Shown: piece by piece, positions 1 through 64,000 of the stretch
Numbering within the stretch: the first letter of the stretch is position 1
Layout of the letters: every line of letters starts with the position of its first letter
Assembly (NCBI GenBank): GCA_903869265.1
Contig: CAIPYE010000005.1
Span: forward strand, 1 to 64,000
Length of the DNA stretch: 64,000 nucleotides
From: an uncultured delta proteobacterium
GTDB taxonomy: Bacteria > Desulfobacterota > Desulfobulbia > Desulfobulbales > Desulfurivibrionaceae
Reading direction: 5' to 3'
Program-made: the position numbers and the translations under genes
Notes under the pieces: generated by a model
The model's database searches: none
Seen by the model: the letters and a program-made list of their open reading frames with translations, nothing else
Told to the model about the DNA's origin: nothing

Positions 1-332
1 TCCACGAGATCGACACCATAACCCAGAGCAACGCGGCGGCAGCGGAAGAATCCGCCTCCGCTTCCGAAGAGCTGAACGCCCAAGCGGAAATGATGAAGGG
101 TTCGGTGGGGAATCTGCTGGAAATGGTGGGCGGCGCTGAAGGCCAGGCACAAGCGCAGCAAGATACCAAAAGGCTGAGACGGCCACCCACTCCGGCGCAG
201 GCAAGCGCCAAAAAACTCGCTCCCCCGGCCAGAAAAGCCCTGCCACCCGCGCCAAAGAAACAAAACGCCCCTCCGAAGGGAGCAAAGCCCGAGGATATCA
301 TCCCCATGGGCGATGACTTTGAGGATTTTTAA
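1..332 (+). CDS. Methyl-accepting chemotaxis protein, C-terminal part only
   Basis: This is the last ~110 residues of a chemoreceptor whose start lies before the window. The frame opens with an ITQSNAAAAEES-type heptad pattern, the descending arm of the MCP signalling coiled coil. It is followed by a low-complexity Ala/Pro/Lys linker and an acidic tail ending DDFEDF. The adjacent complete chemoreceptor has the same architecture and nearly the same tail (DDEFENF), so the two are probably paralogues. The tail fits the x-aromatic-x-x-aromatic pattern of CheR-tethering pentapeptides. The protein would dock CheA/CheW at the cytoplasmic membrane; its sensory domain cannot be seen here. Identity as an MCP is near certain. 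Confidence 0.9.
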   Translation, partial: HEIDTITQSNAAAAEESASASEELNAQAEMMKGSVGNLLEMVGGAEGQAQAQQDTKRLRRPPTPAQASAKKLAPPARKALPPAPKKQNAPPKGAKPEDIIPMGDDFEDF

Positions 333-477
333 TTTTTTCTAAAAAAATGGGAACTTTTTCTGTGAGGGGAAGGTCTTAATATTACAAGCAACGTGAAAGC
401 CCAGAAATCTCCTCCCCTTGGTTTCTTTTCACCTTGTTTCTTCTTCCCCTCTCTTCCTCGCCGCCACAAGCGGCATT

Positions 478-520
478 CAGAGGCCATTTCCGCCCCTCCG
501 GAAATGGCCTCTGTTTTTTT
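478..520 (+). terminator. Strong Rho-independent terminator after the first MCP
   Basis: A perfect 15-bp stem (478-492 pairing with 499-513) with a 6-nt loop is followed directly by seven T. It lies ~145 bp after the stop of the first chemoreceptor and ends that transcript. The rest of the 322-bp gap holds AT-rich DNA and the putative promoter of the next gene. Confidence 0.9.
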
Positions 521-540
521 ACCAGGCAGCTGTTTTTTTC

Positions 541-570
541 TTGATAATCTTTCTCGAATAATCATATCCT
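541..570 (+). promoter_or_regulatory. Putative sigma-70 promoter of the haem-MCP gene
   Basis: TTGATA (541-546) and TATCCT (565-570) are separated by 18 bp, just downstream of the terminator and ~85 bp before the chemoreceptor start. The -35 box is 5/6 and the -10 box 4/6 to consensus. Called from the match and position only. Confidence 0.4.
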
Positions 571-654
571 ACTAGCAGAAAACACTCAACATCAAGCCTG
601 TCCACCGCAGGATGCACACGGAAAATACCCACCATTTCTTTAAGGGGAAAAAGC

Positions 655-2391
655 ATGGATCTCAAGCAGTGGTCGTTACGGGGCAAAATTGTGCTGGTAG
701 GCGTATTGCTACCCTCCCTGCTTATCGTGGTACTCTTCCGTCTCTACTCCGGCGAATCAAGGGAGAAAACCCTCGCCGCTTACGCGGACAAGGCGAGAGC
801 CATCTGTCTGACCGCCGAGTCCACCCGCGATGAGATGGAAACGAAGTGGCAGATGGGCCTGTTCACCGCCGAGCGTCTCCGGGAGCTGGCGGCAGCTGGA
901 GAAAAAGACAAGGTTCTTGCCATGGTTCCTGTAGTTTCCGCCTGGAATGCGGCAATGCGCAAGGCGAAAGAAGGCGGCTACACTTTCAAGGTGCCGAAAC
1001 ACACGCCCAGAAATCCAAAAAACGAACCGGATCAGCTTGAAGCCAAGGCTCTCAAGGTGATGGGCGACCAGCATCTTGACGAATATTACGAAATCGACCC
1101 CGCCATCAATGCTGTTCGTTATTTCCGGGCGGTCCGTCTTTCGCAAACCTGCCTGCTCTGCCACGGTGACCCGAAATCCTCCCAGGCACTCTGGGGGAAC
1201 GACAACGGAACCGATCCCACCGGCGGCCCCATGGAGAACTGGAAGGTCGGTGAAGTTCACGGCGCCTTCGAGGTAATCCAGTCCTTGGAACCCGCGGACA
1301 AGCAGTTGAGCGCCTCCATCACCAAGGCCACTTATCTGGTGGTGGCCGGTTTGGCCATCATGGCTGTGCTCTTCGCCACCCTGGTAATCCGCATCGTGTC
1401 CAATTCGGTGATCAAGCCGGTCACCCGGATCATCGCCGATCTGACCCGAAGCTCCGACAATCTCCTTGACGCCGCCAACCAGGTTTCTTCCGCCAGCAAC
1501 GAATTGGCTGACGGCGCAACCCGCCAGGCCGCAAGCTTAGAAGAGACCTCGGCCTCGCTGGAAGAGATGTCCTCCATGACAAAACAGAACGCCGAAAACG
1601 TGAGCCAGACCAGCCTGATGGCGGAAAATGCCAGAAGCTCTGCCGAGGTCGCCCAGCAGAGCATGGAGCGGATGACCGACGCCATCGCCAGCATCAAAAA
1701 ATCCTCGGATCAAACCGCAGTGATCATGAAAACCATTGACGAGATAGCCTTTCAGACCAACCTGCTAGCCTTAAACGCCGCCGTAGAGGCGGCGCGGGCC
1801 GGCGAGGCCGGGGCAGGTTTTGCCGTGGTGGCCGACGAGGTTCGCAATCTGGCCCTGCGCAGCGCAGAAGCCGCCAAAACCACAGCGCAACTCATTGAAG
1901 AATCACAGAAAAATGCGGACAACGGTGTGAAATCCGCGGCGGAAGTGCAGGAAATCCTGGTCAAAATCGTAGATGGGGTCAAAAAGGTCAGCCAGCTTGC
2001 CAGGGAAATCACCGTGGCCAGCGACGAGCAAGCCCAGGGCGTTACCCAGATCAATTTCGCCGTCTCCGACGTGGACAAGGTGACCCAGGGCAACGCCGCC
2101 ATCTCCGAAGAGGCGGCCTCGGCAAGTGAAGAAATGTCCGGCCAGGCCAAGGAGCTCAGTGAACTGGTCCATTCCCTGGCCGATGTGGTGGGAGCCCGGC
2201 AGAGTAGCGCTCCGTTGCCGCACACCAGTATCCACAGAAAAACGACGGCGCGGCAAGTCCAGACACGCAGGACTATGACGGCTCCGGCTAAGCCGACGAA
2301 AAAACTGACCGCACCCACGGCTGCCAAGACTCCGGCAACCAAAGCGCAGGATGTCATCCCCTTTGACGACGATGAGTTTGAAAACTTTTAG
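655..2391 (+). CDS. Methyl-accepting chemotaxis protein with periplasmic c-type haem (DUF3365/Tll0287-like) domain
   Basis: A 578-residue transmembrane chemoreceptor. The first membrane segment is at about residues 12-28. The periplasmic region (about 35-220) resembles DUF3365/Tll0287-like haem sensors and carries CLLCH at residues 166-170, a covalent haem c site. A second membrane segment (about 225-248) leads into a cytoplasmic coiled coil with the hairpin tip [21 protein letters not shown], which contacts CheA/CheW. A Pro/Lys/Thr-rich linker ends in DDEFENF, a possible CheR tether. The start is chosen for AGGGGA 8 nt upstream of ATG. A bacteriohemerythrin follows after 23 bp with its own ribosome site, so this is likely an operon for redox or oxygen taxis. 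The ligand (redox state, O2 or NO) is an inference. Confidence 0.92.
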
Positions 2392-2414
2392 CAACCACAC
2401 ACAGGAGGAACACC

Positions 2415-2822
2415 ATGGCATTATTGACCTGGCAGGACAAGTATTCCGTTGGCATCCGAGAAATCGACGACCAACACAAGCAACTCATCACCATGATCAA
2501 CGAACTCAACGACGCCATGCTGGCAGGCAAAGGCAAGGATGTCTTGATGACGGTATTGAACAAACTGGCCAGCTACTGCGTGAGCCATTTCGGCACCGAA
2601 GAAAAACTGTTTGACACCCATGCCTACCCGGAAACCGCCGACCACAAAGACAAACACCACAAAATGACCGCCAAGGTCACGGCGCTCATCGGCGAGGTGA
2701 AAAGCGGCAAAAGCACGGTCAGCATCGAGGTGATGAATTTCCTCAAGAACTGGCTGGACAAGCACATCATGGAAACGGACAAGAAATACGGCCCCTACCT
2801 GAACAGCAAGGGCGTCAAGTAA
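2415..2822 (+). CDS. Bacteriohemerythrin
   Basis: A 135-residue single-domain hemerythrin that binds O2 at a non-haem di-iron centre in a four-helix bundle. The family ligand pattern is visible: DDQHKQL near residue 20, the HFGTEEKLF helix near 58, HKDKH near 75, and the C-terminal HIMETDKKY helix, where His and Asp ligate iron. The length is typical. A strong AGGAGG precedes the ATG. Its place directly behind the haem chemoreceptor suggests that it buffers or delivers O2 for sensing, or detoxifies it in an anaerobe; that link is inferred from position. Confidence 0.93.
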   Translation: MALLTWQDKYSVGIREIDDQHKQLITMINELNDAMLAGKGKDVLMTVLNKLASYCVSHFGTEEKLFDTHAYPETADHKDKHHKMTAKVTALIGEVKSGKSTVSIEVMNFLKNWLDKHIMETDKKYGPYLNSKGVK

Positions 2823-2897
2823 GCGATTCTCACACAGGGTCGGGGCAGCGCACAAATCCGCTCCCCCGACCGCCCTACCACACATCTCAGGCTTCCC

Positions 2898-3095
2898 ATG
2901 AACTGCCGGGTAAACATCGACACCTACCGTTGCAACAGTTGTGAAACCTGCGTGGTCATTTGTCCTGAGGTCTTTCGGATGAGTCCGGCGTTGGAAAAAG
3001 CGGAGGTCGTCGCGGATACCGTTTCCTGCAGCGAGTCCCTTGAACGGGCCGCAGCCATGTGTCCGGAAAAATGCATCGATATTGAACAGGGCTGA
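2898..3095 (+). CDS. Small [4Fe-4S] ferredoxin
   Basis: A 65-residue soluble electron carrier. Cysteines at 12, 15 and 18 (CxxCxxC) plus Cys55-Pro form one [4Fe-4S] site. Cys22 and Cys44 sit where Desulfovibrio gigas ferredoxin has a disulfide in place of the lost second cluster, so a single-cluster, possibly disulfide-bearing ferredoxin is predicted. It is the last gene before a convergent terminator and lies 75 bp behind the hemerythrin, so it may be co-transcribed. Its redox partner is not evident. Confidence 0.88.
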   Translation: MNCRVNIDTYRCNSCETCVVICPEVFRMSPALEKAEVVADTVSCSESLERAAAMCPEKCIDIEQG

Positions 3096-3125
3096 ATCAA
3101 TCGATAAGATCGTGGCAGGCAAAAC

Positions 3126-3157
3126 AAGAAGGCCATCCGGAAACGGATGGCCTTCTT
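3126..3157. terminator. Bidirectional hairpin terminator between ferredoxin and hsp20
   Basis: A 14-bp perfect stem with a GAAA tetraloop between two convergent genes. On the plus strand TTT completes the 3' arm; on the minus strand GTTTT follows the stem. It can stop both transcripts, although the T-tracts are short. Confidence 0.8.
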
Positions 3158-3186
3158 TGCACCATCAACCAAATATTTTGCTTGGT

Positions 3187-3588
3187 TCAGATGCCCCGCA
3201 CCTCAATCCTGCGCGGCTTGGCAGGAGCAACCTTGGGCAACACCAGGGTGAGCACCCCATCGGCCATGGTGGCCTGGATTTTTTCCTGGTCAATGGTTTC
3301 CGTCACCGTGAACCTGCGCAGGTAGCTTCCGGGCTCAAACTCGCGCAGGAGAAAGGTTTCTCCCTCTTGATTTTCTGAAGCCACTGTACCGCGGATGGTC
3401 AGGGTCTCATTTTCCAGCTCAATTTCAACCCCTTCCTTGGCAACCCCAGGCATCTCTGCCAGCACGTTGACCGCCTCGGCGGTTTCAAAGATATCCACCG
3501 CAGGCACATACTGCTTTTCCGGTTTGGTTGGCTCCCCAGACTGCTGCACTTCCTGCTTCTGTTGAATCTGCATTTCTTTTTCAGTCAT
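3187..3588 (-). CDS. Hsp20 family small heat-shock protein (downstream copy)
   Basis: A 133-residue alpha-crystallin chaperone that holds unfolded proteins in oligomers. The alpha-crystallin domain spans about residues 30-125: YVPAVDIFET, the MPGV turn, ENETLTIRG, then GVLTLVLPK and the short tail. A polar, Gln/Glu-rich N-arm precedes it. The start is the ATG 7 nt after AGGAG; an in-frame ATG two codons earlier directly abuts the Shine-Dalgarno and is unlikely. It follows another hsp20 by 46 bp in the same direction, so the two form a paired operon. The two proteins differ enough to be class A/B partners rather than a recent duplication. Confidence 0.93.
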   Translation of the reverse strand: MTEKEMQIQQKQEVQQSGEPTKPEKQYVPAVDIFETAEAVNVLAEMPGVAKEGVEIELENETLTIRGTVASENQEGETFLLREFEPGSYLRRFTVTETIDQEKIQATMADGVLTLVLPKVAPAKPRRIEVRGI

Positions 3589-3634
3589 ATGCATACTCCT
3601 GTAAAAAGGATAAACACAATTCCTCAGGCCTGTT

Positions 3635-4087
3635 TCAGCCGACATTCACCTTGATCTGCTTCGGTTTGACCGCTTCCGCCTTGGGCAGGGTGATGGTGAC
3701 AATTCCGTCCGCTGCCTTGGCCTCAATCCTATCCACTTGAACCTTGGTCGGCAGGGCGATGGCCCGGCTGAACTTGCCGCATTCGAGCTCCCTGCGGTGA
3801 TAAGAGTATTTTTCATTCGCCGTGCAGGTCTTCCTTTCTCCCCGGATGGTCAGGGTGTCGCCCTCGATGGAGATTTCGACCTCGCTGGCTGGCACCCCAG
3901 GAATCTCAGCCCGGACATAGATGTTGGCGCTGTCTTCCGAGATGTTCAAAGCCGGAAATACCGTGGCCCTCCCGCCGGAGTTCGAGCCTGTTCCCTGGAA
4001 AAACGAATCCAGTTCTCTGCGCATTATTTCAAAATCGGTCCAGGGATTTCTGAATAATTTCTGATCGGAAAATCGTATTATCGCCAT
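3635..4087 (-). CDS. Hsp20 family small heat-shock protein (upstream copy)
   Basis: A 150-residue alpha-crystallin protein and first gene of the hsp20 pair. The N-arm (MAIIRFSDQ, then PWTDFEIMRRELDSFF) is typical of class A Hsp20. The crystallin domain contains FPALNISE, the IPGV turn, EGDTLTIRGER, and GIVTITLPKAE near the C-terminus. The start is set by AGGAGG 5 nt before the ATG; longer open frame upstream has no ribosome site. No CIRCE element was found upstream; a plain TTGACA-type promoter is listed separately. It probably forms mixed oligomers with its downstream neighbour. Confidence 0.94.
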   Translation of the reverse strand: MAIIRFSDQKLFRNPWTDFEIMRRELDSFFQGTGSNSGGRATVFPALNISEDSANIYVRAEIPGVPASEVEISIEGDTLTIRGERKTCTANEKYSYHRRELECGKFSRAIALPTKVQVDRIEAKAADGIVTITLPKAEAVKPKQIKVNVG

Positions 4088-4151
4088 ATGCCCCTCCTGT
4101 GAGAATGATATATAACAACCTGATTTCACATATCTTATCAGCTGCACACAC

Positions 4152-4179
4152 AAAATAAGAATTGTTGGCGGCTTGTCAA
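4152..4179 (-). promoter_or_regulatory. Putative promoter of the hsp20 pair
   Basis: On the minus strand TTGACA (4179-4174) and TATTTT (4157-4152) are 16 bp apart, ~65 bp before the upstream hsp20 start. The -35 is a perfect match and the -10 is 4/6. The base before the -35 makes CTTGACA, so a heat-shock sigma factor cannot be excluded. Confidence 0.45.
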
Positions 4180-4420
4180 GACCGGTAAAAATTTTCCGTA
4201 TATCCTCAGTTAGCAGAGCGAAACCGGCCACATCATGCCACAGAGGAAATCATCTTTGCGAAAGAGCGATGATTCTTCTACCCTCAAAAAAAAAAATCGG
4301 GTATAGTTGCGACCCGGATTCAGGCGCAACCGCTGGCGTTTCGGCCTGAATCCACCCCCCTTGCGGCCCCGTGCCGTCTGTTGCGGGCTACATTCATCAC
4401 AAGAAAACAGGAGAAACTTC

Positions 4421-5068
4421 ATGAAACTCATTCTTTTGGGCGCACCAGGCGCTGGCAAAGGCACAGTGGCAAAGCTACTCACCGCCATCGACGGTTCGGT
4501 ACAGATTTCCACCGGCGACATTCTCCGCGGCGCGGTTCAGGCCGGCACCCCGCTGGGCAAGGAAGCGGAAGGCTATATGAACCGCGGCGATCTGGTTCCC
4601 GACTCACTGATCATGGGCATCATGGAAAATCGGCTCCAGGAGCCCGATTGCGCCAAGGGCTTTTTGCTGGACGGCTTCCCGCGCACCATCCCCCAGGCTG
4701 AAGCCCTGACCGCCCTGCTGAAAAAACTCAACATCACCCTGGACATGGTCGCCTCCATCGACGTGCCCCGCGACGTGATCTTCGACCGGCTCTGCACGAG
4801 AAGGACCTGCACCAACCCTTCCTGCCAGGCGATCTACAACACCAAAAGCAACCCAACCAAGGTCGAAGGCATCTGCGACAAATGCGGCAGCCCGGCAATC
4901 CAGCGCGAGGACGAAACCCAGGAAGCCATCGCCCATCGGTTGGACACCTACAACGAGAAGACCGCGCCCCTGGCCGGTTTTTACGAAAAGTCAGGGTTGC
5001 TGAAATCCATCGTCGGCACCTCCAGCGATGTGGTGGTTGACGCCATCAAGAAGCAACTTGGCCTCTAA
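4421..5068 (+). CDS. adk: Adenylate kinase
   Basis: A cytoplasmic enzyme interconverting ATP + AMP and 2 ADP. The P-loop GAPGAGKGT is at residues 7-15, the AMP-binding core contains STGDILR and GFPRT, and the LID (about 125-165) holds four cysteines (CTNPSC and CDKC), the zinc-binding LID of long bacterial adenylate kinases. The length of 215 residues is standard. The start is chosen because AGGAG lies 7 nt before this ATG and the homologous N-terminus begins [10 protein letters not shown]. It overlaps or abuts trmFO, so the two are co-transcribed. Confidence 0.97.
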
Positions 5069-6392
5069 ACCCCCGGAGATTACCATCATCGGCGGCGGCC
5101 TCGCGGGATGCGAGGCCGCCTGGCAAGCTGCCCAACGCGGCTGCCGGGTGACCATCCATGAGATGAAGCCGGTGCGCTTCAGCCCGGCGCACGAGTCGCC
5201 GCAGCTGGCGGAGCTTGTGTGCAGCAATTCCCTGCGCTCCGCCGATGTCTCTTCCGCCGTGGGGCTCCTTAAGGAAGAGATGCGGCGCTTGGGTTCCCTG
5301 ATCATGGCGGCCGCCGACCAGACCCAGGTTCCGGCCGGTCGGGCCCTGGCCGTGGACCGCTCCCTCTTTGCCCAATTCATCACCGAAAAAATCGAAGCAC
5401 ATCCCGCCATCACCGTGATCCGGGAGGAAGTCACCAAACTCCCTCCTCCAGGGCAATGGCCGATCATCATGGCCTCCGGTCCGCTCACCTCAAGCCCGCT
5501 TGCCGCGTCCCTGGCCCAACTCACCGGGGAAGAGCACCTGGCCTTTTACGACGCCATCGCCCCCATCGTCACCGCCGACTCCCTGAACATGACCATCGTC
5601 TACCGGGCCTCCCGCTACGACGACGGGCCGGGCGACTATCTGAACTGCCCCATGAACCGCGACGAATACGCAACCTTTATCGAGGCCCTGCGCACCGCCG
5701 ACAAGGTGCCGCTCAAGGAATTCGAGGAACAAAAATACTTTGAGGGATGTCTTCCCATCGAGGTGATGATGGAACGCGGCGAAAATACCCTGCGCTTCGG
5801 CCCCATGAAGCCGGTGGGTCTGCCCGACCCGCGTACCGGTCACGACCCGTACGGTGTGGTCCAACTCCGCATGGAAAAAAAGGACGGATTGCTCTATAAT
5901 ATGGTGGGCTTCCAGACCAAGCTGACCTATAAAGCCCAGCAGGAAGTGTTCCGCCTGATTCCAGGCATGACCCAGGCGGAGTTCGCCCGGCTCGGCAGCA
6001 TCCACCGCAACACCTTTGTCTGCGGCCCCAAGGTGCTGCTCCCCAGCCTGCAAGTGAAAAACCGGCCCGATCTGCTGCTGGCCGGGCAGATCACCGGAGT
6101 GGAGGGATATGTGGAGTCCACGGCCATGGGGTTGCTGGCCGGGATCAACACGGTGCGATTGGCCAATGGCCAGACGGTTCTCGACCTGCCCAACGACACC
6201 GCCATGGGTGCCCTGGTCGGCCATTTGACCCAGACCGACCCCAAGCATTTCCAGCCCTCCAACATCAACTTTGGCCTGTTCCCTGCGTGGGAAACGAAAC
6301 TACCCAAAAAACTGCGAGGTCAACAACGTGCTGAAACAGCCCTGGCGTCCCTCAAAAAATTCTGCGATGCGGAAAGGCTGGAACCGGCTTAA
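5058..6392 (+). CDS. trmFO: Methylenetetrahydrofolate-tRNA (uracil-5-)-methyltransferase TrmFO
   Basis: A folate- and FAD-dependent enzyme making 5-methyluridine at tRNA position 54. It has the FAD dinucleotide fold [13 protein letters not shown] at the N-terminus, the family CSNSLRS segment, [11 protein letters not shown], the [14 protein letters not shown] core and the C-terminal [15 protein letters not shown] contact. The length (~444 aa) is typical. The start is uncertain: a TTG overlapping the end of adk by 11 bp gives the usual short leader before the FAD motif and has AAGAAG just upstream; an in-frame ATG ten codons earlier (5028) is the alternative. The stop overlaps the next gene's start by 26 bp. 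Confidence 0.94.
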
Positions 6393-9300
6393 GCATGCGC
6401 GGTTTCTTCTTCGCTCTTCTTTCCTGCTCGCCACCCTGCTGATCCTCGCCATGGCTCAATCCGCCAGCGCTTCACCGCTCCCCCTGCAACAGCTCGAGAT
6501 CGCCTTTGACCTTACAGGCCATAGGCTTACCGGCAAATCCGTCATCACGGTGCCTGCCCAGACTGCGGCCACCATCACCTTGAACACCCTTGAGATTATT
6601 TCGCTGCAGCTGAACACCACCCCCATCCAAGCCACGAAACAACTAACCATTCTGCCGACCCCAGAAGAGCAGCTGGTGACCATCCGCTTTCAAAAAACCG
6701 TGGCGGACTCCCAGATGGATGGGCGCATCGACCCCAGCGGCATCGCCCTCACCGGGCCCTGGTACCCGCAGCTCGACACCGATTGCCTCTATGCGCTGAC
6801 CGCCGCCATCCCCAAACAGTTTGAGGCCATCTCCGAGGCCGAGGAAATCACCGACACGGTGACCAAAGATATCCGCACTGTCCGCTTTCGCTTCAACCAC
6901 CCCCTGAACAACCTCAACTTTGTGGCCGGGCCCTATGTGGTAGAGCATGAGCCCTTTGGCCCCGGTCAGATCCTGTATTCCTATTTCTTTGCAGAAGACC
7001 GGGAACTGGCGGCGGAATACCGCAAGAAAACCCTTGGCTACCTCAAGCGCTATCAAGAATTGATCGGCCCCTATCCCTACAAACGTTTCAGTATCGTAGA
7101 AAACCGGCTGCCCACCGGCTACGCCATGCCCACCTTCACCCTGCTCGGCCAGGCCGTGGTCCGTCTGCCCTTCATCACCGAGACCTCCCTGGGCCATGAG
7201 ACGCTGCACAGTTGGTTCGGCAACGCGGTCGGCGTGGATGGGAGCCAAGGGAACTGGTGCGAGGGGCTGACCACCTACCTGGCAGATCAATCCTTTGCCG
7301 CGGACAAAGGGGGTGATGCCGGATTCAGAAAGCAGCAGCTCATCAACTACCAAAGCTATGTAGCCCCGGACAACACTCTGACGCTCAAGGATTTCATCGG
7401 GGCTGGCAGCCATCTTCTCTCCGGGAACAAAGCGGCGCGGGCAGTGGGCTACGACAAGGGGAGCATGCTCTTCCACATGCTGTTCCGGGAGATAGGCGAT
7501 GCTCCCTTTTACGCCGGGCTTCGGGATTTTTATGCGCATTTTCGGAATCACCAGGCGAGTTGGCAGGATTTAATGACAAGTTTCAATACAAGCTCCCACC
7601 AAAACCTTGAACCGTTTTTCAACCAATGGCTCACCCGCGCCGATCTGCCCCGCCTGGAGCTCACCATGGGTAGCCTTAAGGAAAAAGACGGCCAGATCGA
7701 ACTTGGTCTCACCATCAAGCAGCGCCAGGAAAAGCCCTACCGACTGAGATTGCCTCTGGATATCGTCACCGCCAAGGGCAAGGAACGGCGCGAAGTGACT
7801 CTTACCGAAACCGAGACCAAACTGACCGTCAGCCTGGCTGATTATCCCACCCTGGTAATTGGTGATCCGGACTACGACCTGATGCGGACCCTGGCCCCCG
7901 AAGAACTGCCCCCCACCTGGTCACGCTTCCTCGGCGCCCGAGAGAGGCTGGCCATTGTCCCGGAAGCGGAAGACCTCCAGATCTATGCCCCGCTCATCGA
8001 ACTCCTTGCCTCCATGGACTGCCCGGTCAAGACCGCCAGCGAGGCCACGGACAAGGACCTGACAGGAAAGAGTGTGGTTTTTATCGGCACCGACAGCCTG
8101 TTAGCCCGCTCCATCTTTGCCACCTCGATTCAATCCGCCAGCGGCTTTAGCTTGGAGGCACGGGAGAATCCCCTCGCCCCAGGCCAGGTTGCGGTGCTGA
8201 TCGCCTCGAGCAGTGCGGCGGAAACAGCGGCGGCCAGCCCTAAGCTCGCCCATTACGGCAAGTACAGCGCACTCCATTTCAATCTGGGTCGGATTGACCA
8301 AAAAACCATCGCCGAGAGCGACCAAGGCATACACCTAGCTATTGACACCCCGCCCATGGGCATCGCCCTGCCCCAGGCCCTCTCCTTTGCCGCGATCATG
8401 GAACAGATCGGTGACAAACAGGTAGTCTATGTTGGGGAGAGCCACACCCGCAACGAGGACCATCTCCTGCAACTCAGGGTGATCCGGGCCATGTTTGCCC
8501 AAAACCCCCAGCTTGCCATCGGTATGGAAATGTTCAGCCGGGAGGCGCAGCCTGTTCTGGATCGGTATGTGGCAGGGGAGCTGAGCGAGCGGGAATTCCT
8601 GAAGCAATCGGGATACTTTTCCAAATGGGGCTACGATTACCGGTTGTACCGGGAGATCATCAACTTTGCCCGAAGCCACCATCTGCCCATCGTGGCCCTC
8701 AACCAGGAAAAGGAGCTTGTCAGCAAGGTCTTCAAGGAGGGCGCTTCGGCTCTCACCGCCGAGGAACTCGCCAAGGTTCCCGCAGACCGCGACTTGGCAA
8801 TCCCGGGCTATCGGGAGCGGATCACCGAGGTCTTTGCCTTGCACGGAGAGCACGGCGGCCCGGAACAGATCAACGGCTTTTTCCAGGCCCAGGCCATCTG
8901 GGACGAAACCATGGCCGAGTCCGTGACCACCTTCCTCTCCGCCCACCCGGAGAGCCGAATGGTGGTGCTGGCCGGACAGGGGCATGCCAACAAGAATACG
9001 GCCATTCCACCCCGAGTCACCCGCCGCCTGCCGACCATCCGCCAGGCCGTCATCCTGAACAGCGAGAACGAGGCGCTTGATCAGACCGAGGCGGACTACC
9101 TGATTTTTTCCAAGCCCGTTGAGCTGCCCCCGGCTGCGGTGCTCGGGGTGATGCTCGCCAACACCGCCGAGGGTCCACGGGTGGAGGGATTGTCAGAAAG
9201 GAGCAAAGCAGGAGCGGCTGGCATCCTGGTCAAAGACATCATTCTCGCCCTGGATGACGAGCCGGTGGCCGCCATCGACGACCTGAAGATCATCCTGCTT

Positions 9301-9399
9301 GGCAAGGAAATCGGCAAACAGGTGACAGTGCGGATCAAACGGAAATCAGGGGGATGGTTCAAGCAGGAGTCGATTCTTTCCATCCCGGTGGTGCTGTAG
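6367..9399 (+). CDS. Exported three-domain protein: M1-like metallopeptidase + ChaN-like haem-binding domain + PDZ
   Basis: About 1010 residues with an N-terminal signal peptide (hydrophobic run then AQSASAS). Domain 1 is gluzincin-like: HETLH at about residues 277-281 and a downstream WCEG glutamate at ~299, one residue closer than the usual HExxH-x18-E; a GYAMPT segment stands where GxMEN would be. Domain 2 (about 670-890) matches ChaN/DUF399 ([20 protein letters not shown]), a haem-binding fold. Domain 3 (about 925-1005) is PDZ-like. The start codon is uncertain: a GTG at 6328 preceded by GAGGT is the alternative. The three-part arrangement suggests an envelope protease linked to haem or iron use; that role is inference. 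Confidence 0.8.
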
Positions 9400-9434
9400 C
9401 AAGGCTCGCCGGTAAACGTCCCGTGAAGACCATA

Positions 9435-9507
9435 CCGTTCGGGCTGCGCCTGTCGAAAACCAGCAGTTGCGCCGGAAATTGCGGTTCGACAGGCTCACCG
9501 CAAACGG
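9435..9507. repeat. REP-like inverted repeat (TTCGACAGGCTCA type), copy 1
   Basis: Two 23-bp arms (9435-9457 and 9485-9507) form an imperfect inverted repeat built on CCTGTCGAA/TTCGACAGG. Related arms occur at 28097-28183 and 34977-35051. It lies in the gap after the M1/ChaN/PDZ gene. Confidence 0.75.
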
Positions 9508-9542
9508 ACTAATGCGATTCCCCTCTTCACACATCTTTTCTT

Positions 9543-9571
9543 TTGGCCTTACCCCTGCTCCGGGCTATAAT
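9543..9571 (+). promoter_or_regulatory. Putative promoter of the UDG-like gene
   Basis: TTGGCC (9543-9548) and a perfect TATAAT (9566-9571) with a 17-bp spacer, 22 bp before the chosen ATG. This supports starting the protein at 9594 rather than further upstream. Confidence 0.5.
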
Positions 9572-9593
9572 GGGCAAAAATCAAGGACCGTCC

Positions 9594-10406
9594 ATGACAA
9601 CGCCCGATGAAAACTACGCCACAACCCCGCCGATTCCAGCCCAGGCCGCCCTGGAATTTCTCCAGGATGTCAGGCAGCTTGTCGCCTTCCAGCAATCAAT
9701 CGGCATCGAGGGCTACCCCCGCACTAAAGAGCTTGAACGCTTTGTTGCCGGACCGCAGCAATCGACGACAATAGCCAAACAGCAAACCGCAGCAGTCTTC
9801 AAGCCGAAGACACCCCTGACCCCATCAGCCCGACAACAGGCTGTAGCTGCCGTCATGCCGGACACCACCCTGACCGAGCTATACGCAGAGATAGAAGGCT
9901 GCCAACGCTGCCAGCGGCACCAGAGCCGGAGCAGAGTAGTCACCGGGGAGGGCACGACCGGGGTCAAGCTGCTGATCATCAGCGATGCGCCCTCTGTTGA
10001 GGACGACCGTTCCGGCCTACCCATGAGCGGGGAACCGGGCCAGCTCCTGGACAAGATGCTCGGGGCCATCGGTCTAAACCGGACAGAAGTCCACTTGAGC
10101 CTGCTCACCAGATGCCATGCGGAGGAGCCGCCGGGAAAGGCGGAGGTGGATGCCTGCCTGCCTTTCCTGCGCAAAGAAATCATGCTCGTCGCCCCCAGGG
10201 TCATCTGCGCCATGGGAGTGCTCACCGCCCAGAAGCTGCTCCACACCAGCAAGCCCCTCAGCCAACTGCGCGGCAGGTTCCACGATTTTAAAGGCATTCC
10301 GCTGATACCCACCTTCTCGCCAGAATTTCTTTTGAAAACCCCGGAGATGAAAAAAGCGACTTGGCTGGATTTGCAGATGATCCAAAAGAAGATTCAGGCC
10401 GGATAG
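9594..10406 (+). CDS. Family-4 uracil-DNA glycosylase-like protein with altered catalytic motifs
   Basis: A 270-residue protein whose C-terminal ~190 residues align by eye with family-4 (FeS) uracil-DNA glycosylases. Four cysteines are kept (CQRC, then TRC and DAC), enough for the [4Fe-4S] cluster, and GQLLDKMLGAIGL and the LRGRF segment are recognisable. The two catalytic motifs are changed: GEAPG reads SDAPS, and the HPA/HPS motif reads FSPEF. The start is the ATG 6 nt behind AAGGA; longer frame upstream crosses a TATAAT box. It may have lost glycosylase activity or act on another substrate. The N-terminal ~80 residues are not recognised. It overlaps no neighbour; a hydrolase follows. Confidence 0.78.
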   Translation: MTTPDENYATTPPIPAQAALEFLQDVRQLVAFQQSIGIEGYPRTKELERFVAGPQQSTTIAKQQTAAVFKPKTPLTPSARQQAVAAVMPDTTLTELYAEIEGCQRCQRHQSRSRVVTGEGTTGVKLLIISDAPSVEDDRSGLPMSGEPGQLLDKMLGAIGLNRTEVHLSLLTRCHAEEPPGKAEVDACLPFLRKEIMLVAPRVICAMGVLTAQKLLHTSKPLSQLRGRFHDFKGIPLIPTFSPEFLLKTPEMKKATWLDLQMIQKKIQAG

Positions 10407-10450
10407 CCACGGCTACCCCGGCAAAACAAGCCCCCACATGGAGACATGGC

Positions 10451-11266
10451 ATGACGTTGTCTTTCCCCCGCTTCCTGACCGCACTGTCCTTTTTCATTCT
10501 GTGCATATTGATCTCGCTGGCATCAATTGCCGAAACCAACACTCTTAAGATTGGCATTGTCCTTATGCACGGGAAAGGCGGCTCGCCGGGGAAACATCTC
10601 TCGGAACTAGCCTCCTCCCTTGAAGCGCAAGGGTTCCTGGTCGCAAATCTGGAGATGCCTTGGTCTGGCAGACGCAGCTACGATGTCGATGTGCGTACTG
10701 CCGAGGAAGAGATTGAATCGGCATTGAAAACATTGCGCGCCAAAGGGGCCCAAAAGGTATTTGTTGCCGGACACAGCCAGGGTGGACTGTTCGCACTCAA
10801 TTTCGGCGGCAAGCATGTGGTTGATGGCATTATTGCGATCGCGCCTGGAGGAAATGTGAACAACCAAACTTTTCGAGAAAAGGTGGGTGAGCATGTAGAG
10901 TTTGCGCGGAAACTTATCGCCGAAGGGAAGGGTAACGAGAAAACACAACTGGCTGACTACGAGGGGAGCAAGGGAATCTTCTCCATCAGCACTACCCCAA
11001 ACACATACCTGATCTGGTTCGATCCGGATGGCGCCATGAACGAGACGAGAGCAATCCAAAGCATGAATCCTGGCATTCCGGTCCTGTTCATAGCGCCGAA
11101 AGATGATTATCCAGGATTGCTCAAAATCAAACAACAGATGTTTGGCGCCCTTCCCAAAAATCCGCAGACCAGACTCTATGAACCAACATCAGGCCATATG
11201 AATGCGCCATCGGCGTCAATCAAAGAGATCGTTGAATGGACCACATCCCTAGCAAACACCCAGTAA
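10451..11266 (+). CDS. Exported alpha/beta hydrolase family protein
   Basis: A 271-residue protein with an N-terminal hydrophobic signal segment ending near SLASIAETN. The core is an alpha/beta hydrolase: LMHGKGG (oxyanion region), the GHSQGG nucleophile elbow (Ser at about residue 115), a likely acid in APKDDYP and His in SGHMNAP near the end, giving a complete triad. The start is the ATG after GGAG; longer frame upstream overlaps the preceding gene. The substrate is unknown. It faces epmA tail-to-tail with 31 bp between. Confidence 0.82.
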   Translation: MTLSFPRFLTALSFFILCILISLASIAETNTLKIGIVLMHGKGGSPGKHLSELASSLEAQGFLVANLEMPWSGRRSYDVDVRTAEEEIESALKTLRAKGAQKVFVAGHSQGGLFALNFGGKHVVDGIIAIAPGGNVNNQTFREKVGEHVEFARKLIAEGKGNEKTQLADYEGSKGIFSISTTPNTYLIWFDPDGAMNETRAIQSMNPGIPVLFIAPKDDYPGLLKIKQQMFGALPKNPQTRLYEPTSGHMNAPSASIKEIVEWTTSLANTQ

Positions 11267-11297
11267 GGACAATGCCATTCCACGAACCGCTCACCCC

Positions 11298-12200
11298 TTA
11301 CAGCCCCTCCGGCATAAAAGCCACCACCTGATCAATATTGTCCGCCCCACCAAAGAGCATAACCAGCCGGTCCACCCCCAGGGCGATACCTGCCGCAGGG
11401 GGCATGGTTTCAAGACCATCAAGAAACACCTCCGGCATGGGGCCGGGATCGCGGCCCTGCAGCCGAATAATCGCCTGTTCCGCCAAAAACCGGGCCCGCT
11501 GCTCCACGGGATCGACCAACTCGGAAAAGCCGTTGGCCAGCTCCAGCCCAGCCACGTACAGCTCGAAGCGCTCGGCCACCTTGGGCTCGGCCGGAGACAG
11601 CCGGGCAAGCGCGCCCAGCACAACGGGGTAGTCGCAGAGGAAGGTGGGGGTTGTCATGCCCAGATGCGGCTCCACAAACTCCACCAGAATCTCATCGAAT
11701 TGATCTTGAGCCAAAGCCTCCTCCACCGTGCAGGGCGCATAGCGGCGGAAGGCTTCGGCCACGGTGATGTGCTCCCACTCCGGCCCAAGATCGATCCTGC
11801 GTCCCTGCCATTCCAACACCCCACCCTTGCCCATGACTGTGCCCAGATGGTGCAACAACGCCTCGCAATCCCGCATCAGGTCGCGGTAGTCACTTTTGGC
11901 TCCGTACCACTCCAGCATGGTGAACTCGGGCAGGTGGCGGTCGCCGCGCTCGCCTTTGCGGAAGCATTTGCAGATTTGGAAAATCTTGGGGATGCCTGCG
12001 GCCAGCAGCCGCTTCATGCAGAGCTCCGGCGAGGTTTGCAGAAACCAACCCTCACTGGTCAGTGGCACGATATGGGCTTCCGGGGCAGGGGCAGGGATAC
12101 GGATGGGGGTTTCGACCTCGAGATAGCCTCGGTCGATGAAGAAGGTGCGCAGGGCTTGAATGAGAACGGCCCGCAAATGCAGGCCGTGGATGGGGATCAT
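11298..12200 (-). CDS. epmA: EF-P lysine ligase EpmA (GenX/PoxA, LysRS-like)
   Basis: A 300-residue class II lysyl-tRNA-synthetase-like enzyme lacking the anticodon-binding domain; it attaches beta-lysine (or lysine) to a conserved lysine of EF-P. Class II motifs are visible: motif 1 region GYLEVETP, motif 2 FRKGERGDRHLPEFTMLEWY and motif 3 GIALGVDRLVML at the C-terminus. Its substrate gene efp lies directly upstream on the same strand, separated only by a palindromic repeat, a strong context clue. No epmB aminomutase is in the window. The ATG has no clear Shine-Dalgarno. Confidence 0.93.
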   Translation of the reverse strand: MIPIHGLHLRAVLIQALRTFFIDRGYLEVETPIRIPAPAPEAHIVPLTSEGWFLQTSPELCMKRLLAAGIPKIFQICKCFRKGERGDRHLPEFTMLEWYGAKSDYRDLMRDCEALLHHLGTVMGKGGVLEWQGRRIDLGPEWEHITVAEAFRRYAPCTVEEALAQDQFDEILVEFVEPHLGMTTPTFLCDYPVVLGALARLSPAEPKVAERFELYVAGLELANGFSELVDPVEQRARFLAEQAIIRLQGRDPGPMPEVFLDGLETMPPAAGIALGVDRLVMLFGGADNIDQVVAFMPEGL

Positions 12201-12206
12201 AGGTAG

Positions 12207-12305
12207 ACGTTCAGCAGCACCGCATCTGCTTTGTCATCGGCCTGCTCGTGTGCAATAGCACACTTCGCAGACCTCTTTCGCGCATCTGCGGCACTGCTGG
12301 ACGTT
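12207..12305. repeat. Dispersed palindromic element, copy A
   Basis: A ~99-bp element between efp and epmA. Its ends carry inverted copies of CAGCAG/CTGCTG next to ACGT, it contains the perfect palindrome GTGTGCaatagCACAC-type core and the block CTCTTTCGCGCATCTGC. The same blocks recur in order at 34033-34177 and 53237-53341. Confidence 0.85.
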
Positions 12306-12340
12306 TACATTGCAATGATAACTTCATGAGATTTCGTTCC

Positions 12341-12904
12341 TTATTCCTTGACCCGGGTTACATACACCCCGGTACGGGTATCGATCTGCAGCTTGTCACC
12401 TTCTTCGATAAAAGGCGGTACCTGGACCACATACCCGGTTTCCAGGGTTACGGGCTTGGAGTCGCTGCCGCTGGTATCGCCCTTGACCCACGGGTCCGAC
12501 TGGGTGACTTTGAGGTTGACGAAGTTGGGGAGGGTAACGCCAATGGGACGGCCATTGTACTGGAGCACCTCCACATCCATGTTGTCGGTGAGAAAGTTGA
12601 CGGCATCCCCCAACTGCGCCTTGGACATTTCCAGCTGCTCAAAGGAAACGTTGTCCATGAAGAAATATTCATCCCCCTGTTTGTAGAGGTACTGCATGGT
12701 CCGTTCCTCAAGGGCGGCTTTTTCCAGCTTGTCGTTGGAGCGGAATGTCTTTTCAAAGGCGTTTCCGGTGATCATGTTCCGCAGCCGGGCGCGGTACAAA
12801 GCCTGGCCCTTGCCGGGTTTGGAAAATGAAAAATCCGTCATGATATACGGTTCGCCGTCGATTTGAACCTTTAAGCCTTTGCGAAAATCAGAAGCAGAAT
12901 ACAT
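12341..12904 (-). CDS. efp: Elongation factor P
   Basis: A 187-residue translation factor that relieves ribosome stalling at polyproline. The three-domain EF-P length is standard. The modification loop reads SKPGKGQA, with Lys32 at the position modified in E. coli-type EF-P, and the C-terminal domain shows GDTSGSDSKPVTLETGY and the RTGVYVTRV end. The Lys and the neighbouring epmA together predict beta-lysylation. It is preceded by a moaE-like gene 89 bp upstream on the same strand and followed by a palindromic repeat. Confidence 0.97.
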   Translation of the reverse strand: MYSASDFRKGLKVQIDGEPYIMTDFSFSKPGKGQALYRARLRNMITGNAFEKTFRSNDKLEKAALEERTMQYLYKQGDEYFFMDNVSFEQLEMSKAQLGDAVNFLTDNMDVEVLQYNGRPIGVTLPNFVNLKVTQSDPWVKGDTSGSDSKPVTLETGYVVQVPPFIEEGDKLQIDTRTGVYVTRVKE

Positions 12905-12993
12905 ACTTGCTATCTCCCTGTGGCAATCAAGTCAAAAAAAACACTGTGCGGCACCTTACTAACCGGATTCCCGCATTTTTGCAAGGGTGAAGT

Positions 12994-13359
12994 TCAGGCC
13001 AGCATCACTTCCTTCTTGTCGATGGCCTCAGCCTTGATGCGGTCCAAAAGCTCGCCCAGCACCGGTTTCACATTCTCCCGGATGTCTCCAGCCACGATGA
13101 TGAACAGCAGATCGTCGCCGGGCTGAAAGCTGCCGCTCTTGGCCTTGATAACGATGTCGAAGATGCCAGGCTTTTGCAGAAATTCCTGCCGGATCGCCTC
13201 GATCTTTTTCTGATCGGGAGTGACCTCAAGGGAGGTGACCCCTTCCCTGGTCTTGCGCGACCAAGCCCGAACCACGCCATTGTGGACCAGGACCATGCCG
13301 ACGCTCTCAACAAAGGCCGGGTTCTTTTTCATCTCCGCAATCGTTTTTGAAATATCCAT
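12994..13359 (-). CDS. MoaE-like molybdopterin synthase catalytic subunit family protein
   Basis: A 121-residue cytoplasmic protein resembling the short MoaE-related proteins of Desulfobacterota. It has VGMVLVHNGVVR followed by a basic stretch, then LEVTPDQKKIEAIRQ and the GDDLLFIIVAGDIREN segment, matching MoaE's thiocarboxylate-accepting fold. It would convert precursor Z to molybdopterin with MoaD, but no moaD is nearby, so the function is assigned by family resemblance only. The start is the ATG preceded by AGGTGA; an upstream ATG gives an unlikely extra 13 residues. Confidence 0.65.
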   Translation of the reverse strand: MDISKTIAEMKKNPAFVESVGMVLVHNGVVRAWSRKTREGVTSLEVTPDQKKIEAIRQEFLQKPGIFDIVIKAKSGSFQPGDDLLFIIVAGDIRENVKPVLGELLDRIKAEAIDKKEVMLA

Positions 13360-13499
13360 GGAATCACCTGCAAGCCGAAATTGTTCTGTTAATTGCACTT
13401 CACTCTATTTAATTTTACCCAAAAGATCGTCCTGACTCTCACGAATATGGTATTATTCCTCAACCGCGTCCCATATCAACAACAACAAAGAACATACCC

Positions 13500-14435
13500 A
13501 TGAAAATACCGCAGGAAATCCAGATCGATCCCCTCGATGAACCAGGAAAAATCCTCATCGTGGATGACAATCCTTCTGTTCTTGCCGCCCTGGAAAAACA
13601 ACTCGAACACGCCGGCCATGAACACATATCCGCCCGGGACGGTCGTGAGGCTTCGGATATTCTGAAAAACGGCACAAACATCTGCCTGATTATTTCTGAC
13701 TGGCTCATGCCGAAAATGGACGGCATGGAGCTCTTATCCAATATCCGCCAAACCCCCCTGCTGGAGAATATCCCCTTCCTGATGGTTACAGCCCTTGAGT
13801 CCACGGAGGACGCCATTCTTGCCCTGCGAAAAGGAGCCAATGACTACATAAGAAAACCATATCATCCAGAAGAGTTGCTGGCCAGGGCCGGCAATCTTGT
13901 CAAAATGTGGGAGTTCGAAAAAAAACTCCACAGACAAGCCACGTTCGACGAGTTAACCGGGCTTTACAATAGAAACAACTTCAGACTTCTTCTCGAAACG
14001 GAGATCTCCCGGGCCAAGCGATACGGAAACACCCTTACCCTTATCATGTTCGACATTGATTTTTTCAAAAAAACCAACGACAAATACGGTCATCTCGCGG
14101 GAGACATGGTCTTGCGTGACCTGGGGGCGTTCACAAAAAAACAGATCAGGGACGTCGATTACCCCTGCCGATACGGCGGGGAAGAATTCGCCCTGATCCT
14201 GCCCAACACGGAACGCATCGGCGCCACGGTGCTGGCGGAAAGATTGCGCAAAGATATCAGCCTTCTCGCCATACCTGTTTCCGAGGAGAAATTCCTTTCT
14301 CTCACCTGTAGCTTTGGCGTTGCCGAATTCATCACCAAGGACGACGACTACGAATCCTTGATGCGGAAAACAGATGCCGTCCTATACGAGTCGAAAAAAA
14401 ATGGCCGCAACAGGGTGACAACTGCACCTCATTAG
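13500..14435 (+). CDS. Response regulator with GGDEF diguanylate cyclase domain
   Basis: A 311-residue PleD-like protein. The receiver domain is at about 15-130: acidic pair in VDDN, phospho-acceptor Asp in ISDWLMPKMDG, and Lys in RKPY. The GGDEF domain is at about 145-305 with an intact active site YGGEEF, and RDVD placed five residues before it forms a c-di-GMP inhibitory I-site. Phosphorylation by an unlinked kinase should raise c-di-GMP. The gene ends 5 bp from the convergent pepN. The Shine-Dalgarno is weak. Confidence 0.93.
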   Translation: MKIPQEIQIDPLDEPGKILIVDDNPSVLAALEKQLEHAGHEHISARDGREASDILKNGTNICLIISDWLMPKMDGMELLSNIRQTPLLENIPFLMVTALESTEDAILALRKGANDYIRKPYHPEELLARAGNLVKMWEFEKKLHRQATFDELTGLYNRNNFRLLLETEISRAKRYGNTLTLIMFDIDFFKKTNDKYGHLAGDMVLRDLGAFTKKQIRDVDYPCRYGGEEFALILPNTERIGATVLAERLRKDISLLAIPVSEEKFLSLTCSFGVAEFITKDDDYESLMRKTDAVLYESKKNGRNRVTTAPH

Positions 14436-14440
14436 AAGCT

Positions 14441-17098
14441 TCAGTTTTCCTCCCGGCCATTCTGCAAACTTTTGCTCACCACCTCATACACATCCCGCGA
14501 CAAGTTTTTTTCAGCAAGAATCCGCTCAAGCTGGGTCCGCATCAGGGTGCGCCTGGTTGCATCGTAACGTGCTCCCCGCCCGAGCCTTGCGGCCAGTCTG
14601 GCGGCGATCTGCGGATTAAGCGAATCCAGAGTCAGAATCTGCTCGGCAAGAAAGGCATAGCCGCTACCGGACAGATCGTGAAAACAAAGCGGATTGCCTG
14701 CGGCAAACGAGCCCACCAGGGCGCGGACCTTGTTGGGGTTCTTCAACTGAAAGGCCGGATGATGCATGAGCGCCTGCACCTCGGCCAGAGTTTCCGGCAA
14801 TGGGGCCGTGGCCTGCACCGCAAACCACTTGTCCAACACCAGGGAATCCCCCTGCCATCGCTGGTAAAAATCACCGATGATCTGTTGCCGCTCCGGGCGG
14901 GCGGAATGGGCCAGGGCTGCGAAGGCACCCATCTGGTCGGTCATGTTGTCGGCTCCGTGAAATTGAGCAAGAGCGAGCTGGACCGCCGCATCGTCTTCAA
15001 GGCTTACCAAATAAGCCAGACAGAGGTTGCGCAACGCCCGCTGTCCTGCCAGTCTCGGCTCGTAGCGGTAGAGGCCAGTGACCCGATTTTCCGCATAGGC
15101 CTGCTCCCACAGGGGCCGCAGGGCTTGCGCCAGGGTTTGCCGAGCAAAGGTTCGAGCAGCGTGGATTGCCTCGACATCCACCACCGCCATCTGCTCGGCC
15201 AGATACTCCTCCGAGGGCAGGGTGAGCAATAGAGTAAGAAATGCCTTGTCCCCTCCCCCTTCTTCGCCGAGCAATCGGGCGCAGGCCGCAACAAACCTTT
15301 GGTCAAGAGCCAGGGAACGATTCTCCCTGAAATCCTCCACCAACCCCAAGAGCAACCGGCTGGCCAGACATTGCCCCGCCTCCCAGCGGTTGAAAGGATC
15401 CTGGTCATGGCGGAAGAGAAAGAGCAGCTCCTCCTCTTCGCAGGCGTAGTCAACCTTGAGCGGCGCGGAGAAATTGCGCAGGATCGAAAGCCGCGGTTGT
15501 TCCGCCACCGCGCTGAAGCGGATGGATTCCTCGGCCCCGCGCAGTTCAAACAGGCCGCGCTCCGCTTCCGCCTGCCGCTCCGGGCAGACCAGCGACATCT
15601 CCCCGCCCTGGCCATCGAGCAGAGCAATGGCCACCGGGATATGGAGCGGCTCCTTTTCAGGCTGGCCCGGAGTAGGGGGCGTGGTTTGCCCCAGCGTCAG
15701 GGTATAGGTCTGCGCCTGACCGTCATACTCGCCCTGCACCATGAGGCGCGGAGTGCCGGCCTGGGTGTACCACCGCTTGAACTGGGTCAGATCGCGGAAA
15801 GAGACCTCCCCCATGGCCTGGACAAAATCATCGGTGGTGGCGGCCTGGCCATCATGCCGCGTAAGATACAGGGCCAGCCCCTGCCGGAACAACTCCTCCC
15901 CCAGCAGGGTATGCAGCATTCGGATGATCTCGGCCCCTTTCTCATAGATGGTGACGGTGTAAAAGTTGTTGATCTCCATGAAGGAATCGGGCCGCACCGG
16001 ATGCGCCATGGGCCCGTTGTCCTCGGGGAACTGCACGGTGCGCAAAAGCCGGACATCGTGGATGCGCTTGACCGGCGCAGAGACCTGATCCGCGGTGAAC
16101 TGCTGGTCGCGAAACACGGTGAGTCCTTCCTTGAGGCTCAACTGGAACCAATCCCGACAGGTGACCCGGTTGCCGGTCCAGTTGTGGAAATACTCGTGGG
16201 CGATCACCGCCTCGATCCCCTCGTAATCGGCATCCGTTGCGGTATCGGGCCGGGCCAGCACATACTTGGAGTTGAAGACGTTGAGCCCCTTGTTCTCCAT
16301 GGCGCCCATGTTGAAGTCGTCCACCGCCACGATCATGTACTGATCAAGATCGTACTCCAGGCCAAAGGTTTCCTCGTCCCACTGCATGGCCTTTTTGAGC
16401 GAAGCCATGGCATGATCGCATTTGTCCCGATTGTGGGGTTGCACATAGATTTCCAGGGCAACCTGGCGTCCAGAGCAGGTGGTGAAGGTGTCGCCGATCT
16501 TGACCAGATCGCCGGCAACCATGGCGAAGAGATACGAGGGCTTAGGAAAGGGATCCTGCCAGCGCGCGTAATGGCGGCCTTCGGGCAGCACCCCGGCCTC
16601 GACCCGATTGCCGTTGGCCAGGAGCACCGGATAGCGCTCTTGCTCGGCGCTGATGGTGACGTCGTAACGGGCCAGGACATCGGGCCGGTCGAGAAAATAG
16701 GTGATCTTGCGGAACCCCTCGGCTTCGCACTGGGTGCAGAAATTGGAGCTGGAGCGGTACAAGCCATCGAGGGAGGTATTGTTCTGGGGATAGAGTTCGG
16801 TTTCGACGGTAAGAACGAACCGCTCCGGCACCATTGGAATGGTGAGGGTTTCGTCATCGAGGCGGTACCGATCCGGACCAAGGGCAACACCATCCAGAGC
16901 AACGGACTTGAGCGTCAGATTCCTCCCCTGGAGCACAAGGGGGGCGTCATGAGGAGCCGGGGCGTTGCGGCGGCAAACAAGATGGGAACACACCCGCGCC
17001 CGCTCCTCAAACAGGTCCACCCCAAGGGCCACATTTTCGATCACATAAGCAGGCGGACGGTAATCCTTGAGCAGAATTGTTTTTGGCTGGGCGTCCAT
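14441..17098 (-). CDS. pepN: Aminopeptidase N (M1)
   Basis: An 885-residue cytosolic zinc aminopeptidase. The exopeptidase motif MGAMENKGLN and the zinc site HEYFHNW followed by LKEGLT are intact, and the N-terminal beta-domain and the long C-terminal helical ERAP1-like domain are the length of E. coli PepN (~870). No signal peptide is present. It lies 17 bp behind the MltD-like gene in the same direction, at the end of a run of minus-strand genes that includes a second peptidase (M32). A long open frame antisense to it is a codon-bias artefact. Confidence 0.96.
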   Translation of the reverse strand: MDAQPKTILLKDYRPPAYVIENVALGVDLFEERARVCSHLVCRRNAPAPHDAPLVLQGRNLTLKSVALDGVALGPDRYRLDDETLTIPMVPERFVLTVETELYPQNNTSLDGLYRSSSNFCTQCEAEGFRKITYFLDRPDVLARYDVTISAEQERYPVLLANGNRVEAGVLPEGRHYARWQDPFPKPSYLFAMVAGDLVKIGDTFTTCSGRQVALEIYVQPHNRDKCDHAMASLKKAMQWDEETFGLEYDLDQYMIVAVDDFNMGAMENKGLNVFNSKYVLARPDTATDADYEGIEAVIAHEYFHNWTGNRVTCRDWFQLSLKEGLTVFRDQQFTADQVSAPVKRIHDVRLLRTVQFPEDNGPMAHPVRPDSFMEINNFYTVTIYEKGAEIIRMLHTLLGEELFRQGLALYLTRHDGQAATTDDFVQAMGEVSFRDLTQFKRWYTQAGTPRLMVQGEYDGQAQTYTLTLGQTTPPTPGQPEKEPLHIPVAIALLDGQGGEMSLVCPERQAEAERGLFELRGAEESIRFSAVAEQPRLSILRNFSAPLKVDYACEEEELLFLFRHDQDPFNRWEAGQCLASRLLLGLVEDFRENRSLALDQRFVAACARLLGEEGGGDKAFLTLLLTLPSEEYLAEQMAVVDVEAIHAARTFARQTLAQALRPLWEQAYAENRVTGLYRYEPRLAGQRALRNLCLAYLVSLEDDAAVQLALAQFHGADNMTDQMGAFAALAHSARPERQQIIGDFYQRWQGDSLVLDKWFAVQATAPLPETLAEVQALMHHPAFQLKNPNKVRALVGSFAAGNPLCFHDLSGSGYAFLAEQILTLDSLNPQIAARLAARLGRGARYDATRRTLMRTQLERILAEKNLSRDVYEVVSKSLQNGREEN

Positions 17099-17115
17099 GA
17101 AATCAGTCCGAAGAT

Positions 17116-19143
17116 CTAACTGCGGATCGATTCAACCCGGGGCACCACCAGATGCTGTCCCGGTTTCAGTTGGGTGAAGTCAACGGATTCATTGTATTTC
17201 TTAATCAACCAGAAAGGCAGCTCGAATTCGTTCTGACACAAGGACCAGATGGTGTCGCCCTGCTTCACCCGGTAGGTGCGGGTGCCTTCCAGCAGCCGAT
17301 AGGCAGTGAAAAAGTCCTCCACCATTTCCTTGTGAAACTCATAACGCTGGGCCTCAAAACGCTCTTTGCTTCCCTTGGCAAGGGGTATCTTGAGCTGCTG
17401 GTTCACCGCCAGGGCCTGCTCGTAGCGCAACCCGTTCAGATGGCGCAAATCCCAAGCCCGAACCCCGAGCCAGCGGGCATAATGCCCCAGGGTTTCCTCG
17501 GCCTCCACCCGGATGGTGCCATAGGTCTTGCCCTGTTTCTTGACCACCTCCACCCCAAGATTGCCCAAAACCTTGGCCGGGGTCAGGGACGGACATTGGG
17601 CGCCCTTGGCCTTTGCCGGCTCCGGCACCGCAACTGCCTTCACCGGCTGGACCACCTGCGGAGAACCCGACGCGCCCGCTAATTTCACCAGGGAGACAAC
17701 CTCGCCCCCGGTCGAGGACGCCGTCTTTTCGGCTGGAACCACCGGGACCAGACCGGCCGGACGCTGGGGCTCCACCTTCTTCCCGACCACGGCAGCCAGC
17801 GCCCCCCGTTCGCCCAGGGCGGGAATCCGCAGATTCTGGCCAGGGCAGATTACCGATTCCCCATCAAGCCCATTGCCCCGCAGAAGATCGGCCACCGTAA
17901 TGCCATGCGTCAAGGCGATGGAATAGGCGGTATCTCCCTGGCGCACCTGGTACATATTGGTTTGCGCCTGATCCTCCTTGAGAATCTCAGGCGGGATATT
18001 GTCCGCCAATCGCACAGCCTTGCCCTGTTGCGGCACCCGAACCTCATAACCCTTGGGAATCAGTTTCTGACCAAGGTACACTGGTTCGCGCAGGGCCGGA
18101 TTCAAGGACTTGAAGGTTTCCAGATCAACCTTGAGATGCTTGACCAGATCGCCCACCAGTGCATAGTTGGGCAGGGCCACACTCTTGCTGTTGACCGACG
18201 GCTCAATCTGGAGGAAGCCGAAATAGGCTTTGTAATTTTTGGCAACCTCCCTGGCGGCGAGAAACTCCGAATAGAAATTCCGCGAAGCAAACTTGAACAA
18301 CTCGCTTTCATGCTCCTGGAAGATTTTTTCGTAATCCCCCTTGGCCGCCTTGGCCCGGATCATACCATTGACCCCGTGGTTATAGGCCGTCACCGCCAAG
18401 GGCCAGGTACCGAGCAACTCGTAATTATGCCGAAGCATTCTGGCTGCGGCATGGGTGGCCTTGATCGGGTCGCGCCGCTCGTCAATGGCATAGTTCACGT
18501 CCAAATTGAACTGCTTGCCCGAGGATTCGGTGAACTGCCAGATGCCGGCCGCGCCGAACTTGCTGTACGCCTTGTAGTTGAAGGATGATTCCACATGGGG
18601 GAGATAGGCGAGATCCTCGGGCACCCCGTAGCTCGCCATGATCTGCTTGATCTCGGCCAGATAAGCCCCGGAGCGGATCAGACCTTTCTCAAAATTATCC
18701 TTCTGGCCGGACTGGAAACGGATATTGTCCTGGGCCAGCCGAAAATCCTCTGCCGTGGCCTTGGGGCCGAACAGCCCGGCCACCCGCTTTTCCTCCTTAT
18801 TCTGGGGAGGATTGCCTGCGGCCAGGGACTTGAGGATATCCAGATACCTTTCCTTGGCCCGTTCTATCCGCTGCCGGTCCCGCTCCTTGGCGTCGTTTTC
18901 CCAGACCCCCTCGACATCCAGCACCTCATAGATAATCCGCAGATCCCGCTTGTCGTGGAGCACCCCCTGGGTGGAGGGATACTTGCCATAGATATCAGAC
19001 CAAAAAGCCACGTTGGGCGTGATGCAGTCGTAGAGGGGAAAGGGATCCTGGGCAGCCCGGACCGGGGAGACACTCGCGGAGGCCGCGCAAAAAAACAGCG
19101 TTGCCGCCACAAACAAACGAAGATGTACCATAACAACTCTCAT
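17116..19143 (-). CDS. MltD-like membrane-bound lytic murein transglycosylase with LysM repeats
   Basis: A 675-residue exported protein with a signal peptide (cleavage near SVSPVRAAQ). The SLT domain at about 150-310 has catalytic Glu in HVESSFN, GAAGIWQF, and AYNHGVNGM. At least two LysM-type peptidoglycan-binding repeats follow (around YQVRQGDTAYSIA at ~400 and YRVKQGDTIWSLC near the end), with a degenerate repeat between. It cleaves glycan strands to 1,6-anhydro ends in the periplasm. The start is chosen for AAGGA 5 nt before ATG. No lipobox Cys is evident at the cleavage site. Confidence 0.88.
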   Translation of the reverse strand: MRVVMVHLRLFVAATLFFCAASASVSPVRAAQDPFPLYDCITPNVAFWSDIYGKYPSTQGVLHDKRDLRIIYEVLDVEGVWENDAKERDRQRIERAKERYLDILKSLAAGNPPQNKEEKRVAGLFGPKATAEDFRLAQDNIRFQSGQKDNFEKGLIRSGAYLAEIKQIMASYGVPEDLAYLPHVESSFNYKAYSKFGAAGIWQFTESSGKQFNLDVNYAIDERRDPIKATHAAARMLRHNYELLGTWPLAVTAYNHGVNGMIRAKAAKGDYEKIFQEHESELFKFASRNFYSEFLAAREVAKNYKAYFGFLQIEPSVNSKSVALPNYALVGDLVKHLKVDLETFKSLNPALREPVYLGQKLIPKGYEVRVPQQGKAVRLADNIPPEILKEDQAQTNMYQVRQGDTAYSIALTHGITVADLLRGNGLDGESVICPGQNLRIPALGERGALAAVVGKKVEPQRPAGLVPVVPAEKTASSTGGEVVSLVKLAGASGSPQVVQPVKAVAVPEPAKAKGAQCPSLTPAKVLGNLGVEVVKKQGKTYGTIRVEAEETLGHYARWLGVRAWDLRHLNGLRYEQALAVNQQLKIPLAKGSKERFEAQRYEFHKEMVEDFFTAYRLLEGTRTYRVKQGDTIWSLCQNEFELPFWLIKKYNESVDFTQLKPGQHLVVPRVESIRS

Positions 19144-19235
19144 GAATTTCCTTGTTTCACGCAGTATTCATAACGGATAAGGGTTTCATTATACTCTCTC
19201 CCGCCGGGATTCGCCGCTAAAATCAATCCCAAGGA

Positions 19236-20717
19236 TCAACCGGCAAGCGTGCCAAACTTTTCCTCAAGATAGGCAAGGAACGGCTTGGCGGAAAGCGGCG
19301 CGCCCGTTACCCGCACCAGCAACTCCTGGGGAAGATACACACTGCCGTGGCTGTGGATCTCCTTGGCCAGCCACCCTTTAACCTTAGCCAGATCCCCACT
19401 GGCAAGGGTCTGGTTGAAACCGGGGTCATATTTTTTATAGGCCTCCCAGATTTGGGCTGCGGCCAGATTGCCGATGGTGTAGGTGGGAAAATAGCCAAAA
19501 CTACCGTGGGCCCAGTGGATGTCCTGCAAGACCCCGTCGGCGTCGGATTCAACCTCCACTCCGAGGTACTGCCGGTATTTGTCCCGCCAGACCCGAGGCA
19601 ACGCACCGACCTCCAGACTCCCCTCGATCAGCCCCTTTTCAATCTCAAAACGGATCAGGACATGGAGGTTGTAGGTCAGCTCATCGGCATCCACCCTGAT
19701 CAGACCAGGGGTAACCGCGTTTATGCCCCGGACAAAAACATCAAGCTCGGTGTGCGCAAACTGGGCCGGAAACGCCTGCTGCAGCTCCGGAAAAAACCGC
19801 TGCCAGAATGGCCGGCCACGGCCCACGACATTCTCCCAAAACCGGGATTGCGACTCATGGATGCCAAGAGAAACCCCATCATCAAGATGGCTGTTGGCCA
19901 GCGACTCGGCAATGCCCTGCTCGTAGAGGGCGTGGCCGCCCTCGTGCAAGGCGCCGAAGATGAAATCCAGGCTCTTGGCGGCATAACGGTTGGTGATGCG
20001 CCGGTCGTGGTGTCCCAGGGTGGTGGTGAAGGGATGGGCAGAGCGGGCCAGGCAGCCCCGGCTAAAATCAAAGCCCATGGCCACCAGGAGGTGTTGGGCA
20101 AACTGCTCTTGGCCGGCTAGGGCAAATGGCTCGGCAAATGACAAGGTGGCCAGGCGTCCGGCAAACCTTTTGACCATGGCAACCAGAGGTGCTTGCAGCT
20201 CAACGAACATGCTTTCCACCTGGGCGGTGGTGAGCCCTTCTTCGTAGAGATCGAGCAGCGCGTCATAGGGATGGGCTGCGTAGCCCAGATATTCGGCCTG
20301 TTGCCGGGCCATTACCACCAACCGTTCCAGAAGGGGCTGAAAGATGGCGAAATCGGACTGTTCCCGGGCCTCAAGCCAGGCCATCTGGGCCTGGGAGGTA
20401 AGGCGGGAAAACTCGGCGACAAACTCCTCGGGCAGCCTGGTGTTCTGATCATAGCTCCGGCGCATGACCCGCACCAGGGCTCGATCCTCCACAGACAGGG
20501 ACTCTTTCTGCGCCTCGGCTTGGATCAGCAAAGCGCCAAGCTCCGGGGCCACTTCCCTCCGATGCACCAGCCCGCTCAGGGTGGCAAACTGCCCGGCCCG
20601 CCCTTCCGCAGCCCGGCGGGGCATGCGCACCTCCTGATCCCACTGCATGAGGGCCAGGGTGTGGTGCAGGTCAACCAGTTCGGCGGAATATTTTTTTAGC
20701 TGTGCGAGGGTATTCAT
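19236..20717 (-). CDS. Carboxypeptidase Taq family metallopeptidase (M32)
   Basis: A 493-residue cytosolic zinc carboxypeptidase. The M32 signatures are all present: HPFTT, DRRITNRY, the zinc site HEGGH, GIHESQSRFWEN and a downstream TPGLIRVDADELTYNLH segment. The length is typical (~500). A good GGGAGGA precedes the ATG. It follows tauE by 34 bp on the same strand and precedes mltD by 92 bp. It probably works with PepN in peptide turnover. Confidence 0.95.
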   Translation of the reverse strand: MNTLAQLKKYSAELVDLHHTLALMQWDQEVRMPRRAAEGRAGQFATLSGLVHRREVAPELGALLIQAEAQKESLSVEDRALVRVMRRSYDQNTRLPEEFVAEFSRLTSQAQMAWLEAREQSDFAIFQPLLERLVVMARQQAEYLGYAAHPYDALLDLYEEGLTTAQVESMFVELQAPLVAMVKRFAGRLATLSFAEPFALAGQEQFAQHLLVAMGFDFSRGCLARSAHPFTTTLGHHDRRITNRYAAKSLDFIFGALHEGGHALYEQGIAESLANSHLDDGVSLGIHESQSRFWENVVGRGRPFWQRFFPELQQAFPAQFAHTELDVFVRGINAVTPGLIRVDADELTYNLHVLIRFEIEKGLIEGSLEVGALPRVWRDKYRQYLGVEVESDADGVLQDIHWAHGSFGYFPTYTIGNLAAAQIWEAYKKYDPGFNQTLASGDLAKVKGWLAKEIHSHGSVYLPQELLVRVTGAPLSAKPFLAYLEEKFGTLAG

Positions 20718-20751
20718 TGAGTCCTCCCTTTGTTTCTGGCCGGAATCCCGA

Positions 20752-21498
20752 CTAGAATTTAAACGCCTTCACCAGCAGGGCAAGCCCGCTGCCCAGCAGA
20801 ATAATGCTCACCAACCGGACAAAAGCCGCATGACTGATCCGCAGATGCACCCGCCCGCCAAGCCATAGGGCCAGGGCGACAATGGGTATAATCCCCGCGC
20901 CGATCGCCAGGATGCGCAGGGTATAAAAACCGCTTAGGGAAAAGCCCACGATCCGGCAGAGGCCATCGATCACAAAAACCGTGGCGATGGTGGTGCGGAA
21001 TTCCGTTTTGTCCAGCTGCCGCAGGGTCATATAGATCACATAAAACGGCCCGCCGGTGCCGAAAAGAGCGCCCACCATGCCCCCCAGCAAACCGGCAGGC
21101 CCGACCAACCAACGTCCTCCGTGCAGGGGCGGAAACGGCAGCAGGGCATATACGGCATAGAACAGGATAAAGATGGAAAGGGCAAAAAGCAGGCTGCCCG
21201 GCGCCAGAACCGTATGCAGATAAAGGCCGGTGGAAACGCCCAGCACGGTGAAGGGCAAAAGCGGCAGGAGGTCGGACCAGCGGATGAGCCGCCGGTTGGG
21301 CAGACCTTGACTGACCGAGGCCAGCCAGTCCAGCAGCCCGATCAGGGGCACCACCTGGGACACAGGGAAAAAAAGAGCCAGCAGGGGCACGGAGATGAGC
21401 GCCGAGCCGAATCCGGCGATACCACGGATGAAGTAGGCGAAAAACAGCACCCCTGCGGCAAAGAAGATCTCGGGATGGGCCATGGAAATATCAATCAT
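20752..21498 (-). CDS. TauE/SafE family transporter (sulfite/sulfonate exporter type)
   Basis: A 248-residue integral membrane protein with about seven to eight hydrophobic helices. The duplicated TauE/SafE signatures are visible: GFGSALISVPLLALFFP in the first half and GLLGGMVGALFGTGGPF in the second. The family exports sulfite, sulfoacetate or related organosulfur anions, but substrates are rarely known. It starts the minus-strand run ending with pepN. The Shine-Dalgarno is weak. Confidence 0.85.
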   Translation of the reverse strand: MIDISMAHPEIFFAAGVLFFAYFIRGIAGFGSALISVPLLALFFPVSQVVPLIGLLDWLASVSQGLPNRRLIRWSDLLPLLPFTVLGVSTGLYLHTVLAPGSLLFALSIFILFYAVYALLPFPPLHGGRWLVGPAGLLGGMVGALFGTGGPFYVIYMTLRQLDKTEFRTTIATVFVIDGLCRIVGFSLSGFYTLRILAIGAGIIPIVALALWLGGRVHLRISHAAFVRLVSIILLGSGLALLVKAFKF

Positions 21499-21586
21499 GC
21501 CGGGTCAACACCCCTTTTGTGGCCGTTTAAAATAGTTCAACCGAAAATTCGGGGAAACGCGGTGGGAATAGCCTTTCTGCTGTTCT

Positions 21587-22006
21587 CTCTTTCTTCTTTT
21601 GCGTGCCCAAAAAAAGAAACAAGAAAAAGGCACCCCAGCCAGTCCTGGCCCTGCGGGCTTCCCTTGCTTCTCGACGATGGCGGGACGCTAAAAAACTCGG
21701 GCTTCGCCCTCAGACAGTTTTAGCGTCTTTATCCCGCCCCCGTCTGCGAGGCGCGGCAGGACAAATGGGGGGGGGAAGTGAATTCCCATTGGCACGCAGC
21801 CGAGCACCGGAGAGGCTGCCGAAAAGGGGATTTGCACTGTTTGAGGCGAAAGCCGAGTTTGCAAAGCCCCGGCAGCATCGAGGAGTACCCCATGCGGGGC
21901 ATAAACTCCGGGTATCCCGCCATCGGCGGGACAAGGACATCGGGGGCCTTTTCTTCGCCGCTTCGCTGCTGGTTCGTTTCTTTGGACAAGCAAAGAAATG
22001 AACCAA
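21587..22006. repeat. Complex ~420-bp non-coding repeat element bounded by hairpins
   Basis: Fills most of the 567-bp gap between the TauE-like gene and the siroheme protein gene. The left edge is an 11-bp hairpin (about 21590-21619, TTTCTTC type), the right edge a 14-bp hairpin (21971-21984 with 21991-22004) with a GACAAG loop. Between are GC-rich stretches with several internal inverted segments, open in both directions but without any ribosome site or recognisable domain. The left hairpin resembles the one at 37360-37389. Its apparent ORFs are of a kind often over-annotated as hypothetical proteins. Confidence 0.6.
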
Positions 22007-22065
22007 AGTAATTACATGTCACATTCCCCGAAATGCCCGGATAAAGCAAAATCCAGAAACGAACC

Positions 22066-22689
22066 TTACACCGCCTCTTTATAAGGAAACTCCGGATGAT
22101 CCAACAGCTTCACCATCCGCTGCTTGGTCTCGGTATGGGCATCATGAAACTCCACCAACTCCGCCACCGCAGCCACCAGTCCCTGCTCGTCGAGATCCCG
22201 AAGAATCCTGCGGCCAATCTTGGGATTTGGTCCGCCCTTGCCGCCCACATAGAGATCAAAACCCTTGCGGGTAGCCATGATGCCGATATCCGTGGTCAAC
22301 ACCCCTGGACACCCCAGGGTGCAACCGGAGATGGCGATCTTGAACTTCTGTTTGGTTTTCTCCCGCCCCTGGAATTTCTCCAGGATCAGGGCGGATATCC
22401 GCTCCGGGTCAGCGATGCCCATGGAGCAGTCGCGCACCCCGATACAGACCCGAGGAATCGGGAACTTGCCCGGCCCCTTGAATTGCGCGCCCAACGCAGC
22501 CAATTCCTCCCGGATCGCGGGCAGATCCTCCTCCCGGATGCCCATGAGCCGCAAGTTCTGGGTCAAACTCAAATAGAGTTCCAGCTGGTATTTTTTGGCC
22601 AACTCATTGGCCTTATCCATGATTGCCAGGGGCAGACGGCCCGCAGGCAACAGGATGGTCAGACGGGTTGTCGCGATTTTATTTGTCAT
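22066..22689 (-). CDS. Small siroheme/[4Fe-4S] sulfite reductase-like protein
   Basis: A 207-residue protein consisting of one ferredoxin-like half-domain (about 1-75) followed by a siroheme-[4Fe-4S] domain. The cluster cysteines are CIGVRDC (Cys-x5-Cys) and SGCTLGCP (Cys-x3-Cys), the bridging cysteine being in the second motif. This size and layout match the low-molecular-weight, low-spin assimilatory-type sulfite reductase of Desulfovibrio rather than DsrA/DsrB or NirB. Reduction of sulfite or nitrite is expected; the physiological role is uncertain. A perfect palindrome lies 27 bp upstream of its ATG. Confidence 0.85.
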   Translation of the reverse strand: MTNKIATTRLTILLPAGRLPLAIMDKANELAKKYQLELYLSLTQNLRLMGIREEDLPAIREELAALGAQFKGPGKFPIPRVCIGVRDCSMGIADPERISALILEKFQGREKTKQKFKIAISGCTLGCPGVLTTDIGIMATRKGFDLYVGGKGGPNPKIGRRILRDLDEQGLVAAVAELVEFHDAHTETKQRMVKLLDHPEFPYKEAV

Positions 22690-22715
22690 CTCTCATCTCC
22701 ATGTTACAGAAGAAA

Positions 22716-22732
22716 TCAGCGTCCGACGCTGA
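22716..22732. promoter_or_regulatory. Palindromic operator-like site upstream of the siroheme protein gene
   Basis: TCAGCGTC-C-GACGCTGA is a perfect 8-bp inverted repeat with one central base, 27 bp upstream of the siroheme-protein start. It could be an operator or part of a leader hairpin; no cognate regulator is adjacent. Confidence 0.35.
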
Positions 22733-22886
22733 AAAGGAACAATCATATTTCCGCTGTTTCATAAAACATTTTTGCCCGAATGCAAGACTTCTCTTATCTT
22801 TCCCCTTTCCCTTTGTGTAATTTTCCGTTATTTAACTAAAAATCATCCAAAATAACATTCGACACAGGCGCGGGAGATAAAGAGAA

Positions 22887-23306
22887 ATGGGCAGCCACAG
22901 CAGACCTCACAACGACACGGCAGGCGGAGCAATCGACCGCAAACGCGAACGGGAACGGCGCTATATGATGCAGCTGCTCTACAAGAATGCCGATGAACTG
23001 GCAACCAAGATGGTGCAGCGGCTGCTGGACAAAAAGATCCTCGAGATCACCGACGAGGGTGCGATCCGCAAGATCTTCAACGAACTGTTTGAAAAGCTCT
23101 CCAACATGGAAGAGTTTGACATGCTTTACAAGATCGCCCCGCTACGGCAGCTGGTGGTGGACCCCAACTTCCTCAGCCTCTATGTGACCCAGTACATCTG
23201 CGAAGATCTGGTGGAGAACGACAAGGTTCAGGACGTCTATGGCGACGACCTTGAGATTTATCAGGTCGTGGAATCCGTGTTCAAGGTTCTCCGACCCCAG
23301 GATTGA
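22887..23306 (+). CDS. Conserved-looking hypothetical protein, no family recognised
   Basis: A 139-residue soluble, charged protein. The first ~25 residues are basic and disordered (RKRERERRY); the rest is helical with long Leu/Ile heptads (DELATKMVQRLLDKKI, RKIFNELFEKL, FLSLYVTQYICEDLV). No signal peptide, membrane segment or metal site is present. Codon use and GC match the neighbours, and it sits alone between two divergent minus-strand genes. Function cannot be assigned. Confidence 0.7.
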   Translation: MGSHSRPHNDTAGGAIDRKRERERRYMMQLLYKNADELATKMVQRLLDKKILEITDEGAIRKIFNELFEKLSNMEEFDMLYKIAPLRQLVVDPNFLSLYVTQYICEDLVENDKVQDVYGDDLEIYQVVESVFKVLRPQD

Positions 23307-23429
23307 TGCAATCGCAGATAAGCGCAGACTTTGCAAGGCCGCGATTCCATCGGTTGTTACTTCGTCGCTTCGCGCCTGTATCGTGGAACTGTGCGTTTTC
23401 TTGGTTATTCCAAGTCCGTCTTTTTTTAA

Positions 23430-25373
23430 TCAACTCTTCTTCCGAACCTGCTTAAGATCCAGATAGGTGTAGCCCTTCAGCCCCTTCTCATACTCGCCCA
23501 GGAGCCGCATAGCCTCATTGGGCCGCAGCCTGTCTTCCTTGATGGCGCTTTCCACCTGACTCTTCATCTTCCGCTTCAGATCGGTGCCGGTGTACTGGAC
23601 CAAGGCCAGCACCTTTTCCATGGTGGTGCCCTCGATGGTCTCCTCAATGTAATACCCGGAGTCCTCATCCTCATCCAAAAACACATGGGCCTCGTTCACC
23701 CGGCCGAAGAGGTTGTGCAGGTCGCCCATAATGTCCTGGTAGGCGCCGGTCAAAAACACCCCAAGATAATAAGGCTTGCCGTTGAGATCATGGAGCGGCA
23801 GGGTGTCCACCCCTTCCTCGTACAGGTTGATGAATTTGGAGACCTTGCCGTCGGAATCGCAGGTGATGTCGGCCAGGGTCCCCCGACGCTGGGGCTCCTC
23901 GTTCATGCGGTGCAAGGGCATGATCGGGAAAAGCTGCCCGTAGCCCCAATGGTCGAGCAGTGACTGGAACACGCTGAAGTTGCAGAGATACTGGTCGGAA
24001 AACTTGCTCTCCAGCTCGACAATATCGTCGGGCTTGTACTCGGCATCCTTAAAATGCTCAAGCACTCTGGCGCCGGTGAGCCAGAAAAGCTTCTCCACCT
24101 CCGCCTTGACCTCCAGGCCGATGAGGCCCAGCTCGAAATGAACCTGGGTTTCTTCCTTGTTGTGCAGAGCGTCGTGGTAGGCCTCCAGCGGGTTGCTGGG
24201 GTTGACGTGGGTGTAGTTGTACCAGGCCTCGTCCACCAGTTTATGGCTGATCTCGGGCTGGACAGGCTCCCTGGCATGTTCCATCTTCTTGATGTCGCCG
24301 AAGGTCTCCACCACCAGCACGGAATGATGCGCCACCACAGCCCGACCCGACTCACTGATGATCACCGGATGTTCCACCCCCTGGGAATCGCAGACATCCA
24401 TGATGTTATAGACAATGTCCCGGGCGTATTCGTTCAGGGAATAATTGATGGAAGAATGAAAGGTGGTGCGGCTGCCGTCGTAATCCACGCCCAAGCCCCC
24501 GCCCACATCGATGTATTCCAGCCCATGACCGATCTGCCGGATCTTGGCATAGAACATGGCCCCTTCCCGCACCGCCTTCTTGATGGTGAGGATGTCCGGG
24601 ATCTGGGAGCCGCTGTGGAAATGCACGAGCTTGAGGCAATCGGCCAGGTCGGCTTCTTTAAGCAGGTCGGAAACCTGAAGAATCTCCTGGGTGGACAACC
24701 CGAACTTGGCGTCCTCGCCGGTGGATTTTTCCCATTTGCCCTTGCCGCCGCTCATCAACCGGACCCTCAGGCCGATCATCGGCGCCACCTTCAACTCCTT
24801 GGCATAGCGGATGATGCTGGCGACTTCCTCGACCTTCTCCACCACCAGGACGATCTTCTTGCCCAGCTTGCGGCCCAAGAGGGCGGTCTTGATATAGAGG
24901 GCATCCTTGTAGCCGTTGCAGATGATCAGGCTTTCCCGGTCTTCGTGAAAGGCCAGGGCCGCATAAAGTTCCGGCTTGGAGCCGACTTCAAGGCCGTGAT
25001 GAAAGGGCTTGCCCGCGTCGATGATCTCCTCGACCACCTCGCGCAGCTGATTGACCTTGATGGGATAAACGCCGCGGTAGATGGATTTGTATTCCAGCTC
25101 GACGATGGCGTCGTTGAACGCCTTGTTGATCCGCTCCACCCGGTTGCGCAGCAGGTCGTGAAACCGGATGAGCATGGGAAAATGCAACCCCTGCTCCACC
25201 GCCTCCCGGATCACATCCACGATGGCAATGGAACCGCCTTGCTCCTTGAGCGGGGCAACGGTTACCTGACCTTTGACGTTGATATCAAAATAACGCAATC
25301 CCCAACGGGCAATACCATACAGCTCCCGGGCCTTATCGATACTCCAGGCCTTTACTTCCGCTGTCTGCTGCAT
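23430..25373 (-). CDS. speA: Biosynthetic arginine decarboxylase
   Basis: A 647-residue PLP enzyme converting arginine to agmatine, the entry to putrescine and spermidine synthesis. The alanine-racemase-like barrel holds the PLP lysine in YPIKVNQ (about residue 100), HFHSGSQ and DVGGGLGVDYDG; the ISESGRA segment precedes the C-terminal domain with the SpeA-specific insertion and C-terminal helical extension. Length is typical of SpeA (~640). AAGGAGG precedes the ATG. It is monocistronic here; agmatinase is not in view. Confidence 0.97.
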   Translation of the reverse strand: MQQTAEVKAWSIDKARELYGIARWGLRYFDINVKGQVTVAPLKEQGGSIAIVDVIREAVEQGLHFPMLIRFHDLLRNRVERINKAFNDAIVELEYKSIYRGVYPIKVNQLREVVEEIIDAGKPFHHGLEVGSKPELYAALAFHEDRESLIICNGYKDALYIKTALLGRKLGKKIVLVVEKVEEVASIIRYAKELKVAPMIGLRVRLMSGGKGKWEKSTGEDAKFGLSTQEILQVSDLLKEADLADCLKLVHFHSGSQIPDILTIKKAVREGAMFYAKIRQIGHGLEYIDVGGGLGVDYDGSRTTFHSSINYSLNEYARDIVYNIMDVCDSQGVEHPVIISESGRAVVAHHSVLVVETFGDIKKMEHAREPVQPEISHKLVDEAWYNYTHVNPSNPLEAYHDALHNKEETQVHFELGLIGLEVKAEVEKLFWLTGARVLEHFKDAEYKPDDIVELESKFSDQYLCNFSVFQSLLDHWGYGQLFPIMPLHRMNEEPQRRGTLADITCDSDGKVSKFINLYEEGVDTLPLHDLNGKPYYLGVFLTGAYQDIMGDLHNLFGRVNEAHVFLDEDEDSGYYIEETIEGTTMEKVLALVQYTGTDLKRKMKSQVESAIKEDRLRPNEAMRLLGEYEKGLKGYTYLDLKQVRKKS

Positions 25374-25415
25374 CTGATATCCTCCTTAGGGATTGTTGCT
25401 GAAATCAAGTGGGAC

Positions 25416-25443
25416 AAAATACACAATTATCGCAGAAACTCAA
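25416..25443 (-). promoter_or_regulatory. Putative promoter of speA
   Basis: On the minus strand TTGAGT (25443-25438) and TATTTT (25421-25416) are 16 bp apart, ~43 bp upstream of the speA ATG. Each box is 4/6 to consensus. The remaining DNA to 25650 holds nothing recognisable. Confidence 0.35.
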
Positions 25444-25653
25444 CAGGTTTTTGCCTGATTATCCTCCGGGACAGGTGGTCTGTCCATCAAAAAAAGCCAA
25501 ACCAGAATCGCGGGAGAGATGATGCTTCCAACAAAAGCCTACCGGAAAACAAACCCTAAAATTACTGTAACCGGATGAAATTGTTTGTTATGAATTACCG
25601 TTGACTGAAATGGCGTTGTGGGCTGAGCATGCCAGTGCAGTAACGAAACAAAA

Positions 25654-26680
25654 ACTTACATTTCAAGACCTGACCCCATGCCTGGGTGGAAAAAGAAACA
25701 GGATGTGACCCAAACGCCGCAGGTTTTGTAAGGCGCCCAGTGATATTGGCGATATTGGGGTCAGGTCTTGAAATATAAGTTTTCCCATGTTATGGTGACC
25801 CCACTATGGCACGCCCCTTGCGACTAGAATTTTCCGGAGCTGTCTACCATGTGACCTCCCGCGGCAACGCCCGGCAGAACATCTTTCTTGATGACTCCGA
25901 CCGGAATCGCTTTCTTTCGATCCTCTCCGGCACCATCCATCGCTATAACTGGCTCTGCCACGCCTACTGCCTGATGGACAACCACTACCATCTCCTCTTG
26001 GAAACCCCCGACCCGAACCTGTCAGTCGGAATGCGCCAGCTGAACGGGATGTATACCCAATCCTTCAACCGGCAGCATGATCGGGTGGGACATATTTTCC
26101 AGGGGCGCTACAAAGCGATCCTCCTTGAAAAAGATCCCCACCTACTGGAACTGTGCCGCTATATCGTGCTCAATCCCGTTGCAGCAGGCATCGCCGCCCA
26201 GCCAGAAGAATGGGCATGGAGCAGTTATCGCGAAACCATTAATGCCAAAAAAGCGGCAAATTTTCTGACAACCGCCTGGGTTTTAGGACAATTCTCCCGG
26301 AACCGTGCCCAGGCAAGAGTGCAATACCAACTCTTTGTCGCGGAAGGGTTGCAATCCGAGCCTCTCTGGAATACCCTGCATGGACAATCTTTTTTAGGAA
26401 GCACCGAGTTCGCGGACAAGCTGGACGATCTGCTCAATGAAAAACGCCACGCTCATGAGATACCGCGCAAGCAGAGATACTTGGCACGTCCGTCGCTTGA
26501 CGAGCTGTTCAGGTCCTGCGGCAACAAGGCGGAACGGGACCGCACGGTAGCGGAGGCGCATGTGGCCCATGGCTACCTGTTGAGAGAAATAGCCGAACAT
26601 TTGGGCATACATTACACCACCGTGAGCAAGGTCATCAAAAAAACGCTGTATAAATACTAACATTTCAAGACCTGACCCCA
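25654..26680 (+). mobile_element. RAYT element: REP-associated transposase gene with its flanking repeats
   Basis: A ~1.03-kb unit. Upstream, 25-bp arms at 25654-25678 and 25756-25780 form an inverted repeat matching at 24 of 25 positions, core GGGGTCAGGTCTTGAAAT. A third copy (26660-26680), in the orientation of the first, overlaps the transposase stop codon. This is the arrangement expected for a RAYT gene and the palindromes it mobilises. No target duplication or classical IS ends were seen. Confidence 0.8.
25806..26660 (+). CDS. REP-associated tyrosine transposase (RAYT, Y1/IS200-like)
   Basis: A 284-residue Y1 transposase. The N-terminal ~190 residues carry the RAYT signature: SGAVYHVTSRGNARQ, the HUH-type metal site in MDNHYHLLLE, and the catalytic tyrosine region GRYKAILLEKD/LCRYIVLNPVAAG with WSSY. 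The C-terminal part (about 215-284) ends in a helix-turn-helix-like segment (YLLREIAEHLGIHYTTVSKVIKK). It is intact, so possibly active. RAYTs move REP palindromes rather than themselves; the matching repeats on both sides support this. The ATG overlaps a short spacer after the inverted repeat. Confidence 0.93.
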   Translation: MARPLRLEFSGAVYHVTSRGNARQNIFLDDSDRNRFLSILSGTIHRYNWLCHAYCLMDNHYHLLLETPDPNLSVGMRQLNGMYTQSFNRQHDRVGHIFQGRYKAILLEKDPHLLELCRYIVLNPVAAGIAAQPEEWAWSSYRETINAKKAANFLTTAWVLGQFSRNRAQARVQYQLFVAEGLQSEPLWNTLHGQSFLGSTEFADKLDDLLNEKRHAHEIPRKQRYLARPSLDELFRSCGNKAERDRTVAEAHVAHGYLLREIAEHLGIHYTTVSKVIKKTLYKY

Positions 26681-26741
26681 GACCATAGGATAGGAAAAGC
26701 GACCAGTCAGAATCAGAATAATTCCAGCCCGACACGCCATA

Positions 26742-28034
26742 ATGCCACGCAAACACCCAAACAAAAACCCCAGCTTGGTCTTTGCCAATGCCGCCGGCGA
26801 GATCATCGATTATCCCGATCTCGATATGGCAGGCCGCAGCGGCAACCATTTTTCCCGGCCCAACCTCGAAGACCTTATCCCCCTGCCCCAGGGCAGCGAC
26901 ATCTTCGTGCTGCCGGGCCGGTTGCCGGTGGGCATCGACCCGGAAACCGACGAGCCGCTGCTGGTGGCGGAAAACCCCCTGGACCCGGACGGTGGCCTCC
27001 AGGCGGTGGCGGCCTTCATGGCCCCGGCCCATACCGCCATCCACTGGGCCGGATTTGAAAAATCAAAAACCGACCTACCCCATTTGCCGCTTTTTGCCTA
27101 CACGGCAGTGGGTTGGCTCGACGGCCAGTTCTGGGTCAGCGCATTCAGAAGCGACCCGGACCAACGCCAGGAAATGAACCGCTTCCAACCGGAAAAACTG
27201 GTGCGCCGCACCGAACAGTGGTTGAGGCAAAACGAGCAGAATCGTCTCATTCAGCACCTGGGGAAATGCTGCCTCACCTACCGCTGTCCGGCCGCGATCA
27301 ACTACTTCCTCCGTCAGTTCGAGGCTCCCCTGCCCTGCTCGCCGGTGTGCAACGCTCAATGCCTGGGCTGCATCTCGCTCCAGCCCTCGGGTTGCTGCCC
27401 CTCCACCCAGGATCGGATCAACTTTGTCCCCACCCCCAAGGAGATTGCCGAGGTCGCGGTGCCGCATCTCAAATCGGTCAAGGGCGGGGTGGCGAGCTTT
27501 GGCCAGGGCTGCGAGGGCGAACCCCTGCTCCAGGCCGACACCATCGAAACAGCCATTCTCCTGATCCGCAAGCAAACCGACCAGGGCACCATCAACCTCA
27601 ACAGCAACGCCTCCCTGCCCGAAGGTGTGGACCGCCTGGCCCATGCGGGCCTCGACAGCCTGCGGGTCAGCATGAACAGTGCGCAGCCCGTTTACCACCA
27701 GCGCTATTACCGGCCCAAGGGCTTCAGCTTCGATTCGGTCAAACAGTCGATCCGGATCATGAAGCAGCATGGCCGCTTTGTTTCGCTCAACTACTTCATC
27801 CTGCCCGGCTTCACGGACGATCCGGCGGAATTTGCCGCCCTGTGCGAGCTGATCAGTGAATACGGGCCTGATTTTCTCCAGCTCAGAAACCTCAACATGG
27901 ACCCGGACTGGTATTTTGACGCCTTGGAATTTAAGGAGGGGGGCGCGCCCATGGGCATCCGCGCTTGGCTGCGTGAGCTGAAACTTCGCTTTCCCCGGCT
28001 CCGCTACGGCTATTTCAACCCGCCCCTGCGCTGA
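26742..28034 (+). CDS. Radical SAM protein of unknown function
   Basis: A 430-residue cytoplasmic protein. The radical SAM cluster motif CNAQCLGC (Cys203, 207, 210) lies in the middle; Cys199 is just upstream, and a CCPST segment follows. Downstream, the barrel features GCEGEP, INLNSNAS and LDSLRVSMNS fit a SAM-binding TIM barrel. The N-terminal ~190 residues form an unfamiliar domain (DYPDLDMAG, LPQGSDIFVLPGR). It begins a plus-strand run of closely spaced genes (CarS/phosphoesterase fusion, K+ channel, ferredoxin). Substrate unknown. Confidence 0.85.
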   Translation: MPRKHPNKNPSLVFANAAGEIIDYPDLDMAGRSGNHFSRPNLEDLIPLPQGSDIFVLPGRLPVGIDPETDEPLLVAENPLDPDGGLQAVAAFMAPAHTAIHWAGFEKSKTDLPHLPLFAYTAVGWLDGQFWVSAFRSDPDQRQEMNRFQPEKLVRRTEQWLRQNEQNRLIQHLGKCCLTYRCPAAINYFLRQFEAPLPCSPVCNAQCLGCISLQPSGCCPSTQDRINFVPTPKEIAEVAVPHLKSVKGGVASFGQGCEGEPLLQADTIETAILLIRKQTDQGTINLNSNASLPEGVDRLAHAGLDSLRVSMNSAQPVYHQRYYRPKGFSFDSVKQSIRIMKQHGRFVSLNYFILPGFTDDPAEFAALCELISEYGPDFLQLRNLNMDPDWYFDALEFKEGGAPMGIRAWLRELKLRFPRLRYGYFNPPLR

Positions 28035-28054
28035 ACCGGAACCACAGGACACCG

Positions 28055-28213
28055 ATGATGGCCTCGCAACAACTCGAAATTTGCCTTCAACGGGTGCTTC
28101 GACAGGCTCAGCACGAACGGAATATGAATATATCAAGACAATATCCATCGCCGCTAGCGCTGCTCACCCTGAGCCTGTCGAAGGGCTGTTGTTATGGACC
28201 CGTCGAAAAATGA
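28055..28213 (+). CDS. Short leader ORF running through a REP repeat (52 aa)
   Basis: An ATG preceded by AGGA opens 20 bp after the radical SAM stop. The reading frame crosses both arms of a REP-like inverted repeat and stops at TGA in the ATGA overlap that starts the CarS/phosphoesterase gene. The peptide (MMASQQLEICLQRVLRQA at its start) shows no family resemblance. Because the downstream gene lacks its own Shine-Dalgarno, this ORF may act as a coupling leader. Expression is inferred, not shown. Confidence 0.4.
   Translation: MMASQQLEICLQRVLRQAQHERNMNISRQYPSPLALLTLSLSKGCCYGPVEK
28097..28183. repeat. REP-like inverted repeat pair (TTCGACAGGCTCA type), copy 2
   Basis: CTTCGACAGGCTCAG (28097-28111) and CTGAGCCTGTCGAAG (28169-28183) are perfect inverted copies separated by ~57 bp. 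Same family as 9435-9507 and 34977-35051. It lies inside the leader of the CarS/phosphoesterase gene. Confidence 0.85.
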
Positions 28214-29628
28214 CCGCCGCCATCAAAATCCTCTTCTTTCTCTTCTGGGGCAACCTGCTGCCGCCCCTGGCCAGCCTGGCCCTGGGCGACCGCTTAGCCA
28301 AGCCGGTGGACCACGGCCTCTCCTGGTTCGACGGCAGGCCGCTCTTCGGCCCGCACAAAACCATCCGGGGCATCCTGGCCAGCCTTCTTGGCGGCGCCCT
28401 GACCTTCCCGCTGCTTGGGATTTCCTGGCAGGCCGCGACCTATGCCGCAACCCTGCTCATGCTAGGCGATCTGCTCTCAAGTTTCATCAAACGGCGGCTC
28501 GGCATGGCCAGCGGCGAATCGGTCTTCGGGCTGGATCAGATTTTCGAGGCAGGGCTGCCCGCTCTCTATCTGGCCAGCCGAATGCAGGCCCCGCTCTGGT
28601 CCGCACCCCTGGCCCTGGTCATCTTCGTGCCCGTGGCCCATACCGGAGCGCGGTTCTGGAAATATATCCTCTTCAAGCCGCCCATGGAAAACTACCCGCG
28701 CTTTGTCCGCTCCACGGTGCGGCTGCGCGAATGGCGCTCCTGCCACCAGCCCCTGGCCCGCTGGCATGTCTGGTTCAATCTCTCATCCCTGATTTACAAC
28801 CGGATGATGGTCTCCACGGCCTTCCGACTTTTGGGCCGCTACGATGAGGGCATTGCCAACGCCCTCAAGCTGGAGCTGAGCGAACACGAGATCGTCTGCC
28901 CCACCCTGCCCAAAGCCTTTGACGGCTTTACCATCCTGCTGCTCACCGATCTGCATCTCGACGGATTGCCAGGGCTGGTCGATCTCGTCCTCGCCCGGAT
29001 CGGCCAGCGGAGCTTCGACCTCTGCCTGATCGGCGGCGATATCCGCATGGAAACTTACGGCCCCATCGCCCCAAGCCTGCGGGAACTGCGCCGCCTGCTG
29101 CCGCACATCCAAGCCAGGCACGGCATCTTCGGGGTGCTGGGCAACCACGACTGCATCGAGATGGTCCCGGATTTCGAGGAAGCAGGGATGCTGATGCTGG
29201 TCAACGATGCGACGCAGATCGAACAAGACGGCGAGAGCCTCTGGCTGACAGGCATCGACGATCCCAATTATTACAAGACCCACGATGCAGCCAAAACATT
29301 CAGCGCCGTACCGCCCGACGGTTTCAGCATCATGCTGGCCCACTCGCCAGAGGCCTATCAGGAAGCGGCCCGGCACCAGGCAGCCCTGTATCTCTGCGGC
29401 CATACCCACGGCGGCCAGATCTGTTTTGCTTCGGGTACGCCCATCTATACCAACAGTCGCGCCCCCCGCTTCACCGCCAAGGGACGCTGGCAATACCAGT
29501 CCATGCAGGGCTTCACCAGCCGGGGAGTCGGGGCTTCCGGCGCGCCGCTGCGCTTCAACTGCCCCGGCGAGATCGTCGTCCTCACCCTGCACACCGCAAC
29601 CGCCATGAGCTTAGAGGAATCTCCATGA
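28210..29628 (+). CDS. Fusion of CDP-archaeol-synthase-like (CarS/DUF46) membrane domain and metallophosphoesterase
   Basis: A 472-residue two-domain protein. The N-terminal ~170 residues are hydrophobic with four to five membrane segments and the CarS-type signature FDGRPLFGPHKTIRG followed by LGDLLSSFIKRRLG, a CTP:lipid cytidylyltransferase motif. The C-terminal ~280 residues are a calcineurin-like phosphoesterase: DLHLD, GGDI, GNHD, AHSPE and GHTHGGQ, all metal ligands present. It resembles YkuE-like membrane-anchored phosphoesterases. The start is the ATG in an ATGA overlap with a short leader ORF; no Shine-Dalgarno is visible. The stop overlaps the next gene by 4 bp. A lipid-modifying role is inferred. 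Confidence 0.8.
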   Translation: MTAAIKILFFLFWGNLLPPLASLALGDRLAKPVDHGLSWFDGRPLFGPHKTIRGILASLLGGALTFPLLGISWQAATYAATLLMLGDLLSSFIKRRLGMASGESVFGLDQIFEAGLPALYLASRMQAPLWSAPLALVIFVPVAHTGARFWKYILFKPPMENYPRFVRSTVRLREWRSCHQPLARWHVWFNLSSLIYNRMMVSTAFRLLGRYDEGIANALKLELSEHEIVCPTLPKAFDGFTILLLTDLHLDGLPGLVDLVLARIGQRSFDLCLIGGDIRMETYGPIAPSLRELRRLLPHIQARHGIFGVLGNHDCIEMVPDFEEAGMLMLVNDATQIEQDGESLWLTGIDDPNYYKTHDAAKTFSAVPPDGFSIMLAHSPEAYQEAARHQAALYLCGHTHGGQICFASGTPIYTNSRAPRFTAKGRWQYQSMQGFTSRGVGASGAPLRFNCPGEIVVLTLHTATAMSLEESP

Positions 29629-30446
29629 AACACATCCAATTCCGGCTCCGTTTTTTTCTGGCCACCCTTGTCCTGATCATGGTTGTCGGCACCTTCGGTT
29701 TCATGCGCACCGAAGGTCTCTCGCCCATCGACGCCTTTTACTTCAACATCGTCACCATCACCACGGTGGGCTACGGCGACATCCACCCCATTACCGTGCC
29801 GGGCAAGATGCTGGCCGTCCTGCTCATTCTCCTGGGTACGGGCACCTTTCTCGGTGTTATCGCCAATGCCACGGAGCTCATGCTCAGCCGCCACGAAAAC
29901 CAGGCCCGCCACAAAAAGCTCCATCTGATCATCGGCGTTTATTTCAGCGAAGTGGGCACCCGCTTCCTTTCCCTCTGCGCCGGGGCAGACCCGCAGCGCG
30001 ACCAGTTCTGCGCCGGACTTGCCATCACTCCCGGCTGGACCAACCAGCAATTTTTACAGGCCAGGAAGAAAATTCGTGACTGCGCCTTTCATGTGGAGAT
30101 TGACCGCATTGATCTCCCGGAGCTGCAAGGTTTTCTCGCCGCCCAACGGCATACCCTGGTGACCCTGCTGGAAAATCCCATTCTGCTTGAGCACGAAAAT
30201 TTCACCGAACACCTGCAGGCGATCTTCCATCTCAACGAAGAGCTTGGCGCCCGCCCCGGCTTCGACCACCTTCCCCTGCCTGATCGCAAACACCTGACCG
30301 GCGACATCAACCGGGCCTATGGCTCCTTGGTGGGCCAATGGCTGGGCTACATGCTCTACCTCAACCAGCACTACCCCTACCTCTATTCCCTGTCGGTGCG
30401 CACCAATCCCTTCAATCCGGAAGCCTCCGCCACCCTGTACGAATAA
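29625..30446 (+). CDS. Two-TM potassium channel with unusual C-terminal domain
   Basis: A 273-residue inner-membrane protein. Two membrane helices (about 9-26 and 62-83) flank a pore helix and the selectivity filter TVGYGD (47-52), as in KcsA or MthK pores. The cytoplasmic C-terminal ~180 residues are not an RCK/TrkA_N nucleotide fold (no GxGxxG); they are mostly helical with PELQGFLAAQRHTL and a WLGYMLYLNQHYPYL stretch of unknown family. It overlaps the preceding gene by ATGA and precedes a ferredoxin by 18 bp, so it belongs to the same operon. Confidence 0.85.
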   Translation: MKHIQFRLRFFLATLVLIMVVGTFGFMRTEGLSPIDAFYFNIVTITTVGYGDIHPITVPGKMLAVLLILLGTGTFLGVIANATELMLSRHENQARHKKLHLIIGVYFSEVGTRFLSLCAGADPQRDQFCAGLAITPGWTNQQFLQARKKIRDCAFHVEIDRIDLPELQGFLAAQRHTLVTLLENPILLEHENFTEHLQAIFHLNEELGARPGFDHLPLPDRKHLTGDINRAYGSLVGQWLGYMLYLNQHYPYLYSLSVRTNPFNPEASATLYE

Positions 30447-30464
30447 CCGGACCAGGAGAAAACC

Positions 30465-30770
30465 ATGCCGGAAATCCGCATCATCAACCGCGGGATAAGC
30501 GTCACCGTCAACCCGGCCTTCAGCCTGCTCAACAACTACCTGATGCAGAATGTCCCCATCCAGACCGTGTGCGGCGGCAAGGCTGCCTGCGGTCGTTGCC
30601 GGTTCCGGGTGGTTGCCGGAGCGTCCGGTCTTTCGCCGGTGCAGCCCTCGGAAATATTCCGCCTCGGGGAACCATTGATCGCCGCGGGTTGGCGGCTCTC
30701 CTGCCAGACCCATGCCCTGCGGGATTTGACCATCGAACTGCCGGGGATGGACGAGGAGTTTGCACCATAG
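30465..30770 (+). CDS. [2Fe-2S] ferredoxin
   Basis: A 101-residue plant/adrenodoxin-fold ferredoxin. The cluster ligands are CGGKAACGRC (Cys-x5-Cys-x2-Cys) and a distant Cys in LSCQT, the standard 2Fe-2S spacing. AGGAG precedes the ATG. It closes the plus-strand operon with the channel, phosphoesterase fusion and radical SAM protein; it could feed electrons to the radical SAM enzyme, which is an inference from position. Confidence 0.9.
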   Translation: MPEIRIINRGISVTVNPAFSLLNNYLMQNVPIQTVCGGKAACGRCRFRVVAGASGLSPVQPSEIFRLGEPLIAAGWRLSCQTHALRDLTIELPGMDEEFAP

Positions 30771-30902
30771 CCAACACACTGTAAAAAAAACCTCCCAACC
30801 CGACATGAATTGACATTATCCCACCCTTTATGCCATCATGGCATAGGAACGCATCGCCCTGCCTTGCCTTACCAATTTTTCACGACGGACAGGAAGAGAA
30901 TC

Positions 30903-33900
30903 ATGCCCGCTGACCTCCAGAGCCAAAAAAAAAACCGCTCACCGCAGACCCTTGTCCTGATTTTTTCCCTTCTGGCAACGGGCATAATTGTTGCCGGGTC
31001 TCTCGCCTACCGAGGCTACGAACGCAACCACCGCGCCGAAGCGAAACAGCAGCTTTCCGCCATCGCCACAATGAAGATGGAAGAATTGACCCAGTATCGG
31101 GAGGAACGGAAGGGCGATGCCTGCCTTTTGTTCGACAACGCCTCCTTTGCCGTCCTCGTCCGCAACCATCTGGAAAATCCCAAGGACACGACCTCTGGCC
31201 AACAACTTTTGGAATGGCTGGGCAAACTCCGATCACATTATCAATATGATCAGGTCCGCCTGATCGATACCCACGGCGTAACCCACCTGTCGGTGCCTGC
31301 CGAGGCAACACCTCTTTCGACTGCCATAGCACAGCACCTTCCTGAAATTATCTCCTCAGGGAAGGTGATAATCCATGATTTTTACCGGAATGACTACAAC
31401 GGAAAAATCTATCTTGCGGTATTGGTTCCAATCCTTGACCAGCAACACGGCAACCGGCCTCTGGGCGTGGTCTCTCTCCGCATCGATCCGGAGCAGTATC
31501 TCTATCCTTTTCTCCAGCGCTGGCCCATCCCCAGCCAAACGGCGGAAACCCTGCTGGTGCGTCGGGAGGGGGAGCAGGTTGTCTACTTAAACGCGCTCAG
31601 ATTCAAAAAGGATACCGCCCTCACCCTCCGCTTTCCGTTGAACAAACCCGATCTTCCCGCCGCCCATGCGGCGCTGGGCCAAACCGGAATCATTACAGGC
31701 CATGACTATCGGGGCAAATCGGTAATTGTCGATATGCGGCCCATCCCGGATTCACCCTGGTTTCTGGTGAGCAAAATAGACACTGCGGAGGCCTACGAGC
31801 CGCTGCGGGAGCATCTGTGGACCATGGGCGGCTTTATCGTGCTTCTGCTTATCGGAGTCGGCGCAATCATAACCTTTGTGTGGCAACGACAGCACCTGGC
31901 GCTCTATCAGGAACGGCTTAACGCCGCAGCCACGCTCAAGAATTTGAACCGCATCTATGCGGTGCTGAGCAACATCAACCAGACCATCGTTCGGGTCCGC
32001 GATCCGCAGGAGATGTTTCAAGCGGCCTGCCGCATTGTCGTGGAGGATGGCGGCTTTATCATGGCCTGGATCAGCCGGGTCGATAAAGAATCAGGACGCG
32101 TTCTGCCGGTGGCCATAGCAGGGAGGGATGACGGCTATGTGGACCGGCTCTGTATCTCTTTAGACGATGCGGTGCGTGGCAAAGGATCCACCGCCGAGGC
32201 AATCCGGACAGCAGGAAGTTCCGTTTGCAACGACATCGAACACGACCCACGCATGGCGCCTTGGCGGGACGAGGCGCTCGCACGGGGCTACCGTTCCTCC
32301 GCAGCCTTCCCGCTTATCGCCTTTGATACGATCCGGGGGACTATCAGTTTTTATGCGGACGAACCCAATTTTTTCAACACAGAAGAAGTCAAATTGCTTG
32401 ATGAGCTGGCCCGCGATATCTCCTTTGCCATAGAATTCTCCGAGCAGGAAGAGACCCGCCGCAATGCCGAAGCGGCACTGCGCGAGTCGCAACAGCTCTT
32501 TGCCACCATTGCCAATACCTCGCCCGCCCTGATCTGGATGTCCGGCCTGGACAAGGGCTACAGCTGGTTCAACGAGCCCTGGCTCGCCTTCACCGGTCGT
32601 ACAATAGCGGAAGAGCTGGGCGACGGCTGGGCCGCCGGGGTACACCCGGATGATCTGGCAAATTGCCTGCACATCTACACCGAAGCCTTCGACAACCGGC
32701 AACCCTTTGCCATGGAATACCGCCTGCGTCGACACGATGGCGAATACCGCTGGATTCTGGACCAAGGCCAGCCGCGCTATGACGCCTTCGGCGCCTTTGC
32801 GGGCTATATCGGCACCTGTCTGGACATCAGCGAACACCGGGCGCTTGAAAACCAGATGCGCCATGCCGTAAAAATAGAATCCGTTGGCACCCTGGCAGGC
32901 GGCGTAGCCCATGATTTCAACAACATTCTCATGGCCATCATTGGTTACGGCCAGCTGGCCCTGATGTCCATGGACCAGGATGACCCCCAACGCCAGAACA
33001 TCGAAAATATCCTGAAGGGAGGAGACCGAGCCGCCCGTCTCACCAAGGATCTCCTTCTGTTCAGCCGCAAGCAGATCAGCGAGCGCAAGCCCGTGGACTT
33101 AAATGACATTATCAAGACGGTGGAGAAATTCATCGTGCGGGTGATCGGCGAAGACATCGCCTGCGAAACCCGGCTCCCGGACCACCCGCTCACCGTGCTT
33201 GCCGACAGCCACCAAATCGAGCAGGTGCTGATGAATTTCGCCACCAACGCCAGGGACGCCATGCCCAAGGGCGGCACCTTCAGCATCACTGCGGAGCAGA
33301 CAACCCTGAACCATGATTTCCAAACAGCCCATGGCTTTGGCAGGCCCGGCCCCTATGCGCTACTCACCGTCTCTGACTGCGGCTGCGGCATGGATGAACA
33401 GACCCGTAACCGGATATTCGAGCCGTTCTTTACCACCAAGGCCGTGGGCAAGGGCACCGGGCTAGGGCTGTCCGTGGCCTACGGTATCATCAAGCAACAC
33501 GAAGGCTACATCAACGTGTACAGCGAGTCCGGCAACGGCGCGACCTTCCGGGTTTATCTGCCGCTGGTTGTTACGGACACACTAGAAGCAATAAACGAAA
33601 ACGAAAATAAGGAAGAAGCACCCCCCCAGGGCACGGAGACAATCCTGGTCGCCGAAGATGACGAATCGCTACGGAACCTTGCCAGAAAAGCGCTCACCCG
33701 GTTCGGCTACACTGTGATCGAGGCGGTTGACGGCGAGGATGCGGTGCAAAAATTCAAGGAAAACCAGGCCAGCATCCAATTGCTTCTCTTTGACATCATC
33801 ATGCCGAAGATGAGCGGCCAGGATGCCTATGAAGCGATCAGTAAGATCCGGCCTGGGATAAAAACGATCTTCATGAGCGGCTACGCTCCGGACACGATCC

Positions 33901-33998
33901 GAGAAAAGGCCGCGCTGGGAGAAACTGCGCCTCTGCTGGGCAAACCCCTTTCGCCCACGGAGCTTTTGCAGAAGGTGCGGGAAATCCTGGATCGGTGA
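30903..33998 (+). CDS. Hybrid sensor histidine kinase (dCache-GAF-PAS-HisKA-HATPase-REC)
   Basis: A 1031-residue membrane kinase. Membrane helices at about residues 14-34 and 315-335 bracket a periplasmic double-Cache-like sensor. Then come a GAF domain (about 360-520), a PAS/PAC domain (about 535-655), the phospho-accepting HisKA helix (AHDFNNIL), a HATPase with N-box NFATNARDA and [12 protein letters not shown], and a C-terminal receiver with phospho-Asp in LFDIIMPKM and Lys in GKPLS. The AHDFNN H-box with a C-terminal receiver is typical of Desulfobacterota hybrid kinases. AGGAAGAG precedes the chosen ATG. No response regulator gene is adjacent; the signal is unknown. Confidence 0.92.
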
Positions 33999-34032
33999 GG
34001 TCCGTGGGCAGGAAAGACGAAAACCAAGCAAG

Positions 34033-34177
34033 ATAACTGTCCAGCAGCGCCGCGTCGCTGCCTGCCGCAGATGCGCGAAAGAGGCCGACGAAGTGTGCTA
34101 TTGCACACGAGCAGGCCGATGACAGCTCAGCGAACGCAGTGAGACTGCGAAGCAGATGCGGTGCTGCCGGACCGTTA
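34033..34177. repeat. Dispersed palindromic element, copy B
   Basis: A ~145-bp version of the palindromic element: left end TAACTGTCCAGCAG, block CAGATGCGCGAAAGAGG, core GTGTGCtattGCACAC, then CGAGCAGGCCGATGAC and a degenerate right end. It has a ~35-bp insertion relative to copy C. Its right end reaches the last codons of the minus-strand ferredoxin gene. Confidence 0.85.
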
Positions 34178-34357
34178 CCGGATTTCGATGGCGCTGACCG
34201 GGCATGAGACCACGGCCTCTTCGCAGTCGCAGGTGTGGCACTGGTCCGGCCCGATCACCCATGATTTATCATCCCGCAGTTCAAAAACCGCCGGGCACAA
34301 CTCCGCACATACTCCGCAACCGATACAAAGATCCTGATCCACCGTTGGTGTTGCCAT
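34175..34357 (-). CDS. Small [4Fe-4S] ferredoxin
   Basis: A 60-residue ferredoxin. Cys11, 14, 17 (CxxCxxC), followed by Cys21-Pro, and Cys52-Pro form a [4Fe-4S] site; additional cysteines at 40, 43 and 45 (CHTCDC) do not complete a second classical cluster motif. It resembles the ferredoxin at the start of the window but is a distinct paralogue. GGGAGAG precedes the ATG. It follows the cupin-like gene by 28 bp on the same strand. Its 3' end abuts a palindromic repeat. Confidence 0.87.
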   Translation of the reverse strand: MATPTVDQDLCIGCGVCAELCPAVFELRDDKSWVIGPDQCHTCDCEEAVVSCPVSAIEIR

Positions 34358-34385
34358 AATTCTCTCCCGCTTCTTGTAAGTTGGG

Positions 34386-34919
34386 CTACATACCCTGGTC
34401 CTTGAATCCCTCGCGGATCACCCGGTGCGCGCCGGTTGCCAGATCCAGATCGTAGATGTTGAAATTGGTCCGGAGATCAAAGCCGTCGTGATGCACGGCA
34501 AAATTGAGCGAGGCAGAACCTTCCGGTCCGCTGACGATCCGGTGAAACACCTTGCAGGGCCAGACCAGCATGGCGGGTTCGTCCAGCAGCACCGTCTCGC
34601 CCTGCATGATCCGGTTCGGGGTGACGGTGAAATGCAACAGGCCGTGCGCCTCCACATAGATATCCACCTGCCGCGTGCCATAGAGCACCATGAGATTATC
34701 CGCCTGATGGGGATGCATGTACCAGGGCCGAGCCACCTCACCCACCGGTCCGGGGGATACCGCACTCTTCTCGTGCAACACCCGGTCGATGGCGTCGATC
34801 CGGGGCAGGCAACCCATGGGAACGTTGTCAAAAAACACCCCCGGGGTGCGACGCAGCATCTGCAAGGGGATAATCCGGTAGAAATCCTGTACTTCCTGGA
34901 AGATCTCGAAATCGGCCAT
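34386..34919 (-). CDS. Hypothetical cupin-like protein
   Basis: A 177-residue soluble protein. It is beta-rich with a possible metal-binding WYMHPHQADNL and a following YVEAHG, and a later VFHRIVSG/FAVHHDGFD, spacing that suggests a single cupin barrel; this is a fold guess, not a family match. Short helix at the N-terminus (DFEIFQEVQDFY). GGAG lies 9 nt before the ATG. It is the first gene of a two-gene unit with the small ferredoxin, which suggests a redox-linked role that cannot be specified. Confidence 0.6.
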   Translation of the reverse strand: MADFEIFQEVQDFYRIIPLQMLRRTPGVFFDNVPMGCLPRIDAIDRVLHEKSAVSPGPVGEVARPWYMHPHQADNLMVLYGTRQVDIYVEAHGLLHFTVTPNRIMQGETVLLDEPAMLVWPCKVFHRIVSGPEGSASLNFAVHHDGFDLRTNFNIYDLDLATGAHRVIREGFKDQGM

Positions 34920-34976
34920 GGCTTTGCTCCGTTATGTTTTTTTGCCTTCCCCTGACTCTCTGGCAATATATTTGTG

Positions 34977-35051
34977 CTTCGACAGGGCACTGCACGAGCG
35001 GATATAGGCCAGACAACAAATCAACTCCGTTCGCCCTGAGTCTGCCGAAAG
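34977..35051. repeat. REP-like inverted repeat (TTCGACAGG type), degenerate copy 3
   Basis: Arms 34977-35001 and 35027-35051 are diverged inverted copies of the same REP-like unit as at 9435 and 28097, with several substitutions. It lies in the divergent gap before dgkA. Confidence 0.65.
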
Positions 35052-35191
35052 GGTACACCAAATCAAAAAAAGCCGGGATGGACTTTTTCAATATCCCTGC
35101 TATATTGTGACAGTTTTTGCGGCTTACGGCAAGCGCCCAGCGAAGGGCCGCCAGCCATCACATCTGCCAGCAATTCTTTGAGGAGAACACC

Positions 35192-35554
35192 ATGGACAAA
35201 AAAAGCGGCGCTGGCCTCACCCGGATCATCAACGCCTTTGGCTGGTCCATGGCAGGTTTGCAGGCTACCCTGAAGCACGAAAAAGCCTTTCAGCAGGAAC
35301 TGATCCTCTGCCTCATCCTGGCGCCCATCGGACTCTGGCTTGGCGAAACCGGGGTGGAAAAAGCCCTGCTCCTCGGTTCGCTCATGCTGGTGCTCATCGT
35401 CGAAATCCTCAACAGCGCCATCGAGGCGGTGGTGGACCGTTTCGGCGGTGAGCACCACACCCTGTCCGGCCGCGCCAAGGACATGGGCTCGGCCGCCGTG
35501 TTTCTCGCTCTAGCCAACGTCACCATCTGCTGGCTGTGCATCATCTTTTTCTAA
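35192..35554 (+). CDS. dgkA: Diacylglycerol kinase (DgkA type)
   Basis: A 120-residue inner-membrane enzyme phosphorylating diacylglycerol to phosphatidic acid, recycling lipid from envelope synthesis. Three membrane helices are visible; the catalytic signature EILNSAIEAVVDR and the LSGRAKDMGSAAVF segment are intact. GAGGAG precedes the ATG; longer frame upstream is non-coding. It is followed after 10 bp by the YcaO-TPR gene, so the two are co-transcribed. Confidence 0.95.
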   Translation: MDKKSGAGLTRIINAFGWSMAGLQATLKHEKAFQQELILCLILAPIGLWLGETGVEKALLLGSLMLVLIVEILNSAIEAVVDRFGGEHHTLSGRAKDMGSAAVFLALANVTICWLCIIFF

Positions 35555-35564
35555 CAGGTACTCC

Positions 35565-37313
35565 ATGAACAACGCCCCCATCCGCCCCTCCGACTGCTTC
35601 AAACACTATACCCTGGACCAGGACAAGGTCTGCTCCCCCATGGAAACGGTGAACCGCTTCAAGGCCCGGCTTGTCGAGGTGAATCTGGACATCCTCCAGG
35701 AGGTGCGCCGTATCGACAATGGCAGGCTCGACATCCCGGTGTATTTCAGCGTTTGCGGCAAGGATGCCCAGGCAGTAATCGGCAACAAAAAACAGATGGG
35801 TAAGGGCAGCACCCCGGAGCAATCCCAGGCCAGCGCCTGCATGGAACTGGCCGAGCGCTTCAGCTTTTTCAGCTTTAAGCAGAACGAAGAAAACTTCATC
35901 ACCGATACTTACGCCAATCTCAAAAAATCCGGTCAGCCGCTTTTGCCCCTGGTACGCCTCCTGCTCTCGGTGCATGACGAACACACCGACATCGCCACCC
36001 TGGAGCACCTCATCGAGGATATCCCCATCCAGTGGACCTGGGGTACCAACCTCAACAGCGGCGAGATGCTGCTGGTCCCCTTCAGCTGGTTTTACGCGAT
36101 CAATGAGTTCAACGGGCCGTCGGCAGGCAACACCTTTGAAGAGGCGATCCTCCAGGGGATCAGCGAACTGGTGGAACGGCATGTCTGCTCGCTGGTCAAC
36201 CACCACCATCTCGCCACCCCGGCCATTGACCCGGACTCCGTCACCGATCCGGTGGCCCGCGAGCTCCTCGACAAGTTCAACAAAAACAACATCGAGCTCT
36301 ACCTCAACGACTTCACTCTGGACACCGGCATCCCTACGGTGGCGGCGCTGGCCATCGACCGTTCCACCTTCCCGGCCACCAGCGAGATCGTCTACACCGC
36401 AGGCACCACCCCGGACCCGGAAAAAGCCCTGATCCGGGCGATCACCGAGGTGGCCCAATTGGCCGGGGACTTCAACTCCCAGGCCAACTACGTGGCCAGC
36501 GGCTTGCCCAAGCCCCTGTCCATGGACGAAGTGCGCTACCTCACCGAGGTGGAAGCGGCCATCTCCATCCACGAGATGCCCCAGCTGGCCGACCCCAACA
36601 TGCGGGTCGAGATCGAGCGCTGCCTGGCGGCCCTGTCCCGCTTAGGCCTTGAGGTGCTGGTGGTCAACACCATGCACGAAAAGCTGCAGATCCCGGCCAT
36701 CTACACCATCATCCCCGGCTGCCATTTCCGGGAGCGCTCCCGAATCAACAACGTGGGGCTGTTTGCGGCAAAGCTGGTGACCGAACGGATTGCTGACCCG
36801 GACGAGCAGATCGTCCAGCTCCTCAAGATGCAGCAATACCTGCCGGACGCCTATTATCTGGAGTTTTATCTCGGCAAGAACATGCAGGGACAAGGGGAAC
36901 TTGCCACGGCAGCAGCCCATCTGGAACGGGCTCTCACCCTGCTGCCGGAAGAGGAGGATATTCCCTATATTTATTCCCATCTGGGCGATTGCCTGAAGGA
37001 TATGGGGGAGTACGATCAGGCCATTGGTGCCCTGCGCAAGGGGGCGGAATATGACGAAGAACGGCCGGACATCCACAACCTGCTGGGATTCTGCCATTTC
37101 AAACGGGAGGAATACGAAACAGCCATCAATCATTTCCGCCGGGCCGTGGAACTGAACCCGGCCTCGGCCATCGACTACGCCAACCTGGGGGTCAATTACC
37201 GTAGACTCGGCAACAACGCAGAGGCAATCCGCTACTTCGAGCTGGCCCTGAACCTGGACCCGGGCATCGAATTTGCCCAGACCCATCTGGCGGAGTTGGC
37301 AGCAGGCGACTGA
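35565..37313 (+). CDS. YcaO-domain protein with C-terminal TPR repeats
   Basis: A 582-residue cytoplasmic protein. The YcaO domain fills about residues 20-390, with the ATP-binding features MELAERFSFF and ELVERHVCSL and the NNVG/SRINN region near its end. YcaO proteins activate peptide backbone amides with ATP (azoline, thioamide or methylthiolation-associated chemistry). Residues ~430-580 form three or four TPRs (YSHLGDCLKDMGEYDQAIGALRK-like units ending in Asp/Asn-Pro turns), a peptide- or protein-docking platform. No TfuA, dehydrogenase or precursor peptide is adjacent. It lies 10 bp behind dgkA. The substrate is unknown; an endogenous protein is likely. Confidence 0.87.
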   Translation: MNNAPIRPSDCFKHYTLDQDKVCSPMETVNRFKARLVEVNLDILQEVRRIDNGRLDIPVYFSVCGKDAQAVIGNKKQMGKGSTPEQSQASACMELAERFSFFSFKQNEENFITDTYANLKKSGQPLLPLVRLLLSVHDEHTDIATLEHLIEDIPIQWTWGTNLNSGEMLLVPFSWFYAINEFNGPSAGNTFEEAILQGISELVERHVCSLVNHHHLATPAIDPDSVTDPVARELLDKFNKNNIELYLNDFTLDTGIPTVAALAIDRSTFPATSEIVYTAGTTPDPEKALIRAITEVAQLAGDFNSQANYVASGLPKPLSMDEVRYLTEVEAAISIHEMPQLADPNMRVEIERCLAALSRLGLEVLVVNTMHEKLQIPAIYTIIPGCHFRERSRINNVGLFAAKLVTERIADPDEQIVQLLKMQQYLPDAYYLEFYLGKNMQGQGELATAAAHLERALTLLPEEEDIPYIYSHLGDCLKDMGEYDQAIGALRKGAEYDEERPDIHNLLGFCHFKREEYETAINHFRRAVELNPASAIDYANLGVNYRRLGNNAEAIRYFELALNLDPGIEFAQTHLAELAAGD

Positions 37314-37359
37314 GGGAATTCCGGAGCATTGAGGCTGAGACGAGTAGTTCATTTTCTTG

Positions 37360-37389
37360 TTTCTTCTTTTGGGGACGCAAAAGAAGAAA
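37360..37389. terminator. Perfect 12-bp hairpin between convergent genes
   Basis: TTTCTTCTTTTG pairs with CAAAAGAAGAAA around a GGGACG loop. It sits between the YcaO-TPR gene (+) and the methyltransferase gene (-) and could serve as a bidirectional terminator, although no clear T-tract follows. A diverged copy of the hairpin forms the left edge of the 21.6-kb repeat, so it may be a repeat unit instead. Confidence 0.5.
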
Positions 37390-37404
37390 GGGGCAACTTC
37401 TTAC

Positions 37405-38139
37405 TCACTCCGCATACATGGCAGCCATCTCCTGCGTGTACGCCCCTCCCTTCTCCTGACAGATAAAAAACTCCGGCAACACCGCCAACCCCTCCCCCCC
37501 ATCCTTCACCGCCTCCACCAACACCAGCCCAACCTCCGCGCCAGGATAGGGGTGCACCCGCTGCATACGCTTCGCCGCCAACCTGTTTTCCCGCAAGACG
37601 CCATGCAGGGTTTCGACCCGCGTCGCCGGATAAACAAAGACCGCCCTCCCCCCGGCTTTCAGAACAAAGGCTGCAGCCTGAGCCATCTCCCCAATCCCGC
37701 CAAGAATCTCATGCCGGGCTTTTGCCCGTTCGGTTTCCGGATTATGGCGACCGCTTCCGGTCGGATAATAGGGGGGATTTGCCGTCACCCAATCAACGCT
37801 GCTCTGGGGCAGCAGGGTTGCAATCCGGCGACAGTCGCCTTCGACAACGGTAATTCGGCGTTCAAGGGTATTGATGGCCACATTCCGACGGAGGATCTCG
37901 GCCAGGCGCGGCTGTACCTCAAGAGCAACAAGGCTGGCCGTGGGGCAGCGGTGGGAGAGGATCAGAGAGACAACCCCGCATCCGGCGCCAAGATCGAGAA
38001 TGCGGGCGCCGGGTTCCGGGGTGAAGAAATGGGCCAGAAGAACAGCATCAACGGAAAAACGATAGCCCTGCCGAGGCTGCAGACAGCGCAGTTTGCCAGC
38101 AAACAGACTCTCTTCGGTGAGCTCCTCGGCGATGGCCAT
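37405..38139 (-). CDS. tRNA1(Val) (adenine-37-N6)-methyltransferase-like protein (TrmN6/YfiC family)
   Basis: A 244-residue SAM-dependent N6-adenine methyltransferase. Motif I is ILDLGAGCGVVSLIL, the acidic SAM-ribose contact is ALEVQ, and the catalytic motif IV is TANPPYYP, followed by the RHEI segment typical of the YfiC family. N-terminal FSVDAVLLAHF is also characteristic. It follows the DUF1015 gene by 11 bp on the same strand. Exact target base assigned by family. Confidence 0.88.
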   Translation of the reverse strand: MAIAEELTEESLFAGKLRCLQPRQGYRFSVDAVLLAHFFTPEPGARILDLGAGCGVVSLILSHRCPTASLVALEVQPRLAEILRRNVAINTLERRITVVEGDCRRIATLLPQSSVDWVTANPPYYPTGSGRHNPETERAKARHEILGGIGEMAQAAAFVLKAGGRAVFVYPATRVETLHGVLRENRLAAKRMQRVHPYPGAEVGLVLVEAVKDGGEGLAVLPEFFICQEKGGAYTQEMAAMYAE

Positions 38140-38150
38140 CCGGCGTTGGA

Positions 38151-39515
38151 TCAGGAGGATACTTTCTCTTCGGGCACGATCTTGTTGAGCAATAGACCGG
38201 TGAGCAGCTTGGGGTAAAAATAGGTGGACTTGTGCGGCATGACCAGCCCCTCGTCCGCCACCCGCTTCACCTGGGAAACCAGGGTCGGGTTCATCAAAAA
38301 GAGAAGGGGGCTGCGGTCGCTCCGGCGTTCGCCCTCCTTAATCGCCACATCGAGGGCAGTATCCGGATCGCTGTAATAATCCACCAGGCTTTCCTTTACA
38401 CACCGATCATGATCAAGCTGCAGCAGCCGCTCGATGATGAGGTCGGAAAGAATAACCACGTCCAATTCCCGCAGGGATGCGGGCTGCTTGGTGCCCAACG
38501 CCTCATCGATCACCCCGTCCCGCAGGGTCAGGAGCAGACAACGATCCTCCTGGGGATGGTACAGACCAAACATCGTGACCGCACCAGAGTTTTCCGCCAT
38601 ACGAGAAAGAACCTCGGTCATCAAGGTCTCACGGGAGCCGCCGGTGACTTCCTCCACAATAAAGCTCTGCGTCAACTTGGTCATCAGCCCGTCTAAGGCA
38701 ATGGCCTCGGGCATCCGCACCAGACGATGGGTGGGGAGCACGGACAAGCCCGGGTCTTCCATGCCGCAGAGATACATCATCGTGTGATTGTAGGGGCTGT
38801 CGCTGGGCACCTCGCCCAACCGCTCCCGCATCAGAGCGCGGAACTGGAGGGCTGTGGTGTAGCGGTGGTGGCCGTCGGCAATGTAGAGGGATTTTTCCGC
38901 AAACAGCGCGCGGACCTGGGCAAGGATCGTCGGATCGGTCACCCCCCAGATGGTATGGGTGCAGCCATCGTGATCCGTGGCGCTGGCCAGGGGCTCTACG
39001 GAACGACCGGATTCCAGCAGCGCCATAATCTGCCCTTGGGCATCGGGGTACAGGGAAAAGATCGGGCTGAACTGGGCATGGCAGGTGTCCAACAGACTGA
39101 GCCGGTCGGAGGTGACCCCGGAGAAAGTTTTCTCGTGGGGCTTGACAACCCCCTCGGCAAATTCGGCCAACTGTACCAGACAGAGCAGCCCTTTGCGGGT
39201 AAGACGCTTGCCGGAAGGCAGGGAATACTCGGTATGGTAGAGATAGATGGTGGGTTCGCTGTCCCGGACCAACACCCCTTCCTGCTGCCACTTGGCAAAG
39301 GTTTCCTTGGCCTGACGGTACCTCGCCTCGATCAACTGATCGGCGCTGAAATTCTTGCTCAAATCCAGATGGATCATGTTGTAGGGATTCTTGGCGGCAA
39401 AGGCAGCCTGGGCCTGAAGATCGATCACGTCATAGGGCGGAGTGACCACCTCTTCCAGATGCTGAATCTTGGCCGGGTTGTATCGAAGGGCGCGAAAGGG
39501 CGCGATCAAAGCCAT
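38151..39515 (-). CDS. DUF1015 family protein
   Basis: A 454-residue cytoplasmic protein of the DUF1015 family. Recognisable blocks are IAPFRALRYNP at the N-terminus, VVTPPYDVID, KPHEKTFSGVTSDRLSLLD and the hallmark ADGHHRYTTAL at about residue 240. Its biochemical role is not established; the conserved charged motifs suggest an enzyme. AAGGAG precedes the ATG. It is the first gene of a two-gene minus-strand operon with a methyltransferase gene. Confidence 0.88.
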   Translation of the reverse strand: MALIAPFRALRYNPAKIQHLEEVVTPPYDVIDLQAQAAFAAKNPYNMIHLDLSKNFSADQLIEARYRQAKETFAKWQQEGVLVRDSEPTIYLYHTEYSLPSGKRLTRKGLLCLVQLAEFAEGVVKPHEKTFSGVTSDRLSLLDTCHAQFSPIFSLYPDAQGQIMALLESGRSVEPLASATDHDGCTHTIWGVTDPTILAQVRALFAEKSLYIADGHHRYTTALQFRALMRERLGEVPSDSPYNHTMMYLCGMEDPGLSVLPTHRLVRMPEAIALDGLMTKLTQSFIVEEVTGGSRETLMTEVLSRMAENSGAVTMFGLYHPQEDRCLLLTLRDGVIDEALGTKQPASLRELDVVILSDLIIERLLQLDHDRCVKESLVDYYSDPDTALDVAIKEGERRSDRSPLLFLMNPTLVSQVKRVADEGLVMPHKSTYFYPKLLTGLLLNKIVPEEKVSS

Positions 39516-39592
39516 TGTTCTGTCTCCTTGCCTGTCCGGGTAGGGCTTACGCTCGCACCTGCCGGCAAATTCTCCCGGCGGTCATGAACCGG

Positions 39593-39621
39593 TTGACTTC
39601 CCTTGGGGGAATAGATATGTT
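39593..39621 (+). promoter_or_regulatory. Putative promoter of queD-queE
   Basis: TTGACT (39593-39598) and TATGTT (39616-39621) with a 17-bp spacer, ~114 bp upstream of queD. No preQ1 riboswitch pattern was recognised in the leader. Confidence 0.4.
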
Positions 39622-39734
39622 TTGAAAAACTGTGCAACTACATAGTCAAAAAATGCCCACATTTCAAGTGGACATTGTACCCGGCCCGCAAACTTTTACA
39701 AACGAACTTTTCCCATACCTCAAGAGGTTTTAAA

Positions 39735-40106
39735 ATGTACGATATCTTCACCCGCACCCATTTTTCCTCAGGCCATCATCTGCGCAACTATCCCGGCAAC
39801 TGCGAACGACCGCACGGCCACAACTGGCAGGTGGAGGTGACGGTGCGCGCCACCGAGCTTGACGAACTGGGCATGGGGATCGACTTCAAGAATCTAAAAA
39901 AAGCGGTGAACGTGATCATGGAGGAACTGGATCACCAGAACCTCAATGAACTTCCGGCCTTTCAAAAAAAGAACCCCTCTTCCGAAAACATCGCCGCCTA
40001 CATCTTCGACCGCATCAGGGAGTCGCTGACCAGCGAACGCTACCGTCCTTACAGCGTCACGGTCTGCGAAACGGAGAACTGCTGCGTGACCTACCGTGAA
40101 GGATGA
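39735..40106 (+). CDS. queD: 6-carboxy-5,6,7,8-tetrahydropterin synthase
   Basis: A 123-residue enzyme converting dihydroneopterin triphosphate to 6-carboxytetrahydropterin, the first dedicated step of queuosine synthesis. Zinc ligands are the His in HFSSGHHL and the pair in PHGHNW; the catalytic cysteine is in NCERPHGH, and a late CETENC segment ends the fold. AGAGG precedes the chosen ATG; the longer frame upstream is leader. It overlaps queE by 11 bp, a tight operon. Confidence 0.93.
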   Translation: MYDIFTRTHFSSGHHLRNYPGNCERPHGHNWQVEVTVRATELDELGMGIDFKNLKKAVNVIMEELDHQNLNELPAFQKKNPSSENIAAYIFDRIRESLTSERYRPYSVTVCETENCCVTYREG

Positions 40107-40752
40107 GCCCTGCCTGCAACTTTCCGAGGTATTTTACAGCATCCAGGGGGAGTCTTCCTATGCGGGCTACCCCTGCCTTTTCTTCCGGTTCTCCGGCTGC
40201 AACCTGCGCTGCTCCTACTGCGACGCCAAGTATACCTACGAAGAACCGGCCACCGCAACCCCGCTCAGCGATCTGCTAAACGAGGCCGCCCGATACCCAA
40301 ACGCCCTCATAGAGATCACCGGCGGCGAACCGTTGCTCCAAGAAGGGGTCTACCCGCTCATGGACGAGCTGCTTGCCGCAGGCCGCACCGTGTTGCTGGA
40401 AACCAACGGCAGCCTCAGCATTGCGCGGGTGCCGAAAGAGGTGGTAAAGATCATCGATCTCAAATGTCCAGACAGCGGTATGGCCGAGAAGATGGACCTT
40501 ACCAACCTTGATCTGCTCGCGCCCCACGACGAGATCAAATTTGTGGTGAGTTCCAAGGCCGACTACGACTGGGCCAGGGCAATGATGGAGGAACACCGCC
40601 TGGCCGAAAAGGCCAAGCTGATCCTCTCCCCGGTGATCGGCCGCCTTGCGCCCGCCCTGCTGGCCCAATGGCTCATGACCGACGCGCTCCCGGCCCGGAT
40701 CCAGCTTCAGCTGCACACCCTGCTCTGGCCGGGGATGAAGCGGGGGGTATGA
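40096..40752 (+). CDS. queE: 7-carboxy-7-deazaguanine synthase (radical SAM)
   Basis: A 218-residue radical SAM enzyme converting carboxytetrahydropterin to 7-carboxy-7-deazaguanine in queuosine synthesis. The N-terminus has FYSIQGES, SGCNLRCSYCD (CxxxCxxC cluster) and EITGGEPLLQ. Translation starts at GTG within the end of queD, implying coupled expression. queC and queF are not in the window. Confidence 0.94.
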   Translation: MKDEPCLQLSEVFYSIQGESSYAGYPCLFFRFSGCNLRCSYCDAKYTYEEPATATPLSDLLNEAARYPNALIEITGGEPLLQEGVYPLMDELLAAGRTVLLETNGSLSIARVPKEVVKIIDLKCPDSGMAEKMDLTNLDLLAPHDEIKFVVSSKADYDWARAMMEEHRLAEKAKLILSPVIGRLAPALLAQWLMTDALPARIQLQLHTLLWPGMKRGV

Positions 40753-40953
40753 GAGCACCCTGCCTGCACTAATTTTAACGGCAACTCTATATTTCCCGGG
40801 ATTGAGAAACTGCCGGAAAAAAGAAAAAGTGATTTTTCAAGGGCTACCCCAGAACCTTTCCGAACGCTTGACTGGACAATCTTTATGGCTTTTGCTCTCG
40901 TCAGAAACCCGTTTTTGACTTGCATGGCATAGCCCGGCCGATTGACGGCAGTC

Positions 40954-41154
40954 TCAATTGACCTTTGTCCCGGCGACTATCCATACACCACCACCTGCCG
41001 CACACTTACCACCATCAGTGGCGGAGAAATCGCATGTCGCAGTTGTAACGTTGGGCTCGAATATATCCAATCGATATCCGCCTTCCTTAAGCTGTGCGGC
41101 CTTGAGGGTAGCCTTGTCTTTGGAATCAAAACTATAGATTACGACCATTTTCAT
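40954..41154 (-). CDS. Small hypothetical protein (66 aa) of the AT-rich island
   Basis: A 66-residue protein with a strong AGGAGG 7 nt before the ATG, which supports it as a real gene. The N-terminal half reads like a small beta-alpha domain (MKMVVIYSFDSKDKATLKAA, then GGYRLDIFEP); the C-terminal half has two cysteines in CDFSATDGGKC and a Gly-rich end. No signal peptide. Its base composition is lower in GC than its neighbours upstream. It is the last gene of a four-gene minus-strand module with two lipoproteins and an amidase. Not recognised. Confidence 0.6.
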   Translation of the reverse strand: MKMVVIYSFDSKDKATLKAAQLKEGGYRLDIFEPNVTTATCDFSATDGGKCAAGGGVWIVAGTKVN

Positions 41155-41189
41155 TTGATTTCCTCCTCGCGCTTTGAATTAAAAACGTT

Positions 41190-42008
41190 TCATGGTGCTA
41201 TCGCGGCCCCTAACAATTTGTCCACGAAATCCTGGCCTGGTTCATCAAGGACAGTTCTCAATTCGTCGACTTTTGTTTTTTTCAAAAGTTCTTTCAATAT
41301 TTCGTTGTTCCGATTCAAGTCGGCCTTAGTGACTAACGCATTTAGTTTAATAGGGTCAATTGAAGTATTGTCTGCATCACTCCTCACTTTATTAACAATG
41401 ATATCAATTTTGGGTCGTCTTTCAGCAGCCATTTTTTTGGCATCCGAAATGGCTTTTTGCCAGTCGGTGGGGTTGACTTGGGCCGAGAGGTTTTGCTGTG
41501 CGGCGCTGAGGGCTTTTTCAGCGTATTGATCCACGTTCCCAGCACTGTCTTTTGTGAACATCAAGCTTGCTCCAGGCTGTTTCACAGCCTCGTCTCCTAC
41601 AGCCAGCCTTTGATAAATACCCGAACCGCTGCCCCAGTCGAAGATCCCACCATATCTCAACTCCATCAAAACGTTAGCAGAGTCTTTGGCGCCAGCGCCC
41701 GTTTGTGGAAGACCGTTTTCGCTTGTGACAATGGGGTTACCAGCTGAATCCTGACTCGTTGTTGTTTTGCCTGCATTACCTCGATTTGTCGGGACATAAG
41801 CCAGTTCAGCCCGTTTGTAACCTAAAACGCCCGTTGGGGTCTGGGTGGTTTGATTTTGAGATAATTCCACTCCAATCGTCGTTCCAGTAGCGGCGATTAC
41901 GGAACTGCTGGCAGTTGTGCACCCTTGAATAAGTGGCAATGACAAGAAACAGAAAACTAACGTGAAGCTTGACAAGGTGTAACGGTTAATCGTTTTTGTT
42001 TTGTTCAT
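41190..42008 (-). CDS. Hypothetical lipoprotein (272 aa)
   Basis: A 272-residue exported protein. A signal peptide ends in the lipobox LIQGC (Cys at residue 30). The mature protein begins with a Ser/Thr/Ala-rich stretch (SSSVIAATGTTIGVELSQN), continues through VLGYKRAELAYVPTNR and ends in a helical, charged domain (about 160-272). AGGAGGTAAGG lies before the ATG. The start overlaps the preceding lipoprotein gene by 23 bp, so the pair is translationally linked. AT-richer than the genome background. Function unknown. Confidence 0.7.
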   Translation of the reverse strand: MNKTKTINRYTLSSFTLVFCFLSLPLIQGCTTASSSVIAATGTTIGVELSQNQTTQTPTGVLGYKRAELAYVPTNRGNAGKTTTSQDSAGNPIVTSENGLPQTGAGAKDSANVLMELRYGGIFDWGSGSGIYQRLAVGDEAVKQPGASLMFTKDSAGNVDQYAEKALSAAQQNLSAQVNPTDWQKAISDAKKMAAERRPKIDIIVNKVRSDADNTSIDPIKLNALVTKADLNRNNEILKELLKKTKVDELRTVLDEPGQDFVDKLLGAAIAP

Positions 42009-42363
42009 AACCTTCCTTACCTCCTTTCGGTTTAGGATTCACTTCAACGGTCAAGGGGCCGAGCACTGGCTGATTCACCTCAACAACTATATTTTCAGTA
42101 GTTTCAGGAACTGACACAACAGAAGAATCCGAATAGCCTAGGGCGAACTTCAGTCCCGGTTGATCGGAAAGCTGTAAACCTATCGTCTGAGTTTTTACTG
42201 CCAAGACTCCGATGTTTTTGTCCTCTTTGGCCGTTGTCACTATCCCAATACCGATGATTAAGTGGTGGACTGATTCATTCTTTCCCTTAATTGGAATCGA
42301 ACAAGACGCACAAAATAAGGATAAAAGGAAAATACTCGATATAGAAAAGCAGAGATTACGCAT
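41986..42363 (-). CDS. Hypothetical lipoprotein (125 aa)
   Basis: A 125-residue exported protein with a signal peptide and lipobox FCASC (Cys at residue 21). The mature part is beta-rich (HHLIIGIGIVTTAK, IGVLAVKTQTIGLQLSDQPGL) with an NPKPKGGKEG tail. GGAGAGAGG precedes the ATG. Together with the overlapping 272-residue lipoprotein it forms a probable envelope pair. Not assigned to a family. Confidence 0.68.
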   Translation of the reverse strand: MRNLCFSISSIFLLSLFCASCSIPIKGKNESVHHLIIGIGIVTTAKEDKNIGVLAVKTQTIGLQLSDQPGLKFALGYSDSSVVSVPETTENIVVEVNQPVLGPLTVEVNPKPKGGKEGYEQNKND

Positions 42364-42527
42364 TCCTCTCTCCTAGAACGCTAAACTGGCCCCGTCTACA
42401 GGAAACAATGCGCATCGCATACTCCTCCGAGCCCATGCCCACCGAAAAAATTAAGCCGCGCCGCCACAGACACCCCAAAGCTGAACAGACGTCCACGGCG
42501 TCAGTTTAAGTTCTTTACTAGGCACTC

Positions 42528-43187
42528 TTATTTCACAATTGAAATCCCTGCCGCCGCAATTTTTTCCCATACCCAGTCTTCGATAATAAGGTCTTCCTTA
42601 TCTTTCCGACAATTTGAATGACAAATGATGGTTGCCTTATCAAAACATTTTGGATAATCAAAAGTCGTGGACGGATAGTAAAAGGACGGTTCAATTCCAA
42701 AGCGATTGCATATATCCAAGGTTAGCTCAATGCCAGCATCAATTTGCTCCTCGTCAAACCGAGCCCAATATTCATGATCTCGCCATTGTTTAATAAAATA
42801 ATCGCCTGTAAACAATGTATTAGGGGTGTTATAACCAAATGCGTGAAGTTTGTCCCCATCAAGACTAAGCCCCAGCTCGTTTGCAAATTCAATTCCCACG
42901 CTTGCTTTATCGAATGAGCCATTCGTCCCCTTTAACCCAAGATGGTATATCCATTCCGAATCGTCAAAAGTCTTATAGGCGGTGCCGTCACGGTCTACCA
43001 ACCATGGTGCGCCCACATGAAGTTCATCGTTGTTCCAACTGTCTATAGAGGTCGTGGCTTGGCCAGGTTTTCCATTCGCTGGCGTATGCGCCGTCCTGCC
43101 AGAAGTTCCATGCCATACAACCCAAGTTTTCTGGGTTTTTTCCTGATACCACTGCCCTTGTTTTAATGGGTAGGATTTAATCTTCAT
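42528..43187 (-). CDS. N-acetylmuramoyl-L-alanine amidase-like protein (Amidase_2 fold)
   Basis: A 219-residue protein with the Amidase_2/PGRP layout: zinc His in WVVWHGTSG, WLVDRDGTAYKTF, GLKGTNGSFDKASVGIEFAN, and a late ICHSNCRKD that supplies the other metal His. It would cleave the amide between MurNAc and the stem peptide. No signal peptide is present, so it needs lysis or another export route to reach the wall. AGGAGG 5 nt before this ATG fixes the start; an upstream in-frame codon has no ribosome site. It heads the AT-rich module with two lipoprotein genes 164 bp downstream. A phage or effector origin is possible. Confidence 0.78.
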   Translation of the reverse strand: MKIKSYPLKQGQWYQEKTQKTWVVWHGTSGRTAHTPANGKPGQATTSIDSWNNDELHVGAPWLVDRDGTAYKTFDDSEWIYHLGLKGTNGSFDKASVGIEFANELGLSLDGDKLHAFGYNTPNTLFTGDYFIKQWRDHEYWARFDEEQIDAGIELTLDICNRFGIEPSFYYPSTTFDYPKCFDKATIICHSNCRKDKEDLIIEDWVWEKIAAAGISIVK

Positions 43188-43552
43188 GCATGCCTCCTGA
43201 TGTTGCCTAACAATATTATTGTCGCGTTCGCTCGCGTTGAAAGTTAACAACCAACCCCTAACGCATAGATATCCCCACAATGGCTGATTTTACGGATATT
43301 TTTTCCTTAAATAGCCAATTATCCACCTTATATTGGTGTGTTATATGTCTGACTATATAATTCCGTCTAAAATTACCCGGGGTATTATATGTCTACCTGA
43401 CAACATGGAGCAACTCAAGAATATTATCTCGGGAAGGACATTAGGGCAGATATTGAAAGAAGATATTTTACTGTGCTATGATGCACCTGCTCTGACCCGA
43501 AAAAAACGCGAGGCATTATGCCTCGCGTTCTCCCCCTTCTGGCCTAGGAACT
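43188..43552. other. AT-rich intergenic region between the amidase and M23 genes
   Basis: 365 bp of AT-rich DNA. It contains the promoter region of the amidase module, a short plus-strand frame beginning near 43345 (MSDYIIPSKITRGII) that has no ribosome site or independent stop before the M23 gene, and a strong hairpin near its right edge. No other function seen. Confidence 0.5.
43499..43530 (-). terminator. Strong Rho-independent terminator facing left
   Basis: A ~12-bp stem (ACGCGAGGCAT-type arms, loop TAT) whose left flank is a run of A's, so that on the minus strand the hairpin is followed by TTTTTTT. It suits a leftward transcript arriving from beyond the M23 gene, such as read-through from the yvcK-like operon. 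Confidence 0.75.
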
Positions 43553-44116
43553 ATGATCCAGAACTCCTCATTTTGCCGCACTCTTCTGAGCCTGAACCAC
43601 CTCACCGAAGAATACTCCGGCTTGCTCTTTCTGCCCGGCATGCTCTTTAAAGAGAGGTCGGCATGGTGGAAGGACACCCCCCGCCAGAGTCTGCACGAAG
43701 GCCTTGATCTGCTTTTTCTTGCAGGTCGATCAGGGCAACGGCGGGAGTTACCACCGCAGACTCTGGTACCGCCGCTATGGGATGGGGAAGTGGTTGCGGT
43801 GTTCGACGATTTTCTGGGCAGCACCGTGGTGGTGCGGCATCCGGTTATGGATGGGCAGGGCTGGTGGCTTCTTTCCCTGTATGGCCATGTCCGGCCCCTG
43901 GTCGAGTGCGGCGGACAGGCTTCGGCAGGAGAACCCTTGGCCGAAGTAGCGTGCGGAAAGATGCGGGGGACGACGGCCCCGCCGGATCATCTCCATCTCT
44001 CCCTTGGCTGGCTTGCGCCGGGCTGGCGGGCAACGGAGCTGAGCTGGCCCACCCTGTGGACCAACCCCGGAATCCGGCTTATCGATCCCCTGCCTCTTAT
44101 TCAGCCCAGGCCATGA
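43553..44116 (+). CDS. M23 (LytM-type) peptidase-domain protein
   Basis: A 187-residue protein with the M23 endopeptidase core: HEGLDLLF near residue 49 (His and Asp zinc ligands), GSTVVVRH, YGHV, and DHLHLSLGW with the HxH pair. Length is close to a bare catalytic domain with short extensions; no signal peptide is clear, so it may be exported otherwise or act regulatorily. The ATG lies just after a leftward terminator. Its last 16 bp overlap the convergent yvcK-like gene, so the two mRNAs are antisense at the ends. Confidence 0.8.
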   Translation: MIQNSSFCRTLLSLNHLTEEYSGLLFLPGMLFKERSAWWKDTPRQSLHEGLDLLFLAGRSGQRRELPPQTLVPPLWDGEVVAVFDDFLGSTVVVRHPVMDGQGWWLLSLYGHVRPLVECGGQASAGEPLAEVACGKMRGTTAPPDHLHLSLGWLAPGWRATELSWPTLWTNPGIRLIDPLPLIQPRP

Positions 44117-46401
44117 TCGGCTGAGGGCTGCAACTGCTCGGCAGTGTAACGAAAAACCACGGTTCGGAAAAAATCGATCATCGCCTGCCTGCGGCTTGAG
44201 ACCTTTTGCTGCTCCGGGATAAGACCGCAGGATGTCATGCGGCTGATGGACATCTTGTATTCGATATGGCAGACATGGCGGTTGTCCAGATACCAGGCAT
44301 AGGTGAGGCCGAACAGCAGCCCCGGCGGGGTAAAGCCTTCATCGCCATTCACCAGCCTGGTATAAAGACGGGGGTTGCCGGTTGCCTGACGCATCCGGAC
44401 CAGCCCCAAAAACCAAGCAAGCTCCGATGGGCTAAAAAAACAACCCCGCTCCGGTTCCGGCCGCAAGACCAGCCGGAACTCATAGCCCAGGGCTTCGCCA
44501 TCGCGCTCCACGGGCAGCCTGCATTTTTCTTCAGCATAATTCCCCAACAACGACTGGCCCAGAGCAATCAGAACCCCGACCTCGAACTGGTCCGGATCAC
44601 CCAGGATATCCTTGCGGATTTTGATCACCCGGTCGGCCGGATCATAAAAGGAGAGGATGGTATCCCACGCCTGGGCACGACCCCATTCCTCCCTGTCCAG
44701 CAGGACAACCCCGGCAACCCCATCCAGATGAGCGAGGGGAATATCTCCGTGACGCCAGAATATCTCGAACAGAGCCGGATACAGCTCTTCGGCAATGGTC
44801 AGGATGTGCAACCGTTCGCGGATCGCAGCAAAACGCTGGCTGGCCGTTTGCCCCATGGGATCGAGCAAAATCTCCGCACCAGCTCCCGGTTTGGATATCT
44901 GGTGCCCTCCGACCTCGCCAAGGGAATCACGGATTCCCCACATAACCCGCACCGCCGCTGCCAGGGAAGCGGGATCATGCTGGATCACTCCGCGCTGCTC
45001 GATATCAGCCTGGGCATAGAGCCGGGCTTCAATGGGGGCAAAGCCCATGGCCCGAACCTTGTCGCGGTCAAGATAGATGGGCACCTTGTTTTCCAGGGCA
45101 TAGCTCTGGAGAATGGACCCGGGGATATCGCGCAAGCCAAGGACAAGAATCTGCGCAAAAAGGTCATCCACCCCCCCGGGAATATTACGGTGATAGGCGG
45201 CAAGCAGATCCGAAACATGAAAGCGCTGCCGTCGGGTACCGTGGGCCATATCGGTTTCCCCGGCCTGAACCCAGAGATTGGCAACGAGCATTTTGAGTGC
45301 CCTGTGATTGTCGCGAATCGCCTGGGCGATGCCTGGCACCTGCAAGATTGGCACAATACTGGTGAACAGGCTGCCCGGAGCGAAAAGGATGATATCCGCC
45401 TGGTTAATGGCGGCCAGTACCTGCGGCGGAGCCTGGGGCTTGGCAACAAACTCCACGAAGACCCGGTCCACGGGATAGCCCCGCCGGGCCTGGCCCGACT
45501 TGGACTCCCCGCTTACCAGCACCCCGTTGCCGTACAGCACCTTGAGCCGGGCCGGAGTGGTGGTGCAGGGGAAAACCGCCTCAGGATTGGCACCGATGAG
45601 GTCGGCCAGCCGCGAGATTCCGCCCATCTCATCCTTCTCGCTCAAAATGGCGCTGGCGAGCAGGAGATTGCCGAGGCAATGGGGACGGGAAAGCGACGTC
45701 CGCAGTCGCGGCTCGCTGAAGATTGCCTCGATCAGGCTGGCCAGCCCTTGTCCCATCCTCCCGGGCAATGCAGCAAGATTCACCTCGGCATCCCCCAGCA
45801 AAACATGAGGAGAGCTCGGCGGGGTTTCGAAACGGTGGTTGAAAAGCCGATGCAGCGCAGCGCTTGCCCGCAGCGCCTCCGGGCCAACAAGACCATACTG
45901 CTCTTGCAGCTTCTCCTGCCGGATGGAAGAAAGCAGGACATGCCGGATATCGCCCAGGGCGATAAGGGGCAGATCCTTGAGCAGTTCGCCGGAGGAGCCG
46001 CCATCGTCGGTGACGCAGACCACGGCCTGGGTTTGCGGAAAAATCTCCTTAAGGCCCTGGAAGGGATCGGCAGGCCAGAGGGGGTTGCGGCTGTCGCCAC
46101 CGATGAGGTTGGAAAGCCCGGTGCCGCCCCCGAAAACAACCACCCGCACAGCCCTGGTTTCCGTACCGTTCAGGGCCATGGTCAGGCACGCCAGTTCCGT
46201 GGCCATGGCAGCCGGGACAGGCGGCACGCCGGAAAGCGCCAACCCGATGAGCTTCTCGGCCAAATTGCCCTCGGGCAGCAGATCGAGCAGGCCGAAGCGC
46301 GCATCGCCCATACGGGCAATCAGCTCGTTGACGGACAGGGGATAGGTTGGAGAGGAACGGTTCAATGTTAAAGTCTCAAGATAAAATATTGAAGAAGACA
46401 A
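44101..46401 (-). CDS. Long YvcK/CofD-like protein (gluconeogenesis factor family)
   Basis: A ~766-residue protein whose centre (about 85-480) is the YvcK/CofD fold: VVVFGGGTGLSNL dinucleotide loop, VCVTDDGGSSGELL, LGDIRHVLL, and LFAPGSLFTSIVPIL. Bacterial YvcK binds UDP-sugars and affects carbon flux and wall synthesis; typical members are only ~320-450 residues. An extra ~280-residue C-terminal domain (with LPALF-like EELYPALFEIFW and VNGDEGFTPPG) is unrecognised. The start is uncertain: TTG at this position, or an internal ATG at 46311. It lies 73 bp behind mdh in a kdsB-mdh-yvcK-like run. Confidence 0.8.
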   Translation of the reverse strand: MSSSIFYLETLTLNRSSPTYPLSVNELIARMGDARFGLLDLLPEGNLAEKLIGLALSGVPPVPAAMATELACLTMALNGTETRAVRVVVFGGGTGLSNLIGGDSRNPLWPADPFQGLKEIFPQTQAVVCVTDDGGSSGELLKDLPLIALGDIRHVLLSSIRQEKLQEQYGLVGPEALRASAALHRLFNHRFETPPSSPHVLLGDAEVNLAALPGRMGQGLASLIEAIFSEPRLRTSLSRPHCLGNLLLASAILSEKDEMGGISRLADLIGANPEAVFPCTTTPARLKVLYGNGVLVSGESKSGQARRGYPVDRVFVEFVAKPQAPPQVLAAINQADIILFAPGSLFTSIVPILQVPGIAQAIRDNHRALKMLVANLWVQAGETDMAHGTRRQRFHVSDLLAAYHRNIPGGVDDLFAQILVLGLRDIPGSILQSYALENKVPIYLDRDKVRAMGFAPIEARLYAQADIEQRGVIQHDPASLAAAVRVMWGIRDSLGEVGGHQISKPGAGAEILLDPMGQTASQRFAAIRERLHILTIAEELYPALFEIFWRHGDIPLAHLDGVAGVVLLDREEWGRAQAWDTILSFYDPADRVIKIRKDILGDPDQFEVGVLIALGQSLLGNYAEEKCRLPVERDGEALGYEFRLVLRPEPERGCFFSPSELAWFLGLVRMRQATGNPRLYTRLVNGDEGFTPPGLLFGLTYAWYLDNRHVCHIEYKMSISRMTSCGLIPEQQKVSSRRQAMIDFFRTVVFRYTAEQLQPSADHGLG

Positions 46402-46474
46402 AGGTCAAAGGTGCCGGGGAAATCTCTGCCGAATCTTTTGCCTTGCGCTTTTATCCTTGCACCTTGCGCCTTTT

Positions 46475-47404
46475 TTATAAACCCGTGGCAGCCATCTGCT
46501 TGCGCACTGCCACCTCGGAATCGGCCATGGCAGACTGTTCCTCCTCGGTGAGTTTGAACTGGATGATCCGCTCAACCCCCTTATCGCCCAGCACCACCGG
46601 CACCCCGAGGAAGCAGCCGGAAAAACCGAACTCGCCCTCCAGATAGGCGGCGCAGGGCAGAACCCGCTTGCTGTCGGTGAGCACCGCCTCGGCCATCTCC
46701 ACCGCAGCCAGGCCCGGGGTGTAAAAGGCGCTGCCGGTTTTAAGATGGTTGACGATCTCAGCCCCGCCGTGCTGGGTGCGTTTGACGATCCCGGCCAGCT
46801 CCTCGCCGGACAAGAGATCGGTAACCGGGACGCCTGCCACGTTGGCCAGCCGGACCAGCGGCAGCATGAGGTCGCCGTGGATGCCCATGACCATGGCATT
46901 GACATCGCGGGGTGCCACGCCCAGAGCCTCGGCGAGAAAAGTCCGGTAGCGGGCGGAGTCCAGCACCCCGGCCATGCCGATCACCCGCTCCCTGGGGAAG
47001 CCGGAAACCTTGAAGGCCGTGTAGACCATGGCGTCGATGGGATTGGTGACCACGATCAGCACACAATCGGGGGCATGCCTGGCCACCTGCTCAGCGCAGG
47101 ACTTGACGATGGTCACGTTCTTGGCCAGGAGGTCGTCCCGGCTCATGCCGGGCTTCCTGGCAAGGCCGGCGGTGATGATCACCACGTCGGAACCTGCCAG
47201 ATCGGCGAAATCGTTGGACCCGGTGATCCGGTTACTGAATCCGTCCACCGGCCCGGATTGCAGCAGGTCAAGCGCCTTGCCCTGGGGCACCCCCTCCACC
47301 ACGTCCAGCAGTAGAATGTCCCCCAAGCCCCGGCTTGCGGCCCAGTGGGCGGCGGTGGCGCCGACATTGCCTGCGCCGATGATGGTGATCTTGTTTCTTC
47401 TCAT
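46475..47404 (-). CDS. mdh: Malate dehydrogenase
   Basis: A 309-residue NAD-dependent enzyme interconverting malate and oxaloacetate. The Rossmann loop IIGAGNVGATAAHWAA is at the N-terminus, Asp in LLLDVVEG marks NAD preference, substrate arginines lie in LARKPGMSRDDL, and the catalytic His is in MGIHGD (usual form GGHGD). It is of the LDH-like MDH type. GAGG precedes the ATG. It is co-oriented with kdsB 44 bp upstream; oxaloacetate supply links it to the pyruvate carboxylase genes further on. Confidence 0.95.
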   Translation of the reverse strand: MRRNKITIIGAGNVGATAAHWAASRGLGDILLLDVVEGVPQGKALDLLQSGPVDGFSNRITGSNDFADLAGSDVVIITAGLARKPGMSRDDLLAKNVTIVKSCAEQVARHAPDCVLIVVTNPIDAMVYTAFKVSGFPRERVIGMAGVLDSARYRTFLAEALGVAPRDVNAMVMGIHGDLMLPLVRLANVAGVPVTDLLSGEELAGIVKRTQHGGAEIVNHLKTGSAFYTPGLAAVEMAEAVLTDSKRVLPCAAYLEGEFGFSGCFLGVPVVLGDKGVERIIQFKLTEEEQSAMADSEVAVRKQMAATGL

Positions 47405-47448
47405 GGAATGAACCTCATTGTATCTATAGTTATCGTGAAAATCCGCGA

Positions 47449-48225
47449 TTATTGGGCGCCGTCCTTCCTGATCAACTCCTCCACCCGCTCCAGATCCTTG
47501 GGCGTATCCACCTCGATGGAATCATGGGCGGTAAGCACGACGCGGATGCGGTAGCCGAACTCCAGGGCCCGCAGCTGCTCCAGCTTTTCAAACCGCTCCC
47601 ATTCCCCCTCGGGCAGTCCGACAAAGGTGAGCAGGAACCCCTTGCGGTAGGCATAAAACCCCAGATGCTTGTAATAGGTGGGCGGTTCCGGCTCCTCGGG
47701 GTTGCGCTGGAAGGGAATGGAGGCGCGGGAAAAATAGAGGGCGTTGTTCTGCCGGTCAAACACGGTCTTGACGTGGTTGGGATCGGTGATCTCCTCCTGA
47801 CGCACGATCTTGTAAATCAGGGTGGACATGGGCAAGGCCGGATCTTCCAGCAGCGGGGTGGCCACCTGGGAAACCACCTCGGCCTCGAACAGCGGCTGGT
47901 CGCCCTGGATATTCACCACCACATCCTGCTCCCCGATCCCCATAATGGTGGCCGCCTCGGCCAGCCGGTCGGTGCCGGAGACATGGTCTGCGCGGGTCAT
48001 AACCACCTCGCCGCCAAAGGAGCGCACGCACTGGGCGATCCGCTCATCGTCGGTGGCCACCGCCACCCGGGAAAGCAAAGCCACCGCCCGGGCCCGTTCA
48101 TACACGTGCTGGATCATGGGCTTGCCCGCGATCTTGGCCAGGGGCTTGCCTTCGAAACGGTTGGAATGGTAGCGGGCCGGGATGATGGCCACAACTTTGG
48201 CTTGTGTTTTATGCTGGATATCCAT
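47449..48225 (-). CDS. kdsB: 3-deoxy-manno-octulosonate cytidylyltransferase (CMP-Kdo synthetase)
   Basis: A 258-residue cytosolic enzyme activating Kdo (or 8-amino-Kdo) with CTP for LPS core synthesis. It has the nucleotidyltransferase start IIPARYHSNRFEGKPL, VATDD, HVSGTDRLAEA, VVNIQGDQPL with the metal-binding Asp, and the end ALEFGYRI/EVDTPKDLE. AGGGAAG precedes the ATG. The nearby kdnA and iron alcohol dehydrogenase genes suggest its in vivo substrate may be Kdo8N, as in Shewanella. Confidence 0.96.
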   Translation of the reverse strand: MDIQHKTQAKVVAIIPARYHSNRFEGKPLAKIAGKPMIQHVYERARAVALLSRVAVATDDERIAQCVRSFGGEVVMTRADHVSGTDRLAEAATIMGIGEQDVVVNIQGDQPLFEAEVVSQVATPLLEDPALPMSTLIYKIVRQEEITDPNHVKTVFDRQNNALYFSRASIPFQRNPEEPEPPTYYKHLGFYAYRKGFLLTFVGLPEGEWERFEKLEQLRALEFGYRIRVVLTAHDSIEVDTPKDLERVEELIRKDGAQ

Positions 48226-48420
48226 TATCTTCCCTGAAATATGTAGTAAGCGATTACAGCATGGGATACGACGAGTTGCTTGTGATCACCTGCCCTGTCC
48301 GGTTACGAATGGGTGTTTCCTCTCTTCAACCACCATATGCGGCGCGGCCGAAAAAAACGCTATGAATATACCATCTCCCGAAAATGATGCACTGCTAAAA
48401 AGCTCCGCCGGGCAGGACTG

Positions 48421-49263
48421 ATGACGCCCCCTGCCCGCCCCGCCGACACCATCGCGGTCTGCTGCGATGATCCGTCCCTTGCCGCAGAGGCAAAAACTCT
48501 GGCCGAGCGGTTGAACCTGCCGCTGACCTCCGACCCGGCCAATCCCTCCTTCCCCTTGCTGCTGACCCTCACCCCCCACAGGCTGGAGCTGCGCCAAACC
48601 GGCAAGGGTGCGGAAGGCCCGCTCTGGGTTGATTTTGCCGCCGAGGCCCTGAGTTACCGTCGCAAACACACGACCAACCGCAAGGAATCCATTGCCAGGG
48701 CGGCGGGGCTCAAGGGCGGGGCAACGCCGACGGTGCTCGATCTCACCGCCGGGCTGGGACGGGACGGCTTTATCCTGGCCAGCCTGGGCTGCACCGTGCA
48801 GCTGGTGGAGCGTTCGGTGTTGGTGGGCGCGCTCTTGGCGGACGGAATGGAGCGGGCGCGGCAGGAGGAATCCGTTGCCGCAATCATGGCGCGGCTCAGC
48901 CTCACGGTGGGCGACAGCCTGGAAATCCTGGGCCGCTGGCAGGGACCACGGCCGGAGGTGATCTGCCTCGATCCCATGTATCCGCACCGCCGGAAAAGCG
49001 CCCTGGTCAAAAAAGAGATGCGTTTGCTGCGCCTGCTGGTGGGCGACGATCAGGACAGCGACCGGCTGCTGGCCCGGGCGCTCATGGTGGCCGCGAGCCG
49101 GGTGGTGGTGAAGCGGCCACGCCTGGCCCCGACCCTGACAGGCCCGGAACCGAATTTCACGATCAGCGGCAAGAACAGCCGGTTCGATGTGTATCTGGTT
49201 GGTGATCGGGGCGTGATGATACAGCCTGGAGAACGGCGTCCCCCATCCGCCAAAGAGGTATAA
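48421..49263 (+). CDS. rsmJ: 16S rRNA (guanine-1516-N2)-methyltransferase RsmJ
   Basis: A 280-residue SAM-dependent rRNA methyltransferase. Signatures: LWVDFAAEALSYRRKH, SAM motif VLDLTAGLGRDGFILASLGC, LVERS, the catalytic LDPMYPHRRKSALVKKEMR and a C-terminal VVVKRPRLAP. Length is slightly longer than E. coli RsmJ (250). Divergent from kdsB. Just past its stop begins the cassette-like region. Confidence 0.93.
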   Translation: MTPPARPADTIAVCCDDPSLAAEAKTLAERLNLPLTSDPANPSFPLLLTLTPHRLELRQTGKGAEGPLWVDFAAEALSYRRKHTTNRKESIARAAGLKGGATPTVLDLTAGLGRDGFILASLGCTVQLVERSVLVGALLADGMERARQEESVAAIMARLSLTVGDSLEILGRWQGPRPEVICLDPMYPHRRKSALVKKEMRLLRLLVGDDQDSDRLLARALMVAASRVVVKRPRLAPTLTGPEPNFTISGKNSRFDVYLVGDRGVMIQPGERRPPSAKEV

Positions 49264-49345
49264 TTCTTCCCTCCATAAAAAGAACATGGCGGGCTGACCT
49301 ACGCGCTGTCCAGGCACGCCCGAATCGAGCGCTTTGCCGGGAGGA

Positions 49346-49660
49346 TTATTGCTCCGCGCTCCGAACAGCGCTGAGCCACTCCTCGGCCTTCATCACCTTG
49401 CTGAAGCGACTTTGCTGCGTGCCCGGTGCAGTTCTTCTCGATCAACACGTCCCGGCGCCGCTTCTCAACCTCGGGATGAAGCTCCCATTCCGGACTGCCC
49501 TTTCGGAAGACAGGCGATCTTTCCGCTCTGACCGCATGCCGGATCACCACCACGGGAGTATGATTTTCCGCAGCAATATCCATTAGTTTGAGGATATTCT
49601 CCAGGCTTCCCGGCGGATAGGAAATCGGCAGCTTGCCAAAGAAATACTCGTTTTGAACCT
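49346..49660 (-). pseudogene. Isochorismatase-family cysteine hydrolase, deleted and frameshifted remnant
   Basis: One frame encodes QNEYFFGKLPISYP, then PVVVIRHAV and SPVFRKGSPEWELHPEV, the isochorismatase-fold core, but it is cut before the catalytic-Cys segment. A different frame then gives SRFSKVMKAEEWLSAV before a stop, matching the usual C-terminus of this family. The N-terminal ~10 residues and the middle ~60-80 residues are missing, so the gene is dead. It sits behind an attC-like site in the same orientation. Confidence 0.7.
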
Positions 49661-49741
49661 TCCTTCACTTAACAGACAGGACCGCATATCGATGTCGCGT
49701 TGCTTCAGGGCCGGTAGCTCATCAAGCAATTGCTGATTCAT
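49655..49741 (-). pseudogene. Truncated N-terminus of a small DUF6624-like gene
   Basis: An ATG with GGAG 10 nt upstream, ~22 bp after the attC-like site, opens MNQQLLDELPALKQRDIDMR, which resembles the start of DUF6624-type proteins (normally followed by a GYHPRM segment). After ~29 residues the sequence switches to the isochorismatase remnant. It looks like the first part of a cassette gene broken by deletion. Family assignment is tentative. Confidence 0.4.
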
Positions 49742-49762
49742 TTTCCATTCTCCGCGGAAGGG

Positions 49763-49819
49763 GTTCAACGTCGGCCGTAACCCGCGCCTTCAGGCGTCGG
49801 TGTTATGCTCTGGTTAGGC
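49763..49819 (-). other. attC-like recombination site
   Basis: On the minus strand a 57-bp site begins GCCTAAC (RYYYAAC consensus) and ends GTTGAAC (GTTRRRY consensus). Between them the inner arms TAACaCCgaCGCC and GGCGcGGGTTA fold around a TGAA loop with unpaired bases, as in integron cassette attC sites. It lies between a cassette-type gene (DUF2141) and the start of another small gene in the same orientation, exactly where an attC should lie. Confidence 0.65.
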
Positions 49820-49890
49820 GAAGCAACCCTGAATGTGTGGCTTGATTGAAGAAAGAAAGTAGAAATCTTCAATGTTCACACAGCGGGCGC

Positions 49891-50409
49891 TCAGTAATTC
49901 AAGCTCATCGTCAGATCTATGTTCTGCCCATCGTATAGGAAGCTGGCGGCAGAGAATGAAGGAGCGCCCAGCAATGCTTTGGCGTCGTTTGAAAAACCGT
50001 AGCCTTCCGTGGGGCTACCTATCCAGTCGGTATCTAGCTTGCCGTTCATATTCTCATCATGAACGACGGCCATCGCATACGTACCGGGCGGAATGCTTTC
50101 AAAGTCGCAACGCGCCTGGGACTTCCGAATTTTGATGATCATAATATTCGTTGCAAAGTGGAGGAATTCATTAGGGAAACCCTCCGGCGAATCGAACAGC
50201 GCGCACGCTACGGTACCAGTGCTGTTTCTTATGTTCAGAATCTTCACGTGAATTCCGGGGCATGGTGGTTGGGCAAAGGCGAAGGCGGGAAGATTCGCAA
50301 ACATCAGCACTACAAACCATGCTGCGCATCGAACTCCCATTGGGACCAGTATCTGTGGACCCCTGACCGTGGAGGCCGCCGCTGACTTCCGAATGGTTGA
50401 CTCATTCAT
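49891..50409 (-). CDS. DUF2141 family exported protein, probable cassette gene
   Basis: A 172-residue exported protein with a signal peptide (hydrophobic stretch at about 24-45, cleavage near AFAQ). The mature domain is DUF2141: IRNSTGTVACALFDS, IPPGTYAMAVVHDENMNGKLDTDW and YGFSNDA. The family's function is unknown; it is a small beta-sandwich in the periplasm. GGGAGG precedes the ATG. It is flanked by an attC-like site downstream and a half attC upstream, so it appears to be a captured gene cassette. Confidence 0.83.
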   Translation of the reverse strand: MNESTIRKSAAASTVRGPQILVPMGVRCAAWFVVLMFANLPAFAFAQPPCPGIHVKILNIRNSTGTVACALFDSPEGFPNEFLHFATNIMIIKIRKSQARCDFESIPPGTYAMAVVHDENMNGKLDTDWIGSPTEGYGFSNDAKALLGAPSFSAASFLYDGQNIDLTMSLNY

Positions 50410-50483
50410 GATCTTCCTCCCAACTCCAACCTGCATACCCTGTTTGGATCGTAGCGGAGCCCGGGTTACTTCCCTGGATAGAC

Positions 50484-50512
50484 GCCTAACGGCCCGAGTT
50501 GAGCGGGGCGCC
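50484..50512 (-). other. Half attC-like site (3' end)
   Basis: On the minus strand CGCTCAACTCGGGCC followed by GTTAGGC is the classic 3' end of a common attC type. No matching 5' arm lies on its other side, so the site is truncated. It stands 75 bp upstream of the DUF2141 start, at the junction with ordinary chromosome. Confidence 0.55.
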
Positions 50513-50613
50513 ACCTATATTATTATCTCGCGCAAGATAACCTCGACGAAAAATTCCCCCCGATTGCGCTGCATGGTCTTAAAGATTATCTTCCCGACAG
50601 GCAGCTTGTCCAG

Positions 50614-50650
50614 AAAAAAACCCCTGCCTCCGGGTACTCCGAGGCAGGGG
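50614..50650 (-). terminator. Rho-independent terminator of kdnA
   Basis: A 10-bp GC-rich stem (50621-50630 with 50641-50650), followed on the minus strand by seven T. It lies ~30 bp after the aminotransferase stop. Confidence 0.85.
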
Positions 50651-50678
50651 CGTGTACACCGGGACAAATGAGGGGGAC

Positions 50679-51887
50679 TCAGGACAGGTCAGCCACCGCC
50701 TTTTTCACCGCAGCGCCGATCTGGTCGAGCCTGTCTTGGGAAAGCTTGACGGGCACCGGATACACCAGGAGCCGATCCATGATCGCCGCCGATTGCGGCA
50801 GAGCGGCGGCATCATAGACCACCCGTTTTTTGCCGCCCGGCTCCGCAAAAGGCCAGCCTGACTTGGCAAGGGTGGCGCCGACCAGCAGATGCTCCCACTT
50901 GGGGTAGTAATGCCAGGTGTTTTCGGCAAAACAGATGGCTCCGGCCCCGTTTTCAGCCAGGGCCTTTTTCACCTTCTGGGCCTTGTCCTTGTCCGGCAGA
51001 AAAAAGGCGAGAAAAGAGGCGTTGTCGCCCTTCTCGTCAAGGATGGTCCTAAAAGTCACCCCGGGCAGCTTGGCGACAAGCGCCTTCATGGCCCGTTTGT
51101 TCTGCTGCTGTGCCGCGACGATGGAGTCGAGCTTGGCCAGCTGGGCCAGGCCGATGGCACCCTGCAACTCCATCATCCGGTAGTTGGAACCAATAAAACG
51201 GCGGCCCTCGCCGCCCCTGCCACCGGGGTTGACCGCATGATCATGACCGTGGTCATGGTACTCGCTCATATCCCGCCAGAGTTTTTCCTCGTTGGTGACG
51301 ATCATCCCCCCCTCGCCGGTGGTCATGGTCTTGACCGGGTCAAAGGAGAAGGTGCCGCAGGCGCCGAAGGAACCGAGGCGTCTGCCGTTCAGGCTGGCTC
51401 CAGCGGCCTGGGCCGTGTCCTCGAGGACCGGAATACCGTGCCGGTCGGCAATGATCTTGATCTCCTCGATGCGGGCAGGGGCGCCCATCATGTGCACCGG
51501 GATGATCAGCCTGGTCTTGCCGGTGATCTTTTTTTCCAGATCAGCCGGGTCCAAGTTCAGGGTCTCGTCCACCTCGGCGAACACCGCGATGGCCCCGATG
51601 TCAAGAATCGCCTCCCAGGTGGCGACAAAGGTGAAGCCCTGGGTGATGACCTCGTCTCCCGGCCCGATGCCCAGAGCGGCCATGGCAACCTTAAGGGCTG
51701 CGGTGCCGGAGGTGACGGCCTGCCCGTGTTTCACCCCGCAATAGGCGGCAAACTTCTCCTCAAATGTGCGGACCTTGTACACCCCCTTGCGCTGCTCGGG
51801 AAACTCGTAGCGAAACAGCACCCCGGTGTCCAACACCTCCAGGATTTCCTTTTTCTCTTCCTCGCCAAATATCTCAAAACCGGGCAT
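50679..51887 (-). CDS. kdnA: 8-amino-3,8-dideoxy-manno-octulosonate transaminase (KdnA-like DegT aminotransferase)
   Basis: A 402-residue PLP aminotransferase of the DegT/DnrJ/EryC1/StrS family. The PLP lysine is in SFDPVKTMTTGEGG, and TSGTAALK, EDTAQAAG and the EYHDHGHDH segment are visible. The N-terminus MPGFEIFGEEEKKE and the HDHGHDH stretch closely resemble Shewanella KdnA, which converts 8-oxo-Kdo to 8-amino-Kdo. The neighbouring iron alcohol dehydrogenase, 60 bp upstream, would be KdnB that makes the 8-oxo substrate. GAGGAG precedes the ATG. Confidence 0.83.
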   Translation of the reverse strand: MPGFEIFGEEEKKEILEVLDTGVLFRYEFPEQRKGVYKVRTFEEKFAAYCGVKHGQAVTSGTAALKVAMAALGIGPGDEVITQGFTFVATWEAILDIGAIAVFAEVDETLNLDPADLEKKITGKTRLIIPVHMMGAPARIEEIKIIADRHGIPVLEDTAQAAGASLNGRRLGSFGACGTFSFDPVKTMTTGEGGMIVTNEEKLWRDMSEYHDHGHDHAVNPGGRGGEGRRFIGSNYRMMELQGAIGLAQLAKLDSIVAAQQQNKRAMKALVAKLPGVTFRTILDEKGDNASFLAFFLPDKDKAQKVKKALAENGAGAICFAENTWHYYPKWEHLLVGATLAKSGWPFAEPGGKKRVVYDAAALPQSAAIMDRLLVYPVPVKLSQDRLDQIGAAVKKAVADLS

Positions 51888-51947
51888 GATTCACTCCTCT
51901 ATTTTCACCGCCGTTGCGTAACGATTTTCACCTTAACCTATTCCTTC

Positions 51948-53120
51948 TCAACCCCACCCTTCCATGGCCGTTTCATAGACCTGGATCACATCCTCAAGGG
52001 AAGGCTTGCGCGGATTGTTTTCCACCGGCCGGGTCACGGTGAGGGCGATCCTGGCCATCTCGGGAATCTTCTTGGCCGGGATCTTCAACTCCGCCAGGCT
52101 TGCGGGAATGCCGAGATCCTGATTCATCCGGTAGACGAACTCCACCCCTGCCTCGGCCGCCTCGCGCTCAGGCAAGCCATCGACCTTGGCGCCCATCACT
52201 TCGGCCAGCATGGCAAACCTGGAGGGATTGCCGATGAGGTTGTAGGCCATCACGTAAGGGAGCAACACCGCATTGGCCAGCCCGTGCGGGATGCCAAACA
52301 TTCCGCCCAGCGGGTAGGCCATGGCATGCACCAGGCCGACCCCTGCGGTGGCCAGGGCCTTACCGGCCAGCAGGCTGCCCAGGAGCATGTTGGAGCGGGC
52401 CTCCATGTTGCCGCCGTGAGCATAGGCCTTGGTCAGGTTGGAGCTGATCAGCTCGATGGCCTCCAGGGCATACATGTCGGAGATGGCATGGGCCTGGGTG
52501 GAGACAAAGGCCTCCAGGGCATGGGTCAGGGCATCCACTCCGGTGGTCGCCGTGATATGCGGGGGCAGAGAAACCGTAAGAGCCGGATCGAGGATGGCGG
52601 CCTCAGGATACAGCGGATCCCCATTCATCCCGCCCTTGGATTTGGTTTTCTCATTGATGAACACGGCGGTGAAGGTGACCTCGGCCCCGGTCCCGGCGCT
52701 GGTTGGGATCATGATCTTCGGCACCCCAGGCTTCTTAATCTTGCCAAGGCCCAAGTAATCCTCGGCCTTGCCGCCGTTGGTGAGCAGGATACTGACCGCC
52801 TTGGCCACATCCATGGCAGAACCGCCGCCCGCGCCGACCACGCAGTCGCATTTTGCCTTTTTCGCCAGCTTAAGTCCGTTGTCGGCCAGCTTCAACCCCG
52901 GCTCGGGATCAACCTTGTCATACAGTGCAAAGGCAATCTTGGCCTTGGCCAGGGGCGCGGTGATCCGCTCCACCAACCCGGCTTTGACAAGGCCCGGATC
53001 GACCACCAGAAAAACCTTGCTGCCGCCAAGCTCTTTTACCAGGGCGGGAAGATCGTTGATCGCATCCACCCCGAAACGGATCCGGGTGGGCTGGGTGACG
53101 GTAAAGGATTGGGAATGCAT
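51948..53120 (-). CDS. Iron-containing alcohol dehydrogenase, probable KdnB (Kdo C8 oxidase)
   Basis: A 390-residue group III iron alcohol dehydrogenase. The NAD region VVGAGGGSAMDVAK, IPTSAGTGAE, the metal ligands DALTHALEAF and the pair in GLVHAMAYPLGGMFGIPHG are complete. By itself the family covers many alcohols (ethanol, butanol, 1,3-propanediol). The gene directly upstream of kdnA on the same strand makes KdnB, which oxidises C8 of Kdo, the best guess; this is context inference. AGGGGA precedes the ATG. Confidence 0.85.
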   Translation of the reverse strand: MHSQSFTVTQPTRIRFGVDAINDLPALVKELGGSKVFLVVDPGLVKAGLVERITAPLAKAKIAFALYDKVDPEPGLKLADNGLKLAKKAKCDCVVGAGGGSAMDVAKAVSILLTNGGKAEDYLGLGKIKKPGVPKIMIPTSAGTGAEVTFTAVFINEKTKSKGGMNGDPLYPEAAILDPALTVSLPPHITATTGVDALTHALEAFVSTQAHAISDMYALEAIELISSNLTKAYAHGGNMEARSNMLLGSLLAGKALATAGVGLVHAMAYPLGGMFGIPHGLANAVLLPYVMAYNLIGNPSRFAMLAEVMGAKVDGLPEREAAEAGVEFVYRMNQDLGIPASLAELKIPAKKIPEMARIALTVTRPVENNPRKPSLEDVIQVYETAMEGWG

Positions 53121-53236
53121 GATGGGTCCCCTTTTTTGTTTATAAAACTTGCGGGCAATGCTACTGTCCCAGGAAGATAACTGCGTGCGTAACTGTCCAG
53201 CTTGGAGCCAAAAACCAAGGCTAGCACAAGATTATG

Positions 53237-53341
53237 TAACTGTTCAGCAGTGGTGCAGATGCGCGAAAGAGGTCTGCGCTGTGTGCTAGCGCACACGAGC
53301 AGGCCGATGACAAAGCAGATGCGGTGCTGCTGGACAGTTAC
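53237..53341. repeat. Dispersed palindromic element, copy C
   Basis: A 105-bp compact copy with clear terminal inverted repeats (GTAACTGTTCAGCAG-type left, CTGCTGGACAGTTAC right), the internal block CAGATGCGCGAAAGAGG and core GTGTGCtagcGCACAC. A partial left end (TAACTGTCCAG) is repeated ~45 bp before it. It occupies the gap between the KdnB-like gene and darP. Confidence 0.87.
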
Positions 53342-53369
53342 GCGAAATACTACTGTAGCGGGAACTTGA

Positions 53370-53972
53370 ATGGCAACTAAAAAATCGAGCAGCAGAGACA
53401 CTGACCAGCAAGAAATCTATGTGAGCCGCTCTGAAAAAAAGCGGCAGGCCAAGAAGATCGAAGAGATCGCCAAGGAGCTGATGGCCTTGTCTCCAGCCCA
53501 CATCAAAAAACTGCCCGCCGACGACCTGCTGAAAACGGAATTGCACAACTCCAGCAACCTCAAAGGCCCCGCACTCAAACGACAAATCAAATACATCGCC
53601 AGCATGCTGCGGGAGACCGGGTCCGATGCAGTCCTAGCCTTTCTCACAGAACGCAAGGGTTCCCACCTGAAACAAACCGGAGAATTCCACGAATTGGAAC
53701 GGCTGCGGGAAGACATTATCACCGAGGTGATCGAAGCGCGGGAGCAAGCCCAACGAAACCAGGAGCACCTCACGGAAAGCTGGCAGTCCGCAACCATTGC
53801 CGTGGCCTGTCGCAGGTTTCCGGCTCTGGACCACAATGCCCTGAAAAAATCGGCCCTGCGCTTTGCGGCCACCAGAAAGCCTGTGCATCGCCGGGAGATG
53901 TTCCGACAATTGCACGCCGCCATGGAGCGTCAGCAGTTTGCCGAAACAACCCCTTCTCCAGACGAGGCTTAA
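53370..53972 (+). CDS. darP: Ribosome biogenesis factor DarP/YjgA (DUF615)
   Basis: A 200-residue helical, basic protein that associates with the 50S subunit precursor. The family start SRSEKKRQAKKIEEIAKEL and LSPAHIKKLP are present, with QIKYIASMLRE next. Somewhat longer C-terminal tail (about 170-200, TRKPVHRREMFRQLHAAM) than E. coli DarP. It is followed after 3 bp by the PPC-domain gene. Confidence 0.88.
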   Translation: MATKKSSSRDTDQQEIYVSRSEKKRQAKKIEEIAKELMALSPAHIKKLPADDLLKTELHNSSNLKGPALKRQIKYIASMLRETGSDAVLAFLTERKGSHLKQTGEFHELERLREDIITEVIEAREQAQRNQEHLTESWQSATIAVACRRFPALDHNALKKSALRFAATRKPVHRREMFRQLHAAMERQQFAETTPSPDEA

Positions 53973-53975
53973 TCC

Positions 53976-54416
53976 ATGGAATACCGCACCGGCTCGATCA
54001 AACGGGTTTTCACCGTACGCTTTGATGAAGGGGACGATTTCCTCGATGGGTTGCGCCAGCTCATCATCAAAGAAAATATCCGCTGCGCCTGGTTCCATGT
54101 CTTGGGCGGCCTGCGCGAAGCCGGGGTGGTCACCGGCCCCAAGGAACCGGTCATGCCTCCCGAGCCGGTTTGGGCGCAGATAGACGGCGCTCGAGAAACC
54201 CTGGGCAGTGGCTCCATCTATTGGGATGAAACCGAGCCACGCATCCACCTCCATGCCGCCTTGGGCCACCACGGTGAAACTCTCACCGCCTGCGTGCGCA
54301 AAGGCACCAAGGTCTATCTCATCCTCGAGGTTCTGATCCTCGAGCTTGATGGCATCGATGCCACCCGTCCCTGGTTTGCCCAGGGAGGTTTCAATCGCCT
54401 CACCTTCAACGCCTGA
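53976..54416 (+). CDS. PPC/DUF296 domain protein
   Basis: A 146-residue single-domain protein of the PPC (plant and prokaryote conserved, DUF296) family: FDEGDDFLDGLRQLI, AWFHVLGGLREAGV, and the conserved PRIHLHAALGHHGE. These bind DNA or small molecules in some members; the bacterial function is unclear. It is tightly coupled to darP, perhaps only for expression. Confidence 0.85.
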   Translation: MEYRTGSIKRVFTVRFDEGDDFLDGLRQLIIKENIRCAWFHVLGGLREAGVVTGPKEPVMPPEPVWAQIDGARETLGSGSIYWDETEPRIHLHAALGHHGETLTACVRKGTKVYLILEVLILELDGIDATRPWFAQGGFNRLTFNA

Positions 54417-54544
54417 CCTGTCCCTGATTTTTTCATTTGACTATTTCCATAACGCTGCCGCATCATGGAAATAGTTCCCTGCAAAAAATCAAGCTGATGT
54501 CTGGCATAGCGTCCGTCCGCAATACACAGCAAGGGAGGAATACC

Positions 54545-54865
54545 ATGGCAACCAAAGAGAAGACAAAAAAAGCACCCGCCGCAAAAAAATCACGGCCAGC
54601 CGCGCCATCATCCATCGAATTCACGGTGATGGCGCCCGAAGCAAGGGAGGTTTTTCTGGTGGGGGATTTCAACGATTGGAAGGCGGAAGGTTTCCAGATG
54701 CGCAAGTTCAAGGACGGTACCTGCCGAAAAAAGGTGCAGCTTAAACCCGGACGCTACGAATACCTTTTTATCGTTGACGGCGACTGGCGGACAGATCCCC
54801 AGAATGAAGCCCGTAGCGCTAACCCCTTTGACAGGGAAAACTCGGTGATCCAGATCAACAGCTAA
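54545..54865 (+). CDS. Small CBM48 (glycogen-binding, AMPK-beta-like) protein
   Basis: A 106-residue protein: a Lys/Ala-rich disordered N-terminal ~30 residues followed by one CBM48 domain with REVFLVGDFNDWK, KPGRYEYLFIVDGDWRTDP and the NSVIQI end. It would bind alpha-glucans such as glycogen. GGGAGG precedes the ATG, ruling out the longer upstream frame. It is a stand-alone binding module; no glycogen gene is adjacent. Confidence 0.88.
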   Translation: MATKEKTKKAPAAKKSRPAAPSSIEFTVMAPEAREVFLVGDFNDWKAEGFQMRKFKDGTCRKKVQLKPGRYEYLFIVDGDWRTDPQNEARSANPFDRENSVIQINS

Positions 54866-54896
54866 TCCGTTGCAAAAAATAATATCATAAGATTTC

Positions 54897-54935
54897 AAAA
54901 AAAGGCCGGTGAGCACTTTGTGCTCACCGGCCTTT
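54897..54935. terminator. Perfect 16-bp hairpin terminator between CBM48 and pycB
   Basis: AAAGGCCGGTGAGCAC pairs perfectly with GTGCTCACCGGCCTTT around TTT. On the minus strand it is followed by TTTTTTT and so ends the pyc operon strongly; on the plus strand only TTT follows. Confidence 0.88.
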
Positions 54936-54960
54936 ACCGATCTGACACAATCACTTCGAC

Positions 54961-56871
54961 TCAAGCAACAGGAGTCACCTTGACCAGCTCATCTCCGGGC
55001 TGCACAGCGTCACCCACCTTGGCGACAATCTTGGCAACCACCCCGTCCACCTCGCTGTTCACAGGGGTTTGCATCTTCATGGCCTCAAGAACCACCAACT
55101 TCTCCCCTGCCTTCACTTCCTGTCCTTCCTTGACGGAAATCTCACAGATATTAGCGGTGAAAGGCGCCCGAACATCCCCGGCCTTGGCCAGATCCTCGAT
55201 CTCCTTCTTGTTCAGCTTAATCGCTTTTGCCTCGCCCGCCTGGGCCACCGCGTTTTCAAAAACAAAATGACGCTGGTGGTGGTCGATATTGAGGTAGACG
55301 TTGGTTTCGGACCCGTCCTCACTCTCCTGCATGGGGCCCATCTCGATGATGTGCTCCTTGCCGCTGTGATCTTTAAAGGCAAGGGTTTCTCCCAGCTTGA
55401 ACCCACCTCGCCGGAAAAGAATGCTCGGCGGCAGCACATAGACTTTGCCGAACTTCTCCTCAAAACGGAAGAAATTCACCGCATCGTTGGGATGCTGGAG
55501 ATAGGTGACCAACTGCTGCTCGGTGGGCGCGTAACCAAGCTTGTCGGCCAGAGTCTTGCGCTCCTTCTCGATATCAATGTCCTCGATGGCCTCCATGCCG
55601 CCCTGCTCCTCAAGCACCTTCTTCCAGTCCGGGCCAAAGGCCTTTTCATAGATCCAGTCCGGCGGCTGATAAAAGGGGAACGGCCCGTACTTGCCGAGGA
55701 GCAAATTTCTCAGATCACCGGAGCAGTTACCGTAACGATCGCCACCCTGCACATTGCTCACCGCAGTGGTCCAAAGGATCTGAGAACCGGGGGTAACACT
55801 CCAGTAATTGCCCAACTCGATCTGCACCTTGGGCAGTTCCTTGTGGAGAATCTCCGGCATCTTGTCGAGAAAGCCGCCCTTGGCCGCCTGCTCGAGGCTA
55901 CTGCCCATGGCGCCACCGGGGAGTTTGTGGATCTGGACCGTGGGATCAAAGCCCTTGATCTGGGATTCGAAATACTCGTAATACTTGCGCTCGGGCTGTA
56001 AAAGTTCGGAGGTTTCCATGATGGCCTCCTCGTTGACGCCCACGGCATTACGGCCGTACTCCTTCAGGGTATGAATGACGCTCAGTATCGGCGGCGGACC
56101 GTAGTAACCGGTAAAGGCATGATCGGAAGCATCAACAATCTTGGCGCCAGCCATGGCGGCGGATACGATGCGGCCAATGTCGTTACCGTCGGTGTTATGG
56201 CCATGATAGTGAACGATCATCTCGGGATACTTTTGGAGAATCGCATCCACCAACTCGCCGATCCGCTTGGGGGAACCAAGGCCGCCGTGGTTCTTGATGC
56301 AGAGGAGCATTTCATCCCCGGTGACATCGAGAATCTCCTGAACCTTCTTCACATAAAATTCGTTGGTGTGCTCGGGACCGGTGGAAAAACAGATGCACGG
56401 CTCAAGGATCTTGCCGGCAGCCTGCACCTCTTCAAAAACCGCCTGCATGTTGGGCACATGGTTCAAAAAGTCGAACACCCGCCAGACATCCACGTACTTG
56501 GCAAATTCCTTGACCACGAAACGGATAACGTTCTGCGGGTAAGGGCGGTAGCCGAAGAGGTTGATGCCGCGACACAAGGTCTGGAACATGGTCTTGGGCA
56601 TCTTTTCCCGCAACAGTTCCAACTTGAGGAAGGGATCCACCTGCTTGCGGAGAATATCCACATGCACCGAAGCGCCGCCGGTGATCTCCAGGGAAAAATA
56701 GCCTGCCTCCTCGCGGGAGGGGGCGGCCAACAGGTCCGTGTGCAACAGGATTCTGTTCTTGTAATCCGACTGCGACATATCCCTGGCGGTATTGGTGATA
56801 TAATACCCGTCCGCTTGCCGCATACTCCTGAGTACCTCGCTGATACCCATACCTTGAACAATGCGTTCCAT
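54961..56871 (-). CDS. pycB: Pyruvate carboxylase subunit B (carboxyltransferase + biotinyl domain)
   Basis: A 636-residue protein. The carboxyltransferase barrel (about 1-460) has the metal-binding YHGHNTDGN region, the GGAMGSS motif and the PYC/OadA layout, and the C-terminal biotinyl domain has the biotinylated lysine in EAMKMQ. It transfers CO2 from biotin to pyruvate, giving oxaloacetate. It follows the biotin carboxylase subunit by 75 bp. An oxaloacetate decarboxylase alpha subunit is the alternative, but the absence of oadB/G and the paired biotin carboxylase favour pyruvate carboxylase. Confidence 0.9.
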   Translation of the reverse strand: MERIVQGMGISEVLRSMRQADGYYITNTARDMSQSDYKNRILLHTDLLAAPSREEAGYFSLEITGGASVHVDILRKQVDPFLKLELLREKMPKTMFQTLCRGINLFGYRPYPQNVIRFVVKEFAKYVDVWRVFDFLNHVPNMQAVFEEVQAAGKILEPCICFSTGPEHTNEFYVKKVQEILDVTGDEMLLCIKNHGGLGSPKRIGELVDAILQKYPEMIVHYHGHNTDGNDIGRIVSAAMAGAKIVDASDHAFTGYYGPPPILSVIHTLKEYGRNAVGVNEEAIMETSELLQPERKYYEYFESQIKGFDPTVQIHKLPGGAMGSSLEQAAKGGFLDKMPEILHKELPKVQIELGNYWSVTPGSQILWTTAVSNVQGGDRYGNCSGDLRNLLLGKYGPFPFYQPPDWIYEKAFGPDWKKVLEEQGGMEAIEDIDIEKERKTLADKLGYAPTEQQLVTYLQHPNDAVNFFRFEEKFGKVYVLPPSILFRRGGFKLGETLAFKDHSGKEHIIEMGPMQESEDGSETNVYLNIDHHQRHFVFENAVAQAGEAKAIKLNKKEIEDLAKAGDVRAPFTANICEISVKEGQEVKAGEKLVVLEAMKMQTPVNSEVDGVVAKIVAKVGDAVQPGDELVKVTPVA

Positions 56872-56946
56872 GACGACTCCTATCGTGTGCAGCAGTTGAC
56901 CGCAAAGCGCTTTGCGTCCTTCCGGGTCAACAGGTAGTTTTAAAAA

Positions 56947-58389
56947 TTAGACGGCGTAGGGATTTTCCCCTTTATAATGAATCTCGGCGATGAGGTGGGC
57001 CAGCTTGTTGCCTTCGCTGACCTGGTCCTCGTAGTTGATCAGGTGCGAATGGGTTTCAATGAAGGAGGTGTCGAAATCACCCTTCTTGAAATCCGGATCC
57101 TGCACCAGATTCACATAGTAGGGAATGGTTGTTTTCGGGCCGGTAATCACAAAATTGTTCAGGCAGCGGAGCAGCCTGTCCACGGTTTCGCTCCAGGAAA
57201 AGCCGAACACAGTCATCTTGACCAGCAGCGAGTCGTACACTTTGGGAATAGTGAAACCCTGGTAGACAAAGCCATCCAGTCGCACGCCATAGCCGCCCGG
57301 CGAGCGATAGACCGACACGGTCTTGCCGCCCTCCGGCATAAAATTATTCTGCGGATCCTCGGCATTGATCCGCATCTCCACGGCAAAACCCCGAATATGC
57401 ACGTCCTCCTGGCAGAAGGACAGATTCTTGCCCAGGGCCAGCTTGATCTGGGTCCGGACAATATCGATGCCGGTGACCATTTCGGTAACGGTATGCTCCA
57501 CTTGCACCCGGGTGTTGATCTCCATGAAATAAAATTTCCAATCCCGATCAACAAGGAACTCCACGGTCCCCGCATTCACATAGTGTGAGGCCTTGGCCGC
57601 CGTTACCGCTGTCGCGCAGATCTTGTCAACCAGAGCCTTGTCCTGAATCAGCGAGGGGGCGATCTCCACCAGCTTCTGGTTCCGACGTTGAATCGAGCAG
57701 TCTCTCGACCCCAGATGCACGGTGTTGCCGTCCTTGTCGGCAATGATCTGCACCTCGACATGCTTGGGGTTGATCACTGCTTTTTCAAGAAAGACCGCGT
57801 CGTTGTTAAAGGCAGACTTTGCCTCCGCTCTGGCCATGGGCAGTTCGGTACGTAGCTGTTTCTCGTTTTCCACCCGCCGAATGCCACGCCCACCCCCACC
57901 GGCAGTGGCTTTCAGCATAACCGGATAGCCATATTTGTCGGCAAAATCAATGGCTTCCCTAAGACCGGCATCACCGGCGGACAGATTGTCCGTGCCGGGC
58001 ACCATGGGGATTCCAGCCTCCAGCATGATCCGCCGGGCTGTCACCTTATCGCCCAAGGCCTGGATAACATCGGAGGGCGGGCCGATAAAAATAATATCAT
58101 TGTGCTCACAAGCCTTGGCAAAATCAGGGTTTTCCGCCAAAAATCCGTACCCCGGATGAATGGCATCAGCCCCTACTTTTTTGGCGACCCCGATGACCTT
58201 GTCGATGTTCAGATAATCGCAGCGGGGTCCATCCCCAATCCAGATGGCCTCATCCGCAGTGCGGATATGCAGGGCGTCCTTATCCGGTGTCTCATAAATA
58301 GCCACGGCGATATGCCCAAGCTCTTGCACCGCCCGAATGATCCGCAAGGCAATTTCACCTCGGTTGGCTATTAATATCTTTTTTTTCAA
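56947..58389 (-). CDS. pycA: Pyruvate carboxylase subunit A (biotin carboxylase)
   Basis: A 480-residue ATP-grasp enzyme carboxylating biotin. The N-terminus MKKKILIANRGEIALRIIRA, the Gly-rich ATP lid GGGGRGIRRV, VFLEKAV and the EINTRVQVEHTVTE metal/ATP region are intact. The start is TTG, preceded by GAGGTGATCC; length is standard. Expression with pycB forms the two-subunit pyruvate carboxylase used for anaplerosis; malate dehydrogenase elsewhere in the window can use its product. Confidence 0.92.
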   Translation of the reverse strand: MKKKILIANRGEIALRIIRAVQELGHIAVAIYETPDKDALHIRTADEAIWIGDGPRCDYLNIDKVIGVAKKVGADAIHPGYGFLAENPDFAKACEHNDIIFIGPPSDVIQALGDKVTARRIMLEAGIPMVPGTDNLSAGDAGLREAIDFADKYGYPVMLKATAGGGGRGIRRVENEKQLRTELPMARAEAKSAFNNDAVFLEKAVINPKHVEVQIIADKDGNTVHLGSRDCSIQRRNQKLVEIAPSLIQDKALVDKICATAVTAAKASHYVNAGTVEFLVDRDWKFYFMEINTRVQVEHTVTEMVTGIDIVRTQIKLALGKNLSFCQEDVHIRGFAVEMRINAEDPQNNFMPEGGKTVSVYRSPGGYGVRLDGFVYQGFTIPKVYDSLLVKMTVFGFSWSETVDRLLRCLNNFVITGPKTTIPYYVNLVQDPDFKKGDFDTSFIETHSHLINYEDQVSEGNKLAHLIAEIHYKGENPYAV

Positions 58390-58653
58390 CGGATCACCTC
58401 ATTTAAGACAATTTTCAGGCCAAACCCAACACATCAGCCCGTGCATATGAAATATATTTTCCTGACACAATCAGCGCAACACCGCAAGAAACCGCGAAAA
58501 AAAGCAGCCGAGCAACATCCAGCCCAAGACACTCAACTTTGCAAATTACCATACCGAATTTTCAAGGGCAACATTTTATGTCCACAAAAAATAAGGAAAG
58601 GGTGACATTCATCTGCCTGCGCAACATCCCTTGAAAATCGGCGTTTCAGAGGA

Positions 58654-60321
58654 TCAGGCCCCGCCGCCCCCCTCTTTTTCGAGGGTATCCAACACCATGG
58701 GCAAATGCAGGCGACAGGCCGCAGCAAAGTCCTCTGGAAAATGGCTATTGACCCAGCGCAACTGGGCCTCGCTAAAAGCTCCCATGGAATATGGGAGCTT
58801 GGGCAAAAGCGCATAGAGCAGCCGTTGCCCGCCCTGCTTGGCCGTTATCCGGCTGGAATATTCGATACTGCTCACCAACCTGGCGCCCAAACGGGCGAGA
58901 AGCTTCTGGGCAATGAGCAGGGCGCGGTCCAACGAGGCGCGGGTGGCTCCGTCCGCCTCCAGGATATTTCCCACTTCCCCAAGGGGCATGATCTGTAATT
59001 CCCACTGGGAGGTCTGCGCCTTGGGCACAAAAAGCATTACCCCCTCATCCTCGTACACCACCAGACTGGTGTTTTCATTTTCCATCCCGTCCATCCGCCT
59101 GTTGTTGCGGATCGCCTTGAGATAGGTGCTGAAAAAATCGCACCCCGTCTCTTCTTGGTACCGCGCACAAAACTCGGCAACGAGATCCCCGCAGGCATAA
59201 CTTGAAACAGGGTCGTTTGCGGCCTGACCGCCATGATGCCAAGCGGAAACCGTCTGCGGCAGCATGGCGTACTGTTGGTGGATCTGTTGATGCGAGGCAT
59301 GGAGCCGGTAGCCGCTGGCCGAGAAATCAAACCCGTAGTTCCAGCCCCAGAGGGTGGCGGTAAAGGACAAATCCTGGGCATCTTTTTCCCGCAGGGCTTT
59401 AACCACCGCCTGCCGCAGTTTTTCGAGCTCGGCTCGGGTCATGGCTTTGCGGCCAGGCGGCAGAGGCAAGCCCAACTGGGCGGCAAGGTGGAGAAAGGTA
59501 CGCTGATAGTAGAGATGCCGCAAGCCCTGCATGTCGGCTTCGGAAAGATTCGCCGTACTGTAACGGACAGCATCATCCGCCATGTTTGCGGCGTAATGCC
59601 CCCAGGGAATATAGCTGTTGCGGCGAAGATACTCAAAAACATGACACTTCTGGACCGCATCGCGATACTCGCCCACGATTTCGCTCCCCCCCTGCACTCC
59701 AGGCCGCAGGACCATGACCTTGCGATAGTTTTCTGGCAGGTGTCGATTATTGACCACCACCTCGAACAGATCACGCCGGAGAATCTTGGCCCGAACCAGG
59801 CCGGATGCGCTCTCATCATAGCGAAGGCCGACCGGCTCCCCTGACCCGTCACGGAGAAATTCGCAGCTCATGGCGGCCAGCGCCACCAGATCCTCCGGGT
59901 CGGTGGAAGTGGCAGCAAGGGCCAGCAATACGGTTTCCGGAAGCAGTGCGAAACTTCTTTGCATATCCTGAGCAGCTCCAGCGGGCAGGAGGCCCTGCAA
60001 GGCCTGACGCATGGACACAGCCTGCGGTTGCGGCAATTTAATAACGGATGGATTTACCGCCCTGGGCGCAGCCCAGGCGCTGCTGATGTACGTTACCCCC
60101 CGAAAAGGAAAAGGGTTGACGATTTCATAAACCGCATCCGCCTGATCAACCCGGAGATCGCCCTCGGGGAAATTAACCTGGTTCAGATACGGGTTGTCGT
60201 CCGAAAATGCGCCAAGCGGTTCGACACAATCGTTTTCCCGCAGATTGGCAACTTGGTATGCAGGCGTATGCACGCCATAGACAAACTGCCCGGAAGGGTG
60301 GACGCAGGAACGCACGGTCAT
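58654..60321 (-). CDS. Large uncharacterised protein with a HIT/GalT-like histidine motif
   Basis: A 555-residue cytoplasmic protein. Most of it is unfamiliar. Around residue 350 it has GYRLHASHQQIHQQYA, reminiscent of the HxHxQ/HxHxH motifs of the HIT/GalT superfamily, and a later TSLVVYEDEGVMLFVPK followed by SQWELQIMP resembles the beta-strands of that fold. The first ~80 residues have a distinctive VNFPEGDLRVDQ / NPFPFRG pattern. GGAG precedes the ATG. It may be a nucleotidyltransferase or hydrolase; no confident family. It lies downstream of the Roadblock locus on the same strand. Confidence 0.6.
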   Translation of the reverse strand: MTVRSCVHPSGQFVYGVHTPAYQVANLRENDCVEPLGAFSDDNPYLNQVNFPEGDLRVDQADAVYEIVNPFPFRGVTYISSAWAAPRAVNPSVIKLPQPQAVSMRQALQGLLPAGAAQDMQRSFALLPETVLLALAATSTDPEDLVALAAMSCEFLRDGSGEPVGLRYDESASGLVRAKILRRDLFEVVVNNRHLPENYRKVMVLRPGVQGGSEIVGEYRDAVQKCHVFEYLRRNSYIPWGHYAANMADDAVRYSTANLSEADMQGLRHLYYQRTFLHLAAQLGLPLPPGRKAMTRAELEKLRQAVVKALREKDAQDLSFTATLWGWNYGFDFSASGYRLHASHQQIHQQYAMLPQTVSAWHHGGQAANDPVSSYACGDLVAEFCARYQEETGCDFFSTYLKAIRNNRRMDGMENENTSLVVYEDEGVMLFVPKAQTSQWELQIMPLGEVGNILEADGATRASLDRALLIAQKLLARLGARLVSSIEYSSRITAKQGGQRLLYALLPKLPYSMGAFSEAQLRWVNSHFPEDFAAACRLHLPMVLDTLEKEGGGGA

Positions 60322-60375
60322 ATCAAAATCTCCAATAAATCACACGGGGAAGAGCGGCAAGGTTGCGCAGGCGAA

Positions 60376-60525
60376 CTATAACCGGTAATCACGCCCGCGC
60401 TCCACAAGAAAAATCGAAAAAATCTTAGCCTCGCTCGCCTTTGCCGCGGAATCTGCTACCATGTGGGAAAATCTACGCTCAATTTCCTTCTGCCCCACGG
60501 TGTGTTTCTTTTTTGCTAAGATCAA
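60376..60525 (-). CDS. Possible small protein (49 aa) behind the Roadblock locus
   Basis: From a TTG start the frame gives a charged helical peptide ending VERGRDYRL (KKHTVGQKEIERRFSHM in the middle). An ATG 10 bp upstream in a different frame opens MALIDLSKKE, reminiscent of MglA-type GTPase N-termini, but stops after 18 codons. The segment could be an independent small gene or debris. Not recognised. Confidence 0.25.
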   Translation of the reverse strand: MILAKKKHTVGQKEIERRFSHMVADSAAKASEAKIFSIFLVERGRDYRL

Positions 60526-60538
60526 TAAGCGCCATTGG

Positions 60539-60908
60539 TCATCCTTCAAAAATTTGCAGGAGAGTCGCGGACAGATCGGCCACCCGGCAACGCACCAACC
60601 CGAGCGAGACGTCTTCCCCGAAAATGGTGATGAGAACAAGCTCGTCGCCGATCCGGCCAAAATGAATATTCCCGTTTTTCCCCTTGTGAAAGAGCAGGGA
60701 AAAATCCTCCTCGCCGATCAGTTTGGCGATCTGGGAGATTGCGCCCAGGCTGGCCGCAGCCAGCGCGGCCAGAGAAATGGCATCGAGATCATCGGTGTCA
60801 TGCCCGCAGTTGGACAGGATATTGCCTGCCCCGTCGATGAGCAGTGCGTTGCGAACGCCCGCGGGGAAAATATCGGAACCACGCCCGCTTTTTTTGGACC
60901 TTCCCCAT
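60539..60908 (-). pseudogene. Roadblock/LC7 domain protein with a frameshift at an A7 tract
   Basis: A ~122-residue MglB-like protein. The main frame encodes GVRNALLIDGAGNIL, SLAALAAASLGAISQIAKLIG, NIHFGRIGDELVLI and DVSLGLVRCR, a full Roadblock fold, but has no usable start codon. A good ATG with GAAGAGAAG upstream opens MGKVQKK in another frame; the two join only if one A of the seven-A run (60889-60895) is skipped or absent. So it is a frameshifted gene, a phase-variable or slippage-expressed one, or a sequencing error. Roadblock proteins act with small GTPases in polarity or motility. It is divergent from trpB. Confidence 0.7.
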
Positions 60909-61007
60909 CTTCTCTTCTTGTCTAACCTGCTGAAAATGGAGTATCGTATTGGTTCTGGAAAACCCCAAAAAAGGAAATTCGCCGATTAGGCGACAAGGAT
61001 TTTCACC

Positions 61008-62240
61008 ATGAACAAACCTGGTTATTTTGGACAATGGGGCGGTGCCTATATCCCGGAAGTGCTGTACGAAACCTTCCAAGAACTGAAAGAGGTCTACACC
61101 AAAGCCAAGGCAGACCCAACCTTCTGGCAGGAGTACGTCGATCTCATGGGCTCGTATTCCTGCCGTCCCACTCCCCTTACCCTTGCCGACAACCTGAGCC
61201 GTCACTTCGGCGGGGCACAGATTTTCATCAAACGCGAAGATCTCAACCACACCGGGGCGCATAAGGCCAACAACGTCATGGGCCAGGGATTGCTGGTCAA
61301 GCGCATGGGCAAGACTCGGGTGATCGCGGAAACCGGCGCGGGCCAGCACGGGGTGGCCTGCGCCACCATGGCCGCCAAGTTCGGCTTTGCCTGCACCATC
61401 TACATGGGCGAGGAAGACATGCACCGCCAGCGGCCCAATGTCTTCTGGATGGAAAAGTTGGGCGCCACCGTGGTGCCGGTCACCACCGGCAGCCGCACCC
61501 TCAAGGACGCCATCAACGAGGCCTTCCGCGACTGGGTTTCCAACATGGACACCACCCACTATGTAATGGGCACGGTCTGCGGGCCGCATCCCTTTCCGGA
61601 GATGGTGGCCTGGTTCCAGTCCATCATCGGCCTGGAGGCGCGCAAACAGATCCTCGCGGCCCACGGCAAGCTCCCGGCCCGGGTCTATGCCTGCGTGGGC
61701 GGCGGCTCCAACGCCATGGGCATCTTCCAGGGCTTTCTCGGTGACCCCGAAGTGGAGTTGATCGGGGTGGAGGCAGGCGGCAAGGGGCTTGACACCGGCC
61801 AGCATGCCGCACGGCTGGCCAGCAAGGACGCCTCGCCCGGCGTGGCCCAGGGGTACAAAACCATGTTTCTCCAGGACTCCGACGGCCAGATGCGCGACAC
61901 CCATTCGGTGGCTGCAGGGCTCGATTATATCGGGGTCTCTCCCCTGCTCACCGACCTCTGGGAAAAAAAGAGGGTCCGTTTTTCCGCAGCCACCGACCAG
62001 GAGGTCATGGCCGCGCTGGATCTAACGATCAAAAAGGAAGGGATCATCCCGGCGCTGGAATCCAGCCATGCCTTTGTTCAGGCCTTCAAGGAGGCGGGAG
62101 AGCTGAGCCGCGACCAAGCCATTATTATCAACCAGTCCGGCCGGGGCGACAAGGACATCTTCACCATTGCCCACGCCTTTGATGATCCGTCCTGGAAGGA
62201 ATTTATCCGGAAAAAGGGAGAGGAATATGCAGCTCGCTGA
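61008..62240 (+). CDS. trpB: Tryptophan synthase beta subunit
   Basis: A 410-residue PLP enzyme condensing indole with serine. The PLP lysine is in EDLNHTGAHKANN, the phosphate loop is CVGGGSNAMG, and the GEEDMHRQ and catalytic HTGAH motifs are standard; it is the TrpB1 type. AAGGA precedes the ATG. The end overlaps trpA by 14 bp, giving translational coupling and stoichiometric alpha2-beta2 assembly. Confidence 0.97.
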   Translation: MNKPGYFGQWGGAYIPEVLYETFQELKEVYTKAKADPTFWQEYVDLMGSYSCRPTPLTLADNLSRHFGGAQIFIKREDLNHTGAHKANNVMGQGLLVKRMGKTRVIAETGAGQHGVACATMAAKFGFACTIYMGEEDMHRQRPNVFWMEKLGATVVPVTTGSRTLKDAINEAFRDWVSNMDTTHYVMGTVCGPHPFPEMVAWFQSIIGLEARKQILAAHGKLPARVYACVGGGSNAMGIFQGFLGDPEVELIGVEAGGKGLDTGQHAARLASKDASPGVAQGYKTMFLQDSDGQMRDTHSVAAGLDYIGVSPLLTDLWEKKRVRFSAATDQEVMAALDLTIKKEGIIPALESSHAFVQAFKEAGELSRDQAIIINQSGRGDKDIFTIAHAFDDPSWKEFIRKKGEEYAAR

Positions 62241-62994
62241 GCAGATCCGGCAAGCCCGGAACAAAAAAGACATCCTGCTCATGACCCATCTGGTGCTGGG
62301 CTATCCGTCCTTTGCGGTGAACCGCGAGGTGATCCACCAGATGGTGGGAAACGGGGTGGATGTGATCGAGCTCCAGATTCCCTTTTCCGAGCCCATGGCC
62401 GACGGCCCCATGATCATCAAGGCCAATCAGGAGGCCATCGCCAGCGGGACCAAGGTTGCCGACTGCCTGGCCTTTGCCGCAGAGATGGCGGCTCAATACG
62501 ATATCCCCTTCCTGTTCATGACCTACTACAATATCCTCTTCAAATACGGCCTGAAGAGTTTTTTAACCAAGGCCAAGGAAATCGGGATCAGGGGTTTCAT
62601 CGTCCCAGACCTGCCGCCCGAGGAGGGCGAAGAATACCTGCGGCTGACCAAGGAACTCGATCTTGCCCCCATCCAGATCTTCGCGCCCACCAGCACGGAA
62701 GCACGGATGCGGACCCTGGCCGAGCATGGAGCCGGATTCATCTACTGCGTGGCGCGTCGTGGCGTTACCGGTAGCAAAACCGAGTTCGACGCCTCCTTCG
62801 ACGCTTACCTGGCCCGCTGTCGCAAAGCCACGGACTTGCCCCTCGCCGTGGGTTTTGGCATCAGCAGCCGGGCAGACGTACAGATCCTGACCGGTAAGGC
62901 AGACCTGGCGGTGATCGGCACCGCCACCATCCGGCTGGTGGAAGAAAAAGGACCGGAGGCGGTGGGCCCTTTTATCGCCGGACTCAGGGGCTAA
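62227..62994 (+). CDS. trpA: Tryptophan synthase alpha subunit
   Basis: A 255-residue TIM barrel releasing indole from indole-3-glycerol phosphate. Catalytic Glu lies in ELQIPFSEPMADGP (usual ELGIPFSDP) and catalytic Asp in VPDLPPEE, with the phosphate motif GFGISSR near the end. GGGAGAGG precedes this ATG within the trpB coding end; an in-frame ATG further upstream lies deep in trpB. Other trp genes are not in the window. Confidence 0.95.
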   Translation: MQLAEQIRQARNKKDILLMTHLVLGYPSFAVNREVIHQMVGNGVDVIELQIPFSEPMADGPMIIKANQEAIASGTKVADCLAFAAEMAAQYDIPFLFMTYYNILFKYGLKSFLTKAKEIGIRGFIVPDLPPEEGEEYLRLTKELDLAPIQIFAPTSTEARMRTLAEHGAGFIYCVARRGVTGSKTEFDASFDAYLARCRKATDLPLAVGFGISSRADVQILTGKADLAVIGTATIRLVEEKGPEAVGPFIAGLRG

Positions 62995-63000
62995 GAAAAA

Positions 63001-63849
63001 ATGAAAGCCAAGGCCCTGGCCAACAAGACCCTGGCAGTCGAGACCGCCCGCTTCCATGAACTTGCAACCCAAAGTCTTGAATGGGTTTGGGAAACAGACG
63101 CCCTAGGGATTCTAACCTATTGCTCGCCAAGCTGTAAGGTGCTTTACGGCTACAAACCCACTGAACTTCTGGGGTGCAACGCCATTGAGAAGCTCATCCC
63201 CCCGCAAGACCGGGAGACCCAACGGAACATCATGGAGGAGATGCGCCAGAGCAGAAAACCCCGCAACGGCCTGCGGAGACGGGGGATGCGAAAAGACGGC
63301 ACCATCATCCCCATAATAACCCACTGCCTGCCGGTGTTGGACGGAACAGCCGTAGTCGGTTTCCGCGGTCTCTCCCGAGATATCAGCGTCATCCAAAAAT
63401 TGGAACTCCATCTCGAACACAAAACCCGCGAACTCACCGAGGTCAACAACGCCCTCAGCCTTCTCCTGCATCAGGGCGCCGACGCCAGGGCCGAGCATGA
63501 ACGCAGAATCCACGACAATCTGCAACGCCTGGTTATACCCTATCTGGAAAAAATACAGGAGCGGTGCAAAGATCCGGAACTGGAACTCTACCTGCGGGTG
63601 GCAATGGCCAATCTTGAGAAAATAACCTCAACCTTCAACCTGACACTCTCCGCCAGAATGGACGGGCTCACCCCCCGCGAACTGGAGGTGGCGGAACTTA
63701 TCAAACAGGGCCGGTCCACCAAACAAATAGCCACCCTTCTTGATCTTTCCAGCCGAACCGTGGAATTTTACCGCGACAAACTCCGGGTCAAGCTCGGCAT
63801 CAAAAACAAAAAAACCAACCTACGCTCCCACCTTTCCTCCCTTGCCTGA
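63001..63849 (+). CDS. PAS-domain transcriptional regulator with LuxR-type HTH
   Basis: A 282-residue cytoplasmic protein. A PAS domain occupies about 15-130 (ESLEWVWETDALGILTYCSPS-like start, GYKPTELLG, GFRGLSRDIS), followed by a coiled coil (about 130-210) and a C-terminal LuxR/GerE DNA-binding domain (LTPRELEVAELIKQGRSTKQIA, SSRTVEFYRDKLRVKLGI). No cofactor residues are evident. It lies 6 bp behind trpA without a clear Shine-Dalgarno, so it may be co-transcribed; whether it regulates trp is unknown. Confidence 0.88.
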   Translation: MKAKALANKTLAVETARFHELATQSLEWVWETDALGILTYCSPSCKVLYGYKPTELLGCNAIEKLIPPQDRETQRNIMEEMRQSRKPRNGLRRRGMRKDGTIIPIITHCLPVLDGTAVVGFRGLSRDISVIQKLELHLEHKTRELTEVNNALSLLLHQGADARAEHERRIHDNLQRLVIPYLEKIQERCKDPELELYLRVAMANLEKITSTFNLTLSARMDGLTPRELEVAELIKQGRSTKQIATLLDLSSRTVEFYRDKLRVKLGIKNKKTNLRSHLSSLA

Positions 63850-64000
63850 TAGGCCTCTGCTCAAACTCCGTATTTTTTCCGTATTGCTATTGCCAGCCAA
63901 CTCCTTTATTAGCAAAACCACTACCATTTCTTATTTGTATCATATTTTTTGGGAATTATATACTTAACTCCCTACTAGAAAGAAAGCGGCTTAATCTATC

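Follow-up and report, generated by a model that had tools for sequence, protein, structure and literature searches.

The DNA between a DegT-type aminotransferase gene and a methyltransferase gene in the window, a 64,000-nucleotide stretch from an uncultured member of the Desulfurivibrionaceae (contig CAIPYE010000005.1), is very probably a decayed chromosomal integron (a probability of about 0.9, judged from sequence comparison). Set beside a complete integron, it has no integrase gene and has attI next to intI in the form of a relic. The evidence consists of an attC site recognized by a covariance model built from relatives, a cassette gene preceding that site, DNA matching the start of an integron integrase gene and its attI, and a second integron relic at the same locus in the nearest related genome.

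The attC site

The attC site occupies 49763-49819 on the reverse strand, is 57 bp long, and aligns column by column with attC sites of relatives. Its outer boxes, R'' = GCCTAAC (49819-49813) and R' = GTTGAAC (49769-49763), fit RYYYAAC / GTTRRRY, and its inner stem, TAAC(A)CCG(A)CGCC / GGCG-CGG-GTTA, carries two bulged A residues, the stems of sister attC sites likewise having bulged bases. The 64-kb window contains four spans of 47-140 bp bounded by RYYYAAC and GTTRRRY, and this one alone passes our stem scorer, with a score of 13.1 on the reverse strand. Among 200 first-order Markov versions of the window, that score or a better one turns up at a rate of 0.005 per 64 kb; we had already seen the site when we devised the scorer. 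A filter requiring a single folded hairpin was abandoned in favor of the stem scorer because it returned no match in many integron loci.

Our covariance model, R1, was built from eight short attC sites of relatives, seven from the genus and one from the family, with the window left out. These training sites were chosen with our own stem scorer, and the model's calibration was short and its E-values are rough. Its structure has changes on both sides of the stem in 9 of 17 pairs, versus 4.8 in shuffles. R1 scores 49763-49819 at 23.9 bits (E 0.0016), the sole match with E ≤ 10 in the window, and its best score over 66 more distant DegT loci (808,916 bases) is 15.6 bits. The first-pass annotation had proposed a 57-bp attC site with R-box ends and a bulged inner stem and had called for a covariance-model search at this position; with a model made from relatives' sites that search is significant, and the proposal holds. 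The isolated fold of the site is ordinary (z -0.53; 58 of 200 shuffles fold equally well), and an Rfam scan of the window yielded no family at its gathering score. We regard the attC site as real and, from its sequence, as a candidate for recombination.

Cassette genes and partial sites

The attC site begins 71 bp past the stop of a reverse-strand gene of 172 aa at 49891-50409 with a DUF2141 domain (Pfam PF09912, 3.7e-32). Homologues in four related loci, L057, L058, L059 and L061, are 75.5, 69.4, 67.3 and 69.5% identical, respectively, and none of these four loci has an R1 match, so the DUF2141 gene is not always a cassette. Directly behind the closest homologue (L057, in G016:C227) lies CCCAAC-CGCTT-GTTATTC, which could possibly be an attC site stripped of its entire inner stem; R1 finds no match there.

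The cassette opens with the GTTAGGC of a half-site, CTCAACTCGGGCC + GTTAGGC, at 50503-50484 on the reverse strand. The same TCAACTCGG is present in the L'' arm of relatives' attC sites (for example L105:5756-5836 and L113:6818-6876), and we infer that the half-site is a scrap of attC next to attI. This half-site had been described before and its sequence is indeed there; the relics of attI and intI that adjoin it had been overlooked.

On the other side of the attC site, at 49655-49762 on the reverse strand and ending where isochorismatase homology begins, lies the start of a second cassette, comprising a leader and 28 codons (MNQQLLDELPALKQRDIDMRSCLLSEGR) and then cut. An earlier suggestion placed the start of a small gene about 22 bp past the attC site. 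An ATG does stand at 49741, 21 bp past the end of the site, but it opens a fragment of 28 codons that runs into a broken isochorismatase gene rather than a whole gene, and no family was found for the fragment. The broken gene (49358-49658, reverse strand) consists of residues 10-85 (49658-49431) and 163-183 (49420-49358) of an intact homologue, L060:2676-3230, to which the two pieces are 80.3% and 76.2% identical and which matches Pfam Isochorismatase at 1e-34. We rejected the isochorismatase piece as a cassette gene because in L060 the gene is intact beside RsmJ and lacks an R1 match; it could be an old cassette that has lost its attC. The window thus contains three joints: the DegT terminator region to the intI stub at a T-run, the cassette start to isochorismatase residue 10, and the place where residues 86-162 are missing.

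Relics of attI and intI

When the interval 49264-50678 was compared with 38 genomes, 15 matched. Positions 50518-50619 matched DNA adjoining integron integrase genes in G007:C28, G016:C74 and G010:C322, and their match to L048:8050-8300 (in G007:C28) has 75% identity and an E-value of 1.1e-13; no other such place occurs in the genome that carries the window. In L048, where the integron integrase is 415 aa long, the matched DNA comprises the integrase's first 20 codons together with the start of attI. By this DNA match the window retains, at 50566-50619 on the forward strand, an intI 5' stub of 18 codons, ALHGLKDYLPDRQLVQKK, with a changed start codon. The stub is short and, compared as protein only, its match is non-significant (E 0.50, 61%), which counts against reading the stretch as a decayed integron. 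The complete integrase in L048 (6913-8160, reverse strand) has about 100 residues ahead of its integrase SAM-like domain, which Pfam places from residue 105.

In full copies, the palindromic repeat that precedes the intI start recurs about 100 bp farther on as GCGCTAGATAATAATATA^GTT, where the first cassette is joined, and on this pattern we take the region with the two repeats as the putative attI. From the attI pattern and a comparison of junctions, the window retains one repeat, TTATCTTGCGCGAGATAATAATATA, at 50515-50540 on the reverse strand, followed by GGT where relatives read GTT. The DNA between the two repeats is absent from the window and from L053 and L054.

The first-pass annotation had also noted that no integrase gene stands beside the cassettes, and this is confirmed: 18 codons are left, and no TIGR02249 match in the whole genome (17 contigs, 99.2% complete) exceeds the cut-off, sub-cut-off matches being found in all 14 control genomes as well. 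No integron integrase reaches E ≤ 1e-60 anywhere in this genome, versus 9 of 17 genus genomes and 139 of 257 genomes across the order. Because the assembly is in 17 contigs, a complete intI could lie in a gap.

In the available text on class 1 and class 3 integrons, the cassette promoter Pc lies inside intI (PMC5559693), so the retained tip of intI may retain a promoter. A possible Pc, TGGACA-16-GATAAT, is found inside the stub at 50585-50612 on the reverse strand and agrees with the consensus in 10 of 12 letters, a match that is not above chance (2 promoter-like sites found versus 1.1 expected). The form T[GA]GAC[AG]-N16-GATA is present on the cassette strand in 11 of 11 aligned attI loci. 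The likeness to class 1 and class 3 integrons, as far as that source describes them, is a promoter-like motif on the cassette strand within the start of intI; unlike them, the integrase here is of another type, the consensus is weak in most copies, and the promoter is putative.

The locus in related genomes

The relic is flanked by the DegT-type aminotransferase gene at 50679-51887 on the reverse strand (Pfam PF01041, 9e-92) and by a methyltransferase gene at 48421-49263 on the forward strand (Pfam PF04445, SAM_MT, 9.9e-83), which we take to be RsmJ-type. The DegT terminator region (50610-50678, reverse strand), joined at the T-run to the intI stub, was matched behind DegT in L064, L065, L098, L100, L102, L103, L105 and L108.

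In the nearest relative, genome G001, a relic related to that of the window lies at this locus too (L105), 2.4 kb behind DegT. Three ORFs come after DegT there, and then an intI stub of codons 1-40, a full attI, a cassette ORF judged SDR-like by inspection, an attC of 81 bp, another ORF, an attC of 61 bp and a repeat at the contig end. R1 matches the 81-bp attC at 38.7 bits; the 61-bp attC was in the R1 training set. On L060, a different contig of G001, RsmJ is accompanied by intact GNAT and isochorismatase genes, and R1 found no attC behind the isochorismatase gene. A repeat a few hundred bases long lies in multiple copies at both contig ends (L105:6850-6975, L060:1-480, L060:1640-1860) and may explain the assembly break.

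Among the genus genomes examined, the window and G001 are the only two with an integron at this locus. The DegT-to-RsmJ interval of seven genus genomes (L097-L102, L104) has neither a match to attI/intI DNA or IntI nor an R1 match at E ≤ 1; in L103, from an eighth genome, DegT and RsmJ are not arranged face to face. The attC-bearing sequence could have turned up as ordinary intergenic DNA in syntenic genomes, an outcome that the first-pass annotation named as contrary to its claim, and in those seven genomes it did not.

intI stubs across the genus

The attI pattern, which was written from loci already known, occurs at 10 places in 8 of the 17 genus genomes, and the reversed pattern occurs at none. 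Three of these places have an adjoining intI (that of L050 in two frames) and seven have none in the stretches read. With the addition of G014:C28 (L052), found by DNA search, 8 of 11 attI loci are without a complete intI, and all eight retain DNA of approximately the first 17-20 intI codons or more (L051, L052, L053, L054, L055, L056, L105 and the window at 50566-50619). L052 has the same neighbor gene as the intact L048, and loss of intI in place is therefore the likely reading there. A candidate C-terminal intI piece in L052 was dropped, since its match falls in the neighboring gene.

L051, L053 and L055 have an identical break, at GCTG^TTTTTT, and no match was found among their left flanks over 1500 bp. 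It is conceivable, though improbable, that integrons of this genus repeatedly shed intI at one G^TT past the Pc inside the intI start, and that the integrase itself may drive this by recombination between that G^TT and other sites, with an expressed but locked unit of promoter, attI and cassette either left behind or moved. If true, mobile integrons would carry within themselves a path toward fixed genes.

attC sites elsewhere in the genome

R1 matches with E ≤ 0.05 are present in 17 of 17 genus genomes. In the genome of the window, R1 finds at least 10 distinct other places, six with E < 0.01 and the others weaker; 150 candidates per genome were scored (649 were found in this genome, the window's own site falling outside the 150), and the counts are lower bounds. 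Eight of these places (L141-L148) are at C17:319095-319157, C15:253644-253707, C1:365858-365927, C10:119187-119244, C4:116521-116611, C4:36171-36232, C14:28646-28711 and C15:316318-316379. In all eight, the best of the scattered sites, the attC begins at -35 to +17 nt relative to the stop codon of a small ORF on its own strand; 3.9% of 40,000 random places fall within the wider range of -40 to +30. The eight proteins have no Pfam match at E ≤ 0.01. A ninth place (C15:353294-353360, or L139:1501-1567; E 0.62) was discarded as a site behind a gene, as it runs over the final 57 bp of an ORF opposite to the strand of the better match; it is a near-perfect inverted repeat with attC-like ends. The tenth (C17:56045-56074) is a partial match with E 3.1.

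The insert at C15:253644 is missing from the same place in 7 of 7 relatives read. DNA past its attC matches G008 and G006 starting at the TT of G^TT. The same gene is preceded in G006 by a non-attC sequence, AAGTTG^TTATGC, and in G008 that G reads A. An integron integrase would be expected to produce such a G^TT boundary, which fits insertion at attG sites as related by PMC12901181 and PMC11023631, both citing Loot et al. (2024, Nat Microbiol). We found no clean empty site for the scattered cassettes at C1 and C4:116521, relatives having other DNA or the flank occurring only in this genome. Behind the cassette of L145, a short repeat (query approximately 1726-1808) that is REP-like by eye matches many places in the genus, several of them in G008:C1.

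Discussion

We propose that a chromosomal integron once stood between DegT and the isochorismatase and RsmJ genes, and that its integrase would have inserted cassettes, each with a terminal attC hairpin, at attI. Comparison shows what the decay has left: 18 codons of intI joined to the DegT terminator, one repeat of attI, one complete cassette (DUF2141 and its attC), and a following cassette that is cut at 28 codons and fused to an isochorismatase gene without its start and middle. As no integron integrase was found in the genome, the DUF2141 cassette is presumably now fixed and would be movable only by an incoming integrase; it may still be transcribed from the putative promoter in the intI stub.

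Two other explanations were considered. An integrase encoded elsewhere might have inserted the cassettes at an attG site, with no platform ever present here and the attI/intI DNA arriving with the insertion. Scattered attC sites in the same genome, some with exact G^TT boundaries, speak for such traffic, as does the common boundary with unrelated left flanks in L051, L053 and L055, which is as expected for a moved unit. From what the citing papers relate of attG insertion, the single chromosomal cassettes elsewhere in this genome resemble it, unlike the window locus with its attI and intI stub in a genome where no integrase was found. The longer intI stub and full attI at the same locus in G001 better fit a platform that was once complete, and we consider the attG explanation quite unlikely. 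Less probable still is a chance resemblance of the attC site and half-site to integron parts in ordinary intergenic DNA. Such an accident would agree with the ordinary isolated fold, with R-box pairs arising by chance (the four spans in 64 kb) and with the lack of R1 matches behind the DUF2141 homologues of four relatives. It is at odds with a match of 23.9 bits against a background maximum of 15.6 and with the rarity of equal sites in the Markov versions, and the attI and intI relics alongside, together with the R1 match, already contradict it. The decayed chromosomal integron remains our preferred reading.

The stretch had been described as a decaying CALIN-like cluster. The attC site, the cassette, the lack of an integrase gene and the decay all stand; the attI relic and 18 intI codons point to a former integron platform and not merely a cluster of attC sites, and there is one full attC only. 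In the portion of the literature available to us, CALIN are clusters of attC sites without an integron integrase, proposed to be degraded integrons, and IntegronFinder 2.0 by default calls them from at least two attC sites (PMC9024848). The window shares with CALIN so described a cassette and attC with no integrase gene nearby, and decay; unlike them, it has one full attC and the scrap at 50484-50503, fewer than two, and retains what is left of attI and of the 5' end of intI.

The loss of an integrase has precedent in the parts of two papers that we draw on, in which 43% of integrase genes seem inactivated (PMC3108266) and intI is truncated or absent in most Xanthomonas strains (PMC12444791). 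Like the sedentary chromosomal integrons with inactive or lost intI of those accounts, the locus has lost its integrase and kept cassettes at the platform; unlike them, intI here is nearly wholly deleted and a second deletion has cut the array, and in this genus platforms sharing one attI type occur at several loci. Our search of the open-licence literature turned up no paper about integron relics from these bacteria. The type of decay is already known and the window is one more case of it, ordinary in kind and informative in detail.

Related genomes hold intact, stubbed and near-erased stages of one integron type, so that the death of an integron can be traced stepwise. Such remains would escape rules that require a complete integrase or a pair of attC sites. 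A genome that keeps its cassettes after losing the enzyme that moves them illustrates one way in which captured genes could become ordinary ones.
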